Assembly (NCBI RefSeq): GCF_949628265.1
Contig: NC_088789.1
Coordinates: 8,052,886 to 8,116,885 of the forward strand
Length of the DNA: 64,000 bases
Direction of reading: 5' to 3'
DNA from: Cloeon dipterum
Lineage: Eukaryota > Arthropoda > Insecta > Ephemeroptera > Baetidae
The translations under genes were made by a program, and so were the position numbers. This document shows, one piece after another, positions 1-64,000 of the stretch (the stretch's first letter is position 1; every line of letters starts with the position of its first letter). The notes beneath the pieces were generated by a model. That model was not told the DNA's origin and made no database searches. It worked only from the letters and a program-made list of their open reading frames with translations.

Positions 1-2652
1 TGACGCGAAGGACTATCCCTGAAAAGGATTCTGAGCAACAGTAACCACTAAATTTTGACGTCTACCTTCTTGAGGACCGCTTAGCACCACGTTGCTCTTC
101 GGGGTGATTTGAACCTTCACCTCGATCGTCATAACGATCGTACCGTCCTCTTTCTAAAATGGTAATTAAGCCAATCCCATTAAAAAAATATATTTATCCC
201 TCTTTTCCAATCATTTTTATATATTCATTTTATTAAGGAGCAGCATGTATATTTAAGAATTTTGGGCAATGATGAATTTATATGACGTGCCCAATATTTA
301 AGATTTTTCCATACTATTTGAAAAATTATCAAACAGCTTTAAGCATGGATCGTTTCAAAATAAAAAAGCCAAAGACTCACCTCTCCCAGAGCTCCTGTGG
401 TCCTGGGATTCATCCCTTCCGCCTCCTCTTCTAGGTGAGTGCTGGGGATGCTGGGTCATAATATTCATCAAGGAGGGCAGCTCCTCGTCACGCCCCCTCG
501 CTCGGTCCCTGGACTTGTCAGAGGGTGGGTCCCTACGCCTGTCCCTGTCACCCTCCTAACATTCAAAACAAAACATATTTAAAGCCACCTCTCTAAGAAT
601 AAAATTTAAATGAGTACTTTGAGCCGAACTTTATCGCGACTGCTGGACGGCTCATCCCTTCTGTCGCGACTACTTGGGCGTCCAGCGTTGTCTGGAGATC
701 CCCTGGGGTGAACTCTAGCAGGAGCAGGGCTACTGTACTCCTGCCTTTGGTAGTCCCTTTTGTCCACACATTCCCGCAGCTCTCTAGAAGATGCTCTGGG
801 ACGACGTTCTGGACTCCTCCCGCCCTGAGGCCGACCTCGTGAGTCCCTGCTGAACAACAATTTTTTTTTATTTTATGTATGTTAGAATTTAGATATCAAA
901 CTTTCAAACTCTACAGTTATTTGTTAATTTACCTTGGAGGGGCTCTGTGTGGTTCAGGACTGTTCCTCCTGGAGCTGCGACCACCCCCACTACTTCTCTG
1001 GGGATGGCGATCATGTGGCGAAGGAGGTGTTTGACCCCTTCGGCTTTCTTTCCTCTCTGGAGAAGGCGAGCGGTGACGGTTAACCGTGGGAGAGCTATTT
1101 CTTGATTCTGAAATCCAAAGACAAGATAGATGCAAACTGTCTTGAGATTTTTTCTTAAAAATATGTTGCTTGTGAGATAAAAATAGCTAGTCATTGGCTG
1201 AAGTAGTCAATTTAACTGGTGCAAAATTTATGGAAAACATACCATGTTTTTTGACGTTTTTTGCCCTGGGGCTGGGCGTCCTCCTCCTAGGCCTGGCAGG
1301 GCTGGGGGAGCGCTTCCTTCCCCTTGGAGGAGAGTTCCTGCGGCTTTCAGGTACATCCCTCCTGCGAGGCGGAGACAACTTTTTGTCGTAAGCAGCAGGG
1401 GGCTGCTTCTTCTTTCTATCTGGCGATGGACTCCTGCCTTTCATTTTGCTGTAAATTTTAATGTCTGAACAAAACTCCATAATTGCGAATTGGAATTGTT
1501 ACCTTTGATGGGAAGACGGTTTGCTCTGCTGACGCTTCCTTTCAGAGCTTGAGTTGTCCGAAGAGGAAGAGTTCTTCCTCCTTTTTGGCCCAGAGCTGGA
1601 TCCAGTCCTATGCTTGGATCTAGACCTCCGCTCCTGACGGCCTGAGGAGCTCGACCTTTTCTTATTGTCTTTAGTATTTTCCCTCATTCTCTTGGTTTCT
1701 GCAAACAAATAAAATGTTGATTGTTTTCAAAACCTTGTTCCCGCGTTAAAAATGCCTACCGAGTTCTTTCGGAACTTGTTTATTTACTAAGCCTCCTCCT
1801 TTTCCTTTTCTCCTGCGTGCTCTTGGTTTCCTCTTTGTAGGCTGAGCACTTTTAGACGATGATGCTTTGCTAGATTCAGAGAAAGTCTGAGCGGTAGAAC
1901 TACTACTGGATGAACTGGATCTTTTCTGCTGTAAAATTAGATTTTATTGAGTTGACAGGCCACAGGAGCAGCAAAATTTTAGAACCTTTTTGATAGGCTT
2001 TTTCTTCATCTCCTGCCTGGTCTGCAGTTCAAGCTCCTTCTGCAGCAGAAGTCTGCGCCGCTCGAGTTCTCCTTCGTCAAGCTCAGCCCAGTTATCTCCT
2101 TTGCCTTTTTTGCCTCTGGCAAGTTGCTCTTTTTGGCTTCTACTTAACTCTTTGCTATCTTTTTCTATTCCCTTTGCACGCTTTGACGGACTGATCAGTA
2201 CGTGGAAGGAAGCATTTCTACAAGAGAAATCATAACGAAATTACAGTAGACGGGGATTTACTTCAAGAGCATAAAAATATTGAAAAGTTTGAGAGAAAAA
2301 TCGGAAAACACTATAAAAGTTAACTAAAGAGCAGTTTATGCACTTGAATTTCCTTTGAAATTTTAAAATTTAAACGGCTCATAGAAAAATATAAACATAA
2401 GTTTGTGTGTTACACAGCTCGATGAAAACGACTAAAAGTGACACGAAATACGTACTTGCAAGATGCACCAAAAGGGCAGTTGCCTGTATTCCTCCAATGA
2501 TGGCAAAAATTCGATCTGTTTTGCGAGTCGACTGTCTGCTGGCTGTTGCTGGCTTTGGTACCCAAACGATCGAAGACACTGGGACGCGGTCCACTAGGTT
2601 TCTCCACCGGCTGGTTTTTGCGTTTATTCCTGCTGGTCGAGGCCGACATCAT
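1..2652 (-). CDS. ZC3H13: ZC3H13/Flacc-like CCCH zinc-finger RS protein (5' part, runs off the left edge)
   Basis: Seen: the start at 2652 opens with MMSASTSRNKRK, then RPSVFDRLGTK and a finger reading CHHWRNTGNCPFGASC, the order found at the N-terminus of vertebrate ZC3H13 (RPSVFERLG, then a CCCH finger). Later exons, read with GT-AG junctions, lie near 2217-1986 (ending KKKPIKK), 1928-1760, 1698-1503, 1448-1243, 1107-933, 849-618, 555-381 and 153-66. They are basic and full of RS, SP and RD repeats. The junction after the third cysteine is unresolved, so the final histidine of the finger is not placed. Known: ZC3H13 (Flacc in Drosophila) bridges WTAP/Virilizer and the METTL3-METTL14 m6A methyltransferase in the nucleus. 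Inference: this is that orthologue; a different RS-rich CCCH protein is possible. The 3' end lies outside the window. Confidence 0.68.
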
Positions 2653-2965
2653 ACCTTCGCACAGTGCCCCGCTCGGCAACCCAATCGCATTGTGATTGCG
2701 GCTGCCTTCTGCTTCCCGCTGTCAATCTCGTCTTTCCTGTATTTACTTCACTGTGAAGTAAAATTAAGTTAATAGAGTTCTCTAAACGAGTTTTTATTTC
2801 TAATGAACAACACAAACCTTGATCAAAGGCACTAGAAGCTGGATCAAACCCTGCGAGCACTGCTGTGCACCACGAAATTTGTTTGTGTCTTCGTCAATGC
2901 ACGCACAGCCGGTTCTGTGGGCGCGGCTGAATTTGTAAGGGGGCGTCATTTATGTCTCTTCACCA
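2653..2965. promoter_or_regulatory. Upstream flank of the ZC3H13-like gene, cut off from VIPAS39 by a transposon
   Basis: No coding signal seen. This short stretch and 14742-14962 on the far side of the transposon would together make an intergenic region of about 530 bases between two divergently transcribed genes, so it probably holds the ZC3H13-like 5' UTR and promoter. No core promoter motif was assigned. Confidence 0.4.
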
Positions 2966-2974
2966 AAACAAAAA
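2966..2974. repeat. Target site duplication, left copy (AAACAAAAA)
   Basis: The nine bases AAACAAAAA lie directly outside the left terminal repeat and recur without mismatch at 14733-14741 directly outside the right one. Nine-base duplications are typical of Mutator-like transposons. The A-rich sequence makes chance identity less unlikely than usual, but both copies abut repeat tips that align to each other. Confidence 0.8.
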
Positions 2975-3035
2975 GGGTAATTATATATACACGGATCGTC
3001 CGTGTATTTATCAAAATTTTGTGCATATTTGTTAT

Positions 3036-3210
3036 TTGCACAGACGATCTGTGTCAAAGGAATGCGTGTATTTGTTAGTTGCAAAGACGATCTGTGTACA
3101 AGGGAATGCGTGTATTTGTTAGTTGCAAAGACGATCTGTGTACAAGGGAATGCGTGTATTTGTTAGTTGCAAAGACGATCTGTGTACAAGGGAATGCGTG
3201 TATGTGTTAG
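3036..3210. repeat. Subterminal tandem repeat, left arm (43-44 bp unit, about 4 copies)
   Basis: Units read GCAAAGACGATCTGTGTACA followed by AGGGAATGCGTGTATTTGTT and AGTT. The outermost unit is a 43-bp variant (GACGATCTGTGTCAAAGG). Subterminal repeats of this kind are common transposase-binding sites in MULEs; that role here is inferred. Confidence 0.85.
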
Positions 3211-3469
3211 TTGCAAAGACGCTTATAGGATATGATACGGTGACGTCATAACATTCTTTTGGCGGTGAATTTTTCAAAATGGCGGACGAGCCAGTGGGTC
3301 CATGTAATGCGTTCCGCTTTCTAGGGTCATTTTTTGCCTTTTTAGGGTAGAAATCACGCCTAAAGTGACGAGATAAAGCGGTCCTGGCTTCACTAGCAAC
3401 CTGTGCGATGAAGTTCTCTTGTGAGAAAACCATCCCTGGCCTCATGGGTGGCGTGTACCATGCAGATTC

Positions 3470-3930
3470 CTCATTCCTGTGAGAAAGCGACGCTGGCAGC
3501 ATGGCCAAGCTTCGTAATGCAGGTATAAATCTGTTCTATTATGTTTTTTAGTGATTTTAACTTTTGGAACCTTCGGCAGGCGCAGCCACTCAGTGTCCTT
3601 TCGGAAGATGCGATCCTGATTGCTTTGCAGGCCGTGGCAGACAGATTTCCTGTGAAAAAGCGACGCTGCCAGCATGGCCAAGCTTCGTAATGCAGGTATA
3701 AATGTATATTATTCTATTATTTAGTGATTTTAACTTTTGGAACCTTCGGCAGGCGCAGCCACTCAGTGTCCTTTTGGAAGATGCGATCCTGATTGCTTTG
3801 CAGGCCGTGGCAGACAGATTTCCTGTGTAAAAGCGACGCTGCCAGCATGGCCAAGCTTCGTAATGCAGGTATAAATGTATATTATTCTATTATTTAGTGA
3901 TTTTAATTTTTGGAATCTTCGGCAGGTGCT
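3470..3930. repeat. About 173-bp tandem repeat inside the left arm
   Basis: The phrase TTTTGGAACCTTCGGCAGG recurs at about 3562, 3736 and (diverged) 3908, and ATGGCCAAGCTTCGTAATGC recurs near 3500, 3672 and 3846, a period of roughly 173 bases. The mirror copy in the right arm lies at about 13690-14140. Each unit holds an acceptor-like CGGCAG and a donor-like GCAGGTATAAAT about 116 bases apart, and one reading frame between them is cysteine-rich. Confidence 0.75.
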
Positions 3931-5360
3931 GCCATACTAATTTCTGTGAGGAATGCAAACCAGGCTTCGCGGGCAAAAATTGAATTAAAATAATTTTGAA
4001 AATATTTATTATTAAATTAATTAATTAGAGCTGAAGATATTTGTGCTCAGAGAAAATATCTTGGCATCATGAATATATCTGCGGCTAAATACAAAACGGG
4101 GATGGGCACGAAATTCAAAGAGGAAAATATTTGCCTGTTGTTTTTCTATTACCAAGCCGCCTGTGAACTGAGAACACTTTTGGCCCCCTCTCGGTCACTG
4201 GAGTCGCCATATTTTTCTACGACTGCTGCGCCAATTGAATAGAAATGTCAATTTTCGTTTTTAACCACCTATGGTCTCCCTATTCCACTGGAGTTGTTTT
4301 TTATTTCAACTAAAGCTCCTATAACTAGACAAAAAGTGTTAAATTTCTTGTTGAATCACTCATGGTCCCCCTCTACTACTGGAGGTGCAAATTTTTAGCG
4401 TCTGCAGTGCCATTTAAACGTACCCTATCGAAAACACTTCCAATACCCCTCTGCGTATGCAAAATTAACCGTTGTTACACTCAAAACCACACTTGACCCC
4501 CTCTCCAATACTGGAGTCGTGAATTTAGCGACCCAAATGGCCAATCTAACAACTACAACCCCTTTTCAAATCCTTACCACCTCAACTTCTCTCTCAACTC
4601 CTACTCTAAAGGGGGGGGGGGCAAGTGTGCTGTTTTACCGAATTTTCCTCAATTTTACTGTCTTCTTTAAGGTTAGCCATTTGCTGATGCTGCAGTCGAT
4701 GTTGGGCAGATTCTGCAATGCAAATATCTGTGACAAAATCTACCCTGGCTCCAAGGGCAGACATGCATTGATACATTTATGAATATTTTTCTTCATCAGT
4801 GACTCGTTTTGTAGCAACATATTAATTTATTAAAAATTTCAGGTCCCTTGCTAATTTCAACTTGAATCATCGGCTCGCGCTTAAATGCAGATTCCCTAAT
4901 GGAGAGCAATGATTGCGCTGTACTGTGAGAGCAGAGCGACACCGTGAGTGATGTTCTGGCTGGCAAAGCAGATTCCAGCGAGCAGAGCAAAAAGCAGAGC
5001 GTGATGGGCAGTTCTTCTGCGACCTAAATTATCGGAAGGTATTCAGACTAACCTAATGCTGGTGCATATGGCTTGCGTTGATCCTTTTTATTGCTACCTT
5101 CCCATTTTTCCCCTTGGTATATTTCTTTCCTTGGCATTGGCCATGTCTGCAAACTTGGTATGCCACTCATCCGACCAACTGTGGGTGACTTTTTAATGCA
5201 TTGCCACTCCTTTTGGTCGCGTTTGTTGCGTACTAATTGCTTCTTTGCCAACCAATTTCAATACATAACTCTTGCAAGGATAGATAATAACAGAAATTTT
5301 CTCTGGCGATGAATTATTTTATTGATGGGTAGTAATCATACTGTTGGTTACATTTTATAT

Positions 5361-8300
5361 TTACTGAGCGGTCTTTCTGACTGGTGTTGTAGACATGGCG
5401 TTTTTTTCCTTGCATTTTTGGCACGTCCAGTTCGGAATGTCGGTGAAGGTCAAGTCTTTCATTTGATCTTGGTCTGCTAATGGGTGATTGATGCACTTAG
5501 GATGGTACCAAGTCTCGCATCCTTGGCACTGCATAGTGCATGTATCATACTCTTGTGGCAAACTACAAATGCAAAGTAGATCCAGAACCTGCTTCTTTTC
5601 TGTGTTCTTGATGTTACGTGGTTGTGTACTTTTCGGATAGATTGAAGCTTTTCCTTCAGCAATCACATTCGCGGTGTGCTTTCGAAGTTTCGGCATCGCA
5701 AAGCACTTTTGGATGTCTACAGCTCCTGTTGCACAGAATTCAGTTGCTATGGCCATAGCGTACATGGCACAATTATTTGAGCCTTTTTGGTACTCAATAT
5801 TCTTCTTGCTGATGATGACGCTTTTGTCACGCGCTTCCCTTGCAATGTATCCCATTTGAATGAGGATATCTTCTGGGATTTGGTCTCTTGTTGTTTTCAT
5901 GCTATCAAAATAATCAAATGACATTCCATCAAACACTACTGTCACGTAGTGCTCTCTTTTCTCGCTGTGGAGGATTTGAACATACGGCTTCTCATCAGAG
6001 TAATTGAATGTCAATGACGAGTCTTCAACTTTCATTACTGCAGGGGTGTGTAATCCTTGCACATGCTGACCGTAGGCATTTTTTAATATCGAAAGGTAAA
6101 CTGCGATCACCTCATCTGAGATCATGGACTCTTCGTCAAGAAGGTCTTCTATTGCTTGCGCAGGTAGTACCTCTTGCCGCAGCAGTTTGATGTGTAGCTC
6201 ATCTGCAAAATATTTAATGTGATTCACATTTAAACTTATGAAAGTCCATTAGCGCCATACCTGGGTCAGACTCAGCTGGAGCATATCCTTTTTTATACTT
6301 TGTCAAAGCTTTCCATCTGGTGTCAGACTTGGGCCTTCCAACTGCTGTTGTTGCTGGCCTTAATAGTGGTTTCTCTTTGGCCAACTGTACGACCGGGAAT
6401 CCCCCAACTGAGAAAATTTTTATTTGCTCTAATTGCTCTAATTCATATTCTAAAACCTTACCTTTTGTCACTTTGACAGTCTTATGTCTGGTGTCAGCTT
6501 TTTCACGACTTTGGCATCTCTCTTCTTCCACTTTTGCTGATATACTCCCTTGTGTAGACTCTATTTCGTCCAGCTGTCTCAAAAAATCATCACTCCAATC
6601 ATCATCATCTGTAAAATGTATTTATAAAACGAGCATTATTATCTTTAATAAGACATGATACAAATCCAAATTTGACCTCTTTGTGCATGATTTTAAGGTT
6701 AAATTTGCCGTGTTTTTTTATAATTAAATATCCAAGATGTGTTTGAATTTTGATAATTGGAAAGTAAGCTTTTTATGTGATTGCGTCACTTTGATATTTG
6801 GCATCTTTTAATTTCTTTCAAAATTTCAATAATTTTTAACTATGGAAGCGACACAATTCTCTTAATCTTAAAGTTGGAATCGTCATCCTTATATTCCAAT
6901 AGGCATATTAAAAATTAATATTTTATCGCAAGTAAAATTTATCATTTTTATTCAATATATGTCATTGCTATCTAATTTATTTAATATTTAAATTGATTCA
7001 ATATTACTCCATCTGGATTTCATGTTGTACTGACCTTCTAAATTTTGCAGAAGTGCATGATGGCGTTCAGTGATATGCTTTTGTATCTCCTGACCACTGA
7101 TCTGCGCATCACACCCTTGTGATGTAGTTGGAGCACTTGGCTCAATCAAGTCATCTAAATGTTCTGCTGCTAATTCAGAAGGAGATATGATGACAGTACA
7201 TCTCTTCGTCGGCGTGGAAGTCACTGTTTGAATTCTTGGTATTAGTCAGTGGTTATTAAGTTCGGGATTTACTATTACCCATTGGAGATGCAACTAATTC
7301 GTCGGAGGCCTCCAACTCGTCGTGGGTAGTGAGCCGATCGACATCTTCTATTTGATCTTCAAATTGATCTCTTTCGCTTTCCCCGCTCTGGTTGCTTTGT
7401 TCAATTTCTTGCCTTTCAGTTTCTCCTGAATTATCATGTATAATTATTTTAAGTGTAAATATATACACTTGAAAGATTAATATTGTCCCTGAGGGTTATA
7501 AATACTAGGAAAATGAAATCACAGTAAAACTATCAACCTGCAGTCACTGCTACTTGAAAATCTTTTCCATTTTGCAGGCAGGAGAGAATCAGCTCCATCT
7601 TTCTCTGCACTTCCACAGCCACTTTCTCTGGGAGGGTAGAGCAGCAAGTTGCAATTTGCTTCACAATGCGCATGGTGCTGTTATATTTTTCTGCCTCCGT
7701 TCTGTTCCTCGGATTTCGCGTCTTGATCACAAGGCTATCCTTTACTTTGCCCACTGCTGACGAAGTGTCGCAGTTGTACTTGAGTAACCAACGGGGTGCG
7801 ATGTCCTCGATGCCAAATTGCGGCATATTTGTGTCACTTCTTAACTTCATAATGTGCTTGCAAGGCAGTCCAGTATTTCCTCTGAATGGACACCTGCATT
7901 CGTTGACAGTGCTCGAGTATTTCATCAATTGCTCGTCTTTCAGCTTAGAAGCATATGTCTCTTGCTTGCCAAGTAAGTGAATAACAAAATCTGTTCCCTT
8001 TCCCTGCAGGAGCTTCCTCGCAAGGGATTTGTCGTTTCCCTTGTACAAGGGAACCTTGCAGCTGAGCACATGTTTCAAGTGCTCCTGTTCATTGGTACTC
8101 ACATTAGAGATGGCTAACAAGTTACTTATCAGCTCTAGAAGAGTTGAAGTCTTCTTCAGAACTCTTCCGATTACAGCATTGTGGCTTTCTGCCATGTTTG
8201 TGGTTCTTGTTCCAAAGTTCAGGGTCCTAGCTCGACCATACGAAGTCCACTGGTCAGCAATCTTATTCCAATTTTCATCATAGTACCTAAAATTGAAAGG

Positions 8301-10545
8301 ATATTTCAATTCCTATTAATTGTCAATGTAATACTAATTTATGCATGCGTGTTATGTTTTAAGAAGGTGATATTAACGTTTTCAAGATCTCCATCAAATT
8401 CTGTCTGGATTTTTATCACACTTTTTTAATGCCGATGATATATTAAAATAACAAAGAAATTTTTAGCGAGGTGACATAATTCAATTGCAAATAATTTATC
8501 TTGTAACTGAAACATTGAGAAATTTAAACTATAAGTTTCTTGAAACTATTCACATAATCACATGAAATCTTAAAAAATTGAAAATAGGTTTTATTACACA
8601 AGAATAAAATAAATTTGATCTGGGAGACGCATTAATAAGAATTTATTTATTTACCTTCTCATTTCATTCGATTCATCTGGAAGAAGGTTCTTCAACTGTT
8701 CATAATATTTTTCGTAGTCAGCCCTAGTGTGGGACTTGTACATCAGTTGTTCTATGGTTTGCTGCACTTCTTCTCGGACGTCGGCTGGAGCATATCGAAC
8801 GTGCTCAAGAAGCAGTTTGGCCGAGTGGAAGAGGCAGATATGGATGGCCACCTCAGGAAATATGTGCTCCACAGCAACCAATTCAACCATGGCTTTGTCG
8901 ATCAGGATAGTTTTAATTTCTCTTTCAGCTTTTTTGTGCACTCTTTTAATGCACTCAAGGGCTGCTTCAACTGATGCAAGCTTCTCGTCACGCAGCACTG
9001 CGTATCCAACTACTCTTCCTTTTCCATGGCCATCCACAACCAAATAGCACACTATTGGCATGTCAAGTCTGTTCTTCTTGTATGTTGAGTCAAACTGAAG
9101 AACTTCAGGAAATTTGTCAAAATTGTTGACCATGCTGCTTGTTACGATCATGAACCCGATGATCTCTTCTGTGTCATTGCACATGACGCCATAAAATCCT
9201 AAAAAATATATAATTCTGTACTTTCGAAAATTTTAAGTAAAAAATAGATTACTGCAAGCTCTTTTGTGCGCATTTTTATGATATTTGAAACGAAAATTCT
9301 CGACTGACGATTTTTTTATGTGAGATTGTTTATATATGAGACTGTTAATAGTTAAAACCGCAAAATTGCTCATCTTCCTAAATTTGAAACTGCATTCCAA
9401 AATTTGGCTATGTTTCTAATTTTGTTTCAAAACGTGTTTCCCGAAATGTAAGGGCAAAAGTGCCGTACACATATTTCTGAACAATCTTTTTTATTTTTGC
9501 GTTATTTCACTTCTTGATAGTTTAACCAATTTGAGATTACTTCCACTTAAAGCATTGAATTAATTTATCCGCGGTAAACGCTTATGACAACAAAACCTTT
9601 TGTATTTCTAATTTTCAATGTATTCATTTGCGACTGGCCAGAATATGCATAAAAACGATACAAACTAAGTGAGAAAATCTTATCTGCATAATGTTTCCCG
9701 AAAGCTTTACAATATTTGTACAAATTAATAGAATTATATGTACCATCCGGATCTGCTTTGTCGTGCTCCGATAGTACCTCCATTACCTCTGCCAGCTCCC
9801 TGTTTGCCTCTGGGACTTCTTGGTATTTTTGTAGCCGTTCCACTTTGAATTTTTGCCTGATACAAATTTATTATAAAAATAATGAATATGACCATTTTTC
9901 TCTGCGAACTTCAAGTTAGCCAAGTCTCTCGCCAAAAACATTTTCCCTGTTTCCTTCTGAATGATGTTTCTGCTGATGGTTCTATTCACAGGTCCAACAA
10001 TCATCATTTTGTAGTTGGATTTTTCTTCATCATCCAGCCGTCTGTTTTCTGGCAAATTCGCAAAAGTATGTTCATCACATTTGTGGTTATGAAGGCTTGG
10101 ATCCAATCTTCCTTCTTTGATGTAAATGTATTTGACTCCATTGTCGTCACTTGTAATGCCAGTTTTAAAGTACACGGGGCAGCCTTGCTTGTAAGATCTG
10201 CAAAACGCGCAGTTTTCATAATGTGACCAAGAATAGCAAATTTTACGCAGAGAGATGAGTATATTTGGTGTGAATATGATCAAACCTTGTGTTCAGCTTT
10301 GGTTTCACCCCAGATTTTGGGGGCTTCTGTCTCGGTTGCCCACTAAGTTTGCATGCATAGTGGGCGTTCAAATACTTTATTTCCTTGTATTTTTCAGAAC
10401 TCTTCAAAGTTTTCCTTGAAGCAACAGTCGTTGCTGACACCACAGAATATATAGTGAACGTAGCTTTCTGTTCGTTGTCCAAAGCCTTTTGAAAGTCTGA
10501 GTGAGACTTAAATCGCTGACCTAATTTTAAATAGGGATGAGCCAT
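5361..10545 (-). CDS. MULE transposase with FAR1-like, DDE, SWIM, ULP1-like peptidase and PHD domains
   Basis: Exons read: 10545-10286, 10197-9893, 9842-9744, 9198-8655, 8286-7538, 7425-7279, 7223-7035, 6608-6261 and 6202-5361. They total 3483 nt, giving 1160 residues with all phases matching. Domains: FAR1/WRKY-GCM1-like finger (Cys65, Cys93, His123, His125); MULE DDE core with QFDSTYKKN (Asp258), ILIDKAM (Asp322), CLFH (Cys343, His346) and TTNMAESHN (Glu436); SWIM finger CRC...CKH (533-547); ULP1/C48-like peptidase with His965, Asp980, Gln1019 and Cys1025; PHD finger (1091-1144). Role: cuts and joins the element's ends in the nucleus. The peptidase probably acts on SUMO or a similar modifier, by family analogy. 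A possible extra intron lies within the eighth exon (GTAAGG to CTCAG, in phase). The last part of the gene lies inside the left inverted repeat. Splicing is predicted, not observed. Confidence 0.85.
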
Positions 10546-11890
10546 CTTCCCTAAGTCAAATTAACACTGAGTCGCAATACTAAATGTGCTGGGAGAGAAT
10601 GTCGTCTCTCCCACCCCAACCATGAGACTTACGCTTTGAGGTGCAACAGTAATATATAAATAATAATATTAATAAGAGCAAATCATTCATTTAGTTTGCG
10701 TTATTCTTGTTGACTTTTCAGTATTTGCCGTTATTATAATTTTGAATCGCGTGATTTAATAAAATGGGAATAACATGTTATCAAATGTTACCACAAAAGG
10801 TAATATGTTCACCTCTCGCAATTTGTTCCAATGTCTACATGCAGAATGTAACCGGTTGTATTATGTGTGTCTGGATTGTTGTCTCCAAGTCAGTGCTCTC
10901 ATTCATGCGATTTATATGTCTCATCAATCAAAACAATATTCTGTTTTATTCATTAATTGAGGTCTGCGATTTAACATTGCTACCTACAATACAAGCTTGA
11001 TTAAATTTGCAATGGCGCGAAAGTAAAGGCGGAGTTTCTGTTTATAGATGCATATTATAATATACATATGGTCAGTTACCTAGAGGAAATAACTAGAACA
11101 TTTGAGCGAAGCTGATCCTTTAACATGGTCAAAACAACTCAAAAAGAGCCAACATATAAACATAAATTTATAGTCTTCTTATGCAAAACAACGCATTCAA
11201 AATATATTAGAAAAACGAAATAATTGATGTTCAATATCACAACCCTCTAGGAGTGTCATTTTTCTCTCATATTTAAAAATATTCTAGTGACAATGATTCC
11301 TTTGAAACTGACGAATGTGAACGTGATGTGATAGTAAGAATGGAATATAATTTACACACAATCTAAGAACTTAACAAGCGCCGTAACGTTTAAGTTTGAG
11401 ATAAGGCAATATGCACATTCTAAAGGAGCATCAATTTAAAATATAATCACACACCTAGACTAACAATAAAAGTTGTTGGCCACATTATTGACCCGTGTAA
11501 ATTTGAAACATAGCTAGTGCATTAAAAGCAACGTCAAATATATCACTTGCAAAAGGTTATCAGCATTTACAAAAAGTCCAACAAAAGTAGTTTTAATAAT
11601 TTTATTCTATACAAAAACTAACAGCCTTTGAAACGTTACAGGCGGCTAGAGCAAACTTAATTTGCAACAAGTTTCCATGTATAAAAGGAGCTGCAATTTA
11701 TACATTCAATTTATATAACAGGTTCCCATATATAAAGGATTTTATCATCTATCATGAAGTAATTTAATTATAGTAAGATTTTGTCAGGACCATGTGTGTG
11801 GCCCTTCCTCACATGCTTACTATAACTTTTTAAATGACATGCATTTCATGATTAAATAGCATGTAGAAAAACATTTAAACATTAAAACAT
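10546..11890. other. Non-coding interior of the MULE, upstream of the transposase
   Basis: AT-rich sequence with no convincing coding signal on either strand. It contains the presumed transposase promoter; an AT-rich TATA-like stretch lies at about 10655-10670, roughly 110 bases upstream of the predicted start, but this is weak evidence. Confidence 0.5.
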
Positions 11891-12085
11891 GTAAAACAGC
11901 ACACTTGCCCCCCCCCCTTTAGAGTAGGAGTTGAGAGAGAAGTTGAGGTGGTAAGGATTTGAAAAGGGGTTGTAGTTGTTAGATTGGCCATTTGGGTCGC
12001 TAAATTCACGACTCCAGTATTGGAGAGGGGGTCAAGTGTGGTTTTGAGTGTAACAACGGTTAATTTTGCATACGCAGAGGGGTAT
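11891..12085. repeat. Extra copy of an internal terminal-repeat segment next to the right arm
   Basis: About 195 bases from GTAAAACAGCACACTTGCCC to GCAGAGGGGTATT repeat 12981-13175 in the same orientation, and so also occur inverted in the left arm near 4460-4650. The copy abuts the inner end of the right arm at 12086, giving a scrambled junction that has no partner on the left side. Confidence 0.85.
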
Positions 12086-12258
12086 TGCAGTGCCAAGGAT
12101 GCGAGACTTGGTACCATCCTAAGTGCATCAATCACCCATTAGCAGACCAAGATCAAATGAAAGACTTGACCTTCACCGACATTCCGAACTGGACGTGCCA
12201 AAAATGCAAGGAAAAAAACGCCATGTCTACAACACCAGTCAGAAAGACCGCTCAGTAA
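12086..12258 (+). pseudogene. Duplicate 3' fragment of the transposase gene in the right arm
   Basis: The sequence matches the left-arm end of the transposase gene. It encodes only the second half of the PHD finger (GCETWYHPKC onward) and the C-terminal tail ending TPVRKTAQ before a stop, with the AATAAA signal following near 12296. There is no upstream coding sequence, so it is a by-product of the long inverted repeat and not a functional gene. Confidence 0.8.
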
Positions 12259-14399
12259 ATATAAAATGTAACCAACAGTATGATTACTACCCATCAATAA
12301 AATAATTCATCGCCAGAGAAAATTTCTGTTATTATCTATCCTTGCAAGAGTTATGTATTGAAATTGGTTGGCAAAGAAGCAATTAGTACGCAACAAACGC
12401 GACCAAAAGGAGTGGCAATGCATTAAAAAGTCACCCACAGTTGGTCGGATGAGTGGCATACCAAGTTTGCAGACATGGCCAATGCCAAGGAAAGAAATAT
12501 ACCAAGGGGAAAAATGGGAAGGTAGCAATAAAAAGGATCAACGCAAGCCATATGCACCAGCATTAGGTTAGTCTGAATACCTTCCGATAATTTAGGTCGC
12601 AGAAGAACTGCCCATCACGCTCTGCTTTTTGCTCTGCTCGCTGGAATCTGCTTTGCCAGCCAGAACATCACTCACGGTGTCGCTCTGCTCTCACAGTACA
12701 GCGCAATCATTGCTCTCCATTAGGGAATCTGCATTTAAGCGCGAGCCGATGATTCAAGTTGAAATTAGCAAGGGACCTGAAATTTTTAATAAATTAATAT
12801 GTTGCTACAAAACGAGTCACTGATGAAGAAAAATATTCATAAATGTATCAATGCATGTCTGCCCTTGGAGCCAGGGTAGATTTTGTCACAGATATTTGCA
12901 TTGCAGAATCTGCCCAACATCGACTGCAGCATCAGCAAATGGCTAACCTTAAAGAAGACAGTAAAATTGAGGAAAATTCGGTAAAACAGCACACTTGCCC
13001 CCCCCCCCCTTTAGAGTAGGAGTTGAGAGAGAAGTTGAGGTGGTAAGGATTTGAAAAGGGGTTGTAGTTGTTAGATTGGCCATTTGGGTCGCTAAATTCA
13101 CGACTCCAGTATTGGAGAGGGGGTCAAGTGTGGTTTTGAGTGTAACAACGGTTAATTTTGCATACGCAGAGGGGTATTGGAAGTGTTTTCGATAGGGTAC
13201 GTTTAAATGGCACTGCAGACGCTAAAAATTTGCACCTCCAGTAGTAGAGGGGGACCATGAGTGATTCAACAAGAAATTTAACACTTTTTGTCTAGTTATA
13301 GGAGCTTTAGTTGAAATAAAAAACAACTCCAGTGGAATAGGGAGACCATAGGTGGTTAAAAACGAAAATTGACATTTCTATTCAATTGGCGCAGCAGTCG
13401 TAGAAAAATATGGCGACTCCAGTGACCGAGAGGGGGCCAAAAGTGTTCTCAGTTCACAGGCGGCTTGGTAATAGAAAAACAACAGGCAAATATTTTCCTC
13501 TTTGAATTTCGTGCCCATCCCCGTTTTGTATTTAGCCGCAGATATATTCATGATGCCAAGATATTTTCTCTGAGCACAAATATCTTCAGCTCTAATTAAT
13601 TAATTTAATAATAAATATTTTCAAAATTATTTTAATTCAATTTTTGCCCGCGAAGCCTGGTTTGCATTCCTCACAGAAATTAGTATGGCAGCACCTGCCG
13701 AAGATTCCAAAAATTAAAATCACTAAATAATAGAATAATATACATTTATACCTGCATTACGAAGCTTGGCCATGCTGGCAGCGTCGCTTTTACACAGGAA
13801 ATCTGTCTGCCACGGCCTGCAAAGCAATCAGGATCGCATCTTCCAAAAGGACACTGAGTGGCTGCGCCTGCCGAAGGTTCCAAAAGTTAAAATCACTAAA
13901 TAATAGAATAATATACATTTATACCTGCATTACGAAGCTTGGCCATGCTGGCAGCGTCGCTTTTTCACAGGAAATCTGTCTGCCACGGCCTGCAAAGCAA
14001 TCAGGATCGCATCTTCCGAAAGGACACTGAGTGGCTGCGCCTGCCGAAGGTTCCAAAAGTTAAAATCACTAAAAAACATAATAGAACAGATTTATACCTG
14101 CATTACGAAGCTTGGCCATGCTGCCAGCGTCGCTTTCTCACAGGAATGAGGAATCTGCATGGTACACGCCACCCATGAGGCCAGGGATGGTTTTCTCACA
14201 AGAGAACTTCATCGCACAGGTTGCTAGTGAAGCCAGGACCGCTTTATCTCGTCACTTTAGGCGTGATTTCTACCCTAAAAAGGCAAAAAATGACCCTAGA
14301 AAGCGGAACGCATTACATGGACCCACTGGCTCGTCCGCCATTTTGAAAAATTCACCGCCAAAAGAATGTTATGACGTCACCGTATCATATCCTATAAGC

Positions 14400-14690
14400 G
14401 TCTTTGCAACTAACACATACACGCATTCCCTTGTACACAGATCGTCTTTGCAACTAACAAATACACGCATTCCCTTGTACACAGATCGTCTTTGCAACTA
14501 ACAAATACACGCATTCCCTTGTACACAGATCGTCTTTGCAACTAACAAATACACGCATTCCCTTGTACACAGATCGTCTTTGCAACTAACAAATACACGC
14601 ATTCCTTTGACACAGATCGTCTGTGCAAATAACAAATACACGCATTCCTTTGACACAGATCGTCTGTGCAAATAACAAATATGCACAAAA
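14400..14690. repeat. Subterminal tandem repeat, right arm (43-44 bp unit, about 6 copies)
   Basis: The same unit as at 3036-3210 in reverse complement: four CCCTTGTACACAGATCGTC-type units followed outward by two CTTTGACACAGATCGTC-type units. Units are contiguous, with no unique spacers between them. Confidence 0.85.
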
Positions 14691-14732
14691 TTTTGATAAA
14701 TACACGGACGATCCGTGTATATATCATCACCC

Positions 14733-14741
14733 AAACAAAAA
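14733..14741. repeat. Target site duplication, right copy (AAACAAAAA)
   Basis: Perfect match to 2966-2974, directly outside the right terminal repeat. Confidence 0.8.
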
Positions 14742-14962
14742 CAAAGGATTTTAGAGAAGTGAACAGGGAGATACGTAAGTAACCTGTTTAAAGCCCTGGA
14801 CAAATAATTCATTGTCTCATAAAGGAGCAGAACACTTGGTCGTAAAGTATCGTATCTGCATATAGGTATTGTACACATAATTTCATACAATATTTTTTAT
14901 TAATAATTATTAAGCAAGAAAATAAATTGTATTGCTTAATAAATTATAATAGGAAAGACATA

Positions 14963-16491
14963 ATGCTGAGGAACGATGAAGAAGACGATTATTGGGATGA
15001 AGTTGCGCCAAAGGCAAACATTTCGTGGGATGATTTGGACCAAAAGGTTAGCCTTCAACCCAGACAGTCTTGGTTATCTGACCTAATTTTTGTGATTGAT
15101 TTGTAGAATCTGCTGGGAGCTACAGCGGGTTCAACAGGAAAATTGTACCAGCAGTTAAAAAGTTTTGATTCACTCAGCATTTTGGATTCCAACCAATCGG
15201 CTCAAGGTAATTGAGTGGACAAAGTTGGAATAGTAAATTGTATTATTTTAATCATTTTTTCAGGGCAATCAAGTGAGCCAATCGTCCCCTTGACGAGCCT
15301 GGTTTTAGAATCGAATATTGATTTAAGTAAGTGCTATAAAAAACATAATTTGTTTTCAAAATAATTATATCGATAATTTTAGTTGTGCGGCTAGAGCGAC
15401 CAGATTTACAAGAGATAAATAAAACCATCAGTGAAGAAACACTGATAGAGGAAATGCTTCTTGGTCACCCTGTCTCTCTCGATAGTTGCAAATCCCTAAG
15501 GGCAAAGACAAATCTTCTTCAGGGAGCAGTCAACAGTGCAGATGGCGAAGTAATTTTAAAGGTCAGTTTTAATTTACGCAATTGAACTTTTCAACATTCT
15601 TGAGCTCAATTTTCCGCAGGTGGTCCTTTATCTCATGAGCACTTTGTCCAAAAAACACGCGAACAAGATGCTTGGACAGCATCCAGTTGCTGCCAAGGTG
15701 TATGCCAATTATTTATCCGTGTCAAATCAACACCCTTCTTTGGCAAATCTGCTTGAGTGAGATTTAAAATGGAATTTGGAAATATTTCCTAACGTTTTCT
15801 TTCTACAGATCGTTAGGAAAAATGAGAGAAGATGCTGTAAGTCTTAGTTAACAGATTTTTACTCTTGAAACTAACGTTTCTGAATAGATTTTGCAATATT
15901 ATTTGGCGAACTTGAACCAAACCGCAGGCGCTGCAAGACAAGCGCAAAATATTTTCTCCGTGTCTAGCAGCCATTTCAACAGCGAAGCCAGTGACAAACA
16001 CCTCAAACGCCATGTTAAACTATTAGGTAAAACAAGATAAGCACTGTTTTCCAACTTAAATTCGCGTCAAAAATAGAGCTGTGCAGTGGCCTTGGAATGA
16101 ATTCGAACACCACAGGCCACGAGTGGCTTCGAGAGGCCTTGAGTCGCAATCCAGCTAATATTTCTCAAGCAGCAACTTCTATTGGAATGTCTGAAAAAAT
16201 TTACCAGTGGATAAGCTTGAAATACTACATTTCCAGCGGGAATTTCAAGGAGATTCAGAATACTTTTAAAACTGTAATGGAACTTTTCAACACTTTTAAA
16301 AAGCAAGTTAATAATTGTTATTTTAGTCCTGGTTGAGTGGAAACAGACCCAAATCCATCATCCCGCTGAACAAATTGGTGATCGAGCTGGAGAAATCTAA
16401 AGCGCCTAAGGAGCAAATCCTGAAGTACGTTAAAATGATCGAAGACCCTATAGAGAGGAGGAATTTAGAGGCAAAATACGCCAGCCTGTGA
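14963..16491 (+). CDS. VIPAS39: VIPAS39 / Vps16B (SPE-39) endosomal trafficking protein
   Basis: Nine exons: 14963-15046, 15107-15206, 15264-15326, 15383-15561, 15620-15756, 15809-15836, 15888-16026, 16077-16273 and 16327-16491. They total 1092 nt, giving 363 residues with consistent phases. The N-terminus MLRNDEEDDYWDEV is acidic like that of VIPAS39 (EEEYWNSS). A central LRAKTNLLQGAVNSADGEVI and a C-terminal LEKSKAPKEQILKYVKMIED match the order and wording of the vertebrate protein (HKNNAPVQILQEYVNLVED). Known: partners VPS33B in the CHEVI complex for endosome and lysosome-related organelle traffic. The protein ends about 50 residues earlier than the human one and its N-terminal linker is shorter. 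Its start lies about 220 bases from the transposon end; the 3' end converges on the next gene with a gap of about 170 bases. Confidence 0.82.
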
Positions 16492-16662
16492 CATTAGGTT
16501 TCCAAAGCAAGAAACAATACTTCCAAAAGTACTTCCAAATTACAAAAAGCAATGATTATCGATATTTTTTTGTTAAATGAATTTTATTTTCAAATTTTCA
16601 ATCTGTGTTTACATACCACCACCATCAATAATTTACCCTCCCTTCCCTTAGACCGTTTGCTT

Positions 16663-18341
16663 CTAGTAATCGTACAGCTGACAGTCAGGGTATTCTGCAT
16701 CGCAGAGGTCTCCCTGTTTGACAAGTTCCTCTCTTGTCGGCATGTGACGCCATAAAACGGACAATTTTGAGTCCTCCTGGGGCGCTGCGTGATTTGGGGT
16801 TTTGGTTTGGTCGATAGCCTTGCTCACCGCCTGCTGCATGCCGTGCATCACCGGCGAGATTTGGCACATGAGACGCTGCAGACAATGGGTCGGTCCCTCA
16901 TTCGACAGGGTGTCCAAAGAGCGCTTGGATCTGCCCTTCAGAAGGGTGATCAGGATCTCGGGCAGCTCGGGGTTCAGGGCCAGTTTCAAGGCTTCAGTGA
17001 CCTGGAGGGAATGATTATTGATAAATTTTGGAAAGAGGCTGATTTTATATAAAGGTTCACCTTTGGACTGGCGTTGTCTAGCAGCCAGGAAAAAGGAGTT
17101 CCAGCAGGTTCCTCGTCATCTTTTGTATCCCTGGAAAATGCGCTCCACGTTCCTGACCGGTTGATTGCTGTTCTTTTTGTCAGAGTTGCGGCAATCTAGG
17201 GAATATAAATATTGATAATTTTACTACAAGAAGGGATATGAAATTTAGACGACCGAGATTTTTTTCTTTGCTTCTAATCATTGTGGTACCATCAAATGAA
17301 CACAAATCATGCTATATTTGAAATTTGAACCATACTTTAAATCGTCTAAAACTGCCAAACCCGTCTTAGTTGAAACTATTCTTTGAGACTGAATTCGTGG
17401 CCATCAATTAAAGAAAATCTGTTTTTTATGACCCTCGGAAAAATTTAAAAATAAAATAATAAGATATGAATGCTATTTTTTCCATTTAAATCGTATTTAT
17501 TTTAAATCTAACAATAATTTCAAACTCGTGTGTGAAGCCTGCACAAAGCGTTGTTCTTTTCACTGCGATTTATGAGCCCTGACAAAAAATTCCTACGCAT
17601 GATTCGATGCACAGTGATGTCCAGCAAATGTTTATTGTTCCTTATTTATAATATGCTCTGTTGTTTATTTTTTTATGATTTTTGCAAGTAAATGTTGACA
17701 ACTTAAGGGAAGATATCTTGCACTTCAATTATTAAAATTCAAAATAAATTTTTTATAAATTAGTTTTTACTGACTTTTCTAAAGAGTATACTTTTTAAAT
17801 ATTTTTAATCAATTTTCCCGCAAATGAAATATCAGTTGAACACCGACTTTTTAAAGAAACTAATTTAAAATATGATCATACCATTTCTGACACGTATATG
17901 AAAGCGTTGACGGCGATGGCACCAAGTCTGGTCGAGTCGAGGCCGAGCAGGCGCATGAAGCCGCCAAAGAGTCCAGGGCCTGGGGACTGCTGTTGCTCCT
18001 GCTTCTGGCTCTTCTGCTGTTGGTTCTTGAACTGTGCCCTGTTGCCAATGCCGTTGCTAACCAACGAGGCTACGCGGTCAGCCATGTCTACTTCGATGAA
18101 GTCGTCATCCTGCACATAGTCGTCGGACGGCTCGCCGCTTTTGTCTGACTTGAATAGCTGTGTCACTCTCCGCACGGACTGAGACGCTTGCTGGAAGAGG
18201 TCTGAAGGCGACGCCGTTAGTTTTCTTTTGAAAAATTGAGAGTTTGAAAGTTTCTTACTGAAGGGGTTGAATAGCTGAAAATTGGAGGCTTCTGCGATTG
18301 AAAGGTTGATAATTACTATCAAACCAAACAGGAAACAAAAT
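16663..18341 (-). CDS. Unrecognised secreted protein with dibasic cleavage site (5' end missing)
   Basis: Exons: 18341-17882, 17195-17061 and 17001-16663. The first begins in mid-codon, so the start ATG lies in an unseen upstream exon. Its first residues (FCFLFGLIVIINLSIAEA) look like the core of a signal peptide. A GRSKRSLDTL site in the last exon looks like a furin-type cleavage site, followed by a cysteine-bearing tail (THCLQRLMCQISPVMHG) ending CDAEYPDCQLYDY. About 310 residues are visible. In the first exon a 57-base stretch starting GTAAGA and ending CTTCAG, in frame whether spliced or not, may be a further intron. I do not recognise the family; it has the look of a conserved insect secreted protein. 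Confidence 0.6.
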
Positions 18342-20613
18342 CTGGAAAAAATTAAAAATCAATCAATGGAGTATGCAACCTGCTTGACACTAGTGTGGCT
18401 CATGTTGCATATAATTTTTTTTTAAATAGTGGCTGAACGGTACAAAAAAACAGCAGTTAAAAAAACAAAAAAGGTCGAACCTTGTTCTTATTTTAGTGAG
18501 TTATTCTTGGATATTTGGCACCTCAAAATTAATAAAAAAGATTTTTAAATTTGAAATCTTGGGATTTCAAATGTAATAGCAGAACGTTTATACTTTTCAA
18601 AGCGAAATTAATTTTAAAAGTATGAAGAACCTCTATAAATTTCTATTAGGCAGCACCAAATTAAAAGTTCAACATTTCTTTCAATTCCAATAAAAAATTT
18701 AAAAGGTTTATTTGATAGGAGATTTAATTTTATAAAATTGCCTTTGATCGTCAATTGAAATAAAGTTTTCGAGATTTAATATAATTCTTTGCCACGTTTT
18801 AGTAATACGCAAAACCATACTATAAAATGTTCAGAAAGTGATTATCCACTTAAAAGGAACGTAATTTTTGGCCTAGTTTTAGTGATCATAGAAAATGGCC
18901 CACATCAACTGTCATGAATTCCAAATTCTCCTAAGGAGTAGAAAGTTTAATAATGGCCCAATAATTGCACATATAATATTTTGTAAGTTGACAATTTCTA
19001 GAAGCTTAGATGCATGAAAAATAATTCCGAGAGCACACAGAGAGGAAGGATATTGAATAATTTCATAGCAATATACAGTATATAGCGCATACAGACTTGA
19101 ATTTTTTTAAATAAACACGAAAATGAAAAACAACAATAGATAATCATTCAAAATAGAGTTCTCAAAATCCCTCTCCCTGAACACAAATCGGTTTATGCCA
19201 CGCTTATTAGCCGGGGTAATTGAAACGCGTAATAATAAGAGACCGTTGTCGAGATGCAATGTGAGTCAGTGATCTCGATAAAAGGCAGGCTTCCGCGCGC
19301 GGAGGCAGCAGGCGTGGCGCTAAAGACACGCGATCCTGGTGTCGCGTGCTCCTCGGCAGAAGAAAGAGGAAAAAAGAAAAATGTATGAAGAACAGCTTAC
19401 CGCCTGAGTATCTGCATTTTGCGGAGACGCCGGCTCGAGTGGCAAGGCAAGAGTCTGCAGCCGAGTCTTCGCGAATGCCACCTCCACCTGCGCCTCCACC
19501 TCCTGTATCAGAGGCGGGGGACCGCGTGTGCACTACTCCCAGGGTCTCTCAACCCTGACATGTCTAACGGTGACCCCGTAATCTACGAATCTGCGAAATT
19601 GTTCGCGTGGTATACACACGAATCTGAGGTTTTAATAAGGAAAAGACAGTTTCCAAATTATTTTGTCATCGTACCGTTGCTAAATTTTCACTCTTATGAA
19701 TCAATATTGAGAGAGATTGATAATAAGATAAAATTCAATGATAAAGAGTGAAGAAAATATTCCATAGGATTTTTCGTAATTGGACTGTATCTCTTAAAAT
19801 TTAGGGAATTTTCATTAAAAAATCTCATTTTATTAAGAAGAATATTTATTTCTTAAAAATTAGGTTCAATAAATAAATCTTAAATTAAAATGCTTTTTAC
19901 AATAACAAAATATAAGCAAGTTTAAACCTTTTAATCTAATTATGTTTGGCGGCTTACATATTCAAACAATTAAATGCTCGCCATTTTTACAAAATCATCG
20001 TGCTTTTTGTAGAAAAAATTGTGGTAGGAATCAATTATGAGGAGAGGATGATGATAGTGCAAAAATGGCAATTTTTTGTTTCTTTAGGTTCAAAATTTAA
20101 AAGCATGCCATAAGTATTCATTTTTAAAGGTCTCAGCCGGGAGATTTCAATTCTCAATCAGTGGCTGGCTGAAAGGGCTCCAGCTTAAAATCAATAATTG
20201 TATTCGACTTGAGGCACACCCAAGACAGCCAACAAGTTTTCCAGAGTGACGAGGTTTAATATATATATATACTGCCCTGAAGATATTTTTTTAACCGTTA
20301 GCTTTGGGTTACTAGCGCGCAGTATTAAATTAAGACACGTGACCCAAAATTTTCTGGCTGGCTGAGACCTCTATCATTTCATAAAAATTGAATATTGAAA
20401 TAGCTCAAATTCCAGTAGTTTAAATATCTCATTTACGTAAGGTACCAAGATGGAAATTTTTTGTACAAATTCAAAAGACGTTTATGAAACGTCGCGAAAA
20501 TACGATCGACACGCACACAAGGGGAGATCAGCAGGTCAACTCCGGGGGCAAATCCATACGATTTCGATCAGCACAAAAAAGAACGAAGCTCAGAAAGTTG
20601 CAAACAAGCAAAT
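18342..20613. other. Intergenic or 5' intron region with no recognised gene
   Basis: Mostly AT-rich sequence with a more GC-rich island at about 19200-19570 that could be the promoter or first exon of the minus-strand secreted-protein gene. No coding exon could be assigned. It contains a candidate MITE (20128-20370). Confidence 0.4.
20128..20370. mobile_element. Candidate MITE with 11-bp terminal inverted repeats
   Basis: AGGTCTCAGCC at the left end and GGCTGAGACCT at the right end are perfect reverse complements 243 bases apart. The interior is non-coding. No clear target site duplication could be identified, so this is tentative. Confidence 0.4.
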
Positions 20614-22589
20614 TCAGCCCAACTGGTGCCCCTCGAACTTAGCGTAGGCGGCAGCTAGGGTGGCCAGCCCTGTGAAGAGGGTGTCGGGCTCGACGAGAGG
20701 CAACGGAGGCGGCTCGGGGGCGGCCTGCCTCCGCTTCCTCCTTTTGCGGCGCCGGCCCGACGCTGCCGGCACGAGCACAAAGGGTTGCTGCGTGGTGGCG
20801 GTGGTCGTGGTCGCGCTGTTGTTGCGCACGATCGCAACCACCAGGCTGATGAGGTAGGCGCCGAACGCGAGGAACGACAGCACCGTGATCGCCAGCTGGA
20901 AGCCCGTCGCCAGTTTTGATTGTTTGCCATTGCTGCCGAGGAGCGAGAACTCCTGACGCTTGATCGGCGTTGGTCCGCTCGACGAGCCCCGATCCCGATC
21001 AGGAAAGCGGACACGCGACCTCAGGGCCTCCGCTGCGGGCAGGGGCTCTCCTAAAAATGACACAGCATTAAATAATTTGACACGAAAAAGTATACTTGAA
21101 TTTTTAGGGTGTCGTCTCTTTTATGAATACATGACGATAAAGATAAGGTTTTTTATAAAAGGGGAAATCTGAATTCTATCTCATTGTGTAAATAATATGA
21201 TTTTTAATAGATGAAAACAATAGACAACGGATGAAAAAACAGCAAATCTGTGCATTTTAGACAAACCCAATTTTAATTAAATAAAAAATACCTCATCAAT
21301 TCATGTTATTTACCCATAGCTTTTCAAAGTAATAAACTAATTAAACGGAAAAATAGAGATTTTTTGATGGATTACTTACTCCACTTTTTCAGGAAAAGAA
21401 AATTAGGAAACGGTATTTTTTAATTCTGAGTAAATTGCCATCATTGCTGTTTTTAGATTGTGAAGATTTGAATGAGCGATAGCGTCAGAAGTTGTTATGA
21501 AAGGTTGAGGCAGAGACATAATTATTTTGGCACGTACGAGTGAGCTTAGCGTGTGGAGAATCGAGTTCGTGACTAATTTGATGATAACTATAACTATCTC
21601 AATAGGTTGAAATACAGCTTGAAGCTTCGAAGCCACTTTAATTAACTAAATTATAATTATGTTATTTTTACTTAGGTTTGAAATAATTTGATCTGAATTA
21701 AATACACACATATTTTTACTTATTTCATGATTGAATTTTCACGATGAGCACAGTATTAGAGTTGTTCTTGCGTAAAGTTGAAAATTTACGAAACAACTCC
21801 CAAATTTTGACATTTAATTTTAATGAAAATTAGAATTAACCTGTTGAAATTTCTATCCCGTTTAGTAATTTAAAATAATATTGGAGATTCGATAAAACGG
21901 AGATGTTTGTTTAAAATTTATCTTAAATTAGCTTTTTCTGTAGAATAATATTCCTCTTGGAAAGATTTAATATGTATTTTGAATTGATAATAAATAATAC
22001 TGAATATGATCCAAGAGTTGTTATTATTTAATAGTGATGAGTTGAAATTGTTTGTTATATTTGCGATATTCTTTTTTATCGGATAAGGCGGTATTTCATT
22101 CGTGAGTGAAATATGCAACAACTCTGCTTTTACGCTGCGCAGGTTGCCTACATTAGATTGATGCTCCATCTCCAATGAAGCGCTTAAAATAATCGGATTT
22201 TAATAATTACAGTGATATTTTGAACCGTTGTTGTCCTTTAAACTTGACTATCTCAAAACTGCATGCTATACAAAAATATCTATTTCATTTAATTGGAATT
22301 TTAGTGCTGGTCCCTTCATTACTGACCCAAAGAACTGTCGATTTTTTAAGTATAAGATATTGTCAATTTCTGCACCTTGTCTGTTGTGTGCGAAATCATT
22401 GTTCTCGCTGCCATAGTTGTGCATGACGGACTTGACCCTGAGCAAGCGATCGAGGGGCAGTTCGCTGAGGCTGAGGATTTCCTGGAAGTGGGCGCTCGCG
22501 TGGCAGCACGTAGGGTTGCTCATGTTCGCCAGCGTAGAGGTTGGCGAGACGGCCGCCCCCACGCTCGGACCCAAACTCTGCAGCTGCAT
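20614..22589 (-). CDS. Unrecognised single-pass membrane protein
   Basis: Two coding exons, 22589-22376 and 21050-20614, join in phase (CAA G|GA GAG) to give 216 residues. The first exon encodes a serine-rich N-terminal part with the phrase FQEILSLSELPLDRLLRVKS. The second has a basic stretch, then a hydrophobic segment (FQLAITVLSFLAFGAYLISL, about residues 122-146), a threonine-rich stretch, the basic cluster GRRRKRRKRR, a proline-rich part and a short hydrophobic C-terminus. Orientation and function are unknown. A splice acceptor (ACCTTTCAG) precedes an upstream ATG at 22634 that opens a 10-codon ORF, so at least one 5' UTR exon probably exists, perhaps in the GC-rich region near 23250-23400. 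I do not recognise the family. Confidence 0.6.
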
Positions 22590-25500
22590 TTCGTCCAAAG
22601 GTCAGTCCAGGGAGCGCAAGATTTCACGTATCATGGTCTGAAAGGTGTTTATGTAGATTTGTTAGTTGCTACTCTTAATTTTCGCATCGTAGAGGACAAG
22701 AAAAGAGTATTAGCATTTACAAGAAGAAAAGTAGATAATACATTACATGTGTACAGTGCGTGGCATGCAATTGAAATTTGCTCAATATTTATGAGTTAAT
22801 TTTTAAAATGGTTATTTAAATATAAAGGAAAGCATTGAGAAATTTAAAAAACCGTGACGTTGAGTCCTACTTAGAATTTAATTAAAACAAAACATTTTTC
22901 TCAAGCACTCATAACAGTTAGTTTAGCTCTGTTTACTAATTTCGCAACGCACTACATGGATTTTACTAACTTACTGTTCACAACGTAAACACTATATTTT
23001 ATTTATGCGAATTTTTCAAATTTAATATCGACATCAATCAAGAAGTACTTCAAATTGCCAACAAAGCTTTAAAAAATTTTGACAAACAGAATCACTTTTG
23101 TTTGCATTTGTTTAAAAAAATCAATAGCAGTTCCACGTGCAAAACTAAAAATAAAACCAGGAACTCACCATTCAGAACTAATAATCCAATATTTCGAGCT
23201 GATCAACCAACACTTAGGTAAACTGCAAACCTTGGCACTGAAACAATTCGGAGTGGCTGGCAGGAGGAAGGTGTGTGTGTCGACGCACTCTCGGTACAAG
23301 CGACGACGCGAAAATGCATCAAGCAGAGCGCCGTCAGCGGGACTTTGTCACGCCCGCGCGCTCGCAGATCCAGCAGACCCCACCTTTTTAATTATTATGC
23401 CCTCGTGAACTAGTTAATGATTATTTTAGAATCCGTGCATAGAGCCCGAGAACCGATTTTTCCCCCTGCGAACAACGCACAAGTGATACACAGCACCGCA
23501 AGTGATAATTTGCCATAATTGCTTTTATTCGGTGTCGTCTCTGCACGCTTCGCTCAATTTTCGTCGCCAGTAGCCCAAAAAGAAAGTTAAGATGGCAAAT
23601 CTGTAGGCAAAGAAAATAGATTAAATTACTCTTCTTTTGTCAGATTGGCACATGACGAATTGGATTACTAACGACATTAAAAAGCGTTAAATTGCGTTCA
23701 CCTCGAAAGGTCAGCATTTAGTTTTTAAATGGAAGCCGCGAAACAAGAATTGTGCTGAATGCGAAATATCATCAAGTTGAGCTAATGCAATTTTTCTTGC
23801 GTAAGATTTATCTTTATAATTCATAACTAAAACTCAAAGGTTTTATTTTATTTTAACTGGGAAATTATTAATACATATTTTTTCTATCGCGTATTTATTT
23901 CTTCTCTGTATCCAAAATTCACGCTTTTATTTCTAATTTTTGCTCTCTTTAGTTTACTTTTAACAACTGATACTTGTAATGGACAGAATTAGCATAACAA
24001 TCAATTTGTTTAATTAAAAGCGGTCAGAAGTTTTTTGGTGGTGAGATAAAATACTGTTATAAGAAATATAAAAGAAGACGAATATTCAGATTTTAATTAA
24101 ATCAATCCTTATCAATTTAAAAACGTGTGGCCCATTCTACAGTTGCGTGTGTAGAGACAATCATTCCAGCACTTCACCGCGCGCAGTGCCAATTTTGAGG
24201 AGCACACATGCTGCGAAAAATACTTCGCACACAAATTATTAACAAATAAAGCTGGCAAGTTGCGGTGGTAAAAATTATGACCAAAAATTAAATATGCCAG
24301 CATGGAAGCTGGAAAGGTTTGCAGCTGCGGGATGGTAATAAAATGCAGTTTCCCCAGTTTACAAAAAGAGCAGTATTTTGTTCGAATCAAAATATCTCTG
24401 GCACTCATTAGGTGGAATTTTTTCAATTAAATTTTTCAAATGAATGACGTTTGGTTGTGCTGAGAACAGCTACAGAAGCTTTAAAAATGTAAACACCGGA
24501 GACGCAGTACGTTTGATAATTCCCTCAATTTCTAAATGTCGCTGATAGGAGGACAAAATTGGCATATAGGTTCAAGTATTCTATGAAATACCCACCAGTC
24601 ATCAGTATTATAAGACTTTGAAGTTACAGCATGAATAATAAACAATTATAAATAAAATATGTTATGTAAATATTTTTCATTTCTCTAAGTTTAACGGAAT
24701 AAATTTGATAATTCCTTAAACGGCAATATATCATCCCCCAAATGTGTTGTTTAAAAACAATGTACATTGGAACCCTTTGTGAACTAAAATGTTTACGGTG
24801 CTTACCCTCCACCCCCAAAAATAAACCTCTTGACAACAGACCGCATTACTCAAAGTTGCTTTTTTCTCACTTTCTCTTCAATGGACATTATTTGTATTTA
24901 TTTATTCTCGAATTTCTTTTTGAATTAAAAGGCCATTCCAAAAAAGTCATCGCATTTACTTTAATAATTCATATATGAGAACAATTTTTTAAACATTATG
25001 CAAAAATAGCAACAATTTTGAAACATATATTTTTATGCTTTTGAAAATATTTTTTGTGTAAACTGTTTCCTGTATTCACCCAATTAAATCTTTTAATTAC
25101 ACGTTGATATTTTAGAGTGGTGGTTGCAAATAATATTGCGCAACAGTGGGCAAAAAAATTATGTCAATAATAAAGAAAATACCAAAGAGACAAGTTGAGG
25201 TTCTCCTTTGACGGCCGTGTAAAAATAAATGGGACGCGGTGGAGTGCGCGAGGAAAATAAAAACTAATGATGGCGATTCTTATTCAGCAGCAGGAAGCGA
25301 AATAAAACGTAAGCAGAGAAAAGCAGCGTGAGTGTGTGTGTGTTGCAATAACAACAAGTGCTAATAATGCGCGAAAATAAATCGGTGTTGCGTTCGCGCG
25401 CTCGCGAATAAACGCGTTTTTATTCGGCTCTGCTTAGTGCTGGCAACATTTATTATTATGCATGTCGCGGTGCGGGGCGGCGGGGGGCCTTTGGATCGGG

Positions 25501-27277
25501 TGTCGCGCTGCCTGTGTGGCCCCAGCTCTTTTGCGCACATTCATCTCTCTTTCGCTCTCTCGTCCTGCGATAATTATATCAGCTGGCCAAACAACGCGAC
25601 GCGTCTGAATAGAAGCAGTCGTCGCCTCGCCACTCATTAGCCTCCGCGCCAGCCCGTGCATATTGTAAACAGGAAATTTTTGTTTTGCGTTGCACCGCAG
25701 CGATTATTGGCCTCGGCGCGATGTGAAGAAGAGGCTGCTTTCTGGCGGCCCCCAGCGGGGTCTCGCGGCCCCTAACACCAGCAGTCTGCTCTTCCAGGCC
25801 AACTCTCACCTCAAATCATAAAAATGGATCCGAATTTACTTTTGCTTAATTTTCAAATGGAGTGATTTAAGTACAGGAGGGATAAAGGTACTAGAAATGT
25901 AGATTTTTTTAAGTAAAAAGTTTGCAAATTGGCTTTTAAATCCTAAATAAGAGGGCTGCTATTTTAAAAATTTCTACATGATTTTTACAGATCTAATCCT
26001 TTATCCAGCAGGGATTATAATATTTCAATTTAAAAAAAGAGTCTTAAAAAATCCAAATTTAGTTTCAAATGTCTCATTGTTTGAAATGATATCAAATATC
26101 AATTTAGAATTTTAATCCATAAACTTTTGCTTTCAAAATCTAGATGATATCCAAATTTTGTAAATTTGTGTTTACACATCATCCTTGAATCGCCCTACGA
26201 TATGTAAGCTAAATAAATTAAGAACGATTTTTCACCAAACAATTTTAATAATTTCACGACGAGACTCTACCTGATATTTGCTGCTTCTGTGCCACTTTAT
26301 ACGTTTAATCCGATAGTTTTTTATGTGCGTGCCAAGGAAACAACATATTATCTTGCAGTCGGACTCTACTTGAGCGGCCACCCCGCTGTTTAATGCGTGG
26401 AAAGTGTGGCCATTAGCACGGTGTGAAAACGTCGCCCATAATTTTGCACCCTGGCTCCTTTCGAAATCACACTCTCGACGGTGGTTTTTATTATTCGTGC
26501 GAGCGCAGTCGCTTAGAGAAATAAATTTAATGGGGATAAGAAAAATATCTGCTTTTCAATTTAAATCATAAAGCCTGAATGAAACGCGATACCTCGGGCC
26601 GGCAATGAGTCACGGAAGCATGACAAACGAGGTATGCTGCTGACTGCGCTTTATCCCCCGCCAGGCCAATAATTTGAGTGCCTTTTTAAATCGTGCTATA
26701 AGCGATTAATTTCAGGATTTCACTTGATAAATTTTATCATAATTTTTTTGCGAAATCCAGAGCCCAAGTCCGAAGCCGCCAATAGATGGCACCAGCGGTT
26801 ACTTTTGATTTTAAGGCACTTCCGCTGCGATTGCTCAGTACACACGCTGTATTATAGTACAAAAATCATTCAAATTAATAATCTGTTAAATTATATGGCA
26901 AAAAAAAACAGTATTTTCTTCTATTTTTTATTCTTAATACAACTGCAAAACTAGACACTTCATACTATAGTCGAGAAATTAAAACGACAATTTTGCAACG
27001 AGGATGAAGCCTGGTTTGATTTATTCCCATTATAGACATGTCATATTTGAATTAAAAATTAGGTTATAATAACTCGACTAAAATAAGTTTTTTTATCAAA
27101 AATAAATAGGAGTTTCTAATGTAACAAAAGTTTTTATAGACTATCATGTAAAATAATAATAAAAATGGAATCACTATATTAAAATGTTAAACCCTTTGTT
27201 TCCCTCCATTTTGTCAGGGAAATTACCTTAATCAACAAGAGTATTTGTGTCTCTTCTCGCGAAGATGCGCGTGCTCA
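22590..27277. other. Large intergenic region with GC-rich islands
   Basis: No coding exon could be supported. GC-rich patches at about 23250-23400 and 25200-25800 stand out from AT-rich surroundings and may be promoters or 5' UTR exons of the flanking genes. The region upstream of H2.0 is a natural place for developmental enhancers, but no motif was assigned. Confidence 0.4.
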
Positions 27278-30200
27278 ATGGGGTGCGACGCAGGGCCGAA
27301 TGATTTGCCTTTCCGTCCGGAGCAGACTCCGCCTTCGCAGCGCCCATTTCGGCGCTCGAGACTCATCCTCTCGGCTCCCAGCAGCCACTCTCTCGCTCAG
27401 TTGGATATGATGTTTCTGCCCATGAGCCACGAGGTCAGCGCTGCCATGACCACCATGCTGATGGACCGGCGTCCGCAGCAGCCGTCGCCGCCGGCCGCCA
27501 CCAGCAAGGCCCTCAAATTCGGCATGGACCGCATTTTGGCTGACACTGCCGTCAAAACGACAGACCCGCAAGGTGCGGTATCGCATGAAAATTGACCGAA
27601 GATTTATTTTTTGCAAATTATTTTACAAAATGTTCCTCTTGCATTGCAAATTTTGTTAATATTTGAAAAATTAATTAATCAGATAAGAAAAAGGATTAAA
27701 ATTTTCCCAATTTTGATCAAATTAAATCGAAAAAGGTCCTTCTACAGAATGTAATCAATGCAATTCCTTCAGTGCAATTTCTAAAAATTTCTGCGGTCCA
27801 TTATTAAGACGAATTTATTTCGACCTATTTAATTATTATCTCATTACTTAAATGATCGAAGTAACAAAGAAATGGGAACGGGATGTTTGTTCGTTAAACA
27901 TTTCAAATACATTTCATCTACTCATGTTAACTCAAAAAATTTTTACCCAGTATTTTAAAAAGAAAGTTGAAAAACTGTCAACAAAACTTTCCTTGGATTT
28001 CATCGCTTTAATTTAAGTTTTTACCAACTTTAATTATAAAATAATACTCTATCGAATATTTTAATTTGCCCCTAAAACATAACAAAATTGATTTTAAAAT
28101 TTCATTTGATTTTCTGATATATACAAAGATTTTAAAAAACAGACCTCATCGCCAAGAATACAAACAAAAATTCCTTTCGCGGCCTATTTGATTAAAACAT
28201 GCATATATTGGCATGATGATAAAATAGCATGAAAAGGATAGAGTAGAAATACATTTTTTATTCTGATGTGTATATTCTCTAGGTCGAGGGGCAAATTTTT
28301 TAATAATATCAGCGATGTTGAGTTCCGTTTAAAAATAACCTGGAAAAACATCAAAACGTAAATATTTCCCGAGAAATAAAAAAGAAACAGTGTACAGTGC
28401 TTTATAATTTTTTGAAGCCTCTTGAAACTAGAACACAATGTTATTTACGATATATGCAACAAATTCACATGAATGTTGCGACGGTTGCATATAGTGCTAG
28501 GCTACAAATAAATTATTACTCAATTGCTTTATTGAGAAAATTTAAGCAAATAATTTTCAACTTTAATTTTTTTCTAATATCCTCTTTGCAGTTGACTGCG
28601 GAGGTCATCAGCAAACATCTCCTGTGGAGGCGAGCAGCAGGGTTTCTGCGTTTTCGTGTCAGCAGCAGCAGCGGTGTTGCGGCAGCTGCGACCCCGGGGG
28701 CAACCCGGTGCCCTGTGCTGAGTGCGTCAGCTCCCTTCTGCACTGCTGCACCGTGTCGGGGCCGCCCCCGCTCGCTCACTCCGCCTCCAGCTACCCTTTT
28801 GCACCGCTGCCCTACCTGCCACCGCACCACAACCACCTGGGCACTCAACCTCACTACGCAACAAGTAAGTGTCACACAACTTCAGTATTCCACTTTCTTC
28901 AAATTCATGTCCAGCTTCGTTTTCACTTTGAGAAGGTAAAAATTGAATTTAAGGGTAGGTTAAGTGCAATCGGTCCATACAGTTATTTAAGTACTTTGAA
29001 GTGCGGGGAAAATCCATTATTTTATTAAAATTATTTCTTAATAAGAGGTATAGTTTCCTGCAAACTAAAAAAATATGAGTGGTATATCTATTTCCTTTCC
29101 CAATCTTGATAACTATTTCTTAAAATATTTGTTGTTTTTTTCCTGACATGATATATCCAAGAAATAGCAAGACCCATTTTTGGTTCTCGATAAAGAAATC
29201 AAAAATAAAATTTAAATGGATTTATTATTTAACACAAAATATTTTACTAACATTATTCAAACGAATTTCTTGATTCTATGGTTCCGTTTAGGGATGTGAA
29301 ATTTAGACGGTTGCCTATTTTTTCTGAGATTCCAATCTTTAGGGGACTATCAAAAAAGCACGAATCATGCAATTTTAAGCCATTTGAACCTTCATAAAAT
29401 TATCTAAAACTTAAAAACCATGAATAATTGCTTATTTTGCTTCGAGCTTCAGGATTTTTTGAGCAATTTTTAACCAATTAACATTAATTTGTTTGTTCAA
29501 AACATATTTCCCACGCGAAACTAGATTTTGTTGCTATTTTCAGGCTAAAACAAACACAACTGCCCTCGCTTTTGTTATTTCGATAAATTTAGCAAAAGAA
29601 TTCTATGTTACTTTCGAACATCAACAAAGATTTCACATTTCTTCCCAAGAAGGAAAAATTCACCTTGTTCACGTCGGTGGTATATGTAAGAAAGTATAAA
29701 AATTATAGGTTCAGGAAAGATTTTTTAATAGCTTTTCGATAAAAAAAGAGTTATATTTGTACTTAAAAAATAGAAAACAAACAATTTTTCAGTTGAGGAG
29801 GAAAATTTATAACTCTAAATAATTTATTTAAAAAAAACATGAGCAAACAAACAACACAAAAATGGGTCCATTTTATGTTCGTACGATTGGTATCATTTTA
29901 TCTTCATGAAAATAACAAAATATCTTGAAATTTTGACCAAAACGTAATATGTTGTCATAAAATGCAAAATTTTAACTGTACAAATTTGTCAATTGGGCTA
30001 AAAAATATGCCTTTAAAACTCATCTGAAGTCATCTAATCTGCACAAAAACAGTCTAAAAACATCATTGACTAAAAAAACTGTCTAATATTCTCAGCTTTA
30101 GTTCTGCAGAGTTATCAAATAAATTAGGGGTAAGATATAAAATTCGTCCGATAATTGTAGTGTTTCAAATAATTATGAAAATTGTCGTCAACATCTGTGT

Positions 30201-33200
30201 TTTTCATGTTCTAGAAAATATATTCTGAAGGTTGACGAGAGAACAAGCGCTCCCTTTCTTTCCCGAGGAAGGTACAAAATTTTACTTTTATTTAAAATTA
30301 AATTCACACTTTTCCTGCTACGCCGCCTTTCAATTTTACGTAGTTAATAACACAAGCTGCTAAATTGTGGGGCGTGCTGATGCTGAAGCTTCTTAGCCTC
30401 GTTAAACCCGCGCATTCTGCGCTTTCTCCCTCAAGCCCTTTGGGCTCAGCGCGCGCGTTTTAGCGCTCATTCAGCTTGGAATAACAAATAGACGGCGAAT
30501 TATTACTTGGCGAGGAGCATCACTGCACAGCCTGTTTGATATCTTTCTCACAAGTTACCGTCAAGCTGGGTGTCACTGAAAGACAAAAACTCGCTCGCAT
30601 TTCCTCCCAGCTCAATCACGCCCTGTACGGTGGCGTCGTTCAAGCACGAAATCGCTTCATTTGATTGAGTGTTTATCAATAATGCTTCCATCGAAATTAT
30701 CAAGCTGTAGAAAACTAATTGAGTGTGAGAATAAAATTGGTGCGTGGAGTTAACCCAACACGCATGTATATTAAATCTTAAAATCTCAATATTGTGTAAC
30801 ACTGTCTTTACACTATAAATCCCATAAAATTTGGTTACTAAAACACAGTGTCATTTTTCCACAAAAGTTATTGAAATTTTTGAAAAGAGCTGAGTTACAG
30901 ACAAATTTTGGTAAAACTTATATCCAATGAGACGGTCATAAAAATTAATTTTATTTCGTTGCTTGATTGTACAGATCACTGATTGTAAACTGTGTTTATA
31001 AATATAAATCTTATCCTTCTTGCAAACTTGAGGAAGTAGAGTTAAGAACTGAATCACAAAGATATCAACTCAACAGTGAATATGATAAAATAATGGTTAA
31101 CGCTCCCACCACAAGTTTAAAATATTTTTTCATTGAGCTTTAACATTTCTGGCTTTAATTGAAAAACTCCTCGTATTTTTTGTAAACTTTGTTATTATAT
31201 TTCACAACAAAAGAGAAAATTTATCTCCATTCCAAGAACATCTTTAAAAAATTGTCCAGAGTGATAAAGCAGAAACCATCATCACCTTGAGCCATTTGCA
31301 AAAAGTGGAGATAAGCAGGCTGATGTTTTACGAGGGCAGATCTCTTCAGCAGATGAGAGCAGTAAATCGAAAAGGGAGAGCGGTCCAGCTATAATTAAGT
31401 GGAGGAATGTTGAGAGTGTGTGTTTTGTGTCAGATGGAGCGGCGGGCTGCGGGGGCGGCCGGGGGTAGGCCCATAATATAATTTTATGTGACTCTCCCGG
31501 CCGGCGGCCGCTTGCACACGCGGTGCCTCCAGTCCGGATAAATCACACTTCAAGTCAAGTGATGTTTGTTTTCGCAGCAACAAAAGCGCAGCCCGCGGCC
31601 CCAACCGCTTTTTTCGCTTTTTTTCAGCGCCTCCTTAAACATAATATCGCCACCGACTGCGGGGCTGCGCGCGGTGTGTGTTGTATCCCAACGACTGCCA
31701 CACACATTTCCAGCGAGGCATGCGTGCACTGAACTCTCATAAGTATGCTCAATTGATGGCCTGTAAACATTCTCAAGTGTTCGCAACGCAACACCGAAAA
31801 TGATTTTTCTAGGGAAAAAAATTGAGAGCCACTTAACGAGTCCTTTATTAGAAAGAGACATTTTAAATTTTATTTCTGCTACTTTTTTTAAAATTTTTGT
31901 GAGATCAATATTCTAAATGAACAGGTGGAAAGTTCAACAAGACCAGCAAATATTTTTTATTTATTTTCTGTGGTGAATTCAGTTTGGAAAGAATTTTTTT
32001 TATTCCTAGACCTATTTACGACAATTTGAGCACATCACGGTGTTTCCTAAGTGCCCTGATGGCTTCCAAAGAGCCAAATCGAACAGGTTCTGAAAGTTCT
32101 AAACATGACAGTTCCAACAGTGTGCAGATTTTGCAGGTCAAACGAATACAGAGCCTGTCAGATGCCGTTAAAGCAGCAACAGGGATACCTTTATGCCAGG
32201 ATTCAATTTCTTACTTGTTCTGATTGTCTTATCTAACGTCAGCATGTTTTAAGCGAAAAAATATACCGACCATCTAAATTTCACTTTCTCACTATTCAGC
32301 TGAGCTAAAAAATGCATAACACGTACACTCAGTTAGTTAAATTAATTATTTTAGGCACAATCGCGTCGAGAAAATTGTGTAACTTAGTTTCGGTGAATTT
32401 TAATTGTGACTCTAAGTGCCTGAAATTGCGAATTAATAAGTTTGCGGTACCAGAAATTGATCTCCCTTCGTCAGTAAGGCAAATTAATTTTTGTAAGCAC
32501 ATTTCCGTAGAGGAAATCGTGTTAACATGCAATGCTAAGTTCTACCCACCACTCCAAGTACGTGAAGGTGACAAAAATTAAATAAATTCAGCATATATTA
32601 AAATAGTAATTTACATGATCTCGAGCGAGATTAGCTAAATAAATCAGCAATTTATTTTTTGCAAGACAATAGTAAAAGAGGACGAATTTTGAGTGGATTG
32701 CATGAACAAAACATATTGTTCTGTCTCTAACTGATTCATTGTTTATTTTAGTCTTACCCCCGTCAAAAATAAGCAGCAAATTTATTTATAAAAAAAAGAA
32801 GACACAAATGCTACAGCTCTGCCCAATTATCATCTCCTGTTGCTTCTGGCCTAATTCAAGGGGTGTTAAAACATGACATGTTTATTTGCTTCGTTTGCCA
32901 GAAAGACTAGCTATTTTTCACGTCTCTCAGCGAGGAGCGAAATGCAAGCGGAAAACACGTGTAATGTGAGTCGATTTTTTGTCTCTCGCTTCTTAAAAAA
33001 AATATCGGCGTCTGCACCTTCTGCGCTTTGTCACAGGCCACACCGGCGTGATCATTATCTCATCTGCACCTACTTTCGCCCTCTCTCTCTCTTTCTCTCA
33101 GGCCTCATATCTGGCCATCTTTATTACCCTCTAGCTCGCTCTCTCAGAAAACGGCAATGTGTTGCTCCTTAATTTTTGGTGGTGTTTTGTTTCACTTTGA

Positions 33201-36200
33201 GAAAATCTACTCTTCATATAGGTTTTATGGGATTTTAGGTGGTCCTCTTCCTCACTCGCTCGATTTTAGGATTTTGAAAGAGTGAGAATGTTTACAAGAA
33301 GCCTCTGTCGGCTGTGGTTTGTATTCGCTGCTGGCGTGTGTTGTGTAATATGCTGCTGCTGATCAGTCAGCTCACGAATCGCACTAGCAAGCATTATTTT
33401 TGGATTCTTAGTGCGTTCAAATCTCTACCAGCGGCTTGGCCAATGCAGCTCATACGCTCATAATAAAATTTATTGGATTTTTTCAAAACCGTTTCATACT
33501 ATCGAAATTGTTTATAACGTGCTAGGACAGTCATGCTGAACACATAAATTAATTTTGTATAAAGCTATTTGTTAAAATTAAAATATAACTATTAATATTA
33601 AAAATTGCTATTGTAAAACAATAAAGTTACACTAAAATTTTACAAGCTTATATTAAATATCATATTAAGTTCAAATTATTTTTTTAATTTGAATTTTAAA
33701 ATTATAATTTTTTATACTTTCTAACCAGCATTGATACGTCTAATAGTAATTGCAACAGTGCGATTTTGCCAAAATAATTTTTTCCACATTTATAATAATA
33801 ATGAAGAGTTCAAGGGGGAAGAGATAAGAGACACATTTTCCACTAGTTTTGCTTGAACATAAAATTTAACAAGGGATGCCAAGTGCATTGGGCTGCGAGT
33901 GCAAATTGCAAATTTCGCTGAAAATTCTTCCACTCGCGAAAGCCGTTGGCATGACGTCAAAATGAGCATGTGTAGGAGCAAAAGGAGCGACTGGTCGTCA
34001 TCATCAGATCTCATTAGCCGCGTGCGTGTGTATGCGTGACTATGTAGACAAAATAAAAAGGCTCGTCAGCAGCCAGTCTGATGATTTCAAATGCATCCGC
34101 CCGGCCGCCCGCTTAGCCGCTGCTCTCGGTGTTTGTTTTGTTAAGTTCGGGAGTGAGAGAGGGACGATTGTATCTTGCTGAAGCAGCCACATGGGCCGTA
34201 ATGTGAAAAATGGTCTTGAAAGTTATTAAAAGGCCCACCAAGTGGAAATGTAAACCCATAAATTAGCCCTGAAATAAGACAGCCTCTCTGCGGCGTGCAG
34301 TACACACACTCTTTCCTGCTCTTTTTGCTTCTTTTCCCTCTCAAATGAAATCCCTGCGCCCGGCAATAAAGAAGACGTCGCGTAAATAAAAGGCCTTCGA
34401 TTGGCCTCGCAGAAGCCGCAGCCGTTTATAGTCGACAAAGGCTCAAAAGATTGTTAAATGGATTGTTCAACTTTCATATACTCATGTTCATACTATCACT
34501 CACAAAATTTCAAGCTTGACTAGCACAACAGAGTTATTCTTTTATCGGTTAAAGCTTGTGGTTGGTGACAGCAGCTGAAAAATGTAAAAAAGAGGAGAAC
34601 AAGGAAAAGTTTAAAAATAGAACGGGTTAATACTGGGGCTTGTGGTTGTAATGCGATTAAATTTAAGCCTTTTTTATGAAATTACAAACAGAAAGAACCA
34701 ATATAACAGTAACTTGGTAAAGCTGGGGTCAGGAAATATCCTAAAAAAAGCATACCTTTTTACTAAATTAATGTTAATTTGATTTTAAAAACAATAAACA
34801 AATCTGTCTGATCTATTTATTTCCATCAAAAGAACTCTTTTCTAGCCTTAATCCTTTAAACTAAATTTTTTTCTTATCTGTATTTATTATTTTTTCAAGT
34901 TCATTTTCATTTCTATTGTTGCAGTTTACAACCATGACCTGCCACTCGGAACCAAGCCCAGCCACTCAGCTGGCTCGCCCAACGAGGCTCAAAATTCGGC
35001 GCCAGGTTCTAGTAAACGCAAAAGATCGTGGTCGCGCGCCGTCTTCTCCAACCTGCAGCGCAAAGGGCTGGAAAAGCGCTTCCAGATCCAGAAGTACATC
35101 ACCAAGCCGGACAGAAGGCAACTGGCCGCAACCCTCGGCCTCACGGACGCGCAGGTATAAAAATCTCGCTTATGACGCAAAAATTACAGGATTATTTGAA
35201 TAAGTAACGTTTAGATTTTTTTCAATTTAAAAAAATAATAAAAGGATGTGAGGTAAAAATTAAATTATGTTATTTAAGTGTTTTTTTTAATAATAATTTT
35301 CCACAGTCATTATACTGTATATGAGATGGATAAAAAATGTTTAAAAACTGATGAAGTTTTTCATAAACATTGTGGCTGCTCTCCGACACGAGGAAAAGTG
35401 GTTTGAGACCGAGGGAGTGCCGCACTCGGGTGTTGACAGATTTTGATCACGTTGCCGGCTGATAAGCAATATGGCCATCAATAAAATCAACAAAATCGCC
35501 TATAAACTAAACTTAGACCTCCTCTCGCCGCCCCATAAGTGCGGCTAGATGAAGTTTTATATGAACCGGAAGCGACGATGGCTCTTTCTCTGTCAATCGC
35601 GTTTTATGCGAGCAGCGCATTCCACCAGCGAGCACTGAATGGGGCAAAGCAGCAATCATCAAAGCGCACATATAGCGCGCGCGTGACCATAAAACAATCC
35701 ATGGTTGGATTTAGAATCCATTATAAAATCCCTCCTAGAGGCTGTAGTGTAAATATTTACCCTTTTTTGCTTTGGCTGAGAATAAGCGTTTGATTTTTTT
35801 TCTTTCAAACACCAGGAAATTTATATTTATTTAGGCATATCATTCTTATATTTATTTATTTATTTATTTGAATAGGAAAATTAAGAGTGAAGCTTGTTTA
35901 TCATAGATTTTCTCTTAATGGATTTACTGCAACAGTAGATAAATCATATTTCCATCTGAATTAAAAATCAAGAAATCAAAATGTTATTTATTAGCTATTT
36001 ATAGTTTGTGAATTTATTGTCTTGAAGTTTTTTTTTCAAATTTGTAGAAGTTTTAAAGAGATTTTAAAGAAAATTGGCATGCATTCTGCTTTTGAAGGTG
36101 AAAGTTTGGTTTCAAAACCGCCGGATGAAGTGGCGGCACAGCAAAGAGGCGAAGTTGGGAGTTTCGACGGCCACCTCTTCTGGCGGCGTGTGCGTGTCAT

Positions 36201-36376
36201 CGAACGTGCTGATAGGACACACCTCGTCCCTGCCCCTGGACACCTCGTCCCTGCCCCTGGACACCGCGTCCCGAAGCGAAATGGATAGGAGTGCGGCCGA
36301 CTCAACGCAGGTGCTCGAGTCTCCTCTGAACTCCTCCTCCGAGGACTCTGAGGTCGACGTCGAGGTCATGAGCTGA
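27278..36376 (+). CDS. H2.0: H2.0/HLX homeodomain transcription factor
   Basis: Exons: 27278-27572, 28592-28864, 34925-35154 and 36098-36376. They total 1077 nt, giving 358 residues with all phases matching. Exon 1 has SKALKFGMDRILAD, equivalent to the HLX phrase KDLKFGIDRILS, an Eh1-like Groucho-binding motif. Exon 2 is cysteine-, proline- and histidine-rich. Exons 3 and 4 encode the homeodomain from KRKRSWSRAVFSNLQRKGLE through LGLTDAQ|VKVWFQNRRMKWRHSKEA, nearly word for word the human HLX homeodomain, with an intron at DAQ|VKVWF. The tail is acidic and serine-rich (SSSEDSEVDVEVMS). Known: H2.0/HLX acts in visceral mesoderm development. The start is uncertain: the ATG at 27407 (MMFLPMSHEV) is an alternative, with an acceptor-like CTCTCGCTCAG just upstream. 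A polyadenylation signal lies near 36412. Confidence 0.92.
28865..34924 (+). other. Six-kilobase intron of H2.0
   Basis: AT-rich with several GC-richer patches (about 30360-30490, 31430-31700, 33000-33120 with a CT-rich run, 33880-34130). No coding exon is supported. Long introns of homeobox genes often carry enhancers; nothing specific was identified here. Confidence 0.5.
36224..36270 (+). repeat. 21-bp tandem duplication in the last H2.0 coding exon
   Basis: CACCTCGTCCCTGCCCCTGG plus A occurs twice in tandem and begins a third time, encoding TSSLPLDTSSLPLDT. The length is a multiple of three, so the frame is kept. Confidence 0.85.
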
Positions 36377-36379
36377 GGA

Positions 36380-37738
36380 CTTTGGTTGAGAAATGCTTGT
36401 AAATTGTGTGATAATAAAGTGTGCCATATTGTTGTAAAATTCGCATAATTTTCTCATGTAATAAATGCTATCATTATAAAATAAATGTTTGTCTCAAAGC
36501 GGTCGTTGTTTTTTTTCAATATATTATTAAATTGGTCTCACAATCAGGCGAATAAAGCGTCAGATGTAGGCCTAAATGTAAAAAATCTACAAAATTAATT
36601 GTAATAACAAGACCAAAATACAGGTAGGCAGGTACATTTTATATTTTATATCGAGTATAAATTGGAGCGCCAGAAAAAGTTTTCTGACGAGCACCAATGC
36701 ATTTCAAATATGTTGCAGGGCAAGATGAGTTTTTTTGTCAAATTTATAGACCAAAATATGGTGTACTTCCAAAGATATTCAATGTTTCCATTTTTTGGCA
36801 CTGTTCGGAAAATTTTATTAAAAAAATGCGGACATTACTTCAGTTATAAGTATAAGGAGGCTACAGAGATGTGGTTTGAATAAAAAAAAAACTTATAAAT
36901 TTAATGTCCTCTCTAACTATTAAAATAGTTTAAATTTAATTTATGTTTTCAAATTTTTACTCACATATATTTTCCTCTCAAAATGAAGTCTAACTCTTTT
37001 TGGTAGTGTTTTGAGAAAATTTCGTGATGGCATTCCTTTTTGTTTTTGAGAAATTCTGCTCGATGTCCGGCGCGAGCCCTGAAATTGATGCTTTCGTCGT
37101 TTTAGGCGGTTTTCGCGTGTTATTTTCCTTCGAAAATTTATCTTTGCCTTAAAGCATTTCTGGAGGGTGTAGCTGAAGAGTTTGGAGACTTGCAGATTCA
37201 ATCCTGTGACCAGTAGAAAATATATAGCATTTCCAATTAAATTTTTCGCACTACACCATTAATTTTGATAGAATATTGCAACCGTAATGTGTCCAGATAC
37301 TTCACTAATTTTTGCATTCTTTCAAGAGCAAATATAAATTAATTATACTGATGCGGAAGACACGCGTCACTAATCAAATTATCACGATGGATTACTCAAT
37401 TTGATACCCGCGCGATTGCAAAAATTAACAAGTCCTAGAAATGCGATTGCGCAAGGCTGGCGCAGCGGAACTCGAAACGCCTGACCGCAGCAGTGCACGC
37501 GTACTTGCTCATGTTTCAAAAAGAAATGTGAATAAAGTGCTCGTTAGCTGTGAATCACGATATTTTCCATTTGCGGTCTGGGCCTGTATGTCGCACGTCA
37601 GCGAGCTTTATCTGCAGGAAACGGCGACTGATTCGATTATGAGCGGCGCGCGCCACTGTTTCTGCTCCGTTGGTCGTTCTTCCTTGTCCTAGAATAATGC
37701 CAATTTTTCCTTGCTTGAAAACATCGCGGCCTTCCAGC
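36380..37738. other. Intergenic region between H2.0 and the PH-domain gene
   Basis: No gene supported. Short open frames at 36662-36883 and 36941-37201 (minus) show no recognisable domain or splice context. GC content rises at about 37440-37700, probably the promoter and 5' UTR of the following gene. Confidence 0.4.
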
Positions 37739-40700
37739 ATGGAACAAAATCATACTGAAGAACCAAGTGCTGACAAAAATGAGAAGCAGGAATTGCCGGA
37801 AAAAGGTGAAACTTTCGTTTATTTTGTCTGACCGTTTAAGAATGTGCTTTGTACTTCGCTAAAATGAAAGAAGTATAGAGAGAAACAAAAAGGATCTCTC
37901 TTATGATCAAATTTCTTATAAACAAGGAACTAGATTGGGTTCGTAGTGCATGATTTATATTTATAGCAGAGGATACAAATTCACTGCGTTTGTGTTCCCC
38001 GCGTTACACAATTATTTTCAGGATAAATTGTACAATGTACGATGATTTTCCTACTCTTTTTTTGGGAAACCAGCTAAATGAACAACGAAAACTAAGAGCT
38101 ATGCAGGAATTTAAAAATCATCGCACTGATTTAAATCCAGATCCATTTAGTTTACTCGGTAAATTATATGCCCGGGAACAAATATTAAATATGTTTATGA
38201 ATTTATTAAACGCAATTATGCATGCAACACTAAGCCTACAATCTTCCATATAAATTTTTACAACTCTTTGCTTTGTAAAAATTGTGATTAATACATATGT
38301 TTAAATCCCCGTTTTATTTGCCAAACAGTGAGAAAAGTCTACCATTTCGAAAAAATATTTTAAACCCCTTCCTGAAAATATTTCGAGCCATAAAACGCAG
38401 CATTTCGGCCCAATTAAACTCAGTATGTAGCTGTCCTCCCCCCACATCTGTTGTCGATTCAAATGACCAAAGTTGCCGCATGGCTGGCACCCGCCGCCTA
38501 CGATAGGAATACCCTTTCGCGTTTTGCTGTTGCAGCAAAACTGTTGTTGCTCCGGAGCGGAAGCGATCTGCGAAAGCCTCGCTCCGCACTGCCGCAGTGA
38601 GCTATGGTTAGTGGGATGCGACCGCCCATCACGCACGCATTCCGCGTGGCCCCCAAAACAACCAGAGCGAATTTGCTGGTGCGCGAAACGCGGAGTAGGT
38701 GCTCATGTGTTTTGGTGTTGCTTGCAGCAGGTGAGATGCCCGCGGAGGGAAAAGTCTCCGGATACCTGGACAAACGCGGACGCATGGTGAGCTTATAATT
38801 TTTATTTACGTCGGGCTCTGGAAGTCGAGTTTAAAAGTCGCAACGTGTAATGCGTTCAATTGCGTGGCAAGCAATTTCAATTTCCAATCTAATCAAAACT
38901 TAACTGATATTTTGAAAATATGGCGTTTCGTAAATTTAATTAATAAAAAATTTCTAATATGGAGAAATTTTAAATTTCAGTCGTCAATTTTACTATCATT
39001 TTTATTTTATTTTAGTGAGTGGAAAGTATTAAAGAATGGTTCCTTGTATATTTTAACTTAGCCAAAAATTCGTCTCAGAATATTTTTTAAATGTTTTATT
39101 CAAGGAAACTAAATATTGGTTTGAACTTCCTATAGGAACATGTTATTAAATGCAATATATGTATTTATAACATCTATACATCAAATCAGTTTTTATGATA
39201 ATTATCATTAATTTAAATGTTAATATTTATTTAGCTGCCAACATGGAAGCGTTACTGGTTCGTATTGGACGGTCCAGTGCTGTTGCGTTTCCAATCAGAG
39301 GAGGACTACAAAAACCTGTCGCCCTGCCAGAGCATTCTGAACCTTGGACGCGTTGTGACCCTGCGGCCAGCAGGCTCGCGCTCATCGCCACAAATCGTTC
39401 TCGTCACAGAGGCCAACGTCATGTACCTGGTGTGTATATATACTTGTGAATTTGATAGTTTTCAACGCGAGTTCGCACCTCTCAGCAGGGAATGTTTTTA
39501 TGAAACGTGAAACTCATAAGCCTGGACTCACCTCTGGATTAATAATATCAACAAAATGATAAAAATTTCTCCTGTCTGGTTTGCGACTTTCCGATAAGGA
39601 TTTTGTTGTAATAGGGAATTCCACACATAGTATTTGCCACTAAGAAAAGGAGTTTAGCAAATCATACTAAAAACAGCTTAAAATACGAAATTTAAATTTA
39701 CGAATGGGTTACAAGCTCGGCGCTGATTTAATTAGGATGGATAGTTCGTGATATTTCGAAATGAAAAATAACATTCTAATACAAGTACATTGGCTGTTTC
39801 TGCCCCCAGGCTTCATCACCAGTACTTTACCTCCAAAACAAAATTCCCAAATAGCTACAGAGAATTCTGAACCAGCGAACGTTAAGAACACCCCCACTTT
39901 ACTCGTTTCATAGCAGTGAAAAAATCGAGATGAGTAAAAACAAGTGACGAATTCTTGTCAACTCTGCCACTCACCCTTCCTGTGATTTAACCTTCCCTGG
40001 CAAAAATTCACAAGCTAAAATGACATCTTCCTTTGCATTGAAAAGCTAATTTCAAAGAGTGAAATTCTGTTTATTCTTACCGGAGAATTCAAGTAGGCAA
40101 AAATTCGCTTGTATCTTTCAGACGGCTGCAACTGCTGATTTATTAAAAAAGGATTTGAGGCAAAGTGCCGGATATATCTTCCCATACTAGAAATCGTTTT
40201 AAAAACCGAAAATATAAAGAAATAAACATGCAGGTAATTTAATGAAATAAAAATTTACGAATTGACTTTAAGTTCTTCAAAATATTTTTAGTCGAACTTT
40301 ATTGAAACACGTAACACAAGATATGAGTAATGAAACGTGTTCTGACAAACTCTAACACGGGAATTATTAAAAGTAAATATTTTGAAATTTATCTTTTTCA
40401 TTCGTTTAAAAACATTTCTAGGAAATATATATTATAAATCTTTACATACCTATTCCCTTTTGTTGCGACACATGACATAATATGCACCGCAAGGGAAAGG
40501 ATACTTCTTGTAGATTTTATTTCAACACTACTTCCAGTCCCTATTTATATTCTTCAGAGTGCGTATATTGTATTATCTCTTAAAAAAGATGCAACTTTCT
40601 CTCCTTGTAACGAAAGAGTGAGCAGATGCAAATTTTGAAATCCAATTAACTCTCTTTCCTTTTCGCTTCTTATCGAATTGGACGATAAACTGCTTCTATC

Positions 40701-42914
40701 AGGATCCTATTAATAATTCAATTTTAAAACCAAGGTTTATTATTCCAGAGAGCCAAGGAACAAAGTGATCAGCAGAGGTGGCAGGCAGCCTTGCATGCGT
40801 CCATCGTAAAGTACTCGAACGCGTGGCAACCAGAGTTGAGCAACAGCGCGCGGAGGTACGAGGACGCCTGCCTGCCAGAGCCCCAGAACCAACCTGAGGT
40901 GCTAAGCACGATGGAAAAGGTGCGGCGGATGGGCCAGCAGTCCCTGGTGCCACCGGACCAGGTGTTGAACGCGTCCAAGAGCCTGCGGAAGGTATCACCA
41001 GCGGTCAACGCGGGGAGAGCGTCACCGGCGCAGGACGAAGGTGTCGGTGAGATCAAGGCCAAGCTGCCGACTAACTCGGCGGTGCACCGCATGCTGGAAA
41101 GGCGGCAGGAGGACAGCAAACTGGAGATGGTCGAGATGGAGAATCCGACCGAGGACGGCGGGGTTAAGGAGGACGGCGAAAAGGCGGAAGAGAAGAAGCA
41201 GGAAACCGACCCAATAAGTGTGGAGGTTGACATCAGGGTTGAGGAGATCGCGAGTTCTGTGCAATTGGGAGTGGAGGGCAGTAAAAAGGACGACAAGCAC
41301 ATGTACAGTCAGGTCAACAAGAACCGAAAATCGTTGCACATTACACGAGACACTGTGCAAAATGACAACCCAGAAAATAACTTGGAAGAGGCCAAAAATA
41401 CTGGCATGCCGCAAGAGGTGAGTTCAGTATTAATTTTTTGGCTCTTTTGGACCATTTGCTTATTTTTTATCTGTAATTTTTTTAATAAGGTTAGGCTATA
41501 CTTTTGTTGGTTTCAAACTCTGTATGTTTTTTTTTATTTCCATGTTGAAAATTATAAATAGACTTCACTGTCATTGCTTGGTAATATTTCCTGATTTAAT
41601 TTTTAATTCCGACAAGTTTCGAAGAAGTCCGAATTTAATATTCAACACAAAAGAAAAACAGCCTCGTTAATGTTTTCTATTTTTTCCCTTTTTAAACTCG
41701 CTATTCTCTCTGATATTATCCGTAAAATTTGTGTTTGCTGACAAAACGGTATTAATATTTATTAATTGGGAATCATCATCACTGCAAGAATAAACAACTA
41801 AAAATACCTGCAATTATTTTGAAGATTTGACAAGATAAAATTAAACTTAAAATAATAATGAATTAATTCCACTGCTTTGCGCCATAATAATTTTGTTACC
41901 GTTACCATTGGCTTAAAGGAGTTTTAACGATAGACATTGTTTTAACGTTCTCCTCTGAAACAGTGCCAGGTGCAGCATCATTACCGCTTTAATTTACGCT
42001 TTAACGTACACCTTTTATAAATCGATGTCTTTCATTTTAAGACGGAACCTCAGGAGAAAAATGAGAGTCCGCAACCCACAACGCTGTATGAGAGCGTGGA
42101 CACTGTGGACGAAGGATATGACCAAATAAAGGATACCTACCGCCTTGAGGACGGTTACGAAGCAATAACAAATGAAGAAGAGGAGGAGGAAGACATTTAC
42201 GCGACGCCCTCTGGTGAACAGGATATGGAAGAGGACGAAGAAGATGAGCCTCTTGTCCCACCCCGGCCACAGCAGGAAACATTCCACGCGAGTCCAGTGG
42301 TAGTGCTGGAGGCAGACAGTCCTGAGCCAGACTACGAGGACACAGAGGCCCTGTTCAGCGTGCAGTGGTCCGAGCCGGAGCCACCTCCAAGGCCGGTGGA
42401 CAAATCAGTGGACAGGACTTGCTCCGTCGACGAACTAGACGTCCTGCTCTGCAAGGGGGTCAAAACCGACATCTTGAACAGCAGCACGTCGTCCGTCGAC
42501 AAACAGCCCTCGACACCTCAGGTGGTCAGAGCCATTCCCTGCGTGACCGGAGTGGAGTCCAGGGAGGAGAGAGCGGAAAAGGCCGCACACGATTGGACAC
42601 TGGACCTACCAGATGTGGTGCCTCCAACAGAGCAGAGTGACGAGTCAGACAAGGATGTTCCTGAGATGAGCCTCGAGGAGGCCATGCAGGTCATTCGCAG
42701 GGCTTCGAGACGAATTCCCAAGGTCTCTGAAATAGAAGATGAGATGCACGAGGCCGTAGTGGTCAGGGTGCACACAGACGACCGCCAGATCCTGCAACTG
42801 GACGGACCAGCGCAGTCCAAGCGGCTCTCGTTCGCCAAAGCTGACCTTGAGCTGACCTTGGAGGAGACCGTGGACACGATGAAGACGCCGTTTGTGTCTT
42901 CTACCTTTGGCTGA
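37739..42914 (+). CDS. PH-domain protein with many tyrosine motifs (adaptor-like)
   Basis: Exons: 37739-37805, 38731-38786, 39235-39429, 40749-41417 and 42042-42914. They total 1860 nt, giving 619 residues. The PH domain spans exons 2-4 (about residues 28-125): GKVSGYLDKRGRM, LPTWKRYWFVLDGPVLLRF, and the final-helix tryptophan in DQQRWQAALHAS. The rest looks mostly disordered and acidic. Exon 5 carries a run of tyrosine motifs (LYESV, GYDQI, GYEAI, DIYATP, PDYEDTE) near an acidic block and proline-rich PPRPQQ and EPPPRPV. Inference: a membrane-recruited adaptor that could be phosphorylated on tyrosine and bind SH2 or SH3 proteins. I do not recognise an orthologue with confidence. The gene ends about 130 bases from the convergent DDX47 gene. 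Confidence 0.78.
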
Positions 42915-43043
42915 CCAAATGCCTTTGAAATAGCTTCACCATGACAGTTCTTGCGTTACAAAATGAAATAAATTCGAGGATATAAGGATAGATGCAAAAT
43001 TTAAGGCCTAGAAAAGTAAATATATTTACACTTAATATAACAT

Positions 43044-45746
43044 TCAATGTCTCCTTTTCTTTCCCCCTTTGAAACCCTTCTTGCCAAGTTGTTTTTTAAC
43101 GCCAAGAGCTTCCTCAGTGTCATCAGCATCATCGATGGCATGCTTTCTCTTGCGACCGCCCTTCTTGTCCTCGATCTCTTTTTGCTCCTGAAAATTTTTC
43201 ATGAAGGTAATAAATTTAGTACGTTTTAATGGTCAACGATGCGTTACCTTGAGTGCCTGTCGACGGGCCTCACCAACTCGCTCATTTAAAATCATGACTT
43301 CTTGCTCTTCAGTTGGGAAAAGAGGCAACTTTTTCCCAATCAAATGTTCTATTCTTTGATACAATTCAACATCATACTGAAAATGCATTTGACTGATTGT
43401 AATTTTATGTAAATAAAATCTATTGATAAAAAGTAAAACTTATGTCTTTTTCTGCCCACTGTTTATACCTGAGTAACGAATGTGATGGCTTTTCCAGATC
43501 GACCAGCTCTAGCTGTTCTGCCCACGCGGTGAATATAGTCTTTGCTGTGGGTGGGAATGTCATAGTTGATAACGACGTCAACATGGGGGATGTCCAAACC
43601 TCTGGAACAAATAGTCTATCTATATAATCTTTGTGATTTAACACGCTATGTTAAGAAAAAAAGGAAAACTTTTCTTGATGTACAAAAATTGTTTCCCGGC
43701 TCTAGATTATAAGTAATAAACAAAAATAAATCAAGCAAAAATCTTATCCAATTGAAAAATTCTAATGAAATTTGAAAATGATTTAAAGTGAGTATCAATT
43801 AGTAAACTCGTGTTTTAAAACTGCAAATTTCATCAATTTTTTTTTAGATAAAATGTAAGTTTAAATATTGAGTGTTATAACTTTACAATTGGCCATTAAT
43901 TATTTTGTCCCGTTCAGTGTTAATTCAATGAGAAATGTTACATGGATGCGAAGTCAAGTGAATTTAAGAAAATAAAGCTCAGTTTTCATCCAAGAGCAAA
44001 AATTAAAATTGTTCAAATGAATCCATAAAAAACAGGATTTAATTAGCTAACAATAACCACTGGATTATTTTGTGAAGGATTTGAGCATATTGAAGTAGTA
44101 AACTCAGACTATTCAAACCAGGAAACTCCAGCCACATGTTAAAAAAGCAATTTTTTGTTTATCACTAACCGTGAAGCTACGTCAGTCGATACAAGGATCT
44201 GACTGGTTTTCGACTTGAATTTGTTGAGAGCTCCGAAGCGCTTGTTTTGGGACATCTGACCATGAAGGGGCACTCCCTTGAGGCCTAACACTCGCAACAT
44301 CAGAACCAAGCGGAGCGCGCCTTGGCAAGTTGAGCAGAAGACCATTACGCTGTTGCCAACAAGTTCATTCAGCACCGACACCAAGTAGCAGTCCTAGAAT
44401 TCAGTTTAATATGGAAATGCAGGTCTGGAAATTAATTAACTACCTTAAACTTAGCTGGGATGAAAAGGTAGTACTGCATCAAATTGTCCACAGTCTTGTA
44501 CTTGTGGGAGGCCTGAACTAAAACTGGATTGCAAAGATTGGCCTTTTGAAGTTTCTCTACTTTTTTGGTCATTGTGGCTGAGAAAAGAAGCGTTCGTCTA
44601 TCTCTTGGGATGTTTTTGATAATTTTCTCCACTTCTGGCTCAAAATCCATATTCAAAATTCTGTCTGCCTCATCCATTACCTTTAATATTAAAAATTCAA
44701 TGAAAAATAATACACAACCATTGTTAGAAAACTACGCTTACAAGAAATTTGAGGTTTCTGAGATTGAAGCCTTTGGTATTCTCCAAGTGGTCCACAAGGC
44801 GGCCAGGAGTGGCAATGATTACGTGCGGCTTCTTGGCCAGAGTTATAGCCTGCGTGACCATGTCCATTCCTCCTACGATCAATGCGCATTCTACTTTCAT
44901 ACTGTTTCCTGTTTAATAAAGTAATATTCAGCTATGAAAATATACATTCTCAAAATTCAAAGCGTACCAAGAGCCTTAAATTGTTCACCAATCTGGGCCG
45001 CAAGCTCTCTAGTTGGTGTAAGGATGAGAGCAAACAATCTCTGAGGATTCTTCAGCAGCTCTTGCAATATCGGAAGTGCAAATGCACAAGTTTTACCAGA
45101 ACCGGTTTCTGCCAGACCAATGACATCTTTCCCTGAAAAATTAAGCCATAATACATTGATTTGATTTATCAAATTTGGTTTCAATCAAAATCACCTTGCA
45201 AAGCTAGAGGGATAGCTTGTTTCTGTATTGCTGTGGGAGTCTTCCATTTCAGCTGGTCACAAGCTTCGCATAGCAATGGTATAACTCCCTAGATATATTC
45301 GAAAACACGGTAAATAATGTGATACAAAATATGCTGGTATTAAATATTCAGTATAATTATCTATAGATATATATATATCACGAGTGTAGCCTAATAATGT
45401 AATACACTTTTCGCTCAGTTATGTACATAAACTTCTTATTTTTCCATAAGAATCTAATGTAACATAATGGAAAAGTCAGTTTTCGCCGCCGAGTTACAGT
45501 TTTCGCCACCCCTACTTTAACGTGGGATTGTCATAAGAACTGGCGAGATGTGTAACCCGGCAGAAACTGTAACTTTACTATAACGAGAAGTGTATCTATG
45601 TGTGTAGATATGTACTACTTGTCAATAATGCTTTCGTTGCAAAATCTTACCAATTCTTTAAAAGTTGTTGGCCCTTCGTCTTCAACTTCTACATTTTGGG
45701 TCTCCTGTCCTTCTTCCTGAACGTCAGATTCGTCACTGCTAGACAT
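43044..45746 (-). CDS. DDX47: DDX47 DEAD-box RNA helicase
   Basis: Nine exons: 45746-45651, 45288-45195, 45132-44968, 44908-44742, 44680-44444, 44393-44170, 43601-43469, 43376-43248 and 43187-43044. They total 1389 nt, giving 462 residues (human DDX47 has 455). Helicase motifs in order: AETGSGKT (I), PTRELA (Ia), TPGR (Ib), DEAD (II), SAT (III), [15 protein letters not shown] (V) and [11 protein letters not shown] (VI). Diagnostic stretches match human DDX47: [53 protein letters not shown] and [10 protein letters not shown]. The tail is lysine/arginine-rich ([13 protein letters not shown]), as expected for a nucleolar protein. Known: the orthologue (yeast Rrp3) acts in 18S rRNA processing. 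Intron 1 carries a candidate MITE. Confidence 0.96.
45403..45594. mobile_element. Candidate fold-back MITE in DDX47 intron 1
   Basis: TACACTTTTCGCT at the left end matches the right end (GAGAAGTGTA) imperfectly in reverse complement, and the internal GTTACAGTTTTC and GAAACTGTAAC are also inverted. About 190 bases, non-coding. Flanking TA dinucleotides are present but the surroundings are AT-rich, so a target duplication cannot be claimed. Confidence 0.35.
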
Positions 45747-46613
45747 TGTTCTGTCTTGGTCCCCTTGGTCCTATATATGTTCTACGTTTCGATCTTAATC
45801 TTAAGCCTTTTAGTAGGTGATATCCGTGATAAAATCTTAACACGTCTAATTGTAAGTTCGGATTGATGCTGAGCACGAGAGCACGCGTTTGTTTTCAAGC
45901 AATGAACCAATGAAACACACGTGACAGCAATTTACGTGCCAGTGCAAATAGCAGAAAAGCTAATCACACCTTCACCTTCATCAGGACTCAGGACTAACAA
46001 TAAGTCTGGAAAGTTCGACCAATAAACCACTCCCCCTGCGCATCATATTTTTGTGATCATGAGTGCGCGCGCGATTTTTTAACCGCGAAACTCAAAAAGG
46101 ACATTGAAAAGTTTGGAAATTTAAAAATACGCGGGAAACATCTTGATAGCTTCTTGCATCCTTATATATTATCATCCTCATCAAGGAGGTACAAGATGCT
46201 TTAGAAGGATGATTTGTCCCCAGGGGGTTTCTTCAGTGAATATAGACGAACAAAGCATTTCGAACGCGCGGCATTTCGATCGACATGCCGGACGTGCACA
46301 AAAATTAATATCCCCCCGTTGTGGGATTTGAAACCTCACAATTTTTGAGCGATAACACTTTGTTGGCGAGCTAATTTCGCGAGCCCTTCATCAATTCGCT
46401 CATTCGGGCGCTGGCCACTGAAATTTGTGAAGTATTAAGGTAAGTAAACATGAGGCGTTGTCATGCGTCGGCCTTTTTGAAAAATTATGTTCATACAGTC
46501 ACTAACACAAATAACTTTAAAGTACTAACTCAAGTTTAATTTAACACGTTTCAAAATGAAATTTCTCATAAATTTAATTTGCTTTTCTTGAAGGTGCAAC
46601 CTGCAACGTTAAC
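45747..46613. promoter_or_regulatory. Divergent promoter region of DDX47 and the MBD/F-box gene
   Basis: The 870 bases between two divergent start codons hold no coding signal. A 5' UTR intron of the right-hand gene is likely: AAGGTAAGTAAAC near 46438 is a strong donor and CTTTTCTTGAAG near 46593 an acceptor, placing the ATG 20 bases into the next exon. Confidence 0.5.
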
Positions 46614-49600
46614 ATGGAGCTCGATGAGCCGTTAATTGAGTCGCCGACGCCGCCTGATCAGGACAATGACATTGAGGAATTAGATCCTTTGGCGATGGCC
46701 ACACCATCGCTGATTGACGAACAAAAAAGTGAAAAAAGTGCTGAAGAAGTACACCACGAGTCCAAAAAGACTCCTCAACACCTTTCAGAGAGTGTGGAGA
46801 CTCCTAAGGTTTCGTTGGTGTCATCCTCTCCATCTCTTCTCTTTTTAGCTCTGGTAAGAGAGAGTGCTCTACTGCTTATGAATGTATGTATATTACTTGA
46901 GCTGCGGATCAGTGTTTTTTTATTTTCCTGATCTGGACCAAGTTTAGTGGTTGGAGGATACCTAACCTTTGGGCCTAGCCTAGCCTTAGTACCTGAGGGA
47001 ACAATTTCCTGCAGTACGTTTGGCTTATTGTTTTCAAAATAGGACAGTATTGGCTACTGCTGGGAACGTTACCAATATTTAACTTGGTTTAAAAGTACTT
47101 AGTTTAGTGAATTGGCGTTAGCGCTGGACAACATGATGAGGTGTATTGAAGTTTTAAAAATTAATTTACTAGGACAAGACTAAGGAATTGAAAATTGCTG
47201 CTTAAATCTTGGTCTAAACATAGATAATTAACAATAAAATATGGAAGTTGATAACCCAGTGCAGAGAAATGTATTAACAAAGTGTGAAATTTACAACCAA
47301 TTAAATACATAAATAGGAGTGGGAAGTCTAAGTGGGAATGATTTCTAATTTCAAAATTATTGTATTACTTAGACTCTCAGTACCCCAAACTTTAAGAACT
47401 CAGTTGCATAATATCTATCTTTTCAATCTTGCCTTGTAGAAAGCCGCACCCTTGGAAGCTGCATTCCTCACTGACGATGAGAATGATGAAGAATTTGGAG
47501 GCTTTGAGGTTTCAGAAAAGCAAACCCCTGCTGAAGCGAAAGAACTGAAATTACTGGAAAGTGAGTTAGGTATGGTATTCTTAAAATTTATCCATTATAA
47601 CAACTTTAGTATGCCTGCCATAATGTGCATCATTGGAAAAAGCAGTCAACAAGATCAATATTATTTTTACAGAAGAGGCAGAAGCAGCCGCCGCTCTAGA
47701 AGTAGTGTCAGAATCAGAAGAGTCCTTGCCTGGATCCCCTGGGGATTTAGTCATCGCCGATTCAAGCGAAGAGCCACTTTCCCCTCAGGAAATGGGTGGA
47801 AAGCGTAAACGTGCTCCTTCTATTGCCTCCACTGCCTCTGGAGGCAGTTCTGCCTCCAGAGGCAGCCGCAAGTTCGACCCAACTTTACCTCTTTACCAGA
47901 AGCCCTTCCAGCGTGGTGAGTGGCGAATGGTGCAGTTTGAAAAACAAACTACACCTCCTTTTACATGTTACTCTGATTAAATGGAATTAATTACCATTTC
48001 GCATGGAAAGTAGAAATTAGTACGTTTTCTAACTGGTGACTTGTATATATGAATCAAGTGTCAAGAAATACTCTTCATGATTGTGTTCTTGAACTCTTGG
48101 TTAAAAGGTTTTGTAAGGGAGGTCGTCTACCGCAGCACATTTGACATCTCAAAGGAATCTAATCACGCAGACATCTACTATTTTCTCGCTCCAAACGGAA
48201 AAAAACTCAGATCATCTGTGGACGTGGCAAGATACCGTGAGTTTCTTTGGCCCCCTCAGTTATGAGCTACATGTGTTCTTGCGTGCTTGCATGCCCTTTT
48301 TTATCAAGTTGCCAGAAAGTTGAAAGATGAAGTGTCTTCTAGTTAATAGATTTAAATGAATCTCCTGACTTGTGAGCTTGATCTTAGTAAGAAAAGATAG
48401 CAATACTTAATTGTTGATATGATTTACAAAGTTGGCATGGGAAAAATTCACTTCATTGAACAGTTATTGAAGTAGTTAAAGAGAAACATTTATTATTATT
48501 ATTATTTTGAACCTGTGCTCAGCACTTTTTGTGGGCTATGAACTCACTGGGTCCTCATAGCACCACCAAGCGGATAACATGCATAGGGCCCAAGTGGCCG
48601 CAGAGGAGCTTGGGCCCAATGTGACCTCTTCTTGCCTCCCCACACCAAGGTCTTTTATATTTGTCCCTAATGCCACTTGAAAGGTGCGAAAACCAGCAAG
48701 TAGCGAGTCGGCGCTTTTGTGCCTTCCAGCTCGTTGTGCTAGCATTTCGAGTCACTCAACTAATCACCTTTTGTCATCTCTGACATTCGTCAGCTAGTAT
48801 AAGATCCCCAACTGTTCAAATATCTTCCATTGCTTTGACACTCCTGAGAATGCCTTGACAATGCGAGTCAACGTGTTGGTTAGTTTAACTATTTCCATTG
48901 ATGGAAAGTGGAACATGTTACACAGGGTAAACCAACAAATTGAAGTGTGTCTACATATTTGTGAAATTTTAACTTAATGTTTTAATTGCTGTCGTAAAAA
49001 TCTTGCTATGATCAACAGTGTTTTGCAGACAGAGCAAATTGCCTGTAAGTGAAGCACCAATAGTATTTAGGTTTTCCGTGAGGTATTTCTTAGATTTAGG
49101 TTTATTTCATGGACATGCAACAGTTGATTAAATTTGAATTGGCTACTCAAGTGTGAGAATATTTCACTTCATGAGCAACTTGAAATTTTCTAGTGTCGGA
49201 CAATGCTATTCCATTGCCCTTGGAATCCTTCACGTTTGCGAGGGAACCTCTTGGAATTGCAGACAGTAAGAAGGAAATAATTCGCTATGCTAAAACTAAG
49301 GTAAGCTGTAAATGATGTAATTTGAATAATTATTAAGATAAAAGTAATGGCTCGTTTTATCTTCTTTAAATAAACTAATTATAAATGAATTTGACTCCAC
49401 CAGGAATCTCCTCCGCCACCAAAAATCAAGCGGCCAGCTGCACCACCGCCAGCACCAAAAACCCCAGTTGTTCAAAACGTCAACGGAGGAGGCATCCGAC
49501 CACCAAAAAGAGCGCGAAAGAGCACCTACCAGGACCCTGTTTGGATCACATCAGACCCAAAAAACAAGTAAATTCCTAGAACCGAATTGAGAATCGTAAT

Positions 49601-52600
49601 TATTTACATTCACTAATTTTAAACAGACAAACACCATGTGGTATCTACTGCGCCAAAGCTGCTGGAGAGGTGCCGACTTTGCAGTGCAGCTCGTGCGTGT
49701 GTCTCTACCACCCTATCTGCGTTGGACTCAACCAACTTGACTCCAGCCTTCTTCTTGGTTACATCTGCAATGTGAGTTACTATGAGCCCATTTTCTTCAG
49801 AAACAATGCCTTCTGTTTATATACTTTGCAGAATTGCAGGCAGGAAAAGTCATCTCAAAAGTCTACCAAATTTAATGCCCAGATAAAAAAAGAACCAAAG
49901 CCCGAGGCGCCTCCTCAGTCGTTGGTTGTCCTGGAGGGGCGACAGTTTGTCGTCATTCCAAAGACAGGTGGCAAAGCACCCTTGGCACCACCACCGCCAC
50001 CTCCAGCTCCGACACCCGCCCCTCCTCAACCTAATGAAAACCATGAGGCCAGCAGTGCTATGCCGGAATCAGCCAAAGACACTTCTGCCGTTAACAAGGT
50101 TGCTAACAAGCCTAGGTAAATATGAACTACAGTTGTACTTGTAAAATTGTAAGCAATTAAGTTACATACCGTTCCCCTCTGTACAAAATATATATTGTTA
50201 CTTCACGGCTGTGATTAATATGCCAGAAAGTATTGATTTCCTCTTCAGTTTGAAACGATCAAGTCATCATAAAACTATGCAAAATTTTCCTTTCCAGAGA
50301 GAAGAAAATTCAGCTCTATGGCCCCGATTTTGTCAATAACTTAAACACGGGGACAAAAATGATGCTTCAAGTTTTTAGCTACCTGACAGTAAAAGAACTT
50401 CTCAGGGCCAGCAGGGTTTGCTCTTCTTGGCGACTAATTTCAGAGAATCGATCCCTGGTATGTCATCAAGAAGTAACTCTCGCGACACAACTGAATGTGC
50501 AAAATTTTCTTTCAGTGGCGCATAGTTCGTCTGAAGAATTCAAGTGTAACATCGTGGAACGATTGCACTGAGTGGCTGAATCATCACCGCACCGAACTGG
50601 TTGACTTGCGTAAAATGGTGATGCCGGAGAGAAACCCTGTTGCTGTTTGGTCTGAGGTGGCCGCGGCTCTCAGCCAAGTTCGTTCCCTCAAGGCTGTCGA
50701 GTTGGGCCGCTGTGCTCCAGCCGCAGTTGCCCTAACTGCTGGCAGCTGCTCCAAACTCACTGCACTATCAGCCTCATCCTTGACCTCTTCGTAAGAACGC
50801 ATAAAACATTGAATTTGCAGGAGTTAAACTATGATGCTCTATTCAGGGATGACACGCTGGATATGAACTGTCTTCGTGGTATGACGCAGCTGGAAAAACT
50901 GCGACTCAGAGGAGCATATTCATTGAATGTGCGAAACTTAAGCTCCCTGCAGAAGTTGCCCAATCTCACTTGCCTGGTAAGCATTTTTTATACATGCAAC
51001 GTGGCTATTTTTGAGTTTAAACTGAAAATAATAGTCCTATTTTTCTCAGAAGTTAAAAATCCTTTCACTGCTGTAAATAATTCCTTTGTATTGATAGTAA
51101 GTTTAAAATACACGGATTAATGAGGAATAGGCATTCTAGAACAATATAATCCATGTTTAGAAATTTTCCATGGAATGACCACAAAATTTTAGCATATTTC
51201 CAGCAAGTGCTGAAATGGACTTGAACTATTAAGGATTATTATTTCAATGCCAGCAGCACCCTGACCAGGATTTTTAGTTTGTTTTGAGATTCAAATCCTA
51301 ACCAACTGTGCTTAAGTTCAGACGAATTAACCCCAAGTTATTTTGTTAAACTATCTTTTTCAATCAATTTTTGTTTATGTTATTTTAACGGGTTGTTACG
51401 TCTTAACGCATTAAAGGTTAAATAACGTGGATTACATTGACTGCATAATAGCTTGCGAGTGACTAATACATGGCAAAATAAAAAAAAAAATTAAACGCAG
51501 CAAAAATTAACTGGCTGAATCATTGTTTCAGTCTGTGACCTCTGTGAAAGGTCTGCCTGGCATGGACGTGGCTATGGTACTCAACGACCTGCCAGGTCTG
51601 GAAGTGTTAGAGCTAGGCGAGTGTTTTGAAATGGTGCATCACGCTGAGATATTGACCGAGGTGCTGGCCAAGCTGCAGTTCTTGAGGCGGCTCAGACTTG
51701 AGTACCTCAGCACCCAGAGGCCGCACACTGACGCTGAAACGTTGGTCACCTTCTTTGAAAGCTTGACTGCTCTGCCCCGCCTCGAACACCTGGAACTGGT
51801 GCACATCGAGGCTCCTCCCGGCTGTGATCTCCAAATATCGAAGTTGTCTGCCTTGCGCTCACTTCTACTTGTACCTAGTTTCGTTCATCAGGTAGGAATC
51901 TATTTTCAGTTAATAATTTTCTTGCATGCGTATTGAATGTGAGTTCTAAGACTGGTGGTCTTGCAATGGGCTGACTAATGGAACTCGCTCTTATTTTAGA
52001 ATTATTTGCCCTCTCAACCATCAATATTTATTTGAATTCATTTCCACCAATGTCATATGAAAGTTATTAGTGTATTTAAACAAGTTATTTTATATGAGAT
52101 TCTAGCAGATACTGTTCACTGTCTGTAAGCTCGTTGGAAAAAAATCCAACATCTCTTTTCTAAATTAACATTTAAAAGATGGCGATGTTATTTAGACGTA
52201 TTAATGGATGACTTATGTTCGGTTAACATTAATTTTGTAATTTAGTACATGTCTAGTTTACTACGAAAAAATTAACTCTGTAACTAAATCTTAAAAATAA
52301 AATTTGCTTTGTTTCCAGGCAAATCTTGCCACCTTTGCTTGGTTCTTGAATTTTGGTTGCCAATCTGTTTTTCTCATTTGGAGACATATTCTGGATAAAT
52401 TCAGACCCATTTTTTTAGAATCATGCCACTAAAGATAATTTTTTATTAACCAACAAGCTTACTTTTCTGCTTCAATTTTGTCCATATCAATATATTTCTT
52501 ATTTCTTCATTTTAAATGAATCGTTTGTAGATCATATTTTATTTGAATGCACTAACACATTTTCAGGGCGCTGTCACAAGTCAAGTTCTCCTGCGAGGAG

Positions 52601-52944
52601 TGCTTCAGTTGAAAAATCTCACCAAGCTCACCATCGGGCTGACTACTCCCATCAGCGAGACGGGGCACAAGGCCTTCACGCAGAAGCTGGCACGTTCTTC
52701 CCCTCAAAGCGCGCCAGCACCAAAGCCCCATGAAGATTGTCTGCCGGTAGCAACTCCTCTCCCTACACCAAAATCGGCACTAGACCCTTTCAAACCATTT
52801 TCAAAAAAGCTGGACAGCATTGAAGTGGTGCCTGGTTGGCATTTGCAGAAAGTCCTCAAGGAAAGCCTTCCGAATGCCGTGGTGAATGTTCGGCTACTGT
52901 CCCATCCAAATCGTTACACTCTCGATGAGTGGCTTTTGTTATAA
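46614..52944 (+). CDS. MBD-like, PHD-like, F-box and LRR protein
   Basis: Thirteen exons: 46614-46808, 47440-47560, 47673-47915, 48108-48236, 49194-49300, 49404-49567, 49627-49771, 49832-50115, 50298-50457, 50516-50790, 50847-50976, 51532-51891 and 52567-52944. They total 2691 nt, giving 896 residues with all phases matching. Exon 2 may instead end at 47569 (+3 residues). Domains: acidic N-terminus; methyl-CpG-binding-like fold about 180-255 (FVREVVYRS, ADIYYFLAPNGKKLRSSVDV, SFTFAREPLG); PHD-like finger about 322-370 with Cys pairs CGIYC, CSSC, YHPIC and CNNC; a proline-rich linker; F-box about 478-516 (MLQVFSYLTVKELLRASRVC); then leucine-rich repeats (PGLEVLELGEC, PRLEHLELVHIE). Inference: a chromatin-reading substrate receptor of an SCF ubiquitin ligase. 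No orthologue named. Confidence 0.85.
48486..48760 (-). repeat. Fragment resembling the 3' end of a non-LTR retrotransposon
   Basis: Lies in an intron of the MBD/F-box gene. Read on the minus strand it is GC-richer than its surroundings, has a short open frame (AQRAGRHKSADSLLAGFRTF) and ends in an AATAATAAT tail at about 48507-48488, the form of a 3'-truncated LINE or a SINE derived from one. The family was not identified, and no target duplication was found. Confidence 0.45.
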
Positions 52945-54486
52945 AACCTTTATACCAGCTGTCGTCACATAATCCACGCGATCTGTGTAAGTAATAGTGG
53001 CGCTCTGTCGATTGTTTGGATGTTCCTCAGCGTCTCACAATGTTTTAATTACCGCATACCCCACATCTCAAGCTATTTTTACCTCGAATCCTTAAAATAG
53101 AACTCATTTTGTAAGTTATATTTTTTATCACATATTAATAGTTGTACATCGATAAAAAAGTAATTTTTTATCACAATCATGAAAAAAATGTAAATAAATA
53201 TGTCAAATTAGATACTAATTAAAATTCATATTTCTAACTATATTTTATTTAATCTCACGCCTTGTTGGCCGTGGCTGACTGAGCAACACAGTACTTTTAA
53301 GTATAGCAACTGCTTCATAGGCAGACCCTGCCATTAAAATCCGTTCTCTAATTTTCCAAACTCTCCACTTTAGAGTGGCAGATCCTCATGATGATTTTTA
53401 TAGCGATAAAGGTCTGATTTTCTCTAATAGAGATAAAGATTTTGATTGAAGTTAGTGTCATTGAAACCTCCTGAATGTGGTATTTCAATTTTATTGTTTA
53501 TCCCGTCCATACAATTTTGCCCTGGATATCAGAGAATTTGCTGATATCTAGTTTCATTTTCATATTTACATGATCTTGAATACATTGGAAGGACACTGAT
53601 AATTTCTTAATAGTGTTCAAAGTTTATTTTGATTTGAGAAACAGCGCTGAGCTAATAAATTTGATCAATCACATTCATGATCTAATTAGAAGAAACATCA
53701 AATCACAGAAATTCGTCCAATGAAGAAAAATCAATCACTGCTGACGGAAAATGACTTTGAATATTACATTTAATTCGCAGCAGTCAGCATAAATTTCAAT
53801 TTAAAAATTGAAATCGAACACTTGAGTGAGTAGCAATGCACAGTGGCGCAGTGGTCCATTTTAGATGAACATTTTAAATTCACAGAATCACAATAGGTGC
53901 ATTATAAATTGGACATTTGTTTTGTATGTGTATACCTAAATTTTTAATAACAGACAGCTCTTATCATAAAACTTGACTTTCTGACCTGAGGCCTGCTCGT
54001 TTCAGGTCTTCCTAAACCCTTCACACTGCCAAAGTGCAAAAATGTAGTCAGTTCTAACCAATTTTGTACTTTTATCAGCATCCGACTTGACAGGGCATTA
54101 TTTGAGAACTTAAAAATAACTTGGTCTCCCAAAACTAAAGATAATGGAGAATCGCACTATAATCATGAGTGAAATGTTTCTACATCTCCGATCATAAAAT
54201 TAGAGTATCAACTTGAGAGGTATCTTCTGGTCGAAGCGAGCGCGCGAGCTAATATTTCTAAACGTCTAGCAACCACGTGATGGCTGACGATGCGTCAATC
54301 AACCACCCGTCTAAACATCCTCTTTCTCATCTGACTGAAATAATTCTGCACACTATATATTTTTCAGGAACAATATACTTCACGTGCCGAATATTTTAAC
54401 TTAAGGTGAAACTCGCGGGAGCCTGGCAGGACTAAGGCACAAGGAGGTAGCGACAGCAACTACGACGTTCTTAACTTTAGATAATA
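52945..54486. other. Intergenic region between two convergent genes
   Basis: AT-rich with no supported gene or structured repeat. It holds the 3' UTRs of the MBD/F-box gene and of SERAC1. Confidence 0.5.
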
Positions 54487-57400
54487 TCACAGAACTTGGT
54501 CGATGAGGGCCGTCAGCCGTCTGTAGAGGAAGCAATGCCTGCAAAATTAGCGATTAAACAATATATTTCTAATTAATCGGGTTGTGCGGTCGTACCTGCT
54601 GCGAGGCTTACAAATTTGTCTGTGATCCAAATCGATTCCATAAAGCTCTCCAACATCAGGATCTGAAAATAGACGGAATGATGCTGTCAGCCCAATTGTT
54701 TGAGTCCTTTCTTTGCCTAGCTGTGCAAACACAATTAATATTATGTCCTTGTTTTCTTAGCTTCTAACAGCGGACGAGCTTGTCTTATCTCAATCATCTC
54801 AGCAGCACAAGAGCTTTTGGTGCTGCTGGCAATTTTTGATCTGACCCCTTAACAGGAGTACATCGTTCTCTCGAGCATTTTGTATGTGCATTATTTTTAG
54901 AACGCAACGTGTATTTCTTCAGATTTGATTGAATTTTTATCAAAATAGGGGAAAATATTTGGCTGTGATGATATTTCAGTTTAAATTAGATGCCGCTTCC
55001 TCGGAGTTGTTTATTTTACCATATTTTAACAGAAATGTTCAAAAGTTAAACAGGAAATATTTGTAGAAATACAGTAAAAAAAGCAGCTCGCAATTCAGCA
55101 AAGAAGATATATAGTAAAAAAAACTGGTCGGTTAGCGTTTAAGGTACTGAGATATAATTTCTCATTTTGATCAATTCCAAAAACAAAATACGACAGACCT
55201 GCAGATTCTTGAGCCACAATCCTGAGGAAGACCACAGACATGAACGTCATTTTTGTCTCAAACAAGCTGACCATGGCAGGCTTGAAACGCTCGTTCTGGC
55301 ACAACTTAAGGAATCGCTCGTGTAAATTGAGCACATCTGGACTATCTGCAAAATGAAATACCATCCTTGCTGAGCCTTTTGTATCGACACAAAACTAAGA
55401 GCTTACCTTTGGCGACTTCCATTATTTCCACCGACCTCCGGGTGAGTGGCGTCTTGATAAGGGCCAACGAGGAGCCGCGGTGGGGCACACTGTAGAAATA
55501 GATGCCTTTGGTTTGCAGGCAGAAGGGCGGAAGTTCTGCTGATTTATTATCACTAACGCACGATTCTTGCTCTGTTTCCTGCTGCTCGAATTCTAAACGA
55601 GATGCAAAATTTAAAACAAATGTTAAATTTTGGAGCAAGGGTTCACCTTCGACGAGCATTTGCTTGACGAAAAGTCCACCTTTTGAGTGTGCGACCCACA
55701 CAATTGGCCTAGTTCCCACGTCAATGTTTCTTAGCTGCCTGGCCATCTCTTTGCTCCGATGTTGTAATGTTGGCCTGATTCGGGGATTTTTAAGAAAATC
55801 AAAATTAGTTCAGAATCGAGGGCTATACAAAGATATATTAAATTTTATATTATAATTGGGCTATTTTTTTCTCAGCGAACGTGCAACTTACAAAAATGAA
55901 CATATGTATTTCAAAACCAATATAGCTTGAAATAATAGTTTATTTTTCTGTTCCCAAGTTAAGCTTTTAAATATTCTTCCGCTAAAATTGGTTTTGTCAA
56001 TTTTAATTATTTTTATACTGATGACAATTTGTTTTTACAGGATTTCTTATTGCTAAAAATGTTTGCTCTTAGTAAATTACTTCCTGCAGAGCTGAAAAAA
56101 ATATTTAATAAAATCATGATCGACTGAAATTTCAGAGTCTGATTATGAGAGAGAGTTAAATGTGCGTCATCCGCCAGTATACTAAGATGAATAAATATAG
56201 ATAAAGTTTAGAGCGACGACCTGCTGACTTGCTGCATCCAAAGTGGGCGCCAGAGGAAGGGGTCAGTGGTGTAGTCGAGGGCGATGACCCTGGCGTCAGG
56301 GCAGTCCTGCGGCAGCCACTCTTTAGGCCAGCAGTTCGCGTACGGCTCGTCCACCAACGCAGGGACGGCGCCGCGGCTCGGCGCATCGCCGGCCACCCTG
56401 AGCACCCTGCGGGCAGGCGAGCCCGTCCGCACCCTGTTGCCCCAGTCGCCCTGGCGCCACGTGTTCCTCAGGGAGCCGTGCAGGCCGTGGATGAAGATGA
56501 CGTCCACTCGCGGTTGGTCGGGCTCGACCAGCACCTGGCACTGTACGCACGCGTCCTCGCACGGCGCCAATTCGCGCAGCAGCGGCGCCGCGGTGACTGC
56601 GGGACGCGCCTTCTTCGTTTCGACGGACACGCGAAGAACGCCCAGCACTTTAGACGAGCCATATCTGAGGAAAATTATAGGGGGGAAATAAATAAAACTC
56701 TTTGCCGGCGGTTTAATTGGGATCAAGGCTGAAATATAAATAAATAATCCAAAAGTCGAAAGAGTAGAAGTTGTTTGGAATCAGTGACAGGGTCTACCAA
56801 GTGACAATATGGTGGACAATTCAATTAATTATGCGTCAATATGAAAAATAAATTGACCGAGAGCCCTTTGGAACAGCCGTAATATGTACATACTGTTTGG
56901 CAGGTCAACCGCGATCTTGAATTTTCATTAAACTGAGAATAAATAAACACTGATAAAGAGAACGTGGTCAAAGAGCAGGGTAGTTTAATAGCATTTTGAT
57001 TATCGAAAATTGCATCATAAAATGTTAATTAAAATAAATCCGTATCGATTTTTATTAATCTCAATGCGTCTATTACTGCACCGCCGCCCCATTTAGAAAA
57101 CAATAATAATGCGTGGCTTAGGATTGATTTCGTCAAACACTCGTCATGTAACATTCTCATAATTATATTTGCCGGTGTTGTTTTCTACTTCAGTTAGGCA
57201 ATTAGACTCCCTGCACGCCCGACAAGTTGCATAACATGCAATATCATTAGGCGCTCTCGTGGGACGAGCGAGTGAGTGTGGCTCCCATCCATATTTAGGA
57301 TTTCAGACCGGTTTCCGATGCTCCTAAGAGAGAAAACACTCTGTTTGCCCAGAGTTCATGGTCAAGGAAAAAATAAAATTTATCTTATTTTTTAATGCTA

Positions 57401-60400
57401 AAATACAAAAATATCTTAATACATTAATCACAACATGCTTAGTGATTAAATGTTTCATTATTTGCGCAGTTCAAAAACGATACGAGTTTTTTGTTAGTTT
57501 GATCCATTTAAAATAATTCCTAAAAAAAGGAACTAATCCTATCCACAGAAGAGATGAAATAATGTAAAATAAAAACTATACTGAGATCATACATCCTGTA
57601 TTAATGTTTACCATTTTTACTGAAAAAGTTAATTTAATTTGTGTTATATTTACCTGGAGACTAGGGTGAGGTAGGAGGTGACGAAAGCGAAGAAGCGGAC
57701 AACCTGTCGCCGCCAGATGAGTCCCAAAACAGATTGTAGGGCTGCCAGCAGTTGCACTTTAGCCGCTTTGGCCGCTGTTTGCAGCTCAGCCGTGTTTGGT
57801 CTGCGGACAAATTTCCATGTTTACCTAATGAGATTCCCCACTACATTAGATAGTTCTTTAATCTGAGAGTGCAGTATTTCTGGTGCGTGCTCGTTTTGAG
57901 ATAATTATCTAACGCAACCGGGGAAAGCTCGAGCAGCGCTGGTCCGAAATGTCGCAATGACCCCAAAATATCTCTCTGCTCGTCTGAAGCAGAAAGATTG
58001 AGCACGCTCACTTTTTGTTTGATCCGAATCTAAAATATTTCATTCAAACTAACTTGAAGCCAAAGAGGACTAAAGATAACCTCACACTAAAAGAGGTTAA
58101 CGTCGATATAAAAATTGCTTGCGGTCTCAAGGACAGTCAAAAATTAAAATTTATTTTAAAATTATATATTACATGGGTGGATGCAGATATGAGCAAAACG
58201 CCCCCTTTCTAACAACCGCGCGATAAGAGGACAAAAGCATATTATGTTTCATTATCTTTTGAGTGCGTACAGGTGTTTCGAACTCAATACCGATCCTAAG
58301 GAATCGAGATAAGAAGAGTTCAATTGCAGCTTTGCTTTCGCAGCGCTCGTCCTATTAACGAATTGTCCCAATAAAACGTCAGCCAATTGAACTCTTGACC
58401 GGAGTGCACGTCTCTTTAAAATAAAAAAATGCACTGCATACAAAGCGCCAAGAGAGCAGACACGCAAATTGTCCTCTTCATTGACGGCGTCATTACTGGT
58501 GTCGCTTTGCCCCCTCCGCGCGCGCGAATTAATATTCACATAGTGGCCGCGGCGGCTTGCTGCACGAGGCACATCATGTTTCTTACTCAACCTTTAGGAT
58601 CAGAGTGAGCCAGCATCTGCGTGCACATTTGCCATGAGAATCTCGAGGCGGCCACGTGATTTATACATGAGATTCAGCGGCACAATTGATATGCTTTCAG
58701 TGGTGAGAACGAGTGGAATTCCCTTCGATTGGGGCTATTTTTGGAAAAAAATACTTGAGGGATCAATGACATCTAGAATATATCAAAAATATTTCAGACA
58801 CCAAACTAATTAACCCTTTAATCTGCGAGGCATTATATTAAAAATTGATAATTGATTACAAGCAAAAATCATGAAGAGGTAATTGAGGTATTAATTAGTC
58901 TTCATTTTGCCTGACGATTTTTCCCTGCCAATGTGATGTAGTGATACGAATACGCCCAAGCAAGATGAAAAAATTTCGTAACCCTTGAAGTGATAACGCC
59001 GTCTTTCCTTGCATGGATATCTCTACTTGGACTTTGAAAATAAATAAACAATTAATTTGATGTTTCTCATAACCCTACGAAATAATATGATAATTCACAG
59101 TTTTCGATACAGAAAAGAGGACTCGAATTTTTCACGATTAATTGCTATCTAATCCTTTTCGCCACGTGGTGATGGTGACTGACAACTTGCCTCGTTTAGA
59201 TTTTAAGCCCTGATTCGCTGAAACTGGTTTGGTTTGGGAATGGTCTGGTTTTGAAGCAGTACATTGGAAAAATTATTTTTTTTCTCTAGTGAAATATTAG
59301 TGTCCAAAGCACAAGGTATATTAATATTATTTTTTTCGTTCAGCGCATGAGTTTGTATTGGGAACAAACTAATTTGCTTACATTTAGATAATGAAGGGCA
59401 CACTATATTATGAGTCGAATCCGAAAACAACCAAATTAGCCTAGAGCAATTTTACTTTGCGTGGGAGTAGTGCGTCACAGCTAAACTAATTGTGTCATAA
59501 AGACAAATCAAATTAGCACCTGAAGGAGAGTGTAAAAAGAGCATCTTTTGCGGCTTCTCGCTGTCTCTATTGTGCAAAAGGAAGCCCAGTGCACCTCTCT
59601 GCCCATATGTTCGATTACGTTTTTGCGCTAACACACGTGCACGTAATGTGTCCGCGCTTGCCATATACCCATCTCTCGGCATTGCCAACAATCCCATTTG
59701 AAATATACGCAAACGAGTCAAGGCCACTGGCGGCGAGTGATTAGACTCAGTCCAACTATTTTTTCGACCGCTAGCGCCCATATCGCGGTTGCTAGGTTAC
59801 TCATTTAACTCGTTCTTCTGCAAATATAAGGAAGAGCAAAATTTCTTCTCTCGCGTGAACCCGTTTTCCTCGCCTCGCGCGCGCGTGTTTAACATAAATT
59901 ATCTCTTTTCTTCTCCGCTTCTTGCCGCCAAACAAACGTGTCGCATGTTCAATGAGCGATGCTCGGCCGAGAATAATTTTGGCAATGCTAGCGATTGTTT
60001 GGGTTCTGTGACGAATGTGTATTTTCGGCGCCGGAGGCTTTTGACACCGACGCTACACCCCGCTTCCGCGCATTTCGCAAATGCATGCTTGAACTCGATT
60101 CGCTCATTTTTTTTTCGGCTAGTGTTCTGGCGCGCAAACGTCGAGACGATATTTTATTTCTAGATGCTTTAGCATAGTTGTTGAATAATAAGAGTATGTA
60201 GCACCTTTTTAAGTTCACGGCGAGTAAACAATGGCATTCCACGTATATTTATTATCAGCCGACCTTGCCGAGTTTGTAATTCTCGTAAATCTTTTTATTG
60301 CGAAATAGGGGCATTATAAAGCTTCCGAATTAAATATGGCTTTAGTCGTCGTAAAAAGCAGAATATGGGAAAAATGGGGATTGGATAAAATATTCAGATA

Positions 60401-62283
60401 TAATGGTAGAAATCACTCTCCACTTTTTATACTTCTTTTATTAGTGTCTCTTTCTCTCAAAGATGGTCAAACATTTATTTATTTTTCTGTAAAAACAGTT
60501 TTTGAAAATTTTTGCTGCAATTCTTCTTTTGAATAAATTATTTTTCGTCTTACACAATTAGAATTAGCAGCTTAAAGTTAACAGTTAGCTATCACAGAAT
60601 TTTACGTTGCCAAACACTGCCATCTAATTTTTTGGGATGTTTTGAACCCTATATACCCACAACAGAAATTTCTCGAATAGCTTTATAGCCCATTTGTTTT
60701 TCCAACAGCCTTAAATTGAATGATAACATAAGAAGAGCGGTGTTTTTTTACGCCTCTCCTGTGATTTTTAAGTATTATAACACCCCAGTCAACGCCCAGA
60801 TAGACAGCAACATAACAAATCTCAATGAGTCGTCCCCTTTACTCAAAGCACGTATTTCATCTAGAGCATTAATAGAAAAGTGTTGGAATATTTTTGTTTA
60901 GAATGCAGTCAGGTCCATCGTCCAACCGCTGAACTGTTTATTTAATCATATTTGTTATAGAATATTTGATTTCGTTACTTTTAATATTCAATATGCTGTC
61001 CATTTCAGAGCCTTTAGAAGCACTATTTTTATTACGTCCATCTCCAAAATCTCCAAAATTAATTCTTAAAATTAATGACACAAGGTAAAATGAAAACCAG
61101 AATATCATTTTAAGTTGTCGTCTCATGAAGACGAAAAAGAGTTCCTACAGTCTAAATTGACAAGAGCTCCAAAAGACACTATTTCTCTAAGTTTGAGTTT
61201 AATATTTTTGGTAATCGTCCTCGAAAACACACTCAGAACGGAACAAAATCCGATTGCCTGGAGATCTATTGCCATAAAAGTAAACACTTAAAATAACTGA
61301 TGTCAAATTTCAAACCAATGGCAGTCGCTGATTATAGCAGGCTAAATGGAAAATAAATAAAATTATGTACTTTTATAATGGCTAATAGCTGTTTATGTAC
61401 CGTGTCAAGCTCACATTTTTCTTGTCATTATTTCCAAAATGCGTGTTTAGTAAACATTTGCGTGAGTTGCAGACCCCGAAATTACGGAGTTGTTATTAAG
61501 TTAGCAAGAAGAGACGATGAAAAGTAATTTTGCCACTCAGCGCGCACTGAAAAACTTGCTCAATCGCGGGAATTACTCATACCTCATTCTCGATGAATTA
61601 CTTCTCTCGTCCTGATGTGCGGGCAGAAAGCAAGTAAACAAGGGTATTATTACACCACGCAGCTCGCAAACTTTGTTAACAATCGCATTAACATCAAGTT
61701 TCGCATACATCCTTTAGCGAAAGTGCACTTTTAACATTCAAAACCCGCTGCTTCAGTACTACTTGTTGCGAACGACTTATATATTTGCACTTCTCAGGTT
61801 TCCACTCTTTCCCTTTTTAACAAATCCACAAACTTTCGCAAGTATAGCAGAGAAGTTTTAAAACTTTAATACTGTTCTTTCAACACACACGTTGCGGAGC
61901 GAGGTAAATAAAATTGCAAAATGCGCCTTTCCCAAAAATACACTACACACGTACGCGCGCACTTCTCGGTCGTGGATGCAAATTAAGTGCAGCTATTGTT
62001 CTGTGTGAGCGGAACGCAAATAAAGTGAATTAGTCACAGCAGAGAGGCAGCCCAATTAAATTATTTATTTTCGCTCACCTAATATCGGATTAACAACAAG
62101 CAAACCGCAGCACGTGTGCGGCCTGACCCGCCCGCGCGCTGTCACTTCCCATCGACTAGTATGGCAATCAACCCAGAGGCCTGACAACCCGTCGCCAATT
62201 TGCAAAATAAAAACTCACCCCGTGATTTGTAACGAGCGATCGGCAGACTCAAAGCCGTTCGTTTGGCCCGCGCTCGGCGGCAT
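54487..62283 (-). CDS. SERAC1: SERAC1-like serine hydrolase
   Basis: Eight exons: 62283-62219, 57800-57654, 56664-56221, 55774-55647, 55592-55407, 55345-55199, 54662-54596 and 54538-54487. They total 1236 nt, giving 411 residues in consistent phase. Exon 2 has a hydrophobic segment (VVRFFAFVTSYLTLVS). The alpha/beta hydrolase part reads VDVIFIHGLHGSLRNTWRQ (HG near residue 130), CWPKEWL, then RPIVWVAHSKGGLFVKQML with the serine near residue 249, GIYFYSVPHRGS and ICKPRS...FLYRRL. All of these match human SERAC1 in order (FIHGL, WISHSMGGLLVKKML, IIFYSVPHHGS, ICKPKKK). Known: phosphatidylglycerol remodelling and cholesterol traffic at ER-mitochondria contacts. The protein is about 240 residues shorter than human, lacking most of the N-terminal armadillo-like part. 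Exon 1 lies 4.4 kb upstream; its ATG and donor fit the phase but it has no homology support. Confidence 0.85.
57802..62218 (-). other. First intron of the SERAC1-like gene
   Basis: About 4.4 kb with no supported gene. GC-richer patches at about 58480-58570 and 59570-60080 contain short open frames on both strands without recognisable domains. The assignment as intron depends on exon 1 at 62219-62283 being right. Confidence 0.5.
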
Positions 62284-62916
62284 CTTGCACCCGAAGCTCG
62301 CACAGATGAAAAAAATAATCAGTGCAGTAGCCCCGCACCAGCAGCAAGCGACAGACACAACACGGAGCAGAGCCGAGGCGTGCCAGCGATTCCTGCTTGC
62401 TCCTCAGCCCGTGCCCGCCGTGCGGCTCTTCTTGCTCTCGCGCTGCTCCTCTGTATTATCGATATGATGGAGCAAAAGCGCGAGAGGAGAAAAATTTCGC
62501 GTTCAACACGGGAAGGAGGGCACCACGCGCACAGCAACCAGCGAAACCAAAATCACCCACGACTTCTCGTCTCTCTTGGTCCCCTCCCGCGGCTTTTGCG
62601 CAGTCCATCATCAGTTTGTTGCCGCGGTCGGCAGATGCCACTACTGCTCTGTCCGTTCTATTCGAGTTGCGACCTCGTTTATTCATTAAATTTAAAAGAA
62701 CACTTGATGAAGAGTTGTGTTCAATCCCTTGCAAATTAAAGAAAAGAAAATTATCGCCATGGTTGAAAAGGACAAAAAAAAAGTTTTCCACCATAATTTA
62801 TAATTATATTTTTGGAATTCCAGATAATTTTACACGCTGTTTTGCACTCGCAAAAATTAAGCATCAAATTAAAATCACTGATAGTTTGTCGTCTCACAAT
62901 CAATGAACCCATCTCA

Positions 62917-63867
62917 CTACACTCCGGCATATTTAACTTCGTCAAAAGCTTTTCTGGCCTTCTTCAATTCTTCATTCATTGTGAGCAAATCTTTCACCCT
63001 GGCGTACTTTCTCGCGTCCTTCCTTACGAGGAACACCATGTCCTCCACCTGAACACGTCCTGTTCGACCAATTTCCATCGCTTTGTGTGTCTATAATAGA
63101 AAAAATAATTGTGTCAGAGCGCTCAAGATTTTTTTAAACAAATAATTTAACTCCTCTAAAAAATTCTGTGAATAATTTACCATTTCAGTAATGTATTCGA
63201 TGACCAAGTCTTCCAAGAGATCAACACTTTCTGTGTATGGATTTTGGTCATCTCCAAAGCCATACATCATGCACCGGAGTTCTTTTGAAAAGAGTCTTTT
63301 CCGGCCACTGCCAGTTCCCAACGGAATTTCAGTTTCTTCGTCTTCATACTGAAATATCAGAACAGAGGATCATGTTAGTTTATAGAATTTATACATTCAT
63401 ACATAAACAGAAATTGTATTGCAACTGAAATTATATACATCATCACAAAATACGTTTTATTATGAAATCAAATAAATTATACTATTTCACTCATACAAAA
63501 TTGAATCCTATTGAAATATTATCTTTCACCCTGTAACAATGTATTGTAGATTGTGCAGTATATAATTAGCAGAGATATGTAAATTAGTGATTACAATTGT
63601 GTACTCGTTGCAACCCCATAAACTGGAAACGTGTAAGCTTCAGAAAATTTACTTAAAAGTAGAAATAATGTAAAAATTAGCATTGTTTTCCAATTTCATT
63701 CATTTACGCACCGCAAAAGTGTGAAAAACAAATTAATAGTAACAACATAAATATATGAATGCATTATTATAATTATGTAACATAACCATAATGCTATATA
63801 GAGTCCTCCGTATTTCCTTTGCTTTTATCATTCAAAGTCAAACCTGCTCATCTTCTACTGTGGCCAT
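62917..63867 (-). CDS. TAF13: TAF13, TFIID subunit
   Basis: Three exons, 63867-63844, 63348-63181 and 63090-62917, total 366 nt and 121 residues. The sequence RKRLFSKELRCMMYGFGDDQ, NPYTESVDLLEDLVIEYITEM, THKAMEIGRTGRVQVEDMVF and VKDLLTMNEELKKARKAFDE is almost the human TAF13 sequence throughout. It forms a histone fold that pairs with TAF11 in the TFIID general transcription factor in the nucleus. Length is normal. It lies on the same strand as SERAC1, its stop about 630 bases upstream of the SERAC1 start. Confidence 0.97.
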
Positions 63868-64000
63868 GCTTTTGAATGGTAGAGCGGTAGAGGGACCAAG
63901 CTTGAACGAGTAAAATTTCAAATATTCAAGCGATATTTTCCTAAATATGCGTAATATCAATCACTAACTTGAGTGATGTTTTGTTTACTTTTCTAGCTCA
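63868..64000. other. Upstream flank of TAF13
   Basis: The remaining 130 bases hold the presumed 5' UTR and promoter; nothing else was seen. Confidence 0.4.

What the first reader, a model, noticed from the sequence alone, without database searches (positions are those of the whole stretch)
2966..14741. Apparently intact 11.8 kb MULE with target duplication and 2.6 kb inverted arms
Both tips align (GGGTRATKATATATACACGG), a perfect 9-bp duplication flanks them, the arms agree wherever compared by eye, and the transposase exons splice into an uninterrupted 1160-residue frame with every intron phase matching. Intact autonomous MULEs with arms this long are uncommon in animals. This copy may still be mobile.
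Basis: partly seen in the sequence, partly recalled or inferred. Interest (0 to 1): 0.85.

Follow-up and report, generated by a model that had tools for sequence, protein, structure and literature searches.

The report
Recently mobile foldback-like Mutator transposon
This is an intact-looking 11.8-kb jumping gene of a known but sparsely described animal kind, with long mirror-image arms; a near-identical second copy sits elsewhere in the genome with its core turned round relative to its ends, so it has moved recently and its arms appear to recombine.

Summary
Window 2975-14732 is an 11,758-bp element between perfect 9-bp duplications (AAACAAAAA). Its arms (2,559 and 2,647 bp) differ by two substitutions, two minisatellite units and one base. 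A minus-strand gene (10545-5361, nine exons, 1,185 aa in my model) encodes a ZSWIM3-like N-terminus, a MULE DDE core, a PHD finger and, less certainly, a Ulp1/SENP-like domain. A second full copy, C2:35601001-35612626, has its own perfect duplication (AACTAAAAT), unrelated flanks and 6,783 bp verbatim, coding span included. Movement was therefore recent. The two copies carry their tips on opposite sides of the same-oriented core, and inner arm markers differ between copies but hardly within them: arm recombination has probably flipped the core, unless the assembly is wrong. Closest known kind: Rehavkus (9-bp duplication, PHD finger, minisatellite). Two related families in the genome share the protein tail. 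The element sits in a ~0.54-kb gap between two divergent candidate gene starts. Verdict: reader supported; new member of a known kind. Most unusual: the tip swap and the protein's tail. Present activity is untested.

The parts
2966..2974 (.). left target-site duplication AAACAAAAA
   Evidence: identical to 14733-14741
14733..14741 (.). right target-site duplication AAACAAAAA
2975..5533 (+). left arm, 2,559 bp, tip GGGTAATTAT
   Evidence: 99.8% over 2,510 bp to the reverse complement of the right arm; differences
12086..14732 (-). right arm, 2,647 bp, tip GGGTGATGAT
3026..3221 (+). subterminal 43/44-bp minisatellite, left (one 43-bp unit, three 44-bp units)
   Evidence: TRF; unit listing
14399..14681 (-). 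subterminal 43/44-bp minisatellite, right (two 43-bp units, four 44-bp units)
   Evidence: TRF; unit listing
2989..3185 (+). five copies of GACGATCYGTGT (four on +, the outermost on -), candidate transposase-binding sites, left end
   Evidence: 12 exact matches in the window, all at the two element ends; mean 0.22 in shuffles with one mismatch allowed. Binding is inferred.
14435..14718 (-). seven copies of GACGATCYGTGT (six on -, the outermost on +), right end
3474..3934 (+). 173-bp tandem array (2.7 units), left arm
13686..14146 (-). 173-bp tandem array (2.7 units), right arm
5361..10545 (-). transposase gene, nine exons: 10545-10286, 10197-9910, 9856-9666, 9198-8655, 8286-7538, 7425-7279, 7223-7035, 6608-6261, 6202-5361; 1,185 aa
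   Evidence: hand-picked GT..AG junctions with an open frame. Block edges near aa 87 and 183 recur in relatives, while exons 6-8 have almost no support from relatives. DDE candidates D283, D347, E461.
5361..6202 (-). last exon: Ulp1/SENP-like domain (candidate H990, D1005, Q1044, C1050) and PHD finger (aa 1116-1169)
   Evidence: PHD: Pfam 9.4e-07. Ulp-like fold: shown on the homologous exon of family 2, 34% identical. Positions worked out.
11891..12087 (+). extra direct copy of right-arm segment 12981-13179, just inside the right arm
   Evidence: 99% identity
2413..2652 (-). start of a CCCH zinc-finger gene (candidate ATG at 2652), left neighbour
   Evidence: zf-CCCH 6.4e-06, above cut-off; ATG position
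14963..15103 (+). candidate first coding stretch of a plus-strand gene, right neighbour
   Evidence: open frame from ATG 14963; no Pfam family above its cut-off

Best explanation
This is a structurally complete, autonomous-looking MULE of Rehavkus type that inserted recently. Shown by sequence: two full copies at unrelated sites, each with its own perfect 9-bp target duplication; an identical coding span; a DDE core. Inferred: the transposase binds the GACGATCYGTGT repeats clustered at both ends, excises the element and inserts it with a 9-bp stagger. The long arms then act as inverted homologous repeats: recombination between them has copied changes from arm to arm and, in one lineage, crossed over and turned the core round relative to the tips. 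The Ulp1/SENP-like domain may remove SUMO-type modifiers from the transposase or host factors, and the PHD finger may tether it to chromatin, perhaps near promoters. These last two roles are the least certain.
For: Different TSDs AAACAAAAA and AACTAAAAT, no flank similarity beyond the edges, bases 5124-11906 and the CDS span verbatim in the second copy. Pfam MULE, ZSWIM1-3 RNaseH-like, ZSWIM3_N and PHD above cut-off. DDE positions invariant in the two related families. The model of the family-2 last exon matches SUMO proteases (2hkp Ulp1, E 3.6e-05, TM 0.42/0.56); 7fiu ULP_PROTEASE aligned over H, Q and NNCG, E 0.017. Tip haplotypes: GGGTGATGAT with two 43-bp units in C4-right and C2-left; GGGTAATTAT with one 43-bp unit in C4-left and C2-right; core in the same orientation in both. 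The C4-left end matches the C2-right end at 100% over 203 bp. Inner SNP (arm column 2236) T,T in C4 and C,C in C2. 12 of 12 motif sites lie at the element ends.
Against: No reads or RNA were seen, so expression and present mobility are untested. Only two copies of this young family were found; 21 other tip-like rows are older or short (20 at 81-91%, one at 100% over 42 bp). The number of 44-bp units (3, 4, 2, 2) does not follow the tip swap. No Peptidase_C48 hit for the window protein or for the relatives' exons. The three-family profile reaches 7fiu only at E 0.84. The fold match rests on a relative at 34% identity, mean pLDDT 55.7; the window exon alone gave pLDDT 37.1. In the PHF2 alignment only the tryptophan of the recalled aromatic cage is kept in the window PHD, so H3K4me3 reading is doubtful. 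The second copy is not at an evident promoter. Tip swap and arm identity could be assembly or polishing errors.
Confidence: 0.88

Rival explanations
1. The tip swap and arm homogeneity are artefacts: the assembler placed one core the wrong way round, or consensus polishing made each copy's arms alike. The transposon itself is real.
For: The arms are near-identical over 2.5 kb, so reads shorter than an arm cannot link tip to core; no reads were available. The G-run lengths 7, 8, 6, 6 look like possible polishing noise. The 44-bp unit counts do not track the swap.
Against: 190 Mb in 10 contigs suggests long reads (inference), and a read of about 3 kb links a tip to the core. Three linked tip markers (two SNPs and a 43-bp unit) swap together.
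Confidence: 0.25
2. The two copies arose by segmental duplication rather than by transposition.
For: Near-identity of the copies.
Against: Each has its own 9-bp duplication at the element edges, and flank similarity stops there.
Confidence: 0.01
3. The element is a Phantom-type MULE that acquired foldback arms, like Tm1 of root-knot nematodes, rather than a Rehavkus.
For: Tm1 has tandem-repeat inverted ends and 9-bp TSDs with a Phantom-like transposase (PMC3169594, passages). PMC6446971 lists a minisatellite after the transposase ORF in aphid Phantom elements (passages).
Against: The PHD finger fits Rehavkus; Tm1-A encodes 496 aa with FLYWCH and MULE domains. No Rehavkus or Phantom reference sequence was available for a tree.
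Confidence: 0.15

Closest known systems
Rehavkus (Repbase; Rehavkus-1_TC of Tribolium)
   Same: 9-bp TSD, PHD finger, minisatellite (PMC6446971, passages). Rehavkus-1_TC is 9.5 kb with 164-bp tandem repeats in its inverted termini (PMC10218199, passages).
   Different: TIRs listed as 26-400 bp against about 2.5 kb here. The passages I saw mention no Ulp1-like domain; the Repbase entries were not available.
Tm1 (Mutator/Foldback, root-knot nematodes)
   Same: MULE transposase, 9-bp TSD, foldback-like ends built of tandem repeats (PMC3169594, passages).
   Different: 496-aa FLYWCH and MULE protein; no PHD finger mentioned in the passages seen.
Galileo (P superfamily, Drosophila)
   Same: Long arms, in one copy with tandem repeats; end of the ORF drawn into the TIR (PMC4168063, passages). 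Here bases 5361-5533 of the last exon lie in the left arm.
   Different: P-type transposase; 7-8 bp TSD.
Kaonashi and other plant MULEs with ULP1 domains
   Same: MULE-borne ULP1-like protease (recalled; only a search listing seen).
   Different: Plant elements; no PHD finger that I know of (recalled).
Muta1 of Aedes aegypti
   Same: Animal MULE with 8-9 bp TSD, shown to move in yeast (PMC5225508, abstract and outline).
   Different: Arms and domain layout not compared here.

Membership tests
MULE (Mutator-like) | MULE/DDE transposase domain | tested here: met
   PF10551 4.4e-16, PF21056 4.2e-21; D283, D347, E461
MULE (Mutator-like) | 8-10 bp target duplication | tested here: met
   9 bp at both copies
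MULE (Mutator-like) | inverted terminal repeats | tested here: met
Rehavkus | 9-bp TSD | tested here: met
   feature from PMC6446971
Rehavkus | PHD finger in the transposase protein | tested here: met
   PF00628 9.4e-07, 29.2 bits against a cut-off of 24
Rehavkus | minisatellite beside or in the terminal repeats | tested here: met
   43/44-bp and 173-bp arrays
Rehavkus | TIR of 26-400 bp | tested here: not met
   arms 2,559 and 2,647 bp; a reported range, probably not a definition
Rehavkus | catalytic core branches with Rehavkus, outside other MULEs | not testable with these tools
   no Rehavkus reference protein at hand
Foldback-type element | very long inverted repeats containing tandem repeats | tested here: met
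   structural likeness, not descent
C48/Ulp1 peptidase | Ulp1 fold with H-D-Q-C | tested here: inconclusive
   fold matched for the family-2 relative; corresponding letters in the window protein; no Pfam C48 hit; window exon model unusable

The most novel reading that the evidence does not exclude
The arms work as a recombination device. Arm-to-arm exchange repeatedly inverts the core and copies changes between arms, keeping both ends matched and the element competent, so the transposon exists as two isomers. The transposase couples this to a built-in SUMO-protease and a PHD chromatin reader that steer insertion to active promoters.
Probability: 0.25. Interest if true: 0.7.

Novelty: new member of a known kind. 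Interest (0 to 1): 0.5.

Why it matters
PMC6446971 says that very few Rehavkus elements are known and that they are described only in Repbase (passages). Here one genome holds a recently moved, structurally complete element, a near-identical sister insertion and two related families, enough to test how such elements move. The tip swap gives a direct, cheap test of whether long-armed transposons isomerise and keep their ends matched by recombination. A tail that aligns in all three families suggests a working part rather than a passenger, although family 3 has lost the protease's catalytic cysteine and aspartate.

Tried and rejected
Single-sequence AlphaFold of the window's last exon gave pLDDT 37.1 and was not used. 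Its viral-library search had 3 of 479 matches at E 0.001 or better, one named a ubiquitin-like cysteine protease, two unnamed. That agrees with the fold but was not used further.

The search for a paralogous empty site with joined flanks found the two flanks themselves and no uninterrupted site: 2 matches. In viral contigs, 172 stretches matched patterns from families 2 and 3 (alignment A3, which lacks the window protein) and none was confirmed. A paper search for Mutator-like + Ulp1 + PHD finger + transposase found 0 papers with all four terms; searches on arm recombination, internal inversion, H3K4me3 and peptidase C48 served for comparison. They do not show that nothing is in print.

Segmental duplication was rejected. 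I considered H3K4me3 targeting as a firm claim and withdrew it: in the PHF2 alignment only the tryptophan of the cage, as I recall it, is kept. The promoter position is good for the window copy. For family 3 a candidate start lies about 0.46 kb from the element, by open frame and eye only. For the second copy none is evident, and its site may be an intron. For family 2 it was not tested.

The host species was not identified: 190 Mb, five large contigs of 33-43 Mb. A yellow/MRJP-type gene near the second copy hints at an insect (recalled). The age scale, about 15,000 generations for one substitution and at most about 76,000 for none in 6,783 bp, uses a recalled mutation rate of 2.9e-9 and is only a scale.
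Full report
The observation. The window lies in an unnamed 190-Mb, 10-contig genome at C4:8052886-8116885. The element occupies 2975-14732 (11,758 bp) between two perfect copies of AAACAAAAA. Its arms, 2,559 and 2,647 bp, align at 99.8% over 2,510 bp. They differ by two substitutions at tip positions 5 and 8, gaps of 43 and 44 bp (minisatellite units) and a 1-bp gap. The arms carry a 43/44-bp array near the tip and a 173-bp array further in. GACGATCYGTGT, one mismatch allowed, has 12 matches in the window. All 12 are exact and lie at the two ends of the element (5 and 7), against a mean of 0.22 in shuffles. I read them as transposase-binding sites; that is inference.

The gene. Pfam hits above cut-off are ZSWIM1-3_RNaseH-like, MULE, ZSWIM3_N and PHD; Transposase_mut is just below. 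The DDE candidates are D283, D347 and E461, at positions invariant in the two related families. The SWIM motif is seen by eye in the window protein and by Pfam in both relatives. Relatives support part of the exon chain: in family 2 a block edge falls at aa 87, and in both families one falls near aa 183, where the model has introns. Against that, family 2 matches without a break from aa 183 to 598, so introns 3 and 4 have no counterpart there. Aa 650-910 (exons 6-8) have almost no match in either family and rest on splice signals and frame alone.

The tail. In the three families the last part of the protein aligns. Family 2 has H, D, Q and NNCG in the order of Ulp1 proteases. The window protein has the corresponding letters, with NNCA. 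Family 3 lacks the cysteine and the aspartate. A model of the family-2 exon built on the three sequences (mean pLDDT 55.7, 93 of 310 residues at 70-90) gives 34 of 642 PDB matches at E 0.001 or better. Best is the SseL fold (3.0e-05), then yeast Ulp1 (2hkp, 3.6e-05, TM 0.42 by query and 0.56 by target), with human SENPs and PopP2 among the rest. By sequence, family 2 reaches the ULP_PROTEASE chain 7fiu at E 0.017, the three-family profile only at 0.84, and Pfam C48 is not hit. The window's own exon folded alone was not usable. The PHD finger passes Pfam's cut-off in the window protein and in family 3; in family 2 it falls just short (22.6 against 24). Its nearest solved relatives include EBS, SHORT LIFE, PHF2, SPP1, PHF8 and BPTF. 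These are known mainly as histone H3 readers (recalled), but in the PHF2 alignment the window protein keeps only the tryptophan of the cage as I recall it.

The second copy. C2:35601001-35612626 is 11,626 bp, flanked by perfect AACTAAAAT. Its flanks do not resemble those of the window copy. Bases 5124-11906 (6,783 bp), with the whole coding span, are verbatim the same. These are two separate insertions of one element, and recent ones. The interior 5534-11890 had 2 matches, both these copies; that tool's counts are lower bounds. Of 26 rows matching the terminal 251 bp, 5 lie in the two copies and 21 elsewhere: 20 at 81-91% identity and one at 100% over 42 bp. Sixteen of the 21 are on C4 between 31.0 and 35.1 Mb.

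The tip swap. The core has the same orientation in both loci, yet the tips are exchanged. GGGTGATGAT with two 43-bp units is on the right in C4 and on the left in C2; GGGTAATTAT with one 43-bp unit is on the left in C4 and on the right in C2. The left end of C4 matches the right end of C2 at 100% over 203 bp and the left end of C2 at 98% over 251. Insertion orientation cannot produce this, because tips and core move together. A crossover between the arms would. The 44-bp units number 3 and 4 (C4 left, right) and 2 and 2 (C2), so they do not follow the swap and must change on their own. Further in, arm column 2236 is T in both C4 arms and C in both C2 arms, and the G-run is 7 and 8 against 6 and 6, as expected if changes are copied between arms within a copy. 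Assembly or polishing error remains the main alternative; I give it about one in four.

The site. The left neighbour is a minus-strand CCCH-finger gene with candidate start at 2652. The right neighbour has a plus-strand open frame starting at 14963 that no Pfam family names above cut-off. Without the element and one duplication the two candidate starts would be about 543 bp apart, so the element seems to sit in a divergent promoter. Maize Mu also favours start sites and H3K4me3 regions (PMC2774946, abstract and passages). With one good case here this is a lead, not a result. The second copy's site is not evidently a promoter.

Relatives in the same genome. Of 12 rows for the DDE region, 4 are the two copies, 5 are family 2, 1 is family 3, and 2 are a TGA-interrupted relic on C5. 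The other four family-2 copies match L039 at 99.6-99.9% over the two main blocks, and ~174-bp tandem arrays are seen in three of the five 9.5-kb stretches fetched; whether they form inverted arms was not settled. Family 3 is one element, C3:5456429-5476568, 20.1 kb, with inverted arms of tandem repeats and a candidate 9-bp duplication TTAATGTAA.

What it is. Of the four Rehavkus features tested, three are met (9-bp duplication, PHD finger, minisatellite). One, the listed arm length, is not, and I take that for a reported range rather than a definition. The tree test was impossible. I file it as a Rehavkus-type MULE, new member of a known kind, structurally foldback-like. The passages I saw report no Ulp-like domain for Rehavkus, but Repbase entries were not available, so I do not claim the domain as new. 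PMC13359780 gives complete arthropod MULEs of 1,875-9,972 bp with TIRs up to 1,193 bp (passages); that survey used Rehavkus as outgroup, so it is not a like-for-like record.

Noticed in passing
L038-L042 (C1:23187000-23196500; C3:2298500-2308000, 34581500-34591000, 18636500-18646000, 35132000-35141500): A second PHD/Ulp-like MULE family: five copies 99.6-99.9% alike over the two main blocks, each with long open frames for the DDE region and the tail, ~174-bp tandem arrays in three of the five stretches fetched; another recently mobile family. Its ends and TSDs were not reached.
   Followed up: partly
L035-L037, C3:5456429-5476568: A third, 20.1-kb relative with inverted tandem-repeat arms, candidate TSD TTAATGTAA, and a protease domain lacking the catalytic cysteine and aspartate.
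   Followed up: partly
window 11891-12087: A 197-bp direct copy of right-arm segment 12981-13179 lies just inside the right arm, in both copies of the element: possibly a step in arm growth.
   Followed up: no
L055, C1:37883922-37885063: Several relatives of arm segment 4175-4700 (the best three 77-83%) stand close together on C1, perhaps a relic arm or a satellite-like cluster.
   Followed up: no
L044-L051, C4:31.0-35.1 Mb: Sixteen of 21 old or short tip-like matches cluster near one end of C4; some share flanks beyond the tips, as if embedded in a larger repeat (flanks compared by eye).
   Followed up: partly
L057 3-3113 (C2:35589502-35592612): A 1,037-aa open frame with the look of a non-LTR retrotransposon polymerase and an N-terminal PHD-like stretch, about 8 kb from the second copy (named by eye only).
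   Followed up: no
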